Shown: piece after piece, positions 1 to 64,000 of the stretch
How positions within the stretch are numbered: the stretch's first letter is position 1
How the letters are laid out: each line of letters starts with the position of its first letter
Program-made: the position numbers and the translations under genes
The notes under the pieces: model-generated
Database searches by the model: none
Seen by the model: the letters and a program-made list of their open reading frames with translations, nothing else
What the model was told of the DNA's origin: nothing
Assembly (NCBI RefSeq): GCF_040954835.1
Contig: NC_090712.1
Coordinates: 8,441,284 to 8,505,283 of the forward strand
Direction of reading: 5' to 3'
From: Lepisosteus oculatus
Lineage: Eukaryota > Chordata > Actinopteri > Semionotiformes > Lepisosteidae
Length of the DNA: 64,000 bases

Positions 1-1267
1 TCTTAGTTCTTTGCTTTTTTAAGTAAGTGGATATAATGAAATTATATTAGTAACCCCAAAGGAACGTGACTACAGACAGCAACACACATGTTAAAAGCAC
101 ATTGTAATTGAATTGGAATTCTCCTTCTCCCATTATCTTATTAGCACAAAGCTTGAATTAAAATTGAATTTTTTGTTTAATCTTAAAGGATAAATAATAC
201 CTGTGTCAGCAGCTAAAGTGTGAACATTCCAGTGCAGGTGAAAGTGTCCAAAAAGAGTGATTAATGAGGATTGTTACACACTAATATTATCATGAGAACT
301 GTAACAGACAAAGACTGCACTCACTGCGGTTGTTAGCTGTTCTTTAACTGTGCTCCTTGTTCAAACAACTGGCAATAACAACACACAAATTTGTGTCACA
401 ACCACTGCATCTATTTTTGTTTCTTCATTTTGAAAAACGTACAATAAATACCTTTAGTCCTTCCAATAAACTAATTCCTAATCTTTAACTGCTAAATGGA
501 CACAGGTGCTGAAGATCCAGTATAATTAAGAATCATCTGGAACAGAGACTTGCATTCTCATGCAGCTTTCTATCACATTTTGTGGTGGCTGCTGCAGAGA
601 GCAAAAAGCTTTACTAAAACAAAGACCTAGTTTTAGTTTTTTAAGTGTCATCTTTTTCTACCTCCTGTTCCCATCACTGCTGCTGGGGGTCTGCGCTTTT
701 AAAATGTTTGAATGTCCGATCGTATTTTTTATAATAGAACTTATGCTGTGAATCATACGTTGTATATATAAGATCACTTGTGCCATCACGGCTTGATTTT
801 AAATTTAAGAAAATATTAACTTTTGAACCCATATTAATCTTATTGGGGCATTTTCTCTCTCCTGCAAACCCGCATTAGGACTACAAAGAGAAAGCTAAAT
901 ACGACGGTTAAAAACGTTTACATTTTTTAGTATCAGTTTTCCTCCCCAGGTCTTGGGTACTGCATGTAGAATAAAGGTCACAAAAATGAAGGAACCTTGC
1001 AGATGTAGCCAATAAAATACTTCATTATTCTACACCTAATATACGTTTAAAAGTATAAAAATATTCTGGTGTGCTTAGTCACTATAAAAAGCAAGCTTTT
1101 CTAAACAAAATCTGAAATGAGAAAAAATAAAGTAGGTGTTCTGTGTAATTACACACCTCAGGGGACACTGGCTTGCTTTGCAAGAAAGCAATTTGTGTAA
1201 TTATTTCTATGGAGATAGATGCTAAGAATGTGAAATCTGGTTAACTATGAAGTGAGGCCGTGCTTTT

Positions 1268-1562
1268 TTTCATTATCTACCCATTCATCATCTGGATCAT
1301 GACGGCGTGGAACCTAATCTGGAAGCAGATTGCACAAAACAGGAACACAGCCTGGACAGGATGGCAGGCCCTTGCACGAGGCAACACACGAAGTCTGGAG
1401 GATCATTTAGAGGCGCTCATTAAGCTAGCCAGCATGTCTGTGGAAGGTGAGAGAGGAAACCCATGTGAACATGAGGAGAACTATATAGTGTCCCAGTCTA
1501 CTGTTCAACGCAGGAGTTGTTGAGATGCAGAGCTAACCACCATACCATTGTGCTGCCATGTT
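1268..1562 (-). repeat. old copy of a fish interspersed repeat ('cacggtg..cagtg' family)
   Basis: Reads in reverse as the fish repeat that starts 'ggcagcacaatggtatggtgg' and ends in a 'ccattatct' tail. Recognisable landmarks are the 'cattatctacc' end, 'ggaacacagcctggacagg', 'ccagcatgtctgtgg', 'ggaaacccatgtgaacatga', 'gaggagaac' and 'ctaaccaccat'. It is near full length but heavily mutated. The 87-residue open frame here (1260-1523) is a by-product. Related copies lie near 3880, 10582, 23590, 29848, 50415 and 52785. Confidence 0.75.
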
Positions 1563-2779
1563 TCTTTCATTAAACCTTTTAATTATGCACTAACGGCAAC
1601 TGAAAACCTTTTTTTCTGTCGTTATCAAACGCACTACAATAAAATGCTTAAAACATGCGATTTGGTCCATACACAGCCCCGAGTGAGTTGCACAACACTG
1701 AATTCTTTAGTTTACGACATTAAAAGTAATAGAGTAAGCATGCGAGCTGTAAAGAGAATAGTGGTTAATTCTATACAGAAGAGAGAAAATGAAGAAAGGT
1801 TTGTGGATTAAAGCTCTATGGCTGAAATGTTGTGCAGATTTATCTTTCTATTCAGCTTTAAATTAATCTTTACTTATTCCACTGAAGAAGTACATACCCA
1901 TGATGAATATAGACCTGACTCTTGAGAGGTGCAATATCTACAGAATGCGTTAGCTCCTGTAATTAGACATGGCCTGCTTGCACGGTCTACCTCCTTTTTG
2001 ATTGATGCTGCTGCCGTTTCTTTAAAAAACTTTTTAGACTGTTCTAGGATTTGTAGACATCTGTTTCCATTGTTTTGAAATTTATTAGCCGTTATTGTCC
2101 TTTAACAGTACATCGGTGCTTTAATTGTAACAGGAGGCCTATAAAAACATCATGAGGTCATTTTTTCCCCCTCATTTCACCTTTTTATTCTGATCACCAG
2201 TGTGGAGATGCGCACAAATGGAAACTTTGAAATTTATTTTACAACAATATAAAATACACTGAAAAAAAACCTTCAATTTACAAAGGAAAATAAAGTAATA
2301 AGTGCAGATTAAGAAGTAGTCTGACAAAACATATTGATGGCAGTTTTTAAATGCAGCTCTACAATAGGCTACTTGTTCTCAATGTAACATTTCTAAGCCT
2401 GAAGACATATTTATAGCAGGCATAGGGCATAAACTCAATTCAGTCAGACAATATTTGTTTAATCCCACTCTATTTTGAAAAACCATCGACTGTATCAGTA
2501 CTACGTCTAGTCAGTTAATAGAATGTAGAGCTAAGAGCAGACAAACACCTTTTTTAATAAGAATGAATATATTCCATTTTACCTGCAGGCATTGAATTCT
2601 TATATACATTCCTAAATTAATTAATTAGCACACTTATCTACTTTAGGAGGGAAAGGGTGAGGGAGGGATGACACATTAAGAATGGCATAGAAAACTATTT
2701 TGTTTTTCTTTTGTCAGTTCTCCTTAACAGTGAGTAAAGATGATAGTATGTGCAGGCTGGGCTCTCTCTGCTTTTAAAG

Positions 2780-2960
2780 AAAAGGGACGTCTACAGCCCC
2801 CCAGGCACCTGCAGGCTTGCAGTGATGTCAGTGAGGGATGCACCTCTCCTCCAATCAGCACTCAGCACTACATACTACTGTAGCGTGTCAACAGATCAAT
2901 GAGGTGATGGGTCTGCAGTGAGTGGTCGCTGTGTGTGGAGATGTAAAGAAACCATCTGAG
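2780..2960 (+). repeat. possible body of a tRNA-derived SINE
   Basis: Shares short blocks with the SINE at 28388-28720, such as 'cacctgcaggcttgcagtg' against 'cacttgcaggctagcagtg', followed by a similar 'cagtgaggga' segment. The tRNA-like head is missing, so this would be a 5'-truncated copy. The match is patchy. Confidence 0.4.
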
Positions 2961-3223
2961 GTTCCAAAAGGGGTGGGCGCATAGCAAAAAAATAATTGGT
3001 GAATCTGTTTTTAACAAATGTCAATCCTGTTCTGGTGATGTTTTTGTTTTGCAATATTAATATCTTCAGCTGACTCTCATGTAAAAACAATCTTTAAAAT
3101 TATTTTTAAATTTAAAAAAAATTGAGCAAAATGAATCTTTACCATTTCCATCTACAAATATTTTGCCCTATTATCACATCCTAATTATGTACAAAACAGG
3201 TTTAAGGACCCACAAGTCACCAT

Positions 3224-3229
3224 TTTACT
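3224..3229 (-). terminator. possible APLF polyadenylation signal (variant AGTAAA)
   Basis: The minus strand reads AGTAAA about 255 nt after the APLF stop. A perfect AATAAA exists only at 2233-2238, about 1.25 kb after the stop. Either may be used, and the sequence alone does not decide. Confidence 0.3.
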
Positions 3230-3482
3230 TTAAGCCAGATTGTAAATTTGTATATGATTGACTAGATTAGAAAACAAAGCATACAGCTGCCCTTCTGCTA
3301 ATAACTGCACAGTTTAAAGAACTGCTTTCTGGTACATGAAATTGTAAAAAGGTAGAGCAGTATTATAAGATCCACAAAACATATTATTACAAAAGATATA
3401 TACAGATATATCAATTCATATTTTGTCCAGTGGTTTTTAAAGTTAAACATACAAAAACATAAAAAGCAGTAGTTTTTCAGAT

Positions 3483-3694
3483 TCATTTTTTTCTCCCCAT
3501 AAACTCCTTAGCTTCTTTGCTTAAAGTGTTTAGATCCTCTGCAACACTGTCATCAGAGTCTGGTACATAGTCAGAATCCTCATCACTGTGGTCAGAGTCC
3601 TCCAGCTCCTCATCGTCGATGAAGCTGTCATTCAGGTCATAGTCATTGGGCTCCCCATCATCATCATCTCCTGCCAAAGCACTCTTCTTACCTG
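3483..3694 (-). CDS. APLF: APLF last coding exon (acidic histone-chaperone tail)
   Basis: Codes for GKKSALAGDDDDGEPNDYDLNDSFIDDEELEDSDH... to FMGRKK and a TGA stop at 3483-3485. The aspartate/glutamate-rich stretch with YDLNDSF is the NAP1-like acidic domain through which APLF binds core histones. The acceptor is a tandem CAGCAG: splicing after the first CAG starts the exon at 3694 and after the second at 3691, adding or dropping one alanine. Both keep the frame. Confidence 0.94.
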
Positions 3695-6600
3695 CTGGAA
3701 AAGACAAGTTTCCCCACACCTTAAAATCAATACCTTTAGTAATTGCTTATATCACTCACTTATGTCTTTTTAAGGCTTCCACCATGATAATCCCACAGAA
3801 CGCTCCTCCTAACCAACAAGACCTACCTTAATAGTCCACCTATTTATAATCCGTAAAACAAACTACTTGTATTTGGACGTTTTCTGACGGGAGAACATGC
3901 AAACTCCACACAGTACCTCGCCCAAGCTGTAATCAAACGCTGGACCTTGGTGGTGTGAGAGAGCAGCCAACCACTAAACACCTAAAAAGTATCACACTGT
4001 ATTTCAGTGTTTCTCAACCTTTTTTTGTACCAGGTATCATCTCCTTAAAGTCCTTCACTGCTGAAAAGTGGTCCACAGCAAGAATACAATTATACTGTAT
4101 TGTCACTTCTACAATGAACTTGTATACTTTCATTACAGCAGGGACCAGTCAGAACTGCTCCATGGACCAGTGCAGGTCTGTGGACCAGCAGTTGAAAATG
4201 TGGGCTTTGTCACACCGGTCAGTGCTACTATTGAAAAAGCAAAAGTGCTTAAACTATGGGCTGTTATTGTACATCTGTAGCAAACAAAGGGTAAACCAAA
4301 TTGTCACTAACAAAATGCTAAAATTATATAGTGGAATTTTGTTCAACTTAACAACTTAAAAAAATAAGTATTTATGTCATTCATCCCCTGTGTGAGAGCC
4401 TAAGCACTAGAATTTGCCACAGTAAGTACTTTTCATTAGGCTGTTGGAAAAGGTGAAAATACGTTTTTCCATTGATTTAAGACTCCTGTCAAAGCTAATA
4501 TATACACATGCATGCTATGCAGGTAAGACGCTAAAAGCTGCTGAAATGCTGTATTTAAACATTTTCATCTTATTTCACACTGTCAGAGTCATGTTTAAAA
4601 TGGTTTTATATCAATCACTCTGTATTCTGCAGAGAAGAGGCAACATAGCTATCAGCAGATCTTTTTTCTTGTCTCCCTGGATTCCCTGAAGTGGGCTCCA
4701 TCCTTTAATATGAGAAGTCTACTTATTCCTCATAAGGGTCTTGTTACACAAGAGCCTATCCCAAATGTATAGGACATATGAAGTGGCCTAAGTGCACAAA
4801 ATTAAATTTCCTATGCTACTGCACTTAAAATCATCATCCTCTTCAAGGGGAAAGAAAAACTCAGTGAGTTTCACTTTCAGTGTACTGAATGTGTGTATGG
4901 AGGCTCAATTTTGTTTTCTTGGAGAAAGGGGGGGGGGATCACATGTTTCTCACTTTACAGTAGACAGCACACACCCGTGCAATACGCCTCAAGCTCAGAA
5001 ACTTAGCAGAGATTTAGGATCACTCTAAACCCTGCTCCCCCGAGATCCGAGAACTCCAATACTGCACCAGCAATTGCTTTGTCACAGAGGAGTGTACTGT
5101 ATGCATGATGCCTCTGTATTGTTTCCCTGAATGTATTCTTCATCCTGTAAGCTGTTTTGTTTTATCGAACAAGAACAGACCTCGACATACAGTATGTAAA
5201 CAATAGACTTTCAATACTATCCATAAATGCCTGGCTCGCTTGGCTTCAGTTAATGCTATAGATTACACTAAAAACTGTATTGTTAGCACCAACCAATGTT
5301 TTTACCTACACTTTTAATAATGTTAATGAGATAAATTTAGAGGTAATCATGCATTTTCATTATGCTTATCCATTGTAAAGAGTCAGAAATTACCTATTGG
5401 CATATGAACATCAGCATGCAACAATCCTCATTTCTGGCAGGGTTTTTGTTCAATTCAGTTTTAATTAGCATTTTTAAATTAAAGTTCATTTTCATCCATG
5501 TAAACCTCTATTCATTCGTCCACATAATTTTTTGAACAAACACAAACACATTTAAGCTGTTGGCTGCGTTTCTTTAATGAGATTCTGGAAACATGGTGCT
5601 CGTTGTCTCGGTGAAAGTCTCTTTGCTCTGCAGGCAGAAACAATTTCCTGAATTTTACAGAGTGTGTTAAGTACATGGCACTAATGAGTGGAAAGGGAGT
5701 ATTTGACACATTATGCATGGAAATAATAATGGAGTAACTAATGAAACTCCAGTAATGGAGTTGAATAAAAATGATGTTGTCTGGTATGAATATTTTTTAA
5801 TACTATGATTTCTTAAAACTTTTGTTACCTAAAAAGATGCCATATGAATTTTTGTAACCTAAAACACATGGAACACCATTTTGCAACAAATAAATGTAAG
5901 AATTGTGCATTATTAATTTCTATATTAATAAACACAACAGGCTTGGTTTCAAGCATAATTTCGTAATATAAAAATGGAGAAGTACAAGCAAAGCTTTGTA
6001 ATCATTTTTGTTAACCGCTAAGGAATACAATGAAAAACTCAGAATAATAATCCAATTATCACCAAAAGACTTTTTTTTGTTAGTGGTTTTGTGTCATAGA
6101 GCATCTTTAATAAAGTTTCATTAACCAGGCTGGATTTTGTTAGAAAAGGGTCACTCTCTGAGAATTGGTTTTTATGATTCAAAATGCTGACGGCTGGTCA
6201 AGATGGTAATAATAATTGCATCATGTTTCACATGCTGCTTTGTCTCAGGAACTGATGATTTATTGAGTCTTTAACCTTTCACCACTTGAGTGTGCGCAGA
6301 ATGAACACTTCCTCATCTGTGAATATCTTGTAATGAATTGGATTCACTTCAGGAAAATTTAGCTGATTTTACAATTTGTAGCAATTAAAATACTTTTGCA
6401 CTGGTTGAGGTGAATCTTTCGAGGTTATGCTTTGATGCTTGGTAATTTTAAATTTATTAAGACCTTTAATTTATAAATAAAAAAAGATTTTGTGACCCCC
6501 TCACACTACAAAGCTATAAGGTTTTCATCATGTTTACTACAAAAATATAAAGATCTACATATTCAACTGCAGTCCACGTGTAAATGAACTTTAACTGGTG

Positions 6601-9600
6601 TTCAAAAAGGAATAATTTTATTTCACTATCTTAATAGCAGAAGCCTGGTCTTTTATCAATGATTGTTTTCTTCCAGTCTTCAGTATTTCCCAATATCATA
6701 TCAAAGATCTCTGTTGCCAATTCACACACCACCTCCAAAGTGGAAAGGGATAAGTCTTTTATCTTCAGTGGAAGCCTACAGATAAACATAGTGAAATGCA
6801 GGAAAATGAAAAAGATTCATGCTTCTGTTTACTGAAGATGAATCCTAAGTTCTTACAGAAGCTATATGGGTGATAAGGCACAGCTGAAATAAACTGTAAT
6901 CCAAGCTCTTTCATCTTTCATTAGTCAGAAGATCTATAACTACAGCTAACATTTAGCCATTTCTGAAGAATTACAAAATAATGTTGTTTTCCATGTTAAG
7001 AAAAGAAAAAACAAATTCTTCTTTAGGAGCTCTGTTTACTGATGGATGAATATATGTTACTTATTGCTTCCTTTGAATTTTACTTATACTGTACATTTGC
7101 TTTAAAAATGTACCTCAAAATACTGATGTGATACTGAAGTTTGTAGATTTTCCTAAGTTTAATAAATCATTTAATAAATGTTTTCATATACTCCTGTTAG
7201 GAAATGTGGATATGTATACACTATACAGAAATCCTTCTCTCAAGTTTTTAATTATACTGAAACCTGTTTGTTAAATGCCCATAATGGACATTATAAAGAA
7301 AAATATGAATACAGTATATAGATACTGTTAGAAAAAATAAAAACATGCCTTTCACTTTCAGATTCATTTCATATTTTAGAAAAAGAAAAAAATATGTACT
7401 GCAAAAACCAGGTTATGATAAAAATGACATCCTTTCATCCTAACTTCAAAATTTGATATTTTTACACAAATTTACATGGCATAGTTGAAAATCAAATAAT
7501 CTAAAATAATTTGCACTTGTCACACACAGAGTGCACACACTTCTGTCCAGGCTGTCTGTCATTCTGCCTCATTGTCTTTTGGGTCCAACAATGAAGATGT
7601 AAAAAGTGAATATACTGTGACAGAAGACTAAACATCCCTATGGTGGAAGTTACATATAAAATTCACAATATTACAAGTGAAATGTACTAGTGTGTTATTT
7701 TCAATAAGAGTGAAGATTTTTAGATTTACTGCACAGTCTGAATCCTAGTGGTCCAGAAATGAAAATAATTCAGTGGCCTCTAAACCACTAATATATGTAC
7801 TATGAGAAATTCATATTCATATGTACTTTAAATTAGTACAGACAATACACTGTATTTCTGAAAATATACATCAAAAATAAAACAATAGAGTGAATACAGT
7901 ATGCTGTATCTAGCAATTAAATTCAACAATTGTTTTTTGAGAGAAGAAAACTGATTTTGAGAGAAAAATGAAGCCATACCTTTTTGGATGCATTTCCTTT
8001 TTGGTCTCCTGTTTTCAGTTTCTATTACCAGGAAGAAAAATGATGAATATGGATGTAAATAATAAAGCCAAACGGCACTTTTTTTTGAAGCATTACTATT
8101 TATAAACCAAACAGTCCTTCCCTACTTAAGTTCTAATGTTTTCATTTAGGAATGTAGCACATTAACAGAAAGCAAATAATAAAAATGTTTCTCATACAAA
8201 ATGAAATACAAATGAGAACACGGGGCTATGATGGAAAATAGATTACTTAGACATTAGAATGCCTGATACGTTTGACACAACCTTTTCATTTGCTGCTGAA
8301 ATGAATAATTATTTGTACTTACCTGAAGCCTTAGTGTGTCTGTATTCTTTCCTGTGTTGTGGGTTTTTCCTGAAAATATTTGAAACCTAATGTAAACTGC
8401 ATGCTTAAAAATCAGCAATGTCAATAACAGAACTATAAAGATTAAATTTTAAAAGTTATTCTATGAGTCATGTCTTTCAGTAAAATTAAATTCAAACCAC
8501 TGATAGACTTAAGTCATATCTAAAGGCAGCCTCCTGTGATGTGGACACAATTATTTGCGTTCTTATTATTTAAAATGTCCAGTCTTATTTTTAATTTAGC
8601 TTTTTGTCATTGTTGCCATCTCCCCTCTATTTTGTAGGCTGTCATTTTAAACATCTTTTAGTTTCTTTTGTGTTTTAGTTTGTCCTATACTCTATTTGCT
8701 GTCCGTTTGCCAAAACAATCTCATTATAAGTGCAATTTCAAATCCCATGAATATAACCTGGAGGGTTTGTAAATACTTCCAGGACACTACAAATGAAGTT
8801 TAAAAGGCAGACACATAAAACAGTTTGTATGACAGGTGCAGCACAAAACACAGACAAATAGTTTTTGTACTATCCACCTCGACAGCATTCAGCCTTCACC
8901 AATGCTGCCACACAAAGCTTCCAAACTCAAGCACTAAAACTGAGTTATTTGCTTGCCATTACTGATTAATTGAAATACGATTTTTTTATGTCCTTTAACT
9001 GGAATTTATTTTTCAACTGAAAACTTCATTCTACCAGGCAGCATCCAAACAATTTCAAATGACTACCACGACATGAATACAAATTAAACTAAGGGGTTTG
9101 AAGAGCCTAGCAAAAAGCACTGCATGCATGGTAACACCGTGCTTTTGTGTAGCATTTGCACACCTGATGCTCAGACACACACAGATGACAGTTGTGAAGA
9201 GAATATATCAAGCTGACACAAGCCAGCTTCCCAATATGTTTAATTTACCTAAATGTTTAACTTGCATATCAAAGAACTGCACGCTGTTCATCTATTACTG
9301 CTTCCAGAATTTCCACTGCAAAGGATTTAAAGGAGAACTATTTAAAGTTATTTAATTTAACATTCACACCCATACTAAAAATGGCTGCTGCTGATTGTGA
9401 TTCCACTAAGCAAGTGACCCTTGGTACCTCTATACTCCAGTGAAGTACTTCTGGGGGCCACATAAGAAATAAACTGTAAGGAACAAACTGTACATCAAAT
9501 ACTGATAGCAGTGCTGCTGTGATACCGGCTTGTACCCACTGCAATCTCTCAGCTTTATAATGTCCATTCAGAAGGTACCTGACATCAATCAGAGAATTCC

Positions 9601-12600
9601 TTAAGATTGCATGTTTTATCACACAAAGGAAAGAAGGTACAAGCATTAAAAGGCGTATATATAGACCGTAATTTTTTTTGCAGAATTCACTTCCTATAAA
9701 ATCCAAAACTTTAAAGCAATTCCCTTGTACTTTAGATCGTACCTAATATGTTTGCTTCTCCTAACAAACCTGACTTTCACAAAACAGAAAAAAAACACTC
9801 ACTGAGATCAAAGCACAAATTCAAGGAGGTACAGGGCAGTGGCAGCTGGATCACGGCCAGCATGTCCATTCGAGCTCTTCAAGGAAATGTATGAAAAGCT
9901 CTTCATGAAAAAGTACGAATGCTCATCTTAAAGAGATAACGAGCAGGTGGCTCTGTGCGATATTAAAATAAAGGAATATTTGTGCTCATCACAAAGAGAG
10001 GTGTATTCACTGGTGCATTAAAGCCCCGGGGTGCACAGTTTACTTTAATACACATGGTAATAGCAGAGGAACAGGACTGGCAAAATATGACTTCCTTCTT
10101 TGACTCGGACCTTTTGTGCAGAAAGAAAAACTGAACGGAACCTGTGAACATTTAATTAAGGAAAAATAGGCTTTTAAGAATTGGATGTGAATTTTAAGTA
10201 TACACCAGGCAAGAGGTTTTTAATATTAAGGTACTAGTCCTGATATGATGACAAATTATTGTGCAGAGATCTTGCTCTAGTGCTTCATATCCCTTAATTT
10301 AAACATCTTTAAAAATAGAAACAAACCCAGCCATCACTTCCTTTAAGCAATTTAAAGACAAATAATTCAACCAAATAAAAGATAAAAACTGTAAAGTTAC
10401 TTATGTAAGGATTTTAAATGAATCATGAAATCAGCTATGTGCAAAAGTGTTAATAGTTTTTTTTTCTGTAAGAAACTGTTTAATTACTGCAGATGCATTA
10501 TTTTTTAACCATAATATTTTCTTAACATACATTTCTGTGATTAGCCTCAGATTACAAGAATTAAATCACATGAACATTATTATGGGCATCACGGTGACAC
10601 AGTGTTTAGCATTGCCGCCTCACAGTGCTGGGGCCCTGGGTTTTTGCTGTGTGTTCTAGTTTTCTCCCACAGGTCGAGATAGGAGACATACTGGTAAGTT
10701 AACTGGCTACTGGGAAGATTGGCCCTGGTGTGAATGTGTGCAGGTCTATGTGAGCACTGGATAGGCTTTGGCTCCCCCGTGACCCTATATTGAATAAAGA
10801 GGTTAGATGATGGGTGGATAGATTAATTATTATCAATATTTCTGAACACACCATAGTTCTCATCTACATTGTCTCCGCAATCTGCTTCTGCCTGTCTTCA
10901 GTAAAGACATTCTCTACATTTTAAACCCTGATGGTTCGCTATAGAATTATGACAGAACCTCTGCAGAAAGAGCTATAAACAATGACACAATGCAAGGGCA
11001 CGATGACTCACGAGGTCACGGAGGAAGGAGAACACTTTTTTTTCAGTAACCCCTTGTCACTGTAAACAGTCATTTATTGATCGCCTTGAGTTTCTGCACT
11101 TTTAATAAACCTCGATTGAGGCCGCAGTTAGAGGAAGACTTCGAAAGCATTTTACCTTTTTTAAAAATGACAAAATCATCTTTCTTGCACTTCTGCTGAC
11201 TGACAATAGCCTTTTACGATTTCAAATACAATGAGGTAAAATCACTTCTCTCAATCAATTATCTTGAAATTTGCCGGCAGAAATTAGACACCATCAGAAA
11301 AGTGGAAGGTCAAGAAAAATGACACAATGGCATAAAAAATAACAGGTCACTTTACTTTACGACTGAAAAGTAAAGGAATAACTAGTACTGCATAAAGCTA
11401 TTAATTAACAATAAAAATATAATTACTGTCAGTAGCTAAGAGCTTTTATTTTTTTAGAGAGATTCAGAGGTTATTTGAGACCTGTTACAAAAAGGATTTT
11501 GTTATTATTTTTCAGTGAACACTTTAGACAAAAAAAGTTCTGCAAATTCAGGAACATTCAGTCCCCAGCAGAGAATGGACCATGTAACAATTCCCCCAAA
11601 AGTAGCACAGATTTAGTAAAGTGTTTTTAATGAACTTTTGCAATTTAAACATACACAGGAGATTTTAGAACATACATAGGAAATTCTATTCTTTGATCTG
11701 TTACACACATTTTCTCTTTCAAATGTTCACAAAAGCACCTTTACAATACATAATTTCACCTTCTCTCTCTTTAATGTACCATCATGTTCTCAGAACTTTA
11801 CATTTGATCTTGTCTCTATGCGTAACACACAAATTAGAAAATGTTTGTCTCATTTCCACTGCACAAACCAAGTACAAAGTAAACATAGATGAAATGTAAG
11901 GATTTCCATACAAAGCTTATTATCAGTACACATACAGATCTGAGATGCTTTATGCTTACTGCTTAAAGCAGTTACAGGGTATCTGTACTATCTATCTCTA
12001 CTCAATCGCGTAATAAACAAAGCAAGAACAATTCTGGAAATTAGCAAACTGAAAAATGAATTGCTGATCTGTTGCACTCCATATTAAGAGGTACAATGTG
12101 TTAGGTACTACCTTTAAACCTTAACACATGTAGTATTACAAGGCACACACAATGCTCAAAGTTAACATGGCATTGCCATCTTTTGTTTATTCTCCTCTGA
12201 ATTCACTTTCTTTCTAGTAGGTGTGTAAGTTTCATTAAGGAATCGTGCTACACTATGGTGCAGCTAGAAAGTCCATAGATAACGCAAATATATACTATAA
12301 TGCTTCTCAGAAGACAGATCAAAGGTCTATGGTTGACTGTTATTAAGAAAATGCCCCAGAAGTTAGAAATATTATCAAGTTCATATCCTTCTGATTTCAA
12401 ACACTGAACATCCTCTTTTCTGATCTGCACTGTCCATACTCTTTTAAATGAACAAACACAAATGTGAGCTTTCCTTTGCATTTGCTCACTTGTGCACAGA
12501 CCTTACAAAATTGTGCATTAAGCATGCAAAAGTAGCACTGTGTGAACTTAAAGATGGTTAATATGTGCCTGAACTTTCTGAAGTGGAAATCTGAAAAGCG

Positions 12601-15600
12601 ACCTGCTGACAGAAAAATGAGCAGCTTCGTGATCTCCTAAACAATATGTAAAACACAAAAAAGCCTAAGATGTCATCTTAGGTGCAGGTTTAGAAACGTA
12701 GCTAATGAAGCAAAAGCAAAAAATAAAACAATAAGGTACAACAACATTGAGGGCAGGGTCTTGAGATCATTAGCAATTCTCTTGTTGACCTCCACCTTCT
12801 AAGGGTCTGAGATCCTACTTTTACCTTAAAAATATAAAATTCATTGAGAGAGGCATCTTTTCCTCCTGATCATTCCTCCACTCACACCGTCGGGTATTAC
12901 CCATTTCAAAGCTGACACTAAAGTACACTAGTTCTTCTGCTTTCAAAATTCAAAGAATTCTGTTTAATGGATGAGGCCTTAAATACAACTTCAGGTCAGG
13001 TTAGCTCGTTTCAGTTTAATTGGGAACAGGCCACAGCATTTACACATCACTACTGTACATCACATCTAACATCACAACTATGAAACTCACTTAAGTAATA
13101 AGTAATATACAGTATCAATAGAATGGGGACAGTTTGTGGTCTCATCATAGAATCTTGCAGATCTTAATTCCGAATTACTTATAGGTGTGTTGACTGTTGT
13201 GCCAGGTTAGGCTACACTTTGAATACTGAATGCAATAGGTCTGTGCAGTAAATTCCAATCCCAATTTTGAAGCTTTGAAAATATGCACTAGCACATAATA
13301 ATGCATGACCTTTTCCTCACCTGTAACAATCTGTTCCATATGGACATTCTGGCCGGCAATCACTCACATCATCACTCACTGCCGACTTTTCCTCATAATC
13401 GCTATCTCCCGGATGGCTGAATTCCTGAAAATGCACTGGATTTTTCCTAAAAAGAGGAAATAAAAAGACTCATGGCTGGCTTCAATCTGATCTGGAAATG
13501 TAATTTTCCAGCAAGAAATCGGTTTGGTTTGGTGATGCTTACATGACAAACTGGCTCACTGTCTGAACAGTTCATTGTTAATTATTGTAGAACAATCTGC
13601 GTTTGCTGTATTGCTTAGTGCCCCAGTAACACAAGTTTTTAAGAGGGAAGTAACTGAAATCTTCAGACAAAACGTGCTGTTGTTTGTGTTGTCAGTGGTC
13701 CAGTCTATTGCCCCTATAGTTTAATTGGAAGATGAGATGGTCTGTGTATTGGGAAATTGACTTCCACGTTTTTTGAATGAGGCTGGTTTCAAATATAAGA
13801 ATTAAACCAGAGAATCAGAATAATACAATAATGAGATAGGTGATAGTTCCACATTTTGAGCCTCCTCTTTTTGCATGAGTGCTCTTCTCTACATCTTATA
13901 TTATTAATTTGTGTGTTAATGGCACACAAAGAATTCCAAATAGTGAATTTTGTGTATTGATATCTACACAAAGGCTTCCATGGCTATTGATGTCAAAGTT
14001 GCATTTAATCATTTAATTCCTTACCTCCCACCGTGTTGTGTGCAAAATGTATTTTTATAATTTTTGAATTGTCTTCTTTACTCATGCCTCTTTTCCAACA
14101 TGAATGAAAGATGTCTGTAACAATTTTGGCTAGGGTAAAAATTGTTGAACGCTGCAGAAATTATAACATTATATTTAAATTTCTCCCTCAGTACATCTTT
14201 ACAAAAACATTTAAAGAAAAGGAGCAATATTCTTTTAAAATTCCAATAAGATTCATAGCTTTGTAAAAGCCACAATGGGTTAGCAATGTTAATGAAGGTT
14301 AAGGTAATGTTAATAAAATGTAATAAAAATTGATATGGTGCATGAATTGCTTCCTATGATATTTCATTCCACAATTCTATGTATGCTGTGGTATTTATCT
14401 ATTGCTTTACCACAATATGTTGGTATTTTTTTTATTCATTCATCTGCAGCTATTTTATATGACGAATATTTCAACAGAACAGGCTGAACAGCCTATGCCT
14501 TTTAACACATCTGTTATTTTTCTGTAATAACCACAGAAATGTACATCATACAGAGAAAACTGGAAATGAAAACTTTCAAGCTAATTTAAAAGGATGTTCC
14601 ACAGATTAAAATTACATTTCCATTTCATACTTTGTGTGCTGATCTCCTTACAAGATTAAAAATAAAACCAAACTATAAATAAGTACTTTTCTCTCCTATA
14701 ATAATAAATTACATTCATAGTATGTGACAAATTTAACAATAAAGTTGTTTCTACAAGCAAGAAACAGTTACATGAAGTTGTTATTTGATAAAATTCTGTG
14801 CTCTGGATTGTACAATTTGGTGTGAAGAGCAATAACTAAAAGAAGCATAGCAGCCTTCAGAAATAGAAACAAAATCCCATTTTAAAATATTTATGGGCTC
14901 TTAAGAGTTCTGTATTTAGAATATTTTAAAGCAAACCTTGGCTTTGATTTTAAATGTAGTCATAGATTTTCTTAAGCATGGAAACTTTTCTCCATTTTCT
15001 ACAGTTAGTGTAACATAATATTCTTAAAAATCCTGACAGTGAAGCTAAACAACAGGGAGGCTGTCATCTGCACATGATTTTCAGGCTGTATGACACAACC
15101 AGAAGGACTCTGCCTTTAATGTAAGTTTATATAGTGTTTTTTAAACATACATGGGCACTTAGACTTTCACTCAAACTAAACTCTCAAACACTCTGCCTGC
15201 TATCAAGCTTGGGTTGTGATCATGGAAACTTAGGAAAGTGTTTTGTGAAATGAGTCTTGCATATCTTTTTCATAGCTGTCCAAATGAGAAGCACATGCTG
15301 AAATCTTATTCTGTATCCGGACTGATGAGAAAATGTGTTGACTCATTTGTTTACTGTTTTTATTTTTCTGATGCAGGGTATCAGATGGGTTAAACTGAAT
15401 GAGTTTTAACTGTGATTAAACAAAAGGAACGTCAAATGTCTCCAGCTTTTGAAAGCTGCCATTTACCTGTAACAATTTGTTCCGTACATACAGGGGTTTC
15501 TAGGCTGTTTTCTGCTGGTCCCGGCCATCATAGGGCTTGCACTCCCAGATGAGCCTGTAGCTTTGGGAAGAGTTCCCTGGCCTTTGCGTTGTAGTGGTCT

Positions 15601-18600
15601 CTGAGATGGGCCTTCCTTCTCTTCGCTGTCACTCAGGTCCACTTCTCTAGACTTGGAATGAGGATCGGACTTGCCAGCTGGCACATGGCGCAGCTCCTCG
15701 TCGTCGCTGAGCCTCCCACTGACCTTGTCCGACTCTTCAATGTGCTCATCCTCTCGTCGGATTCTGCCGTTATCCGCCGCAGAAGAGGTAGCCTGTGGAT
15801 ACAAATGTGCTTCTGATTACAAACTGTTCTTTCAGTGGCTTAAAGAAAGAAGCTCTCAGATCTGCCTCAAATGCAAATGGCATTGGTAGCCTTTAGGATT
15901 ACCACTGTCAGGCAGTATACGAGTTCATATACAGTATGACTCTCACTCCAGTGGGGAGACTGACCTTTTCTTGTTCAGCTATAGGTCTGTTTATATATCT
16001 GGGCACCTCTATTATAAATGCAATAAGCTAAAGTCTCGGACGTATGCCTATTATGCCTCCATCAAGAACTCCAGGTGTTCCAGAGATATCTGGAGAGAAA
16101 ACAAAACTGACTGCCTAAAAATATTTATGACCTTACAGAATTTCTTTTTGTGGCTGGTGCTGTTGGATAGATATTACAAAATGGACAGTGTAGCTACACA
16201 GAGATCTAATCTTCAGTTTAAGAATTTTATGACATAGGTCCTCAATATGCCTTATCTACACCTTTTTATAACAATGCACAGTCATTAATGATATGCTTGC
16301 TTTTTAATAAAAGGGAGATAACACAATAACTTTATATTGCTGGAGATGCATTTAGCACAGCAAATTGATAAAGTGATTTTCAAGCCAAATGCACATAGCC
16401 ATACTTGCATCTGCAGATACCAAATAAGTAAAAAGAAAATTGTATAATCCGAAATTGCTAATGAAGCAGGGCTCTTCTAGATTAAGCACAAAAACACATA
16501 ACAGACAGCAAAAAATCACTTTTAGATCAAACTGAATGTCATTATGGGGCATGGATTCAGTTTTTGAAGTAGTATATTATTCATCTATCCTCAATTTCAA
16601 AAGAGGCAGTCTGGAGTCCTTCCCCTTTGCAGGGGGGAAAAAAGATTAAATGTTTCTGAAGGTTGTAGTCATATGAAAAGGAAATAACTTTAACCAGAAT
16701 GCAGAACTGTTGCTTTTTAGATGGTCTGTTTCAAATCATAGACTCCTGCAGGCAAAGAACAGCCTAATTTGGGGATGAGAAAACATTAATCTTTTTAGTT
16801 TGTTGTTTTAGTACTTGACCAATTGCATTAAGCTCGGGCCAGTGTGCTCTTGTTTTGTTAAGAATTGAGCGTGGTCACAGCTGAGTAATGGATTGTCTCA
16901 GATATCAGCATAGCGGCCATTCTAATAATGTAAGTAACGCAATGAGTTAAATGAGCTTCATAAAGGTACCAGGATTATTATGCATCGTGCAGAACAATTC
17001 AGCAGGAGTTATTACACAGGTCTTTTGGATCAATACATTTGACATGATTAAAAAATAAAAAATGTACACACACTACACAAATTAACTTTGTTGACACAAA
17101 TGCTGGAAAGTTATACTTGATATATTATTTAACTTTTAAAAAAATGTAAATGAATTAACATATAATCCCGACCCATAAAAGAAAGCCACTTTGGATGTTT
17201 GGAAGCTGGGTAGACACCCGTTATGAACTGGACGTATAAATGCATCTTGACAGCTGTTTGAAATGTAATAGCCTTCAAACGCCTCATTAATAGGTTTCTA
17301 ACGCTTTCCCTGCAGTTATCAGTTTGAATTAGGGGGCTTCATGACAGGTAACACAAAAGACGATGATGAACCCTGTTAGTTTTAAAATACCATTTCAAAT
17401 GTAAGCACAGAAAAATTAAAGGTGGACAGAAAAACAACCACAGGCTTACAATCAATCATATACTGTAATTGTACTATTGGAGTGAAAACACTCAATTGAG
17501 CTGAGGGCTATTTCTGGGTATATCAATGAAATGGTTTTGCTCTAAATGACACTGCAGCTGCAGGTTGTTTTGTGATTTACAACAGAATACGATCTATGAA
17601 GCATCATGTCTCCAGTTACAGTACAACAAACCAGGCCTTTGTGGTTACAGGCACTGCTGTCAAATTAATCTGACTGACACTGAAAGCTATAGCTAAGAGA
17701 ATCTTACATGGACTGACTTCAGTCATTCTTGCAGAATCATCTTTTATAAGTTTTACACTCTACAAAAATAAATTAAGTTGCAGCTTCCTGGTGCAGCTGT
17801 TTTCTTTTTCTCTAATTTTACACAATGAAAATAAAGAAGAAAAGAGTATTGTGTCATTAAAAATAGTTCTGTGGTTTATCTTAAATATGATTGTAGGATG
17901 GAAACCAAGTCTGAACCTTTAACCTACAGTAGACTAAAAATACTACTATTGTACAAGGCTTAAGCATCTCACTGTTAACAAGATAAATTCCATTCAACAG
18001 ATAGGACCACTTTACATTCTCACTTATATTTATGTCTCTATTGACCCATAAACCCTTTACACAACGTGGATTAGAGCAGGTAGAGAAAGGGCATTATTGA
18101 TATTACTCCACAAGTGCCATAATAATCAAACAATACCCACCCTGTCCTTTGGGGTCAACCACAGGATGGTTTGACAGTGTTAAAGCAGAATATTGTTTGA
18201 ACATCAGGATTGTGTTCACTTCTCAGATGGTTTTATGTAAAAATCAAAACAGCAAAAACATGTGGAACCTGGACCCACCGCCCAAAGGAACCAAGTCTGT
18301 CAGTCTGTACTTGTCACAGCTGCAAATCAGAGATTACTCTGGCTTTTGACTGGCTCTTCATTATACAAATCATAATGCTAATGACTTTGTTCAAAGGAGA
18401 AGATATCTAGTTCACACATTCAAAATGCACCTTTGAAGCTGAAGAATAAATTTACTAAGCCTGATAAATCAAATTTAGAAAATGTAAATTTGGGTTTTTA
18501 TTTTCGCACTTCACAGAACATAACAGGGGCAAAAGGATGGGAGAATGTGACAGTTTATTTAGCACACATAGGGGTTATGGCCAGTTTTCATTTTAATAGT

Positions 18601-21600
18601 CTCCTCATTGATATTTGGAGTGCATGTAAATTTCATTTTAGATGATTACTATATTTTCTCATTATTTCCAAAGGTTGTATCAAAGTTCTTCTACGAATAT
18701 AGACACATACTGAATGACTGAAAGACATAGCTCTTTTGCAGGAATGTACAAATATACTGAACCAGTGAAATACCTGGCATTTCTCTCCCTGTACTTCCTC
18801 ACACTTCTTCCTCTTTGGCTTCCTGCCAGGTGATGCCGGTCTTGTATCAGTCTCTTCTATGCCCTTAGAAGATGTCAGTTGACTCCGACTTCCAGTGCCT
18901 TTCGACTGTTCAGGGCTTAGTTTGCTTCTACCTTGTTTTTCTCCTCCTAAAAAGAAGGGAAGAGACTTTTGTTTGTATTAAACCCTACACATGAAACAGA
19001 GTCAGCTTGTGTTGACCATTAAACTACCTTCAGTAGAGAGGCACTGCACCTGCTTTAAAGAACACACCAAGGATTATTTTCAGGGCACATTAAAGGTTGG
19101 ACTGACCAAGGAGATTCACCGTTTTCCATTTCAACATTGAAACATGCAGCATCACCTCAGAAAAAAATCAGTATTTGAAAAAGGAGTGAAAAGGAGGACA
19201 AAGAAGGGCTGTTCTTTGAAAGGTAGTTGAGACAGGCCTCAGAGTGTAGGAATTGAAGAGGTCAAGAGATGTTGGGCAGCAATGCAATTTAGTCAAAATG
19301 CAAGTGGAAGAATGAGGTTCACTTTTGCCCAAAGAAGGAACATAAATTCTGATAATGCAGATGAAGTGGTTATATGACTCAGAAAGAGGCATTAATCTTG
19401 TTTGTGGCTTATAAAGTTCAGTTTTACGAAACATTATACTACACAACCCCACCAATCATGTCTTTTAATGTAATTAAGACATCTGTTATTTTTCAAATGT
19501 GCAAGTAAATATTTCTTGTTGCCCTGGCAACAAAATCTAAAGACTTAAGATAAAAAACCTTCATAATTTATTTAGAAAAGTCCATTATGAAACATGTCAA
19601 TGAATTACAAGATAATTATAGTTTAGAAGGATTTCACAATTCATTTTGTTTTAACAAGGTGTGTTTTGTGCCCTATTTGAAACACAAGAACATCAAAAAT
19701 ATTGAAATTCAAGCTTTTTAAATGTCACACTTTGTGACTTCCCACCTTCACTAAAAAACTTGATCCTTTCTTAACCATAATGTAGGGCGATGGAATGTGC
19801 ATTTCAAGTGACTAAAGCAGGAGATTTCTACTGAAGATTACTGTCAAATGAACTGGTAGAAATGTTAATTCCTAGTTGGAAAGCAAATGCAAAAAGGTCT
19901 CCAAAATCTGACAGAGAAAACTAAATCAGTCCTGCTAGCTGTTTACACTCTGTTGCCCTTTTAAATAAAACCACGTTATCCATCCTTGTGTCCTACACTG
20001 CCCACCAAACCTAACACCTTTTTTTACTTTTCAGTTCACAGTGGCCTTGACAAAACAAAAGTGTTAGCTATCCAGACAGTAATCAGAAAAAAATATATAA
20101 TATTTTTTTTATCCTAAGAAGTTAAATATTAAATCCTGTGTGAGTCAATTGTAATACTAACGTCAAACTGATAAAAGCTCCCCTTGAGTGTTTCCTCTAG
20201 TGAAGTTTTTCAAAAGCCAACAAGTATTAAACAGATAACCATAGAAAGCTTCTGATTCTTTCACTAAGAGCAGCTCGAAGGAAACACAAACATCTAAGGA
20301 TGTTTGTGCAAAGCCTGAAACTATTAGTCATACTACAGAACGTCAGCTGTAGGTAAGAAGTGTTCTTTCAAGGATGGGAAGCTACAAATATAGCATACTC
20401 ATTATCAATATCTTGCACCCTATTCTGTACATTCATTAACAGAGCTTTTATTTTTGGCAAGGCATTCATCTTGTCTCTGGCTTGCTGTGTTAATGAATGG
20501 TTTAGTCACCAAGCAAGTACACAAGGATTGTGCCAACCACGCATTTTGCTAATGTGCTTTACAAACAGCCTAAATGGCTAATCAATCACAATGCAGTTTT
20601 GTACTGTATTAAAGGTAAGAAAGAATATTGCTGCCTTCAATTGTGAAAAGCAGCTGAGCACAACTTTCACCTCAGTGACAGTCCCTTCAAAGGAGTACCC
20701 TGTTTCATTAATCTATTAAGACCTCCATTAACACAAGGTTTAACAAAAAAGAACAATGAAATCACCATATTGCAGTTTTTGGGGGATAACAAACCCAAAC
20801 AGTAGTATAAACATGATTATTACATTTTAGATTCATGACATTGTATTCCACCCCAAACAAGCTGTTATTGAGGCTAGCGTAAACTATCATGCAATCCATT
20901 CAGAATACAGAAGAAATTACTCCATAGACAATAGGACAACACAATTTCTGTGGCAGACTTAAATAGATCTGATATAATTTAAATCAGCTAAAATCCTTCC
21001 ACACGAAATTGGAAATATGAAGTTAAAGATCCAATTTACAAAGCACAACAGAACAATTTAGTTTAAATATGGAGTGTGAGAATCAAAGATGGAATTTGTA
21101 ACAGAAGAATACAAAGTGAAAATTTTAGATCCTGGAAAGTAATTGTCCAAAAGGAATCATAACATTAAAACTATGAGATCTCAATTAGTCTCCTCTTCCA
21201 TTGAATAGAGTATTACTAAGAATATTTCTACTAAAATAACGTTTAACTGTTTAAATTTTTCTTAGATGTCTACAAGAAGTCAAGCTAATGGGAATCCATT
21301 CTGGAAAGAAATGAATCTATTAATTGATTCAAAACATCAGTCCATTCTAAATATAAACATCTAAAATAAAACATCTCAGATCTTGATAGATTATTAGGCA
21401 TTCTCATGGTTAAAATTCAACACCTTGTAAAAGCCCTCAGATTTAGGACTCAGTAAGACTGAATTTCAGGAATATTATTTCAGGAAAACTAGGATACAGT
21501 CAACTAATGCAACAAACATTGACATGCAAAAAAAGAGAACACAAAGAAGGCCAAACAAAGAACATGTTGTGAGTCCATACTGGATAAATGGAAAAGGGCA

Positions 21601-24600
21601 GTGTGATGGATACTGATGTGAAATATAAAAAGCATGCATACTGTACATTGACTCTGTTCTGTCCCTGTATACAGTATGCTATGTGCTGTATATTTGAATT
21701 ACTGCACGGTATCTTACAGATGTATAGAAGCAGTTTTATTCCTGAGCTTTAACCTACAAAATCAATTACTAAAAGATCACATGTAAAATGTTATTTTAAT
21801 TCAGTTTATGTTCAAATTAACCTAAACAGGTGCAAAAATCAATGGCAAATAAAGGTCATATAGCAGAGATGTAATAGAACATGGTTTAAATGAATGAACA
21901 AGCCATCGCTAAATTGTCCAATTAAACATAGATAGAGGTTAAAAGATTTGCGCCTCCTTTGCCACCTTAATTCCTCACAAAAGATATATTATCTTATTAA
22001 GAACTCAATCGTAAAATGCCACAGAATGACTGACCTCTGTTTGCACATGGATTCTCCCTTTGTTGTGGTAACATCAAAACCTATTACAATAAATTAATCA
22101 CACTTGCACCAATGCTGGACAGTCATTTTGTATTGTTCTTCTCCACCGATCTTTAAATGAAATATTCCTCTAACAAAGGAATTATTAACTCATATGCTTC
22201 AAACACATTTCATAATTACATTTCCACCTGGGGAAATTTTACCACATGTATTCTATTAACATCCTTCTGGATGGGATAGGGGTTTAGGTCACGCACAGGC
22301 AGGAACAGTACAGACACATCCCCAGGGCTGGATGTTATTAGTTCATTATTTCTGATCAGTCAAAGCTTGGGCAGATGATACAAGCTTCCAAACCACGTAA
22401 CTCCAACAAATGAGTCTAATCAGGAAAACAAAGATTAACCACTATGTAGCAGGTTTTGTTCTAGTTACAAATGGCAGTCAGAACTGCTTGTTCAGTCAAA
22501 CAGCGACTACAGTACAGCATTGACTGCAGAGTAATAGTACATTTCTGTCAGTGTTCATCTTTAACAAACCCATGCCAAATGATCCTGCATACGAATATGT
22601 AGAAAATAAATAAAATGGAAATTTAAAACAGACTAATCACGTGCCATGTTTTAATTTAAAGCGCTAAAATACAACATTCAAGATTATAATAAAATTGTTT
22701 ATACTGGTGCACAGAATTATTGCATCACTCAGATGCAAAATATTGAATTAAATACATTAACCATACAGTAGCTCTCAAATCAAATCCCACAAAATATGGA
22801 CAAAGAACTGTTATGATTTTTTATAAAAAATGTGAGACACGGGCAAAATGAAAAACCTTAAAAACATAGTATCGAGTATGTTCTCCCTCAACATTAACAC
22901 AATCCAGGCAGCACTAATCCTGAAGTCTGATCATTAAAAACATTGTTGTCCTTTTTCTGCATTTAGCCTATCTTTAGTTTAGCAGCATTGTGGATTTAAG
23001 TTTTAGCCAATCACTTTATAAAGCAGACCAGAGTTTGGTCACGTAACTGTCTCGGATGTCAGTTAGAGACCTGTACAACTCTTTGTAAATGTGTTTCAAG
23101 TTTCTGTCAGATATTTAATAATGGTATAATAGTCCTGGACCTGTGTAATGTCCCTCTGATTTCAGGACATTGTCTTAGAGTTTCCGATTTCATGGGATAC
23201 GTTTGCTGATTGCTGAAGCAGTGATACAGTATCACGTTAATCACATAGACAGCTGTCTTCATTACTCCAGCAGGACATGGTGGTATCTTTCTTGTGTTCT
23301 TGTGTTTACTTAAATCTCTGAAATTTCTGATTAGTTATTTATACAGAGTTTTAATCAGCTCATTTCAGGAATGTTAAGTCTTCGAAAAATCAAACAAAAC
23401 TGGCTCAAGTTCTGCACTTGCATAACAATGCGAGGTGCTTAATCTTGTTATCCTAAGAAAAAAAATTGATTCAATCAACTACCGCATCGTCTCAGTATTT
23501 ACAATGCAAATTGCACTATGATGATGTGGCTAATGAGATTTTGAAGTAAAACGCAGACCATCGTGTTTTTGCTGTGCTTCAGTAGGTCCCTGTTCTAACC
23601 GCCAGTTTTCCCCGAAGCCAGTTAACCTACTAGTATGTCTTTGGACTGTGAGGGGGAACCAAGGCACAAACCCACACAAACATGCTTTGTTCTTTTTACA
23701 TTTTGCACTATGTGTTTACTTTAAAGCGGGGACAAAAGAAAAAGAGGCTATTCTTGAAAGTTTGTGAATTCTGTATAGAAAAAAAAAACACTGCGTTATT
23801 ATTCTTGCTCAATAAAGGATTATTGTCTTGGGATCAGTACAACTACTGTTATGATAAATGATCAACATGATTTTCTAAAAGTCTGCATCAAACGCTTCTG
23901 TTGTCTAAATCTCATGGATCAACTGCATCATTCTCATAATAATAATTATAATAATAATAATAAAGCATTCACCCTCTTTCAAAGAGCATCTGCTTCTGTT
24001 GTCTAAATCTCATGGATCAACTGCATCATTCTCATAATAATAATAATAATAATAATAAAGCATTCACCCTCTTTCAAAGAGCATCCTAATAGGCATTCTA
24101 ACAAGACAGTTATTTAAGTGCTACAATATTTAAGGTGCATTTAAATATAGTTTTCTTACCATTAGGTTTCCACCATTAACACAATGCACATTGAAAAGTT
24201 GAATTAAAATGTTTTTTTTTAATCCAAGGCTGCAGCTTTTCAGGTTTATTGCTTATGGGACTTTTCACTGTTGACACTGCTATAATCATAGATATTTAGA
24301 TGTCAAATAAACTGCCAAATGCTTGCTTGGCAGCAGAATTTTTATGATTGATGAAGAAATACTTATCCTGCTCTAGGCAAGAAGAAATCAAGATTGAAAT
24401 ATGACTGAAAAAAGTGGCAGCTGACTGAGCACTACACTGAACAACACAACAAGTGAAACATGACACTCGCCAAAACTTGGGAACAGTTCACACTGTCTGT
24501 GCGGACTGTTTCCATCATAACTGCAGAAACATCCAACAAAGAAACACTGCCAGTACTCAGTTGGTGAAATGAGATCTTTACATTGGACTGAGAAACAAGT

Positions 24601-27600
24601 TTCTTTTGGCCGCAGAACTCTTGTAGCCCCCAAATCCCCATTTACTTGTGCAATGAAGACAAAGAAATTACAGTTTCATGGTATAAACTAACTTCTGTAA
24701 AAATAGTTTTATTCAAACAACTTTCAGATAAGATTTTAAATAAAGGTCCTTATTGATTGGTCATTACAGATCTCACAGCATTGCTTTTTTTAAGAGCATG
24801 GGTGTTTTCGCTAAATTCTGAGTTTGCAAAATCGTGCCTCCCAGATAATTTTCATCCAATTTCTTGTAATTCTTCTACACACTGATCTGCTGTGTAGGGG
24901 GGCAGCTGGCACCAAGTAAATGCTGCACTTCAGCAGTGGACAAAGTGAGTCTATCCATGGTAAGATTCAAAGCCAGTTTTTAATTATGTCCACAGGACAT
25001 TAGTTAACCTACACATCAAAAAAGTAAGAAAATATGAACAAGTGCAGACAAGTGTAGTGTAGTGTAGTAAGTGTAGACATCACACTAAATGGCCCAATGG
25101 TGATATAAAGTGGGCCAGCGTGCACGGTTCACAGCCAGGTGAGGTTAGACTAGATAACATATGCTAAATCATCCTTGACTCAGGCGTCGACAGAGGTGTG
25201 CAAAAAAGAAGGATCTTTAAAACAAATTCTTCTGCTTTGGATTCACTCCTACTTAATCCTTACTTTCCTAAAACTCAAATTGCATGGTTATACTTGAATT
25301 TCAATCTCTCCCACTCATTCTTATTTACCATCTGTTGTGCGTTTTAGTGGCACAGTTCTAATGGAAAAGAAAGTGTTTGAAGGCTATGCAATCAATTTGA
25401 AATTCTATAGTACTACATCAAGGGAGTTAGAAAGCCATTAATCAAACTGAAATTATTCTAAGATCTTTCATACTAGCCTTTTCTTTTACAGTGGAGCAGA
25501 TGTTTCAATTTTTTTTATAATTGTTTGTATGTTTTGAGATAAACACTCATAAGAACCAAAACATTTAAAGATGACACTTTCACAGATTACCAAAGGGCAC
25601 CAGGAATGTTTTATTGGATGGTTTCTAACCCAATGTGATGTTTATTCTTAATGAAAAAAAACATTTAAAGGAGGACATAAATTGTTGTTTTTTAATTTTA
25701 CAAAACACACCAATAAAATCCACAGAATCCACCTGCTCTTCAAAAAACCTTTTAGAGAGCATTTGATTTCCTGTAACACTCCTGCTATGTAAAAAAAAAA
25801 AATCAAAATAAGCTTAGCAATCTGACGATTTTGAAAGTGTTATGATTGTACCTTTTATAGACTGTACAGTTAAAGGTACAGTTAAACACTGTTAGGGAGT
25901 TCTCTTGTCCGTAATTTAGATTGGGAAAAATTGCAACCACTTATTCTTATGTAAGCTTTTCACAATAATCAAGACATTCTAAGTGTGTTGCACCTGTTGG
26001 AGTCCCGGCCAACGACTCTAAACTATAATGCAACAAAATGAAGCACAGAGATCGGTTGCTTAAAGGGGAACGGTCGTGAACAAAAAAAATTAAATGACCG
26101 TATGGAAAAATATTATAAATTTTGAATTAAGCACAAAACGGTGAACTTTGTGAAAGTACTGTATGGTTGCGAATCCCTGGTCTCCCCATGGGTCAGAGCG
26201 AAAGTTCGCGAGAATTGCGCTGTGAAGTGGCCTTTCCCACTCACAAATCACCAGAATGACTAACGTCATCTGCTGTACGAGCGAATAAGTACAGGTTGTG
26301 CAGCAGACACTTCACCGCCGAAATGTTCCAACATGATCCACATGCAGAGTTAACAAGTAAGTAGTATTTGTCGGCAAAACCACCTTGAAGACCCTATTGG
26401 ATTAAAAGAGGTGTATTCACAAACCTGCTTGTTTACGATGAAATAAGGCCACTTCACATCACCGAAAGTCTTGTTGCTATGCCTACCCTGAAAATTAGTC
26501 TATTCTGTGATGTCATTTAGAGGTTTTATGAGGTACCGTACCTTGTTCCTTTATTATGGGTTGAAATGCTCTCACCAATGCTGATTTTTTCTAACCCCAA
26601 AATATAAACATAGCATTGCAGTTCCCCCTTAATTTATCATGACACCACACAAAAGCCTGATCAAAGAGTGAGGAGGCAGAAAAACAAGGAAAGCTCGCTA
26701 CTCTACCTGTAGACTTCAGGGTGCGCTGTGCTCCTGCAGCACCCTGCAACATCCACGCTGGCAGCACTCTCTTCCTCTGCATGCTTTTCCCCTCTTCAGT
26801 CCTGCCACCTTCCGCTGAACCACCCTGACAAAACACACCAACTTACACCCACGGCAACCAGCTGCAGGTCGCAGTCAGAACTTCGAAGGAAATCAATTGA
26901 ACAGGATTTAAATTTGCAATACCGCACCCCACATTTACTTTTTTCACAAGACACTGTCTGATTTTCAGAAGCATGATGATGTATACTGTTGAGCTGTGCA
27001 GCCCGTTTCGTCTATACGTTTGCAGACTATTGACATGGTCTAGACACTCTCCCCAAACTCTCCCACAAGTATCAGTGAAGGTCCAGAAATGGTTTTACTC
27101 ACAATGTTTTTCGAAGGAGGCACATCAGTCTTGGCTTTGCATTCCTTCTCTATGGAGCTTCCTGAAGTTTCTGGATATTCCTGGGTTAGCCCCAGAGTCT
27201 TGTCCCTCAAATCATTCCTTCTACCCTGAGCCCCTGGCTTTTCACCCACTCTTGGTGATAGAAGGGATGTTTCAGTAACGGATACATCATCATCATCATC
27301 ATCAGCCAAGGCCTGGCTGTTCCTAGGGGAAAAACAAACAAACATAAAAACACCTGCTTTTTAATTTAACTTAAACTAAACAAAACGTCATGCCTTTTAA
27401 TTTAAAGTGGCTTTTTTTGCATGCTTAGGAAGCCCATTGAATACAGTTTTTTGTTACCTTAATGCAGCAATGCAAGAGAGTTTACTTAGAACACAAAGCT
27501 GTGTGCCAATATACTTTACCATTAAGTTAAATGCCATTTGAAAGGTACTGAATATTCTACCAATTTCCTTTGCTTGTCCGCAAGTAAGAAATGCCCACAT

Positions 27601-30600
27601 CAGAATATGTCATATTTCACAGTGTATATGCTTTCAATACTAAGTCAACGTTTTGTTGTGATTGAAGTGGAGAAGGAAAGGTCAACAGAAAGTTTATCAT
27701 AATTAAATCTCCTCCAACCTTTGATTCTTCCGTTACCAAGAACCGCATGATGAATAATCATGTCTAACTTTTTTTTTTGTTCACAAAATGTCTTTTACTA
27801 CAGCAATCAGCCACTGCTGGATACCCCGAGTGGCTTCAATGCTTTGTTTTGTGTTTTTTAATCTTGTACTTCAAACATCAAAGCACATCAAAGATGCAGA
27901 GGACCGAGTCAATAGTACACATTTCAAAAGCACCCTCTCTTCCATATTGTTTTTTTAAATAAATAAAATCATTTGTACTTTATAAGCATCCAGCCTTGTA
28001 TTTTTCATTTCCAATATGATATACATTTAGTATATGATATGTATTTAGTATGATATACATTTAGCATTGATCATTTTCAATTTTTCATGTAAGAAAAGAT
28101 TAAGAAGGTGGCTTTTAACTAAACGCTGTTTTGCTAAATCATTTACTAGCCGCATAAGGTCTGCATTAAATAAAAACCCACTCTCCTACCGTAAATTAAA
28201 AACCTGATTATTCACGGAAGCTTTAATGTCTATCCAGGAAAATCAACAATGAAGTTCTGGGCTTTTAACTTACAATTGGGGTATAATTTTGACGTGACCC
28301 TGTTTTAGCTATCTGCCCGTGTTCAATTCTGAGGTAAAGAAAGCTAATAAATTGTCACTAAAATCTAAAATGTTAAGGTTGTGGGGGTCCTCTGCGGCTC
28401 AGCTGGTAAAAGTGTTGGCTGAGGTCTCCGATCTGGGTGCTGCGGGTTCGATTTTGGGTCATGTCACTAGACGACTGAGACCAGGATGAGGGTCGGGTGG
28501 GATTAATGAACCAGGGTGTCTTAAATCCTGATGATACAGAGACCACAGCCACCTCCGGGCACTTGCAGGCTAGCAGTGCAGACAGTGAGGAACAGATCTA
28601 ACAGATCAAACCTCCTGTATGGGATGGGTTGCGAAGCCTGTGATGTGTTAAAAGATGAGTGCCTCAACGGTTGGCCACACTTCTTGGTTCTCTGATATGT
28701 CTTAGCCAGGGAGACAAAAAGCCAAAAACATATAGCTGGCAATTCCAAATTAGGTACGAAATGAAATAAAAGCTGGAACTGGCAATTATGAATTGAAACA
28801 AGAAAATGTTATATTGCATGGTTCCATTTGCAGTTTCATACATGTTTTTCTCCCTAGCTCAAAGGTATGTGACGTGTTTTTTAGATGTCCTCCAAATTCA
28901 AATTAAAAGCAGGAATTACTGATGGATTGTTACAGAAGGTAATAAAATCAGCTCTGAAAAAACATTAACCGTTGCATTATTTCAAAAAAAGAAATTCGGG
29001 GGGGGAGGTAAAACAAAAAGGAGAACATCTATACACTAACAACACAACACTAACAACTTTCGGGTAAGAGTGTTTGTATAGGCAGGTCTGTTTGAATCCT
29101 TGCTGCACTTTGAGTGCAAGCGGAATGCTTTACAGAAGCCTAATCTCTGCAGCGCATCGTTTTTGGAGATACCTCTGAGTGCTGTCACAGTTGGTGGAGA
29201 CGACCCTGTAAATGTATTTTCCTGGGAGAAGAGAAAAAAGGTCTCCAGGGAAGAGAGGGTGCCATTTATCTTTCTCCAGGGGGTGGGGGAGGTCATCAAG
29301 GGAGGACTGATAGAAACAGGGATTTAAGTGAGTCTGTAAGGAAGGGAAAAAAAAGATAAATTTATCCGAATTTAGTCGATCAAGATATAGTAAAATAATA
29401 CAGTGGACCACAAAAGCGTATGCTTAATGTTTGTCCAATTCAAGGAAAAGCCTTCCAGCAAACAGGTGCAATAAACACAATCAGCAATCCTATAAGCAAA
29501 CACTTTTCTAAGCTGCTGCTTACCGGTGTCTGTCTTAAACTGATCAAACAGCACAAACAGCATTATTTTAGTGGATTTTTTCATAAGGACTGGAGCATGA
29601 CTGATAAAAAAACATTTTCCAGTGATCTTATGGAAACCAAAATCCACAATGAGTAGAAAAGTGTATACAGTTTTTTTTCAGTTTATAAACTCTATAACCA
29701 GAAAATGTTAATAAAAAAAGCCAAATAGGGCACTGGAGTGCAAAAGAAAAAAATTGTTGGAGAGTAAGCAATCTATTTTTAGGTGGAATTAAGTTATTTG
29801 AACTTTCAATTACATTTTATTTAGAGCTGTAGTTTACTCCAATTGTCCAGAGACATACTGGTAGGTTAATTGGGGAAATTGGCCCTGCTGTGAGTGTGTG
29901 CATGTATGTGTGTTTTGCCCTGTGATGAACTGGCCTTCCTAGAACCCACTGCTTACTGGGATATGCTCTGACCCCCCTGTGACCCTGTATTGGATAACGT
30001 GGTTAGAAAGCGGATGGATGGATTTTATTCAGACTGTAAGGTCTCCTGTCTTGAGAGGTAACATGTTCAAGACAGTGTTTCCAGGCAATATTTTAAAAAA
30101 CATTTACATCTTGCTTCAGATAATTAATGAGAGTAAAAATGATTCCAAAACATTTTTTTTGAACATTTTTAAGTAGCAATCACATTATAGCCATATTTCA
30201 TGGAAAGCCTTAGCTTCAAAACTTCTAATTCGGCACCACAAATTGATATTGATTATAGCAACTACTGTGAAGTCTTGCTAAAACCACTTTACTCGATGTT
30301 CAAATGGATACACACAGATCCAATTATAAAATGAAACATGAATTCACCTTGTAGACACCCACTGTCAACAAATTACTTTTTTACATCATAAATCAACTTG
30401 ATCAACAGCAATGAAACTTGAAATGAAACAATGAAACAATGTAAATTTAAATACATTTTAAAAAATTAAAAATAATACTCCTTGTTAATAAGCTAATAGG
30501 ATAACTTAGGGTATGCAATGAAATACTTGTTTATTGTAAACAGATTTCAATGTAGTGTCGGAGGCAGAACAAACATGATAATGTATTCTTAAATCTATAA

Positions 30601-33600
30601 TTGACTACACTCTCTGAACAACCAACCTCATCAAAGAGAAAAGAAAAGCACTAAAACACTCACTAAAAGACGTGAAGTCATAAGTGAAAATGCAATGGAA
30701 AAAGCCCAAATGACATGCTTCAGCCTTACTGCACAGAAGGGAGGGTAATTTACAGATAAAAGTGGACAGACACTTAAATCTCACACTAAGAAAGAAGACT
30801 ACACTGCAGGAATTGTCAGCAACTCTATAGAGGTTACAATTCTTTCCTTTTTTTGTAAAGAGGTTTGCTGATTTCTTGTCTTTAGAATTTCAGCTGGAAA
30901 GGACATTGATTTTCTCAGGCATAAGGACAACTTAACAGACAAATGTTGCCTTTTTAAAAACCCGAAAGTGATGTAATGATTATATCTAAGACTTTATATC
31001 TCTCAGTCCAGATGCCCTGGCTCCACAGATGGACCCTACAGTACAAAAGGATAGTGGTTCTACTTTTCCTGAACAGCTTGTCAATGTTAACTTCATATAT
31101 TACCTCTTCTTACATACACAAAAAATAATATTTACATTTTCTCAAACATAAAAAACTTTGAAACATTTCAGCAAGGCCATAGTCCACTTCCTCAGATGAG
31201 TTCAAAGATTTTTCCCTTGTTTCTCTTTTTTTATCATAGGATATGGTGCTAAAGAATAAATGAAACCTAAGGTTATGCCTGCTTTTGTCACTAACAATGG
31301 AGCTGTGCTTTTTGATTAGAAGCTGCATTAATTAGCCGAGGACTGACTATATCTGCGGCCCAGTGATCTTAACCCTTATGAAAGAAAAAGGTCAACAAAT
31401 GTATTTCAAATGATTTATTTTGGCTATTTAAATCAGGAGGAAATGAATCTGAAATATGCTGGTTATTCCTTAGAGTATTAGAGGTTAGTCTGTAATTATG
31501 GATCTAATTACAATATCTGACCCTACTTACTGACCCTACAAATTCACAGGAACCAATGTCTGAAATGAAATTGAATTTCTTTCAATTTTTTAAAAAAAGA
31601 ACACTTCAGTGTCATTAGTAAATTTGTTCAGCCATCTTGTGCGAATTACATTTCCTGCACTGCTAACAGGTGATACGTTCTATGTCATATGAAACAAAGA
31701 GTCTTTCTCTTTTCAATGGTAAATATGTTAAAGAACATTAGGTTTCCAAGACAGTTGTATTTATGTTTGCAAAGAAAATGTGATAATAGAATACACTTAG
31801 AAAGGATCCTGGAATGTTTTTCAAATGCCAAAAATAACCTTATAACTCACTCTACCAGACTTTCAGTAGGAGACATTAATGATCTCTCAACATGATTTTC
31901 AGACACACAAATTACATTTCAACTTCACTTTCAGATGGGGACATCCTTCTATAACACTGTTCTCAAGCAATGTTTCCTTTATTGCCTTAATATCAACTGC
32001 ATCATTTCATTTATTGGAGATGGATGGTTATCACTTTTGATATTAAGATTTACACTCTAGCTCAAACTGTTCACCATGCAAAATATTAGGTAACCAGTTT
32101 TTCGATTTTCAGTTTCCTAAATTTCTTTGTCTATGACTAGCAAGTAAAAAAATGAAGAGCATTAAAAAAAAATCAAAAGTCTCCTTTTATACCACCATTT
32201 GATCACTATGTTTTGCTTCCATAAATGTTAAAACTCCCCACCAGTGTAGGAACATTAGATAAATATATCTGTCCTAACTGTATAGGACTGTATCTCAGGA
32301 AGGTTTTAATGCAGAGATAGATTCTAGGTGAAAACATCCAGTATAATGACATCCTGTGGTTAAGACTAAGTTTGCAGGCTCAAGCCTCACCTGGACACTG
32401 ACTCAATGTGAGTTTCCTGAGCTCTTAGATGAGTCATAAACCTGAAATCCTATTATAAGCAACTGTTTCAACAGTAATTGCTGGTACAAAGTCTGCTGCT
32501 ACACCTCAATTCCTCTGCAAGCTGAATAATAAACTCTGTCAAATTACTAACTATACTGAGCTAGTTTAAAACACGATAGGTTGAGGACTATCAAACACAC
32601 CTTAGTGGGACTTATTAAATGATGAGACATATTCCATGAAGTTAAGAATACTACTTTCTATTACTCTGTTTATGGTGTTAATTATACCTAAACCTTTGTA
32701 TTTCAATCTGTTGGAAGCTTTTCTAATTAACTTCAATTATAATAATTTATTAGAGGTTGTAATTCTGCCTTCAATCTAAATTGTGTTTGTACAAACCGAT
32801 ACTATATCAATACAGTACATTTAAAAAAAGCCTGCAGGGAAATTCTATGTGGAATCTAGTAAACAAAGGTTTAATGAGAAGCCATTCATAGATCACAGCA
32901 AGAATAATCCAATGATATTAGCATACCATGCTTGCCTTCCTATAGCTACTGGTTTCATTCACTAAGTAATAATTTGCTTGATGTACAGTATTAGTGATAA
33001 TGATCTGTTAAAAAAGCATATCTGATTGAAAGTTTGATGTTTACAGTTTTGAATTTAAAATAAAACAGGGTTTTTAATCCAAATTGTATTAACAATACAA
33101 CATTGACAAGTAAATAAGTACAGAATCAAAAATAACCTTTTTAGATACAATGATTTGACTAATGAATGAATAATTAGAAAACATGAATGTACTATGGTTT
33201 CTCGCAAGTGACTAATGGGTTTTTAATTTAGATAAGTACCTAAGAGATCTAGTTCATTGAAAATTTACATCAATGAAAAAGTAAATAATCACCACAGTAC
33301 AAATATTCAAAATAACAGTCCCTTTTTGGACTGCTGTTTAAGTGTTTTATTAATATAAAATGTAAATTTAATGATAAGCTAATATAAACTAGAAAGGCTA
33401 TAAAAGCCCTTTAATATACCACCACAGTTAATATATTAATTGTCATACGCGCTTCCCAAGAAAATCCGTTTTTTGGTTTGGCAAATTAATTTATGTGCTT
33501 CATCAAGGTCAGGTGTAAAACTGAAGACTAAATGGAATGTAAACTTGTAAGCACATTTTTAATTTACCACAGTGAACACATAACTATGGAAACACTGGGC

Positions 33601-36600
33601 AAAAACACCGAAGGGACAATAAACTGAAGGGGAAAAAATATCTACAAGGGACCGGGTTTGTTTTATAGCAAAGCAAAACAAAACCCTCATTAAAAAAAAA
33701 CAATTGTCCTGGGAATTAAAGAAGAAAAATCATACTGGTTTGATCCTGAGCTGGCCATCCACAACTTCTAGCAGTCCATGATTTCTCGATACTCTTTTAT
33801 CACTGACCTGAAAGAACAGAACAGAAGGTCTGAGTCAGATTCATGCTGTTAGTAACAATTGACAAATTCCACCCAGCAAGATCAAAACGATGCACAAAGC
33901 ACAAAAAAAGAACGGATGCAATCAGTAATGATTGTTATAAATTACAAGGACTGGTAAAGTAACACTATTAAATCCAATGAGGTTCAAGACTCAAAAAACA
34001 AATGTTTAGACAAACTGCTGCAATAAACCTTCATGAGAAAGTTCGATATTGGAAGAGCTCAATATTCTTTTCAATTAAGAAGACATAATATCACGGTAAT
34101 TACTGAGTCTATTACTCTTGTTCAATGTTTGCAAACTTCTTGATTACTACAAATATAATATTGTAATATGTGCTTAATCATTTTCAACAATTTTAGGTAA
34201 TAGCCATCAGAACCACAAAATGAAATTATAAAAAATATTGTTTGCACATGACAAAGCTGTAGCTGATATGAGCTGCTTTCAGTTTTCTCAGTGACAAAAA
34301 TAAGAGGTCATTTATATTCATAACATCTAATCTAAAACCCTGATAGGTAGACTTCAAAGATCCTGTTGTCTGAAGCATAAGACTATACAAATTGTCTTTG
34401 CAAACTTCTAAGCAGTATTTTCAATATTCCACACCAGAAGGCACCACAGCCGAAATGGTTGTGTTTCCTTTCTTCTCTTTTCAGCACTGAATAAACTTTT
34501 ACTTGTTCCTTTGTAGGCTACGCATGCTGACGCAGCTACCTACTTGTATTTTCAATATAATACATTTCCATGAAGCACAAATCATAGAAATCAATAAGAG
34601 ATAAAACCCTACTGTAACCAGACTCAGCATGCACAGTCATCAGAACAGCTTTTGGGTCCTGTTTTTTTTTTCTAGAATAATACAGTAGAGACACAAGCAC
34701 TGTGGTGCTGGCCTGAATATGTTTCTCATCCATCAGTGAAACCATCTTTGTTGATTTCCAATGCCATTTTATTTGTGTGATGAGAGAAATAATATAAGTG
34801 TGAGTACTAATAATAAGGGTTTTGGTGAAACAAAATCTTGTTCCTATTAATTTGACAGAAGCAGGTCTGTCTAACTCGCTCCTTGTTTGGGCAGATGTCC
34901 CAAAAGCAAGACATATCCACTCTGCAAAAGCCCAGTTGCCTCAGCACTTGGAAGAAAAATGCAACATATTAAAAGATCAGAATAAGATTTCCACAATTCT
35001 GTTTGGAGTCACTATGACCTTCCTTTAACATAGATACACATGTGCTTTTATCACACTCTCTAAAGACTCCATCTTATTTGTGAGCCACATGAATGGAATG
35101 TCTTCAAAGCATAAGCCCTTACGGTCCTGATCAAATTATGCAGATCACCGTCACCTACTGTACAATGCTGCATTAACCACACCAAGACAGAAGGCATTGC
35201 TGTTCACATCTGTTGTGCAATGGAAAGCTATAGCAATGTTCTCACCACACTCTTTTTTATACTACTTTCATCTAGTCCCTCCATATGGTTGCATTTCTAA
35301 CTAATCAACAAACTCTCTCATTACAGTCTGACCGAACACATCAATCGCATGAACCTGTGGACAACTCTCACCTTTTATGTTACTAATTTTTCCTGATGAC
35401 AACCCATAATCTGGCCACAGTTTCTAAAAATGCATAGATGACCGCTGTATATGTAATTTCTCTTCTGCTGTCATCCAGAGAAAACTTTTCCATCCTGATT
35501 TGTTCATGGGACTTTTGTTCATAACACCTGGTCAAGTCCTAATCTTTAAATCTCTTAGAACATCTTTTGCTCCTGACTATTATTTACCTTAATCCAGTTT
35601 GCTCAGTATCACACTTACCCTGCAATAAATTCACTACTTCTCGACTATTATTAATTGCTCTTTTCCTATCATTACTCTGGCAGCTCCTTCTCCTATTTCC
35701 TTCAGGAAATGCAGTAGAAATCTCAAAGAGCTCCCTGAACAACACCATTAATTTGACAGCTCTAGCAGTACTTAACCTGCATGACAAAAAAAAACACTTG
35801 CCCATTACTTACTACTGTATATAAGATGAACAACCTGAAGATGAATAGAAGCACATTATATGGGAGTGCAAGATGTACAAAATCCATCTTCAAAAAGACC
35901 AACATAGCTTCCTTCTAGTCATGATGAACCTCCATATTGATGCTTTGAATATCGATCAGGAATCTGCGTGTTTTAGGAACTTTCAGGACCACTATTGCAA
36001 TGGATATGTAAGGCTTATGAACAAAGAAACAAGATTAAGATCCTTCACAATCTGGCTAAAAATAATTAACAAAAGCAGCTAAGAAACCTAAAAATCACAG
36101 TCACATTAAACAACATTTATTTCCCCAGCGGACACCCATATCATGGGTGACGAAGATTGGTATACAAGCAATATAAGCACATCGGGTTGCATTTTATGGC
36201 TAAATTATTTGTTTTTTTGCAAAGTTCTCATCAGACATGATCACAACATACAGTATGACTGACACTGAATCTCGAGCATATAAACAACATGTACTTCAGT
36301 AAAGGGGTTCTCTGCCTATACTGCATATAGATATAAAAACAGCACAGCATGATTAGAATATTTTGCTTTCTTGTCATTGAAAACTAAACTCATGCTGGTC
36401 TGATATCATTTGTGTGACTGCTCATGCATCACTAAATACATGCTACAGATTCAGAAATTTTAGGGGAAAATATTTATAAAAAACAGCCCTTCGGGACTAG
36501 CACTGCTGGAAACAACCATGAGTATTTGCTTCTAATCAAATCCTGAACAAAATATTACGTTCCTCTGCTTTGGTTTTAGTTCAGGGTGAATTATTTTGTA

Positions 36601-39600
36601 AGCATATGAGAATGAAAAAACTTGTGGTCTTGTCACCAGTTACACATTTCAAACTGAGGTGCAAGGAAACCCAAAAAATAACCACTTCTACTTTTATGCT
36701 TACAATATGGCCATTTTGAACAAAAACACAAGTACTACTTGTAGCAAACCATTTTCCTTTATTCTTTTTGTAAAGAATGGAAATTTAGAAAAACAACTGT
36801 GCAGGAATCCATGATATTTATATTTTCTTTTGAAAAACTGTGCTTTTCCAGGCTTCACTTTTAAAGATAATAAAATCAGAGTTGGTGGTGGCAGCACCAG
36901 TTTGTCTGGTATCCTAGCAACACCTCAAATTACATTACAATCATTGTTCTGAAACAGACTAAGTGAGCTTCCGAGTTCTAGACTAACTTAAGCAGCGCAA
37001 TTAGAAATGTCTATCAATACCACTATAAATAAAAAGCATTCAGATGGACATAAGGTAAGATCTTTTATGATACCAGCCCTGGATTTCTGACTGGATTAAA
37101 AATCCCAGGTAGGGACATGGATTCTGAAAAAAACTCCCCTGTATATATAGTAAACTGTAAACATTGTAAGTTGTTTTGGATAAAGGTGTGTTAGAATAAC
37201 AATCATAAGGACATCTGCATGGTCTTCACACAAATCTACAATTGTTCTTCCAGAGCATACAAGCATTCATCTAAGACCCCACAGGTTTTCACAGAAAATG
37301 GACAGTATCCGAACATTGCTCTATCCTACATGATCCTGCACAGAATCTTACAAAACCTTACAATAGCTTTTATGATACTGTGCAGAATTGTGCCAGATTT
37401 AACAGGATCCTATAGATATCAAATATGGTTATTGTGTAATATCTTCAACATTTACACTTGTGTTTAAAACGTCCATGAAAAGCCATGAAAATCCAACCCT
37501 AAAATAAAATAAACTGTAAAAATCAATATTTCAGTTGGCAAAAATATATTTGCCTTTCATTAAATATACAAATGCTAACAGCATGTTTCATGAAAAAGGA
37601 CTACAGGTACTGTAAATAATGAGAGTGCAGCTGTCAAGGCAGGAGTGCTGAAAAAGGTGTCAACCACAGGTTGAAAGCAGGATGTTTGACACTACTGATG
37701 TCTCTTGGCTCATCTCTGTAATGAAATGTTTCTGCTGAACATATGGCAACAGTTGTGATGCCTGCTGAGCCGAATGCTGCATTGATCCAGATGTATGTGA
37801 CAAATTGTTCGGATTTATTATGGAAAGACATGTGCTCTGCATCGTTCTGTCCAGTACAAAGAACTATCGAGAAAATGGGAATAACTCTCACTGAACACAA
37901 CTTTAAGAGTAAACACTAGAGATTTCAGACGTTTCTCAAATCTTGCAACAGCTGCCCTTTAATTGTATTTCTTTTGATTATGCCTTGATTGGAACTGAGC
38001 CTGCTTTCCTTGCTTTTTAAAAAAAAAAACATGATTTGCAATAACAGGGGGATCACGCTGGTCTGATGAAGCAAACAGTCACATATACAATCACGAATAG
38101 CACATCATTAAGTATTTATTGTAATACTGGAAATGTGTTTTTATTGGAAATATTGTTGCTGTGGCTGACTCTGAAAATGAACTTCAAAGCAAAAAGTCTT
38201 AGTGTAAAATGTATGCTTGGATTCATATGTGAATGTATAGCAGGCTAAGAAATAATTAGTTCCATTCTATCAGAGAGGAAAAGGTGTAATTTGCTTGTAT
38301 TCTATGGGTATGCGTTTCACAGAAGAACAACTAAAGTCAATTGATCAGTGGCCTGCAATAAATTCACAGGAGTAGCAGCTATAACTCAGAAAGCAAACAT
38401 CACCTCACTAAACATTTACGAAATGGATTTTGTCCTCAGCGTGCATTAGTCAAAGGAACAGCTTGTGGAAAAGGTTTTCAAATATAAGATTATTGATCTT
38501 TTAATGTGCAAAGCACCCGTATACTTCATTAAGGGTGTCAGATCTTCCCTCCTCATAATCTGAATCAACTGGCCAAGACTGAATCCTCGAGAATATATTA
38601 ATTTGTATGACTGCTGCAAATTCTGTATTTTCAAGAAAAACCTTTTAAAGAAGGACTCACAGTTCAACCAGGAATATCTGTGGAAGAAAAGGAGGCAATT
38701 GAAAGCTTGCTGTTTCTTAAAATAGTTTTGCTTTGCGTTTCAGAATAAAAAGATTCCCCCCAAGCAACTTGTGTGCCATAATTTCAACCCTGAATATTAG
38801 CAACTTCCACGTACAGAGAATATTACGCCAAGATCGGATTGCTGGCAATCTGTTGATTCCCTCTTAAATCTCTTTCTGAGAAATCAAAAGTCGTTAATTT
38901 CTGTATTAGTCTGCAATTACGGGAAAACCATAGTCCAATTTGTACAAGATGGCAAAAATGTTTTTACAAGCCCCTAATTTTGAAATATCAATGCTGCTCA
39001 CAGTTTTTTTTTAAAATGACATTTTCATGGGACATAAAAAAGGGAACAGCTGATGCCACATTAGGCAAAGATCCAAACACACTGCAGTACACATTCCTTT
39101 GTGGTTTTAATTAGGACCATTTTCAAGGCCATGCAAGTTATTTCTACTGTACGGACATGGACAGCCTCAGGAACCAGTAAGGCCAGAGGTCTCACTGTAC
39201 AGAACTGCCTGTATCCATACCAAGACGCATGGACCCTCCCTGGAAACACACCGTCAACGAAGTCCAGAGAAACGAAAAAATGTTTAATTCATGGCCAACC
39301 CTGTGCTGTGCAGCTGGGCAATTACAAACAATGGGAGTTGCTAATACCACATTTACATGCCAGTAATCACATTTAATACCTATAAATTTGCTGGCACTCT
39401 TCAGCTTCATCATTAGTGCACTGCTTGCGTTAATCTGCGAGATTTGATTCCAACCCCCTCCCCACAACCCCTCTACTATTTCTGAAATTGTATCCATCAT
39501 CTGTAATAAATTTATTTTACTAATCCCATTAGAACTCTAGCTAAATAGGTACGGTAGGATGTTTAGTGTCCAGGTTTAGTCTACATAATTATGACCTGAA

Positions 39601-42600
39601 CTCAACATCTAGTTGGAACCTTTATTCGTCTTGTTAAGGAGCAGCACATTAACACTACTTGGTCCTTCCAGTGAGAAGAGATAAAAGCACAGGTATCCTA
39701 AGAGCGACAGACACCTCCTCAACTTCATTTCTCTGAATTGAAATATGTATAAAATTGTTCACACTCCATTTCCCAGTGTAGAAGAAATTGTTCACTCCCT
39801 TCTCTCCTTGATGTATTCCTCCGCAATAACTCTCTACACCAGCAATCATGGATAAAACACTTCAGTGAAAAGTTTTCTTTTGAAAGAAAAATATTGATGA
39901 ATGCACAAATATTTTAAGATTTGATGAGCAACATCTTTTGCTCTATTTGTGAGTCTAATGGTATCTTTTGGCAAGGTACCATTAGAAATAATTGTTTTAT
40001 AACACAAGATACAGTACATACAGGTAGCTCCTAAAATAAAATATAACCAACAAAAAGTGTCTTAGAGCAATGGGTCACCACAAGCCACTAGAACAGCTTC
40101 AACACACCTTGGCATAGTTTCCACAAGTGTCTACTCTAGTGGAGGAATGCAACACCATTCTTCCACGAGAAACTCCATCAATTGGTGTTTTGTTGATGGA
40201 AAACACTGTCTCAGGCACATTTCTCTCATAAATGTTCGATTTGGTGCTTGGACGGCCATGGCATGTACATCAAACCATTCAGTGACCACTCGTGCCCTGT
40301 GGATGGGAGCACTGACATCCGGGAGGATCTCACTCCCATCAGGATAAAAATGCTCCACTACAGGATGTACGTGATTACCCAGAACGGCTTTGTATTTAGT
40401 GGCATTTACCTTGCCATACAGAACCGCCAGAACCCTGCACTGTGGGAAAGAAGCACTGGTGCCACACATATACTTATCCACTTGCTGGAAACAGAGTGAA
40501 GAATGACCAGGATCTGACAGTATGACTTTCTTCCACTGCTCCATGCCAGTATCACCTTAGCTACTGATGTCCTCATAAAACATCAGCAAGATGAGCAGCC
40601 TTCCTCACCAAAGTTCCTGCTAAACATGCCACAACATTCACCCCTCTATGAAAGTCACTGAGATCTCTTCATCTAGTCACGGCAGCCTAAACAATGGGCA
40701 ACTGGGCCTGCCCAGCCTTTTTATACATGACCCTAAGCATGATGGGATGTTAAATGCTTATTGAATTCAGGGTCCACACCTGCATAGAAGCACCTGCTTT
40801 CAATATACTTTGTGTCCCTCATTTACCCAAGTGTTTCCTTTATTTTGTTAGTGAACTATCTTGCATGAGATCCATAGACATCTTTATGGCATTGTGGCAT
40901 CTTGCTTCAAAATCAGTCACTCTCTGCATCTTAAAGGAACCTTTTCATTTTCCAAATGTCCAACACACACTTTGGACCCTGCAAGCATAAAAGCATATTT
41001 GCTAAGCTTGGAAGATGCTTTATTGTTTTCACAATTCTTAATACACAGCAAATACACAAGACAGAAAGATCCTTAAAGATTCATTTCTTTCTGTTTACTT
41101 GACCAAGAAATCTCAAAATCTAATTTCTCTGGAGACATCTCCAGGGCTCACAGATATAAGGCAAAATCCAATGATTTGCAGACCAGTGACAAAGCAATTA
41201 CCCCACTGATTATTCTCTTAGTGTTAGGAAATCACAGGAGGAAATGTAATTTATGTTTCTCCTTACAATCTAGATCAGAAGAAGGTGTGTGCGTGCCTGT
41301 TAAACCATGTGTCTACTTTATGGAATAGAATCAGTAAAAAAAAAAAGTACTCAGCATGCAAACATTTTACAGTACATCTAGATTTATACTGGTGTGGCAA
41401 AAATGAAACTTGTAGTAAACAGTGCCTATAATTTGCACCTTGAAAGGCTAAAAGCTCAGGACTCACAACAAAATAAATTATTCTTTGTAATAACTCTTTT
41501 TAAGTGACAAGGGTTCATAAATTAACATCGCCCGGTTTTAGCTCACAAAGGCAGCAGTCTGCTCCTCCATCCATAATACCATTATAGACTTGATTTTTTA
41601 TAAAAGCTGATAGACTCCAAAGTAATCTGAAAATAAGAATTCAAGAAAAGCTCCCAACTTTAGTGATGTGCTTTTTGCTGACAGAAAGCCTTGTATTACA
41701 GTGCCATCTAGGAGTGCAGAGTGGGCTCAAACGCCAAAATAAAAAAGGCTTCTACATTTATATCACATTTCATTTCCTGCATTACTATATTTGAAAAGAG
41801 ATCTATCTTATGGGTGTTACAGAACATTACTCAATATTACCTTAATTTATATTATCTGATAACACATGTAATCGTTTACTACATAGCTTGTACACATCAA
41901 ACATTGGGTATTAACATCCCCTACCTTGGACGTTTTTCTTTAGTTTGTGTGATAAATAAAACCAGGCTTTTTGTGAAAGAAATCTGTTACTCATGCCAGC
42001 AGCTAGACTGACTTTGGAAGACTGTGTGGTCTTCCAACAGTAAAATTTCAATTTCTGTTCTCTTATTCTAGTCCCGTGTTTCTCAGACCTATAGCTGCCA
42101 AATTTCACCAATTTTTGTTTTGCATTTGCAAGATACAAACGGTTATGTGCATGTCCCTTGTATAGTATACACAGAATTTTAATTATATACTAGTGCAAAA
42201 TATATTGCTGCAGGTAACAAACACAAATTAAATCAATGTGAGAGTTAGGGAAGTATATGATTTTCTGACTTTTTGCAAGGTAAATCTGCCCTTTCTATGC
42301 TTGTACTTTATTCTGCCACAGCCTACATGCTGGATGTGATTTCACTACACTTTAAAACGCTTTGCTTTGATCACAGTAAACTTTAAAGCAGCTATGCTGA
42401 GGATTTAAGTTTATGTTTGAATTGTTCGTTTTGTAAAGATGTTTTTAAAAGTCAGAAACTGGAGTGACTTTTCTTTCTGAAGAATATTGTCATATTGACT
42501 GGTATGCCATTTGAGGCTATGCTGCCCACTTGTGGTAAAGAAGAACGTTTCTGCTATTACAGACACCCACGATTAAATGTATATGTTATATACCTCATAG

Positions 42601-42925
42601 GATCTTAAAGTGCTTTGCTCATAAGAGGGGACCAACTTTATCCACCGATGAAGTGTAGCATCCAGCTGTTATACACGACGGTCAATATTGTGTTGATTAC
42701 ACGTCACAAATGTCTAAATGTTCTAAAATATCTTGCTTTTAAGCAAAATGAAATAGCTTGACTGTACCTCTTACAAGTAAAATATCTGCAGTGCTTAAGG
42801 AAATAATTGAGGTAGGTTTAAAAAACACGTACCCTGAGAAGAGGTCCTCTTCCAATTAAGGTTTCTCCAACTGGTAGCGGGATTGAACAGTTCCCGTCCA
42901 ATGGTTCCAGTTCAAATCCCGACAT
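3483..42925 (-). CDS. APLF: APLF, aprataxin and PNKP like factor (10 coding exons, complete)
   Basis: APLF is a nuclear end-joining accessory factor and histone chaperone. It binds XRCC1/XRCC4 through its FHA domain, Ku through a short basic-hydrophobic motif, and poly(ADP-ribose) through its PBZ fingers. I joined ten exons: 42833-42925, 33736-33807, 29173-29333, 27103-27322, 26707-26824, 18774-18946, 15467-15792, 13321-13446, 8323-8369 and 3483-3691 (or 3694). All junctions are GT-AG and every phase is consistent. The product is 514 or 515 residues; human APLF is about 511. Seen in order: FHA domain (1-100, with IGRGPLL and SDKRVSR), Ku-binding motif RKRVLPAWML (199-208), PBZ1 (C380, C386, H393, H399), PBZ2 (C422, C428, H435, H441), and an acidic tail with NDYDLNDSF. 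No break or missing key residue was seen. The low-complexity linker in exons 4 to 7 is the least conserved part. Identity is very secure; the exact borders of exons 4 to 6 are slightly less so. Confidence 0.95.
3695..8322 (-). other. APLF intron 9
   Basis: 4.6 kb intron between the PBZ2 end and the acidic tail. Contains a reverse fragment of the fish repeat (3880-3985) and a poly-G run at 4929-4936. A 29-nt exon look-alike at 7980-8008 was considered and rejected. Nothing else recognised. Confidence 0.8.
3880..3985 (-). repeat. fragment of the fish 'cacggtg..cagtg' repeat
   Basis: 'gggagaacatgcaaactccac' followed by 'ctggaccttggtggtgtga' and 'ccaaccactaaac' is the reverse of the 5' half of the family (gene-cluster phrases: gcatgttctccc, gaatcc...agc, gtggttag). 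It lies in APLF intron 9. Confidence 0.7.
8323..8369 (-). CDS. APLF: APLF coding exon 9 (end of PBZ2)
   Basis: A 47-nt exon coding for KNPQHRKEYRHTKAS, the two histidines of PBZ2 and a few linker residues. Acceptor 'atattttcag', donor GTAAGT, ends in phase 1. It was found by looking for the finger half that exon 8 leaves open. Confidence 0.93.
8370..13320 (-). other. APLF intron 8
   Basis: 5.0 kb intron. Holds a plus-strand fish repeat at 10582-10826. The stretch about 10975-11335 has higher sequence complexity than its surroundings and might be a conserved non-coding element; that is a guess from composition only. An open frame at 9338-9706 has no recognisable similarity. Confidence 0.7.
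10582..10826 (+). repeat. fish interspersed repeat, 'cacggtg..cagtg' family
   Basis: Begins 'gggcatcacggtgacacagtg', continues 'attgccgcctcacag', 'ttctcccaca', 'gacatactggtaagttaact', 'ttggccctggtgtgaatg', and ends 'gaccctatattgaataaag' then 'gatgatgggtggatag'. This is a well-preserved but partly deleted copy of a repeat found across many ray-finned fishes. It is non-coding and lies in APLF intron 8. Confidence 0.85.
13321..13446 (-). CDS. APLF: APLF coding exon 8 (end of PBZ1, start of PBZ2)
   Basis: Begins KNPVHFQEFSHPGD, which supplies the two zinc-binding histidines of PBZ1, and ends CPYGTDCYR, the cysteines of PBZ2. PBZ fingers (C-x5-C-x6-H-x5-H) bind ADP-ribose chains through the Tyr-Arg and second Tyr/Phe positions, all present. 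It both enters and leaves in phase 2, so exon 8 is a unit that can be duplicated or skipped without a frameshift. Confidence 0.95.
13447..15466 (-). other. APLF intron 7
   Basis: 2.0 kb AT-rich intron. I see no repeat, RNA gene or other exon in it. Confidence 0.75.
15467..15792 (-). CDS. APLF: APLF coding exon 7 (linker and start of PBZ1)
   Basis: The largest exon, 326 nt. It codes for a charged linker (residues 280-387) and ends in CMYGTNCYR, the first two zinc-binding cysteines of PBZ finger 1. Acceptor 'tatccacag', donor GTAAAT, ends in phase 2. The finger is split after TAC AG. The same split occurs in finger 2, a sign that the two fingers arose by exon duplication. Confidence 0.92.
15793..18773 (-). 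other. APLF intron 6
   Basis: 3.0 kb intron without recognised repeats or exons. Short open frames such as 18149-18349 have no supporting features. Confidence 0.75.
18774..18946 (-). CDS. APLF: APLF coding exon 6 (linker with basic patch)
   Basis: Codes for 58 residues, GGEKQGRSKLSP... to ...EKCQ, including PGRKPKRKKC, a basic patch that could act as a nuclear localisation signal (inference). Clear acceptor 'cttctttttag', donor GTATTT. The phases (1 in, 0 out) fit exons 5 and 7. The residues are not strongly conserved, so the assignment rests on splice sites, frame and an uninterrupted reading frame. Confidence 0.82.
23590..23685 (-). repeat. fragment of the fish 'cacggtg..cagtg' repeat
   Basis: In reverse this reads 'gcatgtttgtgtgggtttg', 'cctcacagtccaaagacata' and 'ctagtaggttaactggcttc', the central part of the family. 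It lies in APLF intron 5. Confidence 0.75.
23894..24085. repeat. two-unit tandem duplication, period 98 bp, with (TAA)n tract
   Basis: The unit beginning 'gcttctgttgtctaaatctc' and ending 'ctctttcaaagagcatc' occurs at 23894 and again at 23992. The copies look identical outside the inner TAA tract, where unit 1 carries an interrupted tract (attataataa) and unit 2 a pure one. A recent local duplication in APLF intron 5. Confidence 0.95.
25051..25076. repeat. short GTGTA-type tandem repeat
   Basis: 'agtgtagtgtagtgtagtaa' followed by 'gtgtag' is a few copies of a 5-bp unit in APLF intron 5. Confidence 0.8.
26064..26628 (+). mobile_element. TTAA-flanked DNA transposon remnant, Kolobok-like, non-autonomous
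   Basis: The ends read AGGGGAAC (left, just after TTAA at 26060-26063) and, in reverse complement, GGGGGAAC (right, before TTAA at 26629-26632). The element is 565 bp with short imperfect terminal inverted repeats and a TTAA target duplication. Inside, 26296-26360 codes for LCSRHFTAEMFQHDPHAEL, a typical second half of a THAP zinc finger (C-x2-H followed by Phe). A TTAA target plus purine-rich ends plus THAP points to the Kolobok superfamily. PiggyBac also uses TTAA but carries no THAP domain. No transposase catalytic region remains. Confidence 0.65.
26256..26360 (+). pseudogene. THAP-domain remnant of a transposase
   Basis: An ATG at 26256 starts MTNVICCTSE then a stop. It resembles the beginning of a THAP domain (C-x2-4-C near the N-terminus). 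The frame resumes from about 26296 as LCSRHFTAEMF, the C-x2-H half that should follow some 40 residues later. The middle of the finger is deleted. A donor-like 'caagtaag' follows at about 26354-26361, as if this had been a first coding exon. Not functional. Confidence 0.5.
26707..26824 (-). CDS. APLF: APLF coding exon 5 (Ku-binding motif)
   Basis: Codes for residues 183-221 and contains RKRVLPAWML at 199-208. This is the Ku-binding motif of APLF (basic cluster followed by a Leu-Pro-x-Trp-Met-Leu core) that docks on the Ku80 von Willebrand A-like domain. Acceptor 'gttttgtcag', donor GTAGAG, ends in phase 1. A TTAA-flanked transposon lies only about 80 bp downstream in the next intron. Confidence 0.92.
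26825..27102 (-). other. APLF intron 4
   Basis: 278-bp intron, the shortest in the gene. Nothing beyond splice signals is seen. Confidence 0.85.
27103..27322 (-). CDS. APLF: APLF coding exon 4 (linker)
   Basis: Joins in phase 2 to give RNSQALADDD at the boundary; the RNSQ matches the family. The exon codes for a Ser/Glu/Lys-rich, probably disordered linker with a run of six aspartates (plus-strand 'atcatcatcatcatcatca' at 27285-27303). That run is an imperfect trinucleotide repeat and may vary in length. Ends at ...KNI with donor GTGAGT, phase 0. Confidence 0.88.
28015..28065. repeat. short tandem repeat 'atgatatacatttagtat'
   Basis: Three imperfect units around 'atgatatacatttagtat' in a row, in APLF intron 3. 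Confidence 0.85.
28388..28720 (+). mobile_element. tRNA-derived SINE
   Basis: The head has a pol III A-box-like 'ggctcagctggt' (28396-28407) and a B box 'ggttcgatt' (28445-28453) at tRNA-like spacing. A non-tRNA body follows that has patchy similarity to 2780-2960. It is not a tRNA gene because no acceptor stem closes after the T arm. I see no clean tail or target duplication, so the 3' end is approximate. Confidence 0.7.
29173..29333 (-). CDS. APLF: APLF coding exon 3 (end of FHA domain)
   Basis: Codes for residues 56-108 plus two bases. It opens THLNPCFYQSS, which matches the family at this point, and includes the DLFSLLPGKYIYRV strand that closes the FHA fold. Acceptor 'cttacag', donor GTATCT, ends in phase 2. 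The reading frame stays open through the donor, so the junction rests on phase and family length. Confidence 0.92.
29334..33735 (-). other. APLF intron 2
   Basis: 4.4 kb AT-rich intron. Contains a plus-strand fish-repeat half at 29848-30023. No other feature recognised. Confidence 0.75.
29848..30023 (+). repeat. 3' half of the fish 'cacggtg..cagtg' repeat
   Basis: Contains 'agacatactggtaggttaat', 'attggccctgctgtgagtgt', 'gatgaactggc', 'ctgacccccctgtgacc' and the end 'ttagaaagcggatggatgg'. A 5'-truncated copy in APLF intron 2. Confidence 0.85.
33736..33807 (-). CDS. APLF: APLF coding exon 2 (FHA core)
   Basis: Codes for 24 residues (32-55), starting VSDKRVSRNH and ending LRIKP. It carries the Lys/Arg and Ser-Arg-x-His of the FHA phosphothreonine pocket. 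The acceptor is preceded by 'ttctttcag'; the donor is GTATGA. Both ends are phase 0. It is isolated between introns of 9.0 kb and 4.4 kb. Confidence 0.93.
34430..34543 (+). repeat. copy 1 of the 'ccgaaac...acttgttcc' repeat family
   Basis: Reads 'cacaccagaaggcaccacag', 'ccgaaatggttgtg', 'cttctcttttcagcactgaa', 'taaacttttacttgttcc', then 'ggctacgcatgctgacgcag' and 'ctacctac'. It shows the complete 3' end of the family that the palindromic copy at 45555-45800 carries on its left side. It is the most mutated of the copies. Confidence 0.8.
37145..37195 (+). repeat. remnant of a fish repeat tail
   Basis: 'ttgtaagttgttttggataa' followed by 'aggtgtgtta' resembles the common fish repeat ending 'gtaagtcgctttggataaaagcgtc'. 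Only the tail is visible. Confidence 0.5.
40018..40860 (-). mobile_element. Tc1/mariner-type DNA transposon, degenerate
   Basis: Both ends of a Tc1-like element are recognisable: 'caggtagctcctaaaataaa' on the left and, on the right, 'gtgtttcctttattttgtta' preceded by 'ggtccacacctgcatagaag' and 'cacctgctttcaatatactt'. The coding strand is minus. At about 840 bp it is shorter than an intact 1.5-1.7 kb element, so it has internal deletions as well as point mutations. It lies in APLF intron 1. Confidence 0.85.
40131..40544 (-). pseudogene. Tc1-like transposase remnant
   Basis: An open stretch of 137 residues includes WKKVILSD, KYKAVLGNHVHPVVEHFYPDG and APIHRARVVTEWFD, then STKHQLMEFLVEEWCCIPP, all typical of the C-terminal half of Tc1 transposases. 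The Asp before 'APIHRA' is present. The usual PSQSPDLNPIE block with the third acidic residue is replaced by unrelated sequence, and stops interrupt the upstream part (about 40545-40690). It cannot encode an active enzyme. Confidence 0.85.
42833..42925 (-). CDS. APLF: APLF coding exon 1 (start of FHA domain)
   Basis: Codes for residues 1-31, beginning MSGFELEP and ending GRGPLLR, with donor GTACGT. The Gly-Arg-Gly is the conserved phosphopeptide-binding loop of FHA domains. The ATG was chosen because the first residues match the family start. An acceptor-like 'ttctgcag' ends at 42937, so this may be the second transcribed exon, with a non-coding first exon near 43545-43660. It ends in phase 0. 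Confidence 0.93.
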
Positions 42926-43664
42926 GTCCACCTATCCTGCAGAATCAGAATTATACAATATACATTTTGACGCATTCTGCGTGTGCTTCACAAATGCAAG
43001 TCATAAACATTAAAACAACCGAATGGTCAATTACAATGTGTGACTAAACCTTGGGTTTTGGAACCTCAGTTAGAGTCCTAAGATCAAATCAGACTTCACT
43101 CGCTGGTCAATTTTTGTTACTGTGGTGTGTACATATAAGCATTCGATTCAGAAGAGAAACCTGAGCAATTACCCAACATGTAATTTAAGTCTAATTTGCC
43201 TCAATCCATTAGGTCATCAAATGTTGCACATTTATATGGCTAGGATGTCTTCAATAGTCTTCATATATATATCAAGTTCATATAATTTTTCTTCAGTACA
43301 ATAAAGGTATTAAAACTTTGCTGATTAACGATACAAACAACAGTATCACTGTTTTTTGACAACCCTGTATTTGTGTAGTTGTATAGTTTTGCAGATGCTT
43401 AACAAGAAATCGAGGTACATATGCGTTATTCAGTACAATAAAGTACAAATAAGGTCCTTACGAGAAACATGCTCAAACGTGCTACTGATACCAGGCTATA
43501 GTGCCACACTTTCGTTTTAAAGGTCTGCTCTACGAGCTTAATCAATACCTGTGGTCTGATTTTTCGTTTGCCACCTGGTAGGCACTCAGATAACAGTTCA
43601 AAATCGTGTTTATTTCCGGTAATTTTACAACATAGCTCAAGTCGCATGCACCGACTATCACATA

Positions 43665-43683
43665 GAATTCTGGGAAATGTGGT
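43665..43683 (-). promoter_or_regulatory. ZNF143/Staf-like site facing APLF
   Basis: The minus strand reads ACCACATTTCCCAGAATTC, close to the long ZNF143 (Staf) motif ACTACAATTCCCAGAATGC. This motif is typical of housekeeping and bidirectional promoters. It lies about 740 bp upstream of the APLF ATG, which fits a spliced 5' leader. Confidence 0.6.
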
Positions 43684-44027
43684 CGTTTACACTACGATAA
43701 ATTAAGGCCACTTTGAAATATACCAGGATTGAGACAACATTTTCCAGATTTCACCAAAATTGGTAAAAACCTCCATAAAAACGTAACACCTCCACATGGT
43801 GCCTTAACGAATACCTTGAAATTTTTGGACAGAGCTATTTTTATAAAGGTAAAGTTCGTATTCAAATTAAGAGACATATTTAATACTGTTAATTTATATT
43901 TAAATACAAATTTAATTTGAGTATTACAAGAATAATAAAAAACTGCTGTGCGTGCATTTCTACAAACTTCATTTCTCTAGTGACACCGTATTCTCTTCCC
44001 AAAACCCAGCGGTCGTCCTGTAAATAA

Positions 44028-44045
44028 ACTACATTTCCCAGACAC
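44028..44045 (+). promoter_or_regulatory. ZNF143/Staf-like site facing FBXO48
   Basis: ACTACATTTCCCAGACAC matches the core of the ZNF143 motif very well. It points towards FBXO48, about 130 bp before the probable first-exon donor at 44175. With the site at 43665 it forms an outward-facing pair about 350 bp apart. Confidence 0.65.
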
Positions 44046-44094
44046 TTCCTCGACTTGCACGCATGCGTTTTTGCCATGTTGGTCAGTAGGGGTG

Positions 44095-44174
44095 CGTCAT
44101 TGCGTAAATAAAAATTTGAAAAGGATAGGCATTTAAACTGTCAGCTGTCACATAATGACGTGAACCATAAGAAG
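44095..44174 (+). other. FBXO48: probable non-coding first exon of FBXO48
   Basis: The FBXO48 coding exon is preceded by an acceptor ('gttttgcttt' then CAG, ending 46004), so an upstream leader exon is needed. The best donor downstream of the promoter motifs is AAG|GTATGA at 44175. The 5' end is a guess. Confidence 0.4.
44156..44163 (+). promoter_or_regulatory. CRE/ATF-like site TGACGTGA
   Basis: A near-consensus CREB/ATF octamer just before the probable FBXO48 first-exon donor. A single match, so weak evidence. Confidence 0.35.
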
Positions 44175-45186
44175 GTATGAGTTTAAACGGTCTACAGTTA
44201 GTAATTTTAAAAAGAGATTAGTTGTATGTAGTTATGATTTTAATTTTAAAATAAGTCGTGACTTTAAAGCGTTAAAGCAGTCATTTATCTTTTAAAAACG
44301 TTCATTTTCTGATCGGTTAAAGGCGTAATCTGTTTATTTTCTAGCACTGGTAACGGCATATGGTGAGCCAGGTAATTTTTAAATCTAAAAAAGCAATTCA
44401 AAGTTAAACACACTTATGGTACCCGTACGTAAACCGCGATTATAATGTTTGCAAAATATCCATTTATATATTTATATGTTATTATATTAATAACAATGTA
44501 AACATTACTGCCTGTTTCATGACCCGGCAGAGATTATGTTCATAAACATACGTGGCAGTAAGTGTTAATTTGATTAACCCTCCCCTCCTTCACAAAAAGA
44601 CGGTAATAAACGGTGATCTGCAGTAACCTTGCACTTCCCCTTGTCGTGTGATTATTGCATCTGATAGGATTTCGTCGTGTACATATATGTATATCAGCTT
44701 AGTTCTTGGCAAAATAAGGATATGAATGCAGACTTCCGCGAAGTGAACAGCTAAACATATTTCTTAATTTGCCCCAGTAGTAAATCTTCTGAGTTTTTAA
44801 ATGTACCCCCCACACACACACAAATAAAATTACAGTATAACACAATTTTATATTTATTCGATGTTTTCGACAATGCTCTGTAGTACTGTTATTCAAGGTC
44901 CTTTTAGTTTTGTCCATTGTGGGTTTGCACAGCACGTTTTACTGAGGATGATTAACGGTGGGATTTAGAAAAACGATTTAAACAACTAACCCCACTAAAA
45001 TATTGCGAACACTATTTTTTATGAAATGTAATTTTATCAATAGGCGTTATTAATTACAGAACACCTTACGTGTGTAAAAGGGGTAGGAACTCTCACAAAG
45101 TAGGCTTTTGTTCTAATATTGCAGTTTGTTCTGATAGTGGGATTAACCACTACGTTAGGAAAGAGTAGTTCAAGTAAGTAGGTTCT

Positions 45187-45275
45187 TCACACCAGAAGAA
45201 GGCTCCACAGCCGAAATATTGTGTTTATTTTCTTCTCTTTTCAGCCTGGAATAAACCTTTACTTGTTCATTGTAG
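45187..45275 (+). repeat. copy 2 of the 'ccgaaac...acttgttcc' repeat family
   Basis: Reads 'cacaccagaagaaggctcca', 'cagccgaaatattgtgttta', 'ttttcagcctggaataaacc', 'tttacttgttc'. Same orientation and content as the right arm of the palindromic copy 440 bp further on. Confidence 0.85.
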
Positions 45276-45554
45276 AAAAGGTTTGTGAAAATTCAATAGA
45301 ATTGTGGGAATTACCATTTCTTACCATGATGTCTTGCTTCATCTAACCTGGTCTTTAAAACCAAATGGGTTTATATTTACTAATTCAATGATTTTTGAGA
45401 CACAATGGTCTATGAAGCCAAAAAAGCATTAAATCACAAAGATTTTTTAAGAGAAGCCTGGAGGAGTTTTTTTCTGTTGATCTTTTTGTTAATTAAATAA
45501 TTGAAGTATGTGTTATGTCTTTGTGTTATACATATATATATATTATGATATATA

Positions 45555-45800
45555 GTTCAGGTGGGTAGCTGCGTCAGCATGCGTAGGCTGCAAAGGAACA
45601 AGTAATAGGTTTATTCCATGCTGAAAAAAAGAAGAAAGAGAACACAACGTTTCGGCCGTGGAGCCTTCTTCAGGTGTGAGAGAAATTTTGGAAGCAGAGC
45701 TGGCCCTGTCTCTCTCACACCTGAAGAAGGCTCCACGTCCGAAACGTTGTGTTCTCTTTCTTCTTTTTTTCAGCATGGAATAAACCTATTACTTGTTCCT
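45555..45800. mobile_element. palindromic insertion with 14-bp target duplication, Penelope-like (tentative)
   Basis: Two 89-bp arms, 45595-45683 and 45711-45799, are inverted copies with one visible mismatch, around a 27-bp centre. The whole block is flanked by a perfect direct repeat tattatgatatata (45541-45554 and 45801-45814), so it moved as one unit. Each arm carries CTGAAGA and CGAAAC around a short GGC/GCC stem, reminiscent of a hammerhead ribozyme core. Such cores, and inverted terminal copies, are known from Penelope-like retroelements. No cleavage site with a matching stem I is visible, so activity is not implied. Confidence 0.5.
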
Positions 45801-46045
45801 TATTATGATATATATATACTTAATCAGGATACTTTCTTAATTTATAAAGACTTTCATGAAGATCTAATTAAGTTTTAGATCTAAAATATGCACAGATATG
45901 GACAAACCTACAGGGTTCACAAACCTTTTCTTACATTATACCAATACTAGTATATGTTCAGATCTGAAAATGAGCCGTTTTGAAGAGCGTTGTTTTGCTT
46001 TCAGGACAGCCATTCTGTCATTCCTAGAGGCGAGAACTTCAAACT

Positions 46046-46342
46046 ATGCAGTATGTTTCTAAAAGAAACAGAAATACCTCTACTTTCTCAGAAGGAAGCT
46101 GCAGTCTGATCTCAAGAGAAGGCCAAGGATACAACTTTGCTGACATATTACCTCCAGAAATAAGTCTGGAGATTTTCAGCAAGCTGGACGTTAAAAGCTT
46201 ATGCAGTGCTGCTGTGACGTGTAAACTCTGGAACAACATCATTGAAAACAGTGACCACCTGTGGAGGAATCACTGCCTGACAGTCAGAGCTATCTGTCAG
46301 AGAGAGGTGGATGAGGACAGAGGGGATGGGTTTTCTTGGAAG
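46046..46342 (+). CDS. FBXO48: FBXO48 coding exon 1 (F-box)
   Basis: Codes for residues 1-99, including the entire F-box, ending GFSWK at donor GTCAGT. The exon probably starts at 46005 after an acceptor, giving 41 nt of leader before the ATG. Confidence 0.95.
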
Positions 46343-46994
46343 GTCAGTATTTTTATTTTTATTATATTATATTCATAACAATTTCATGCAAAAGTTTATC
46401 AGCGTGTAGTTTTCAATTAATTTGAAAGATTTTAGCTTTTCAGTCCTTTAAAAGATTTAGTGCGACAGTGTTGTACTTTTATCTGATGATCGTAAGTAGT
46501 AAATCACTATACATCTTGTATTATTTATTTGCTTCATATTCTTGGTCAAATGTTTCAGCAGGCATTGTTTTCAGTGCATTGTAGAATCAGTGGAAGACTA
46601 CATCAGTATTATTGAACATTATATAATTCCAGTCCTCACAAATTCACACCATCATGGGTAAACTGCACACTATATAAAGTAAGTTTGTTCCACTCAGTCT
46701 TATTAATTTAGACAGGGTAATGAGGTTAATATTATGTAGGGATTTGGCTAGTGTATTTTACAGAGTCACAGTAATTGTTTAGTGCAAGAAAGGTAATATT
46801 TTTGTTTGTGTCTGTTTTTGTTCATTTTCTAGGTCACATTAGTTAGAAACTACTGGAAAGGCTGTGTGAAAAGAGAATGGCTCAATGGCAGATACAGCAA
46901 CATTCGCTCTTCTCATGAACTTCCGAATAAGAGCATGTACCCTTTAGATGCAGAAACCTGGGGGAAAATTTTGGAAGCTGAGCTGGAAAGATAG
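46046..46994 (+). CDS. FBXO48: FBXO48, F-box only protein 48 (2 coding exons)
   Basis: F-box proteins bring substrates to SCF (SKP1-CUL1) ubiquitin ligases; FBXO48 has been linked to turnover of active AMPK in mammals (family knowledge, not visible here). Exons 46046-46342 and 46833-46994 join in phase 0 (AAG|GTCAGT; 'cattttctag'|GTC) into 152 residues; human is about 155. The F-box spans about 32-78: ILPPEISLEIFSKLD, then SLCSAAVTCKLWN and SDHLWRNHC. The C-terminal part has YWKGCVKREWLNGRYSNI and ends DAETWGKILEAELER, strongly family-like. The first ATG in the exon was chosen because its length and MxxxSKRN start fit the family. No recognisable substrate domain follows the F-box. Confidence 0.95.
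46343..46832 (+). other. FBXO48 intron
   Basis: 490 bp. Its central part, 46442-46563, is a near-identical copy of a segment 1.5 kb downstream (47976-48097). Confidence 0.9.
46442..46563 (+). repeat. 122-bp direct duplication, copy A (FBXO48 intron)
   Basis: Starts 'agtcctttaaaagatttagt' and ends 'tgtttcagcaggc'. It matches 47976-48097 over its full length with two visible base differences. Confidence 0.95.
46833..46994 (+). CDS. FBXO48: FBXO48 coding exon 2
   Basis: Codes for residues 100-152, VTLVRNYWK... to EAELER, with TAG at 46992-46994. The 3' UTR probably runs about 300 nt to the poly(A) signal at 47272. Confidence 0.95.
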   Translation, partial: VTLVRNYWKGCVKREWLNGRYSNIRSSHELPNKSMYPLDAETWGKILEAELER

Positions 46995-47271
46995 TGGGTG
47001 GCTGCAGATGTACAGTATGTGTGGAGCACTTCTGAAAAGGGGATTTTGAACCTCCTTTTTCACATTTACTGTACCTTTTGTAAATAATTTATTTTTAATA
47101 CCTTCAGTGTAATTTTATCTTTTTTATTGAAAACGTATCAGACATAGGATTTATAAATTCAGTAAATCCTATTTTGTTTTGTCCATGTTCTGCATGCTCA
47201 GAATATGTGGAGAAAAAAGTAATTAATCTGTGCTTTAATTCCCTGTTTAATCAGTCCCTGATTTTGTTGTA

Positions 47272-47277
47272 AATAAA
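47272..47277 (+). terminator. FBXO48: FBXO48 polyadenylation signal AATAAA
   Basis: AATAAA about 280 nt after the stop codon, the first canonical hexamer downstream of FBXO48. Confidence 0.6.
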
Positions 47278-47975
47278 CACTCATCATGGGAAACAGATCT
47301 GTGCAAGTTCTAGTTTAATGTCAACATGCCATATAACAGACACAAATTCAGCACCTATTCACAAGCCAGTGTGAAAATATTGGAGACTTCAAAAAATATT
47401 TAGGCCTCATCACAAAGGTTTTTCAAAAGGCTTTTTTTATCAATAAGTTTTATTGTTGATTCTTCTTTATATTAACTACTACTTTATGCATTTCTTGAAG
47501 AATGTTTATTATATATTAGAGCTTGATCATTTTTCTATTCATGTAAATACAGTGGAATTTGCAAATTTATATATACATGTACAATATATATAAAAATGTT
47601 GTAAGACAGTGTAATGGGTTTTAAAGAAGGAAAATTGCAATTTCTCACTGGCTCTAGTAGTTCTAAAACAGTACACAATCTACAATATCTGTTGTTTGCA
47701 ACACTTAAAGCTATCAGCAGGGGGAGATAGCACAAACGCACACAACATTAGAGGCTACAAAACTAATTAATGAAACATTTCTATAAAGATTAGAAAACGC
47801 ATTGTGAAAGTGAACAGGTTTTTCAGTTATCGTTTTAGAACAAATGTATTGTTTAAGGTGCTATATTTGTTAGTGTACTGAGTGTACTATTGTGGACAGT
47901 TTGGGACCTAACACCAGTACTTAATGTATAAAGCTGTATATTATATGTATGAGAATTCTTTAGTGTTAGATTTTT

Positions 47976-48097
47976 AGTCCTTTAAAAGATTTAGTGAGAC
48001 AGTGTTGTACTTTTATCTGATGATCGTAAGTAGTAAATCACTATACATCTTGTATTATTTATGTGCTTCATATTCTTGGTCAAATGTTTCAGCAGGC
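47976..48097 (+). repeat. 122-bp direct duplication, copy B (FBXO48 3' flank)
   Basis: Same orientation as copy A, 1,534 bp downstream. Differences seen: gcgac against gagac, and atttattt against atttatgt. Confidence 0.95.
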
Positions 48098-50414
48098 CAT
48101 GCTGTAATAGACCATAATTTATCCTGTCAGACAGAAATGTGCTGAAAAGAAAAAAAAACTCCCAGACATTTACTAAATAACCAGAAAAACAGTATAAAAT
48201 TGCTAGAATTGCCATACTTTAATCCACCATAAAACATTTTACATGCATTTTGCACCAAAACCTATGTAAAGAGTATATGGTATGTTTTATCTATGTATGG
48301 GCATGGAAACTGTTTTAGCAATGAGCCATTTATATTACATTGTGTGGGAAAAGAGAGATTTTAAAAAGGACAAAAGCATTTTTAGCTTGGATGTGTATAT
48401 ACATTTATTTAGTGCTATGTATATTATAATTATAATTATTCTATTTATTATTTAGTGCTATTGTGTGAATTAGTAACTTTCTGAAATTAGTCAACCATGG
48501 TAGCAGTTTAAAATTACTTATGCCTTATGATAAAGGATGGATACAAGCAGAATGACACATTCTGTCAGAACTGCACTGCCCACAATATCCGCTGCTAACA
48601 TGGTTAATTGGCTGCCTGTCTTAGATAAAATGCCTGCCTTTTACTGCATATGTGCATTGTTTAAAAAAAGTCCTGAGAGATTATCACAAACTTAAAATGA
48701 CAACCTTTCACTAAGAGGCAAGATGAGTTGTGTTAGTTCAGTAACAGGAACCTGCTGCATCAAATAGATTTCTCTGAGAAGTTTCCTGGGTCTGAATTAA
48801 AAATATTGAATACAACTGAACGGGCTCCTACTATGATATACAGTAATACCATGTTATAGCCATTATTAAAAACACTTAACAGTTTAATGTACTTTTCTAT
48901 TGTTTTTCCAGAGGTGTATTTGTAAATATTGTATGTTGCATTGTTTTTGGTTTTCCTTTGTCTTAGTTATATCAATATGAAGGTGTCTACAGCTCTTCAG
49001 AGCTCAGTGGAGATATAGACATTTGATGTGTAAGCATTAGATCACACACAGTACAAAAGCAGCTTTTCAACATTAAATACATTCAATTGTGTGTTAGCAA
49101 ACACAACATGTAAAAGCATCTAAATTATAACAAAGACAGCTGTGTTCTTTTACTTCAGTAGTTTCCATTGCCTGTGTGATCCCAGCATTATTTGCAGTCT
49201 TTGTGTGTGTGTGTTTTTTGGGTAGGCCTTTTAATTTTATTTTCTTGCACTGCATGTTATTTTAATACCTTATTATTTAATATTACTTAGAGCACTGTGA
49301 ATCAACAATCAGAAAGGATGCATATACAAAACCTTCAAACTTGGTAATTAGATTGAGTAATTTACTAGTCTGGTAAGGAACCATTTTCATTTTTAACTTT
49401 AATCTAGCATAGATGTATCTATGTATCTATAATTATATACCAAATCAGTGGTAATCTACACTGCACTACACTGTAGTGTTGTTTTTTCTTTTCATTTTCA
49501 TGTTGCCTTGTGCAATACTAACCCAGCTGGGCTTTAAATATGTACTGGTAATGGGTGTATTGAGGTTATGTACAGTACACACCCAATTTTTCAGTTCCTC
49601 TGAATCCCATGTATCTTATTTTATTTCTTTTGTACTTATAATAGGGTGAAGACATACAATGTGAAAGCATAAACATATTTTATGTTATTTTAATAATCAG
49701 AAAGAATAGGGAATCACTCTTTGTTGGTAAGACGAGCTTACTGGGTATTGCAAACTCTGATAATACAGAACATCTATTTTTTCCTGCTATTATAGTTAGA
49801 TATATATTGTCTGCTAAGATCTGTGCGTAGCATTTTAATAGATTATCTTAAATGTCAAAAGACAAAACTGCAAAAGTCCTAAAACAAGCTTTTAAAAACA
49901 GTTTTCTTTTCCCCAAAAAAAATAACATTTAGTTTCATTCTGCAATATAAATATCTGAAAAAAAGAGGAAGAGTTTTTTTGTGTTCGCAGAATTATTATA
50001 ATGTCTTTGAATGTCAGTAAAACTCAGCATTTCCCAACACAATCTTCAGATTAGACAGAGGAAGTATACTGAAAGACTGGGGGAATAGGGAACAAATGAT
50101 TTTCAATCCAAACTAAAACCCTTGATTTTTAGTTTGTCTTGTGGGCACAGTGTATTTTAAATACAATTACGGCTGATAGTTGAGATGAAATTCTTTTATA
50201 TTTCTTTTTTGTTAAAAGTGAGATTGATTATTACATTAACAGGCTATGGGACTATGGTATTAAATGGCCTTTCTTTATTGTGGAGTTTTGAGGTATTGCA
50301 ATTAAAGAGAGGCAACATAATGCCGTAATCACATAGGCATTACTAGTTATAGTGGGAACAAATCACCATCTATGAATTCCCCTTGAAACACACCACCAGA
50401 AAGCAATAATTTAG

Positions 50415-50540
50415 AGTAGTCCAACCTAACCAGCTTGCCTTTTGGAGGTGGGAGGACACCCACACAAACAAAGGGCATATTTGTAGACTACACACTGAAG
50501 GAACCCCCAAATTGAATTGAAGCCCTGAACAGTGATTCTT
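50415..50540 (-). repeat. fragment of the fish 'cacggtg..cagtg' repeat
   Basis: 'gtccaacctaaccagcttgc' followed by 'gggaggacacccacacaaac' is a mutated reverse copy of the family's central part. Confidence 0.55.
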
Positions 50541-51239
50541 GGCAACATGTAACCAACACAACAGCAAAGTGAAATGGGTCAAAGGTTTTTCAGTATTCAC
50601 TAACAACTCCAACAACTCATGATTGCATACATCACTTCTGTGCTGCAATATTCATACTGTAATACTACAAATTCCCAAAAGTTGCAATAAACTGTTAACA
50701 GAAAAGTCAGGGAGGTCTTTAATGTGCTAATATAATACAAAATCAAAACCTGGACATCTGGATTAGGTGGGTGATTTATCCAATATTATAAAATATTGCA
50801 GATTTCAACTTTTGATCAGTTAAAGAATACCCAACAACACATCCTCACATACAAACACATTATAAAGATGCCACAACACTAAATACACTAAAAACCTGCT
50901 CTGAGACATGAAGACATATTGTCATGTCTAATTTTAAATTGAATAGATTTTCCTCATGACAATTTACATAAATAGGGGTCAGATGCCACACTTTCAGAAG
51001 CTTTGACCTCTGAATTATGTACAGAATATTTTTTCTTCTGTTATCGTTAAGTCTGTTACTGTTTATACAGTACACAAGAAAATCTAGTAGTTGAATAACG
51101 TCAGCCAAACCAATCTGATGGCACGATAACATTTATGTTTATGGCATGTCTGGTGTTGTATAAAATGAAAATACTATATTCAGTTGAAATCTTTTTTTTT
51201 TTCAAAATACGTCTGTGTACAGGTAAAAACAAAATTTAC

Positions 51240-51245
51240 TTTATT
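51240..51245 (-). terminator. PLEK: PLEK polyadenylation signal AATAAA
   Basis: The minus strand reads AATAAA about 230 nt after the PLEK stop. It is the first canonical hexamer found. Confidence 0.55.
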
Positions 51246-51472
51246 TACATATAAATGAGTGTAAACGATATAATGGAAATTTAAATACTTAGTTTTGATT
51301 ATTGTGTATTTCAGAAAATATTTTATAGCGGTGCATGATGTTAGACTAGGGCGATTTTCTAATATAAATATTTCACTACCTAACTGGTTTCAAGACGGAA
51401 AAAAAGGAGGAAGCAGTTCAAAGCCAGTTTCCTTTTGCAGTTTCCAGGTTGTGTCCCATTCTTCCTTTCCCA

Positions 51473-51612
51473 CTATTTTCCCGTTTTTGATACTGTCTGA
51501 ATGGCCTGGATCCAGTCCTTCCTCTCTTCAGATGTAGCTGCTTGTAGGAAATAGTGAGTTTCATCTGATGTGATGATTTCGAAGAGATTTCCATCTACGT
51601 CGTACTTCTTAG
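51473..51612 (-). CDS. PLEK: PLEK coding exon 9 (end of PH2, stop)
   Basis: Codes for KKYDVDGNLFEIITSDETHY then FLQAATSEERKDWIQAIQ and SKTGK, TAG at 51473-51475. Holds the conserved Trp of the PH C-terminal helix. Confidence 0.97.
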
Positions 51613-54600
51613 CTGAAAAGAAAAAAAGAACTCAAGTGAAATGTACGCACGTGCATACAGTCATTTAAATTTAGGCTAGGCTTCAACCTAGATTTTCTAG
51701 TTTACATGTCTCAGTAAGACTCGGATGACCTCACCACTGTAATCTGGGCAGCTGTTCGCAATCAAGTGGTTTTTGGCCAAAGATACAGTAGATCCCTCTT
51801 AAATGGCAAACCCTTTTCAGCCTAGCAGTACGGCAAACATGTTAATAACTAAATCTGTTGCTGGTTGCAGGTGAGGAATAATTTCTCAATCCGCCGATAG
51901 GCAAGGGACATGTTTCATTGATTGTACATAAAAGGAGGAATTTTGCTACCTTTGTTCCTCGAGGTGCAAAACCAGAAAGCTTGACCATCAGTTCTTAATT
52001 TCTATGAAAACTGAAATATCATTTTCAAGTTACCAAAAAGGCAATAATTTCTAAATTAAGAGGCAAACTTTTTCCCTCAGTGGTTTTTCTGAACAACTCT
52101 TTGCTTATTCACAATAGCACAATGGACACTGATTGATTTTGTAGTACACATCTTACTGTATTAAAGCCTGATAAAAGGTGAAGTTCTCAAGGTATTTCAA
52201 AAAGTCTTAGTCTTAAGCAGATTTGTAATGAACTACAGTTACTTGGCACATACTGTATGTAACGTGTCAAAGATCCTGACCTCTCTGTACTGAAATGCTT
52301 GCCAATCCTACCATCTGGATTCCTTGCTCATTCACTGCCTTGAACACAAAACTAAATGTCCTTATCAGACATTTCAGCAGCTCCTTACAAGCACATTCTG
52401 TCTAGCACATAAATAATTATGGCCAAGAGAGATAGCAGCAGGTACTGAGGAACGACCCTTTCACCTTTCATATATTTTTTAGAACCTTATACTTTTTCTA
52501 ACACATTAAACCAAATTTCACTTAAAAGTTGGTGCACCGTGGATTATTCGGTTAAATTTTATTTAAGCAAAAATGGTGCTAATTGATTAATTTGTGAGAG
52601 ATATAATCATCTTACCATCTGGCACATATTCCACTGCAGTCACCACAGAGCCACGCAAGTGAATCGAACCCAGAGGCTCTTCTTCACCCTAGGAAGGAAG
52701 GAGGTGAGAGATTACCAGCCAAGCTACCAGTGTTGCTACTGCATTTATACTGGTGAAAGGGATAACAACAACATATGTTGTACTAGCCATCCATCCATTA
52801 TCTGAAAAATGCTCATTCCTGGTGTCTGGTCATGGTAATCCAGGACTTGTCCCAGAAGCAGAGAAAGCAAGGCAACACTGTACCTTGCAATATATTAATA
52901 TATATTTAAAAAACCTACAAACACAGGTTCTAACCAATGTCAGAAAAGAAAGCCTTAACGCTTACCTTGGTAGGGTCATAGTAATGTATGTAAGCAGGAT
53001 CATCTCGGAGAATAAATTTTCGTACTTTCCAGTTTTTCCTCCTATGACCCTGCAGAAGAAGATTTTACAAAATATCCAAATTACATGTTTTATACAGGTG
53101 GAACATGTTTTCTGTGTCGCTGAAAGCTATGCGGTATGGCGGCAGAAACACCAGTCATGCGCTGTGAGGTGATGTTTTGGTGCAATAGTACTCCTGCTCA
53201 GTACGAGAGGGACCGCAGGGTCAGACATCGGGTGTCTGTGCTTGGCTGAGTAGACAAGGGTGCGAAGCCACCATCTGTATATTATAACTGAATGCGTCTG
53301 AAGCAGAATTCCCCCTACAAGATTTTGAGAAGTTAATTTAATAATGTAAGTACTAAAGTTCTAGGTTTTTAGAGCATGAAAAATACTTCCTTATCTAAGC
53401 AATGAATTTTATAGACAGAAATGGGGAATTAAATCTAAAAAATACAGAAGCACATCAAAGTTGTGCAGTACTGTATCTGCAGATGTTATTAAACACAGCT
53501 CAGCCTGCCTGTTACAAAGATATGTGGTTTCACATTCACTCATGCAGAAACAACCATGAGTTACTTTCTTTTATTAATTGCTATTAAAAGAAGAGAAAGC
53601 ATTGCAAATACTCTGGAAGTGTATGTCCTTCTTTTGGGCTTAATACCTTAAGATATTCAGTCTCTAGCAAAAGTCTATAGACAAAAAACATGTTTTTTGT
53701 GCTCTTTTAACATGAAGTCCAAGTTACTGAATCACTGTTTCTTCCACTGACCCTTTTCCCTCGATTCATGTCCAGCTGTGAGCCAGCTGACGTTTCGCGA
53801 TCAATCAAACACACAGAAGACTAATCATTGACGATACTAAGATAAACGATGCTAAATGTGAAAATCATCTTAAAAGAACTGAGTGATTTTAAAAAGAAAT
53901 GTTACTTGCAAATAAAAAATGTTTCCTTTTAAAATATTTTTTTTCACTTTAACACCCTGTAAGTTTGTAAAAAGAATCTATCTGATAATTCAGATAGACA
54001 GACAGGTGGTCGACCATATTTTGTTTTTCCGAATAGAAAGGCATATTAGTTCTCCATTTATACTGACACTTCTTTGCCACAAGGCATTTTGTCACTATGA
54101 AACTCATTACCTTTGTCTTTTAAGACACACGGTGCTTTACTTGACTGTTCAATGTTACTAAAACTGTATAGGCGGTACTTCTAACCTGTTTCAACAAACA
54201 CCCCTGCTTAATGACTGTGCCTCTGAACTCTTCTTTCAAAACCACGTCTTCATCACTTGAGTAGCCCTCACAGAAAAAGCCACTGTCAGCCTACAAAAAA
54301 TATTTATGTTAAAACCACAGAATATATATGTAGGTAGTACAGCAATTGACAAAGCGAAAGCGTATATATTACTTACTTATTGTTAAACATTTCCATTAGT
54401 ATTTTAATCTTTTAAATGGTTTACAAAACTATACTAGGTAAGAGCACTACAACTGAGGAAAACTGAGTTAATCCAAGTCTATATAAAAAAAACTGTATTT
54501 TTTTTTCTAATAGCAGATAAAATAACAGGAAATTACAGTTACAGAACCAGGTGCCTTCATCACAAATTGTACTTGCCCAAGACAAAACCCAAGGGTTTTA

Positions 54601-57600
54601 ATAAAACAAAATGAAACCATTATAAAAATACTCAATGGAGATATCTTTTTCATCCCATGTGCCTTCAGGTGTGTAACAGAAGACTAAAAGCCTCTTCCAA
54701 GACAATATGTCAGACAAGCATGGACAGGCTAAACTGCAAAGACAGAATTGCGTGGACATCAGTACTTACAAAGTAGTAAAGGGCATCAGGCTGATCGAGG
54801 AGGGTGCACTCCACGACTCCCTCTGCTGCCATCTTGGACAGCTCTCCTGCAGGCTGCAGGTAACCCTCATTGAGCAGGGCGGTGGCCAGCATTAGGCCCT
54901 CCTGGCGATTCCTTGCTTTGTTGTTGGACAGCAACCAGTCAATTACTGTACTGCCTGATAGGAACAGACGAGGTGTGCAAATAAGGGCATTGGTTTCAGA
55001 CAAACCAGGAGTACTCCAAGCGATTTCTTTTTCTTGAGGGCATATTGACAATGTGGCTGTAGGTTTCTGAGACACGTCAAACCTCAGCCCTCTCATCATA
55101 CAGTATGTGATGCCCTGTGGTTAATCTACCTGCACACAAGCTTAAAAGTTCCCATATCTCTTACTGCCTTCCAGCGCCTACTGTAAGGCCATTTATCCAT
55201 ACAGCCCTCATATGTCCAGCCAGCTACTGTTCCCTCTTCTACTGCTCTGCACTGCTGCTATCTCATTTAACCATCCATACAATAGTATTTTCTGCCACAC
55301 CAACCTAAACGTATGTTTATATCACACCATCTCCTAGACAGCACTATGTGAAGTGCTGAGATTTGCTTTTTTTGCAATGTAACTTACTATACTTCTGTAA
55401 TTTATGTTTTACTCTGTTATGTTCCTGTTATGTTTATATCATTTATTATTCACTCTGGATAAAGTTAAACCAATCAGGAAGAAACACATTAATGCTCAAT
55501 TTTACAACTAGTTTTGGTCCCTGCTGAGAAAATAACATTTGTCATAATTTCCAAAGGATGGTTTATACTGTAAAAGATTACTATTTTATAAAAATACAAA
55601 ATGTGGTATTGCACTTTTTACTGAGCTTTGCAATTTTGAAAAGTGAACTTCAATCCTCTCAGCTCACACTATTAACACACCATGCTATATTTAATGTCTG
55701 TGTGGTTTCCTTTTGTCATTTTGGTCAGACTAACACACTATTCTAACATCCCTGGCAGTATGCAATAAGAATAATTTACATCTCCAGTTTTATTGACAGC
55801 TACCAATTGAAAATCAGACGGAGGGGAAAAATCTCTTATTTAAACTCTGTTGTCACCAGCTACAAGGATGTGCAAGAATGTACTACCTGTGAAACAATGA
55901 TTGAAAACTCTTTTCTCCTTCTCAAGTTTCAGCTCCTTCACCCCTGACTCTTGGTCTTTCATTAAAACATACAATTCTCTGAAAGAAAGAGGGCACATGT
56001 CATCTCAGAATACAGGACAGACATCAACATCACTGGAACATTAATCCTTGTTAATGTGTGATTTTAAAGATTGCAGGTTAAACTGCATTACCCCAAATTG
56101 ACTGTTTCTGGCAGCCGGATGGACCTCCGTGTTGATTTTCTTGCAAATTTCTTTCCTCCTTCAAGACATGTGATGGCTCTTTTGATGTCTTTAACCCAAG
56201 CTTCTTTTTCCTCCAGGTGGGTTGCTTGGAAATAGTGGTCCTGTTTTTTTGGTGTACTAAGTTTAAAGACAAGCTGCAAATAAAAATGTAGCAGACATAC
56301 AGTATATTTAATGTTCTCTTTTTTCTCTTTCTTTTCAGTTATTTTAACAAAAGTGGTGTTTATTACTTTATATTCATGTAGGTTGTAGATTTGTTTGTGT
56401 GTTTCACTATTGAACCCTACTATACCTCCTTTTACATTTGTCTATAGAGCTTAATTGGAATGAAAAGAAAGCCAACTTGGCATTTTTAAATATTTAGCTC
56501 ACATCAAACAGGATCTTCAACACTACAAGCAGTACAACTTAAACCAGACCATCAAATCTCATCAGCTCATTCTCAGTAGATTCTCATATTTAACACCATT
56601 CATTCCCCTCTACACATCCATAAAACAAAAATGCTACTTTTTGTAATAATAGCACTATAGCACGATTAACTGCGATTTTTAAACACAATGGCTGCAATTT
56701 GAGCAGAATATCACTTCAGTTGCAGTCACAAAGGTAGATAAAAGGATATGACTTTTTATTTTACCATCCTTTTCCCAAAATCCTGGCAGGGATTGATGAA
56801 AGAAGCCCCCTTGAGGGGGATCATGCCTTTGGGGCTGCTGTCTGATTTCTTCTTGTAGAATTCAATCCCATCGTCTGACAGCACCACCCACATGACTTTC
56901 CAGGAGTTAAACACTGTGCCCTGTGGGGAACACACCACCAGATCAGTAGCTGACCACCACAGCCATGCTGCCTTTGTGGCCTTAATGCAGTCTCTGGGGC
57001 TACAGTTCACACACCAACCACAGAACTAGCAAGAAACTGCAAAACCAAAGGCATCCTTACATTAGGAATTTACAAAAAGTAAACAGTCCTACAAACCTCT
57101 CACATTAAATCTTTTTTGTGCCCTACATTATTTTTTTAGACCATTCATGTCTCCCAGGCTCCTCATGTTTTATAGACTCCTCTCCACTTTGTTTCTATAT
57201 ATTTAATATACTGATATTTCAGAAAAATACAAGCAGATGCACTTTCAAAAGCATGTTTAATTTTCCATGTTCATTGTTTTTTGCTGCTTGTTATTCCAGG
57301 ATTCCTGACAGATCAGGGCTCCTACTCAGTGCAGCTAGGCAGCAATATAGGCCACTAGGCAATAATCTTAGGAATGGTTTTCAGTTATTGAGGTGCCTTT
57401 ATTTACAAGGGCAAAGCAACACAGAATTTAAAATCTACAGAAGAGAAAACACGAACATAAATCCCTTGAATCCCATCTACGCCCTAATTAAAATAGTTTG
57501 GTTTAAAATGTTTGGTGACCAATCCATTTACCAACTTGCATTAGCTTGAAAGAAAAATGTTAAATTTCTCCTCCTCAAAGATTCTCTTGAGTTTTCATAG

Positions 57601-60600
57601 GCTTTTCTCAACATAATAGAACTGTTCTCCAAGACCAAAATCAGACAGCATAAAGACAGCTTTTTCCTGCTCACTCTAAATAGAACAGATACAGAGCTCT
57701 CATTAGCATCTTATGTTTTGTGAGAAAGTTTTGTAATTTAAAACACCAATACTTACTAAATTCATTGAAGTACCCGGTGGTATTTTGTGATACCAGTGAC
57801 AGAGCAAAAATGTGCAAATTTAGTGGCTTGCTCACAGAGGTGTGACCCTTGTAGTATAATATACAACTCCCATAATCATGCCTCATACTGTGGAACAATT
57901 ATAAATATATGCCGCATTTGAAAATATATTGGTCATATATTGTTTTGTTTTTTTCAAGAAAGTACAGAGATTTTAAATAATAAGACTACAAAGTACTAAA
58001 AGGAACGTAAGGATATGCAGAACACAAACAGAACCCGCACAGTTCCTTAACTTTTCAAAATGAGTCAATTGTGATTTAAAGAGAAACATACCTTTAAGAT
58101 TAACAGCTTAGAACTTAGTTTATAGTTTAAAAGTTTACAAACACAGTAAATGGGTGTACAGAATAAGAATAAAATATCCTACCCTACCAAACACTATTTA
58201 AAAGATAAAGCTTCTGATCAGTGCATGATAAATTGTTCTTCTGAAAAGAGAACATAACATATTTGTGATAAAATTCAATTGTAATCGACTTAATGCTGCT
58301 GGTCTTCTTTCATTTGAAATACATGCCTTTATTGGTACTGTAAAATAGAAGTAGTCTGTATAAATTCCACGTCTCTTAAAATCTTGTATGACCCATTGCA
58401 CAAGTTACAAATTATTGGAACAACTTTTCAGGTACACATTTTACAAAGCTTTACAAAGCATGTTGCTGAAGTAAGTTTCAATTCAGTTGGTGCAGCCATT
58501 CTTATAAAGGTTTTTAAAGCATTTTTGAATATCCAGGTCAGGCTGCCCTCTTTTTTGAGGCTGGATGCCAGCTTCAAAGGTGAGTATAAAAGAAAATCAT
58601 TACAGGCCTTGCCAATCCTGGTACTTTGTAACCTTGTACCCTGTAACTCAACTTCACACTGAACTACACTTTATTTTGTCATTTGTCTTTTCACTATTAT
58701 ACAAAGCTTCTCCAAACTACAGATGCCATAGTAGTTCAATATCCTTACAAGTACCTTTAGACTTCCACCACTTGGAACCCTAAAAACAGTTAAAGCACTT
58801 CTGTTTTTAGAATTACGTGGCGTAACACAGTGGTGAAAATGACTCAGAATCCTGACACTCTTAGTGGAAAATCAGCAAGAAAATAAACATGCACATGAAA
58901 AAAAGTAAAAATAGTCTCAGAGTTTATCAAAGTGAAAGTGCAAATATGCAAGTAAGTAATCTAAAAAAGAACTGGAGTTATTCACATAACTTTTTTAAGG
59001 AACACAACTTTTTTAAGCATATCAGCAGCAGACACACACTGATAAACCTGTTTATAGATCCTTCTTTAAACCACTTAAAAACAAACACAGTTACCAATAA
59101 GCTCGATGTATGCTAATGTATGATTTATAGCTCAGTGGAATTAAATGCTCACATCTTGGCTGAAAAGGTCCCAGTGCGAAAGGCTGGTATCCCAGTACCA
59201 TATCCTCCAGTTAAACTGATAAGAAAAAGCTGACTAACAATAAACATATGCACTCATTGGAGCATATACAGTACACATGTATTTATGAATCACCTGAATC
59301 ACCTAATGCCCATCATGATTTAAAATAATTAAAAATGTTCAAGAGTGTCTGGTTCTGGGAGAGACTCAAACACTCTCCCATTTTTCCACTTAGTCCCTAA
59401 GTGTTAGAGACATTGAGCCTACCTCTGAGTTTTGCAGCACTGCTGTAATGAAGATCTGGTAGCATTAGTGACAGGCCTGACTTTGGTCAGTTAGAAGGGG
59501 AAGTTGTACGGAGTATACCAAGTTAGTGCTCTGAGACAGTTTTTGTTTATCTCATTTAAATGCGATGTACAAATTATGCGCTGTTGGCTAAAATAACACC
59601 CAACCATTAGCTTTTTTTTCAAAATAAAGAAAGTCTTTTCAAATACATTTTCAAAATACAGTATATCAGAGTGTCATATCCAACACCATCAGCATTCAAA
59701 TCCCCAGAACATGCAAGTCACTGAATGACTGGTCCTAATGTGTAAACCTTTTTAAATAATAAGTAAAATGGTAATGCAGGATGTAATATTAATGTATTTA
59801 AGTAAGAAGTATCTCATTTCATCTTGATGAGTTCTATAATGCACAATCACATACAGCTTCTTAAAACTGAAGACTTAATGTGATGGTCCAGACAAATTAG
59901 AAAAGTGTTTTTGATATCGACAGAAATGAATGTTAAAAGCCCACAGAAAATCAAAATATTGAGTAGCAGCTGCTAAACCTAGTTCTGTTCATTGTCTTTT
60001 AACAGTATAAAAATTATATATATTCAAGATTTCTAATAAAATGTGTTCATATATTACTGCATGGTTTGTCATGCAGTCATGTCATGCATTTCATGATGAT
60101 GAATGATCACTGGGCTTGCTATTTCCAGTTTTGATGTGACACAGCTCTTCCTATGCCAAAAAAGGAATAAGTTGTGTATTTCTGAAGCTGTTTTTTTAAA
60201 GTTTCCATGACTAAAAGCTGCTTAAAGGTCACACTGTGTTGCTCCTGTTTTCATACACGCCTGGCTCTGCCTTGATACAATACCAAGTGGTTATACTTTC
60301 TACATCTACTGTATCTAGAAATGTATACGTGCCCGCTGAAAATCTAGGGTCTCATTAAAGCTCATAAGTGCATTTATTAGTAATATACCTCATACTTAAT
60401 GTATTTAAAAACTTGTATATTTCAGAGTCCTGCAACAACATGATTAGTTTCTTAAAACATGAGTATTCTGCACATTGTCAAAACATCCTCCTGTCCTTCC
60501 TAGAGCGAAGAAATGGAGAATTGCACGTCTGTAAATTCTTTTACACCTCTTACATCTGTATAAACCCAATGTATTTTTTCATTTGGTTCAGCTCTGGTTG

Positions 60601-61529
60601 CTTTGTGGGCTATTTATAAAAATGTGTTTTCTATCTCAGTTGTCTTTTCAACTCTTTTAAGCTTCCTGTTTGAAATGTCAGAACTTATATTTTCACCTTC
60701 ACCCTCGCAAATGTACGAGCATTGCAGTCTACATAACAGGAACCTGCAGCACAGAGCGTTCTTCACGGTCACAACTGTGGTGAACACAAAGAGGACGGCA
60801 TCATTGAATTTGCAAATGAATAAAGAAGGAAATATGAAAACCTGTGCCAATGCCGGGTCCCTTCCATGGAGGTAAATAATGAATTACCATAAACAATATT
60901 TTGTTTCCATGATGATCAAAAAGAAATAAAGATTTAATCTTAAACTCACACAGTTTTCAATTGTGTAGGTTTGTATTTAGACAAGTTTAACAGTTTCCTG
61001 TACATCCTATACATGTAAAAGAGAGTTCTGAACAACACCTATACTTTCAAACTATTACGGTTGTTGCAGAAGGTTTTAGACAGCAAATAAAATCTTTCAG
61101 TACTATCTGGCAACCTTCATTCTAATTTGATATATTTCTGGTCAATAAAGTTAAAATGCAATAGTAAACTGAAATGATTAACTACAATGCCATTTAGTAG
61201 AAGAAAGTGATAGCTGTATTTTAAATAATTAAACAAAGATTATCTCTAATTTATGCACAATTTCTGCAATAGTCAAGTCTTACTCGATATCCTATTTGGC
61301 AATAAATGCTACCCAAACTTGTTAACAGAATTATCAGTAAGATCTTTGTAATTTTGTTGCAGTTTAATATTTAATTGCACAGCTCTTTATAAATCTTGTT
61401 AATTTTCCAGGAAAGGCTAGACAGTTCCTGTTCATGTTCAATTTAAATAGTATAACTGAAGGAAATGGTATTTGAATCCCATCTTACCTTTTTCACTAAG
61501 TAGCCCTCTCTGATCTGTTTTGGCTCCAT
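51473..61529 (-). CDS. PLEK: PLEK, pleckstrin (9 coding exons, complete)
   Basis: Pleckstrin is a cytosolic/membrane phosphoinositide-binding protein, the major protein kinase C substrate of platelets and leukocytes, and acts in secretion and actin remodelling. Exons: 61488-61529, 56765-56920, 56092-56273, 55887-55978, 54770-54954, 54186-54290, 52966-53049, 52616-52688 and 51473-51612. All junctions are GT-AG and in phase, giving 352 residues (human 350). Order: PH1 (about 4-101, EGYLVKKGTVFNSWK), PKC sites (S113, T114 and S117 in ARKSTRRSIRLPE, the same numbering as human), DEP (about 136-221, GSTVIDWLLSN...NRQEGLMLA), and PH2 (about 244-347, KQGCLLKQGHRRKNWKVRKF). No lesion seen. Very secure. 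Confidence 0.97.
51613..52615 (-). other. PLEK intron 8
   Basis: 1.0 kb, no repeat recognised. Confidence 0.8.
52616..52688 (-). CDS. PLEK: PLEK coding exon 8 (PH2)
   Basis: Codes for GEEEPLGSIHLRGSVVTAVE and YVPD, ending in phase 1 at donor GTAAGA. Acceptor 'ccttcctag'. Confidence 0.96.
52785..52890 (-). repeat. fragment of the fish 'cacggtg..cagtg' repeat
   Basis: 'ccatccatccattatctgaa' then 'gctcattcctggtgtctggt', 'ccaggacttgtcccagaagc' and 'gcaaggcaacactgtacc' match the tail half of the family in reverse. It lies in PLEK intron 7 (52689-52965), the short intron between exons 7 and 8. Confidence 0.7.
52966..53049 (-). CDS. PLEK: PLEK coding exon 7 (PH2)
   Basis: 28 codons, GHRRKNWKVRKFILRDDP through HYYDPTK, including the basic phosphoinositide-binding loop. 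Phase 0 both ends; donor GTAAGC. Confidence 0.96.
53050..54185 (-). other. PLEK intron 6
   Basis: 1.1 kb; contains the 28S-derived fragment at 53169-53325 only about 120 bp from exon 7. Confidence 0.85.
53169..53325 (+). pseudogene. 28S rRNA 3'-end fragment with sarcin-ricin loop
   Basis: Matches the 3' end of eukaryotic 28S rRNA: 'ctcctgctcagtacgagagg', 'gaccgcagggtcagacat', 'gtgcttggctgag', 'gcgaagccaccatctgt', 'attataactgaatgcgtctg' and 'aagcagaattcc'. The sarcin-ricin loop (about 53200-53218) has one visible change (gagagggacc for gagaggaacc). About 157 bp, lying in PLEK intron 6 on the strand opposite PLEK. Not a functional rRNA gene. Confidence 0.9.
54186..54290 (-). CDS. PLEK: PLEK coding exon 6 (linker, start of PH2)
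   Basis: 35 codons, ADSGFFCEGYSSDEDVVLKE then EFRGTVIKQGCLLKQ, phase 0 both ends. The acidic Ser/Asp linker precedes the first strand of PH2. Confidence 0.96.
54291..54769 (-). other. PLEK intron 5
   Basis: 479 bp, AT-rich. Nothing recognised. Confidence 0.85.
54770..54954 (-). CDS. PLEK: PLEK coding exon 5 (DEP domain)
   Basis: Codes for STVIDWLLSNNKARNRQEGL... to DALYYF; the Trp, the basic NRQEG and LLNEGYLQP are DEP hallmarks. Phase 1 in, phase 0 out at GTAAGT. Confidence 0.96.
54955..55886 (-). other. PLEK intron 4
   Basis: 932 bp. Nothing recognised. Confidence 0.85.
55887..55978 (-). CDS. PLEK: PLEK coding exon 4
   Basis: Codes for ELYVLMKDQESGVKELKLEK through FNHCFT and leads into the DEP domain. 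Acceptor 'ctttctttcag', donor GTAGTA, ends in phase 1. Confidence 0.95.
56092..56273 (-). CDS. PLEK: PLEK coding exon 3 (end of PH1, PKC sites)
   Basis: Residues 67-126 plus two bases. Contains the PH1 C-terminal helix (LEEKEAWVKDIKRAI) and ARKSTRRSIRLPE with the three PKC-phosphorylated residues. Ends in phase 2 at donor GTAATG. Confidence 0.96.
56274..56764 (-). other. PLEK intron 2
   Basis: 491 bp, AT-rich. Nothing recognised. Confidence 0.85.
56765..56920 (-). CDS. PLEK: PLEK coding exon 2 (PH1)
   Basis: 52 codons from GTVFNSWKVMWVVL to DFGKRM, both ends phase 0; donor GTAAAA. Core of the first PH domain, including the Trp-Lys of strand 2. Confidence 0.96.
56921..61487 (-). other. PLEK intron 1
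   Basis: 4.6 kb, AT-rich. I see no exon and no clear repeat. The open frame 57118-57549 (143 codons, plus strand) has no recognisable similarity and is taken as chance. Confidence 0.75.
61488..61529 (-). CDS. PLEK: PLEK coding exon 1
   Basis: 14 codons, MEPKQIREGYLVKK, then donor GTAAGA, phase 0. This is the first strand of PH1 with basic lipid-facing residues. It is separated from exon 2 by a 4.6-kb intron. Confidence 0.96.
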
Positions 61530-61666
61530 CTTCCCAAATGTTCACTGTCTGTTTGTGTTCTTAATTTGAGCACTCTTTGTAGCTCGTTTACTCCCCACTA
61601 GCAAACTCAATGTCTTACTTCAATTTCAGAACGGTTCCTTAAACTGTCAATCACGTGGGAACAGAG

Positions 61667-61676
61667 CTTATATAAT
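61667..61676 (-). promoter_or_regulatory. PLEK: PLEK TATA-like box
   Basis: The minus strand reads ATTATATAAG about 138 bp upstream of the ATG, which would put the start of transcription near 61640 and give a leader of about 110 nt. Inferred from sequence only. Confidence 0.5.
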
Positions 61677-61684
61677 TTCCTCTC
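61677..61684 (-). promoter_or_regulatory. PLEK: PU.1/ETS-type site GAGAGGAA next to the TATA-like box
   Basis: The minus strand reads GAGAGGAA, matching the PU.1 core (GAGGAA), directly upstream of the TATA-like box. PU.1 sites near the start are common in myeloid and platelet-lineage genes, which suits PLEK. Confidence 0.45.
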
Positions 61685-64000
61685 TCATATCTCAGCTCAG
61701 AGAGCTGTTATGTGGTCAGTCCTTACACTTCGGGAGTTTTTTTTTTCACAACACATGGTATTCAGAACGTTCCACCCCCATAACTCATTACCATGGCATC
61801 ACAGATGAAACGTTTAATTGCAGATAAAATATCTAATTATGCATAAGAACATCTTGCACTGAGTGTCTGAGATGTTCACTTATTTTCTATTTTCCTCACA
61901 TCAAAGGCCTTGTTTTCTTAATTTGAAATATGCCTGCAATAGAAAGTAGCACAGGAATGTACCTTGGCCCTGAAATGCAGAAAAATGTGACTGAATGAAT
62001 ACAGTTTTCAAAATGCTCCCCACCCCACAAACACATACTCCCTTATTAATCAGTATTATGGTATTTTATCTGCACAAACTAAAATGTTGATATTTCTTAA
62101 GAATAAAAATGTCAGTAGCCTAAGATTCTTGTTCACTTTACCAGAAGGTACTGCCAATTGTCTCTAAATCCCAAATCCTGCCTTTTCCTCAAATCTGTTA
62201 AGGTACTGTTTAAAATAAAGAAATAGCCCTCTCATCTCTTTATGAGAAAGACATTATTTGTGACTAGAGTAGTGGAGTTATCATGTTACAAAGGTGTGTC
62301 CACTTTAATAGAAACATAAAGCTCATATGCTTTATGGAAGAAAATAATATATTCACTTTTTAAATTCTTCAAACATTCACTGACACGCTCCTCAAAGTAT
62401 GTGTGCACAGGTCAGTAGTTTAAAGCAGGAAATTGACACATCTACAGAAATATATTGTGTAAAGAGAAACTGAGTTGAAGGTCTCAAGCTGTAGGGTGAT
62501 CAGGTCACACAAGCGCTGTATGGTGAAGAAAACAGTCCTTGATATTTTATACTGAATGGTCCTATCCTTGGTGTGTTGTCCTTGTTTTTAAAAGTATGAT
62601 ATCTGAGAGGCTACATCAGGGCCTTCCTAGGGTAAATGAGTCTTCAGATTTGGATGCAATTAGAAAGAACTAAAAATTCAAAATCAAGAACATTAGAGGC
62701 AAATGACTAAATGCATATAACAAGTACTCTCTACTCTCTACTCCGTATTACATGCGGATTGTGTATCTACAGTATAGCTGTATATTGTTATACAGGTATA
62801 AGTGTTTTAATATACACGGTGCCTGTCCGGCAGTCAAAATGCTTTGTTTTCTTACATGGAGAGTGTGAGCAGACACTGTAGACCTTAGCGTCCTACCACA
62901 CCCCTGTTTAGGTGCCATGTGACACACAGGACACACTCAACAGATACACCAGTTAACCTAGCCTTTAGAGACACAAGAGCTGTGAAGGAGCAGTGCTGTC
63001 CTGCATATCACCTTGTAATCCACAATCCCCTACAAATCAAGACCTGGAGTATGATATTATACAGTATTGTTAAGTGATACAAAAAGCAGACAAAAAAAGC
63101 ATATAAAAACAGAAAAAAAACAACCATGGAAAAGGAAGAGGCACTTCGAGTGTGCCTGCAAAGACGAAGCGAGATGAAAATAGAGATGTCCCCATAAAGA
63201 GATTTGAACTTGTTTGTCTTGTGTCAGCCTATTTGACACAACGCAAGCTGCAGTTTCCCCACCGAGACAATCGCTGGCTTCCGGCGTTTGATATCACACG
63301 CTGCCTGTTCTATCATGCTGTGGTTGGTTGAGACATGAGCCGGGGAATTGCATCATGGGCGAAGGAAAGTGTAACCGCACCTTTAGTTAAAAAGTCATTT
63401 TTAGTGCAGCGAAAGACAAAGTGTCTTTTATGTTGTTGTTTTTTTTTTGTTGAGAGGCATGGGTTCTACTTTCACTAGAACAGAGGCAACACTACATAAT
63501 TCGTACAGTTACTAGAACTATAGTGTAAACGTGCAAGTAGTATGGGACCTGAACAGCTGCAGTACGTCGTAATTGTGCACATTATAGGGAGTTCCTTGTT
63601 TATCTTTCCAGTTTTGCTTAAGAGACCTAACGCAGACGAGCAGGATCTCTGCCGTTTTTTCTTACATTGTACGTGCGTGTGCTCACTAGTCACACCTTGC
63701 ATCTAAATCGATTTGTGCAGTAGCTCGGTTGTGCTGACGTTCCCATGTTTGCGATACTGCACCTTTAATGATTGGTTCCAGAAGAAATTAACAGACGAGA
63801 ATAATAATTACATTTAATGCTCATTTTATTATGAGCTATTTCATTTCTAGAGTTGCAGTTGGGAACAAATACATGAGCAAAAAGTAAAAAAAAATCCGAA
63901 TTTCGTAAAATATAGTGTAGTTGATTCTTCCCCTGGAATGCATGTACAAGACTGGAAGGAAAAACTGGAAAGAAAGTGCATTGAATATAATTTGAATGAA

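Follow-up and report, generated by a model that had tools for sequence, protein, structure and literature searches.

The closest described systems are two Penelope-like elements (PLEs), PAc of Anolis carolinensis from the Penelope/Poseidon clade (PMC11167929) and the Penelope families of the rotifer Adineta vaga (PMC3846280). According to the sections of these papers drawn on here, PAc combines an RT with a GIY-YIG domain, has a pLTR and carries a hammerhead motif where its reading frame begins. The purified protein cuts and extends both strands of AT-rich targets, and reverse transcription begins at two adjacent internal sites, which define a 'tail' of 30–40 nt that is present in a fraction of copies (PMC11167929). 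In the same sections, the later steps of PLE insertion are described as 'yet to be validated'. The corresponding sections on A. vaga report inverted pLTRs, arranged head to head around few, mostly long elements, with an optional 31-bp tail on one of the two; some copies have target duplications of 8–10 bp, and the pLTR contains an Inr-like motif (PMC3846280). We use the term tail as in these two papers.

Here, we describe a short palindrome from Lepisosteus oculatus that is well explained as an insertion of this known kind of element, and whose relatives provide statistics bearing on a mechanism that is not yet settled in print. Its family resembles PAc in the RT and GIY-YIG domains, the pLTR, the hammerhead motif at the frame start, the tail with its two presumed adjacent RT start sites, and the AT-rich targets with apparently both strands cut and extended. 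It shares with A. vaga the head-to-head pLTRs with a tail on one, short target duplications and an Inr-like motif in the pLTR. In contrast to the PAc study, our data are read from genomic insertions, which are mostly stubs and bear one tail per palindrome. The difference from A. vaga lies in the stub-only palindromes, the mostly 13–14-bp duplications and the very high copy number. With thousands of sharp-edged ends from a single family, one can count which ends are used, how arms pair, how long the duplications are, and which centres and template switches occur; shared centres permit a direct test of palindromes being copied as units, and the many stubs make the poorly understood insertion of PLEs unusually easy to study.

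The window, by which we mean the whole stretch of 64,000 nucleotides that was analysed (NC_090712.1, positions 8,441,284 to 8,505,283), had been interpreted in a sequence-only reading as containing two inverted arms of 89 bp with one visible mismatch, flanked by a perfect 14-bp duplication. A repeat search and inspection of the letters bore out the near-perfect inversion, the single mismatch and the duplication, inside which the palindrome (45555–45801) sits. The arms turned out to be of unequal length. They have 91 nt in common (45593–45683 against 45711–45801, 99% complementary), and the left arm, at 129 nt, is longer by an outer tail (Table 1). This tail is presumed to be the stretch between two RT start sites. 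The right arm begins nearer the centre, with GCCCTGTC. Both arms contain a CTGAAGA...GAAAC core, with GTCC in the right arm where the left has GGCC. The palindrome is not unique, and many similar insertions with other target duplications are found elsewhere in the genome. A match to MIR529 on both strands (E ~7e-10, 46.7 bits, gathering score 75) was rejected as an effect of the long hairpin.

Table 1. Parts of the palindrome, and two related older stubs, in window coordinates.
Feature	Position	Strand	Remarks
Target-site duplication, left copy	45541..45554		TATTATGATATATA; letters and repeat search
Target-site duplication, right copy	45801..45814		first base common to the end of the right arm
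Left arm, PLE pLTR/5' region	45555..45683	-	reference positions 172–300 of L043:601–1099
Tail, outer 38 nt of left arm	45555..45592	-	without counterpart in the right arm
Minimal hammerhead-type sequence, left arm	45642..45677	-	ACAC-CUGAAGA-A-GGC..GCC-GAAACGUU^GUGU; letters read; a putative ribozyme
Centre, 19 nt, linking the 5' ends of the arms	45684..45702		pair comparison
Right arm, untailed	45703..45801	+	reference positions 164–262
Minimal hammerhead-type sequence, right arm	45717..45752	+	stem II weakened to GGC/UCC; cut predicted between 45748 and 45749
Older stub, same PLE family, untailed, 84%	45187..45271	+	alignment to reference; preceded by a short inverted tail-like piece, by eye
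Older stub, same PLE family, tailed, 84%	34436..34546	+	alignment to reference

To place the arms within an element, loci were taken out of the 1.2-Gb genome for comparison (labelled L with a number), and reference positions (ref) follow the numbering of L043:601–1099. With the 246-bp unit as query, the best 40 of 196 candidates gave 85 matches; the 28 similar loci inspected comprised palindromes and single arms with varied flanks. At L022, the two arms enclose a 423-bp antisense fragment whose frame holds RT motifs, including KPADKGGAVVV, which we take to be a PLE-type RT motif. This fragment, used as query in turn, gave 41 matches from the best 40 of 500 candidates, nearly all of them at 98%. 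The tandem copy L043 contains the end of a reading frame with GIY-YIG (E=3.7e-4, 21.2 bits, just under the cutoff of 22.6), then the arm region, then a second frame with a divergent RT that stays open for 952 aa, to the end of the stretch. The RVT_1 match in L043 (E=2.4e-5, 24.6 bits) lies below the cutoff of 29.6, and the values in the related copies tested (2.4e-5 and 5.2e-6) were both under the gathering score. Residues 2–36 of the L043 reading frame are matched at 100% by the left arm of the window. Because the arm region opens this frame after the end of the preceding GIY-YIG frame, the arm corresponds to the pLTR, the region where the transcription unit begins. The arms are thus the pLTR/5' region of a PLE family that has, in the same genome, a GIY-YIG domain and a divergent RT, which bears out the Penelope-like identity proposed earlier, and the window palindrome is a stub insertion of an endonuclease-bearing PLE, whose class and anatomy are already known. 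A MITE-like DNA transposon was rejected in view of the single arms, the RT sequence between the L022 arms and the ORF-bearing relatives. At L042:1–3400, the PLE coding region is itself present as a large inverted copy, head to head, with its centre near 1500.

The family is abundant. An exact 28-mer of the arm occurs 10,512 times in the genome (5,286 + 5,226; reversed control 0) and an exact RT 28-mer 176 times (control 0); the resulting ratio of ~60 is rough, as the two words differ in conservation. Among the first 100 RT places listed, 21 fall within the first 21.5 Mb of contig C14, where the listing ends, a possible sign that ORF-bearing copies are concentrated there. The head-to-head arrangement noted in the sequence-only reading recurs in the family. 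Among 100 arm places listed on contig C1, all 10 neighbouring pairs within 300 bp have this order ('-+'), and a junction pattern allowing up to 30 bp for the centre has 943 places (control 0), each counted on both strands because the pattern reads the same in reverse complement. For a longer subfamily, a stricter pattern has 18 places (control 0), 16 of which were new to the comparison and were added to it. Overall, the pLTRs are in tandem at L043 and inverted in 75 pairs. The 100 listed places, minus 8 members of one tandem array, served as an unselected sample; 82 regions were left after array removal and 80 were used. Duplicates were dropped before counting (L040, the same place as L022; L061, which has the flanks of L060; L116, in the array of L115). 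The array itself (C1:6500620–6566322; L115, L116) has ten of the listed 28-mer places, all in the same orientation and mostly ~6.44 kb apart; it consists of tandem repeats of a larger unit, each with one stub.

The 3' ends of the arms fall into two discrete classes. In one unselected stretch, 89 arms at 79 loci comprised 47 untailed ends (ref 256–268) and 42 tailed ends (ref 295–315), with none between. Within palindromes, the two classes are paired: 73 of 75 pairs have one tailed and one untailed arm, the other two are unclassifiable and none speaks against the pattern. In the unselected sample alone, 29 of 31 pairs are mixed (P ~2e-9 for 29 mixed pairs under independent choice). The larger count combines 67 pairs in which both arms reach ref 235, a set that leaves out L080, L103 and any pair in which one arm is very short, with 8 extra pairs from the junction-pattern list, chosen partly for recurring centres and all mixed (8/8). 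For the 67 pairs, classing by BLAST ends yielded 61 mixed pairs and 1 untailed twice, with 5 more cut off where the piece ends. Closer inspection raised the mixed count to 65 of 67: L104, L118 and L119 were cut by the piece end yet reach ref 276–278 and were counted as mixed, the apparently doubly untailed L142 is mixed by eye and in a separate end listing, and L073 and L124 were left unclassed. Among open-licence papers, we found no claim that exactly one arm always bears the tail, and our count sharpens the published description of an 'optional' tail. The predicted fold of the tail region was no better than those of shuffled sequences.

The duplication around the window palindrome has counterparts at other targets, as the sequence-only reading had asked. 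Exact duplications of 9–17 bp, most often 13–14 bp, flank 49 of the 58 pairs with enough flanking sequence, and the remaining 9 have none of 9 bp; only 1 of 1,143 shuffled flanks reached that length. Single arms were considered where they lie wholly within the piece, begin at ref 140 or later and have no partner. Eight of these 27 have a duplication of at least 8 bp (shuffled flanks, 5 of 526), and among the 19 without one, some have short inverted pieces upstream by eye. The target sites look AT-rich. A comparison of targets on the tailed and untailed sides gave nothing convincing, with one position mildly uneven. At L005:1498–1827, a palindrome is accompanied by a further single arm and the target word TCTATCTATACTT occurs three times, as if one target had been hit twice in succession.

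The 5' ends are clustered as well. In the unselected sample, 46 of the 74 arms not running off the piece start at ref 175–181, with the mode at ref 178 (15 of 74), which is the A of TC|ACACC. The 8 single arms that have a duplication all begin at ref 177–179. The initiator consensus is YYANWYY, which TC|ACACC fits. Judged by the insertion ends and this consensus, the cluster would be the transcription start. Loci found by likeness to the window copy start most often at ref 164, the position of GCCCTGTC, so starts differ among subfamilies. Many palindromic arms are truncated further inward, at points that vary among pairs. A cap origin for an extra G before GCCC was considered and is doubtful, since CTACGGCCC occurs in longer context too (L016, L021). 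At L039:287–365 and L101:4–97, pieces of the PLE frame (ref ~330–423) adjoin the 5' end of an arm in the same orientation; the L039 join lies within a common TCTCTCAC, as expected from template switching.

The observed PLE kinship, head-to-head order, duplications, two 3' classes, one-tail pattern and clustered 5' ends are, in our judgement, probably the outcome of a process in which each cut end primes a cDNA of its own and the two cDNAs are joined head to head into a stub with a tailed and an untailed arm. Like the transcription start proposed above, the use of two RNAs and the order of steps are inferred, as follows. The PLE protein would cut AT-rich DNA with a stagger of 13–14 nt, as deduced from the target duplications, leaving two 3' ends. 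Both ends would prime reverse transcription of PLE RNA away from the RNA 3' end, using one or other of two sites that lie ~38 nt from each other, close to the 5' end of the transcription unit. The cDNAs would each extend to or near the RNA 5' end, that is, to TC|ACACC or, in the subfamily of the window copy, to GCCCTGTC, and the two cDNA ends would be joined into a palindrome with one arm tailed and the other untailed. Some palindromes may afterwards be copied as a unit. The anatomy agrees with what PAc does in vitro. That both ends prime within one event, at different sites, and that the cDNAs run off at the RNA 5' end before being joined, would go beyond the published assay. In the sections of PMC11167929 drawn on here, no difference in RT start between the strands was seen, so that assay leaves the one-tail pattern unexplained.

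A stricter version of this two-cDNA model assigns fixed roles to the two cut ends, and we regard it as a possibility that is rather doubtful at present. One end would always use the distal site and the other the proximal site, on two RNAs, with both cDNAs running to the 5' end. Stubs would then be the default product because priming takes place near the mRNA 5' end, longer copies would come from tandem or read-through RNA, and palindromes could seed palindromes. If true, the tail is no optional feature and instead marks one particular cut end of the two.

Alternatively, a palindrome could be transcribed through and reinserted as an inverted dimer, perhaps as a secondary pathway of the PLE, which corresponds to the short mobile family proposed at the outset. 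Recurring centres are what this would produce. L049 and L050 have an identical 22-nt centre, a shuffle of element pieces, with differing target duplications and tails on opposite sides, and such a complex centre hardly arose twice independently. L144 and L145, at different targets, likewise have in common a centre with a 6-nt insert and have their tails on opposite sides relative to it. Two simpler joins recur among the 67 pairs (L003/L036 and L005/L006), others are shared by L146/L147 and L148/L149, and the junction-pattern list contains further recurring centres. However, 64 of the 67 pairs were counted as having a centre of their own (64 distinct centres, three of them recurring); the simple joins are explicable by end-joining at the usual 5' ends, and L049 is only 1.2 Mb from L050 on C1, where gene conversion between neighbours may have acted. 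An identical complex centre at two targets indicates that copying as a unit, or conversion, seems to occur beside new formation. As the main route, unit copying is unlikely, and together with the varied truncations, the single arms with duplications and the ORF-bearing copies, the individual centres speak against a separate short family; what stands of that proposal is that palindromes may at times be copied whole.

Self-priming, in which one cDNA folds back and is copied into an inverted repeat, has been put forward for rotifer PLEs with an antisense template, in the sections of PMC3846280 drawn on here. The near-identical arms and short centres would fit it, as would the variants common to both arms: 13 common variants occur in both arms of a pair (shuffle mean 3.6, maximum 11 in 1,000 shuffles) and 33 in one arm, which leans towards one template or like templates. 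Rare variants behave differently, with 78 in a single arm and none in both. Against self-priming, the second arm ends in the untailed class instead of copying the tail and then the flank, and the arms differ at ref 199 in both palindromes where both arms cover it, the window copy included. There, the window mismatch is G/T at a non-CpG site, and T is probably a source variant, judging by 8 T, 1 A and 1 C among 191 aligned arms with a base at this position, a set that may hold double alignments. With two cases only, the difference weakly favours two RNAs. We therefore hold self-priming to be improbable, somewhat more so than unit copying. Least credible of all is that hammerhead self-cleavage sets the insertion ends, with RNAs cut at GUU^GUGU as templates. 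The hammerhead parts are present in the arms, and one arm of L023 begins exactly at the predicted cut (ref 210), but none of the 74 unselected arms starts at ref 210 and only 2 at 209–211. Furthermore, in the PAc sections drawn on here, ribozyme mutants left insertion in vitro unchanged, cleavage depended on protein and reads ending at the cut were absent (PMC11167929). The insertion ends do not favour the cut, any role of the hammerhead-like sequence in making insertions of the window type would be conjecture, and the joining of two separately primed cDNAs is the reading we prefer.

The hammerhead-like sequence itself has more of the expected parts than had been noticed. Core parts had been recognised in each arm, correctly, and a cut site with stem I was said not to be findable; both are present, as GUU^GUGU and the 4-bp ACAC/GUGU, within ACAC-CUGAAGA-A-GGC/GCC-GAAA-CGUU^GUGU. 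Across 156 arms, stem I (ACAC/GTGT) is found in 138, the core CTGAAGA-A-GAAA in 122, stem II (GGC/GCC) in 119 and ACGTT in 118. Among the commonest stem combinations of these arms there was no two-sided compensatory change, predicted folds lacked a hammerhead, and the fold of the hammerhead region was no better than those of shuffles. The Rfam hammerhead search proposed earlier gave no match at the gathering score in the window, and none with E up to 10 in window 45400–45950 or L043 740–920. Stem III would consist of AC/GU without a loop and could therefore form only between two copies. Minimal PLE hammerheads were reportedly described by Cervera and de la Pena in 2014, and are said by Lunse et al. 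(in 2017) to 'cleave RNA as dimers'. The hammerheads of PLEs usually lack helix III, according to the part of a review drawn on here (PMC6155905), and the present sequence is alike in being minimal and without helix III. Most likely it represents the ordinary minimal ribozyme of PLEs, its stem III being so short that one molecule alone could not form it. Stem II of L043 also contains an ATG, which the majority base of the paired arms turns into ACG; the start codon of the PLE is uncertain for this reason.

Elsewhere in the window, at 23894–24085, there is a tandem duplication of 98 bp that has an ATA run and 96% matches.
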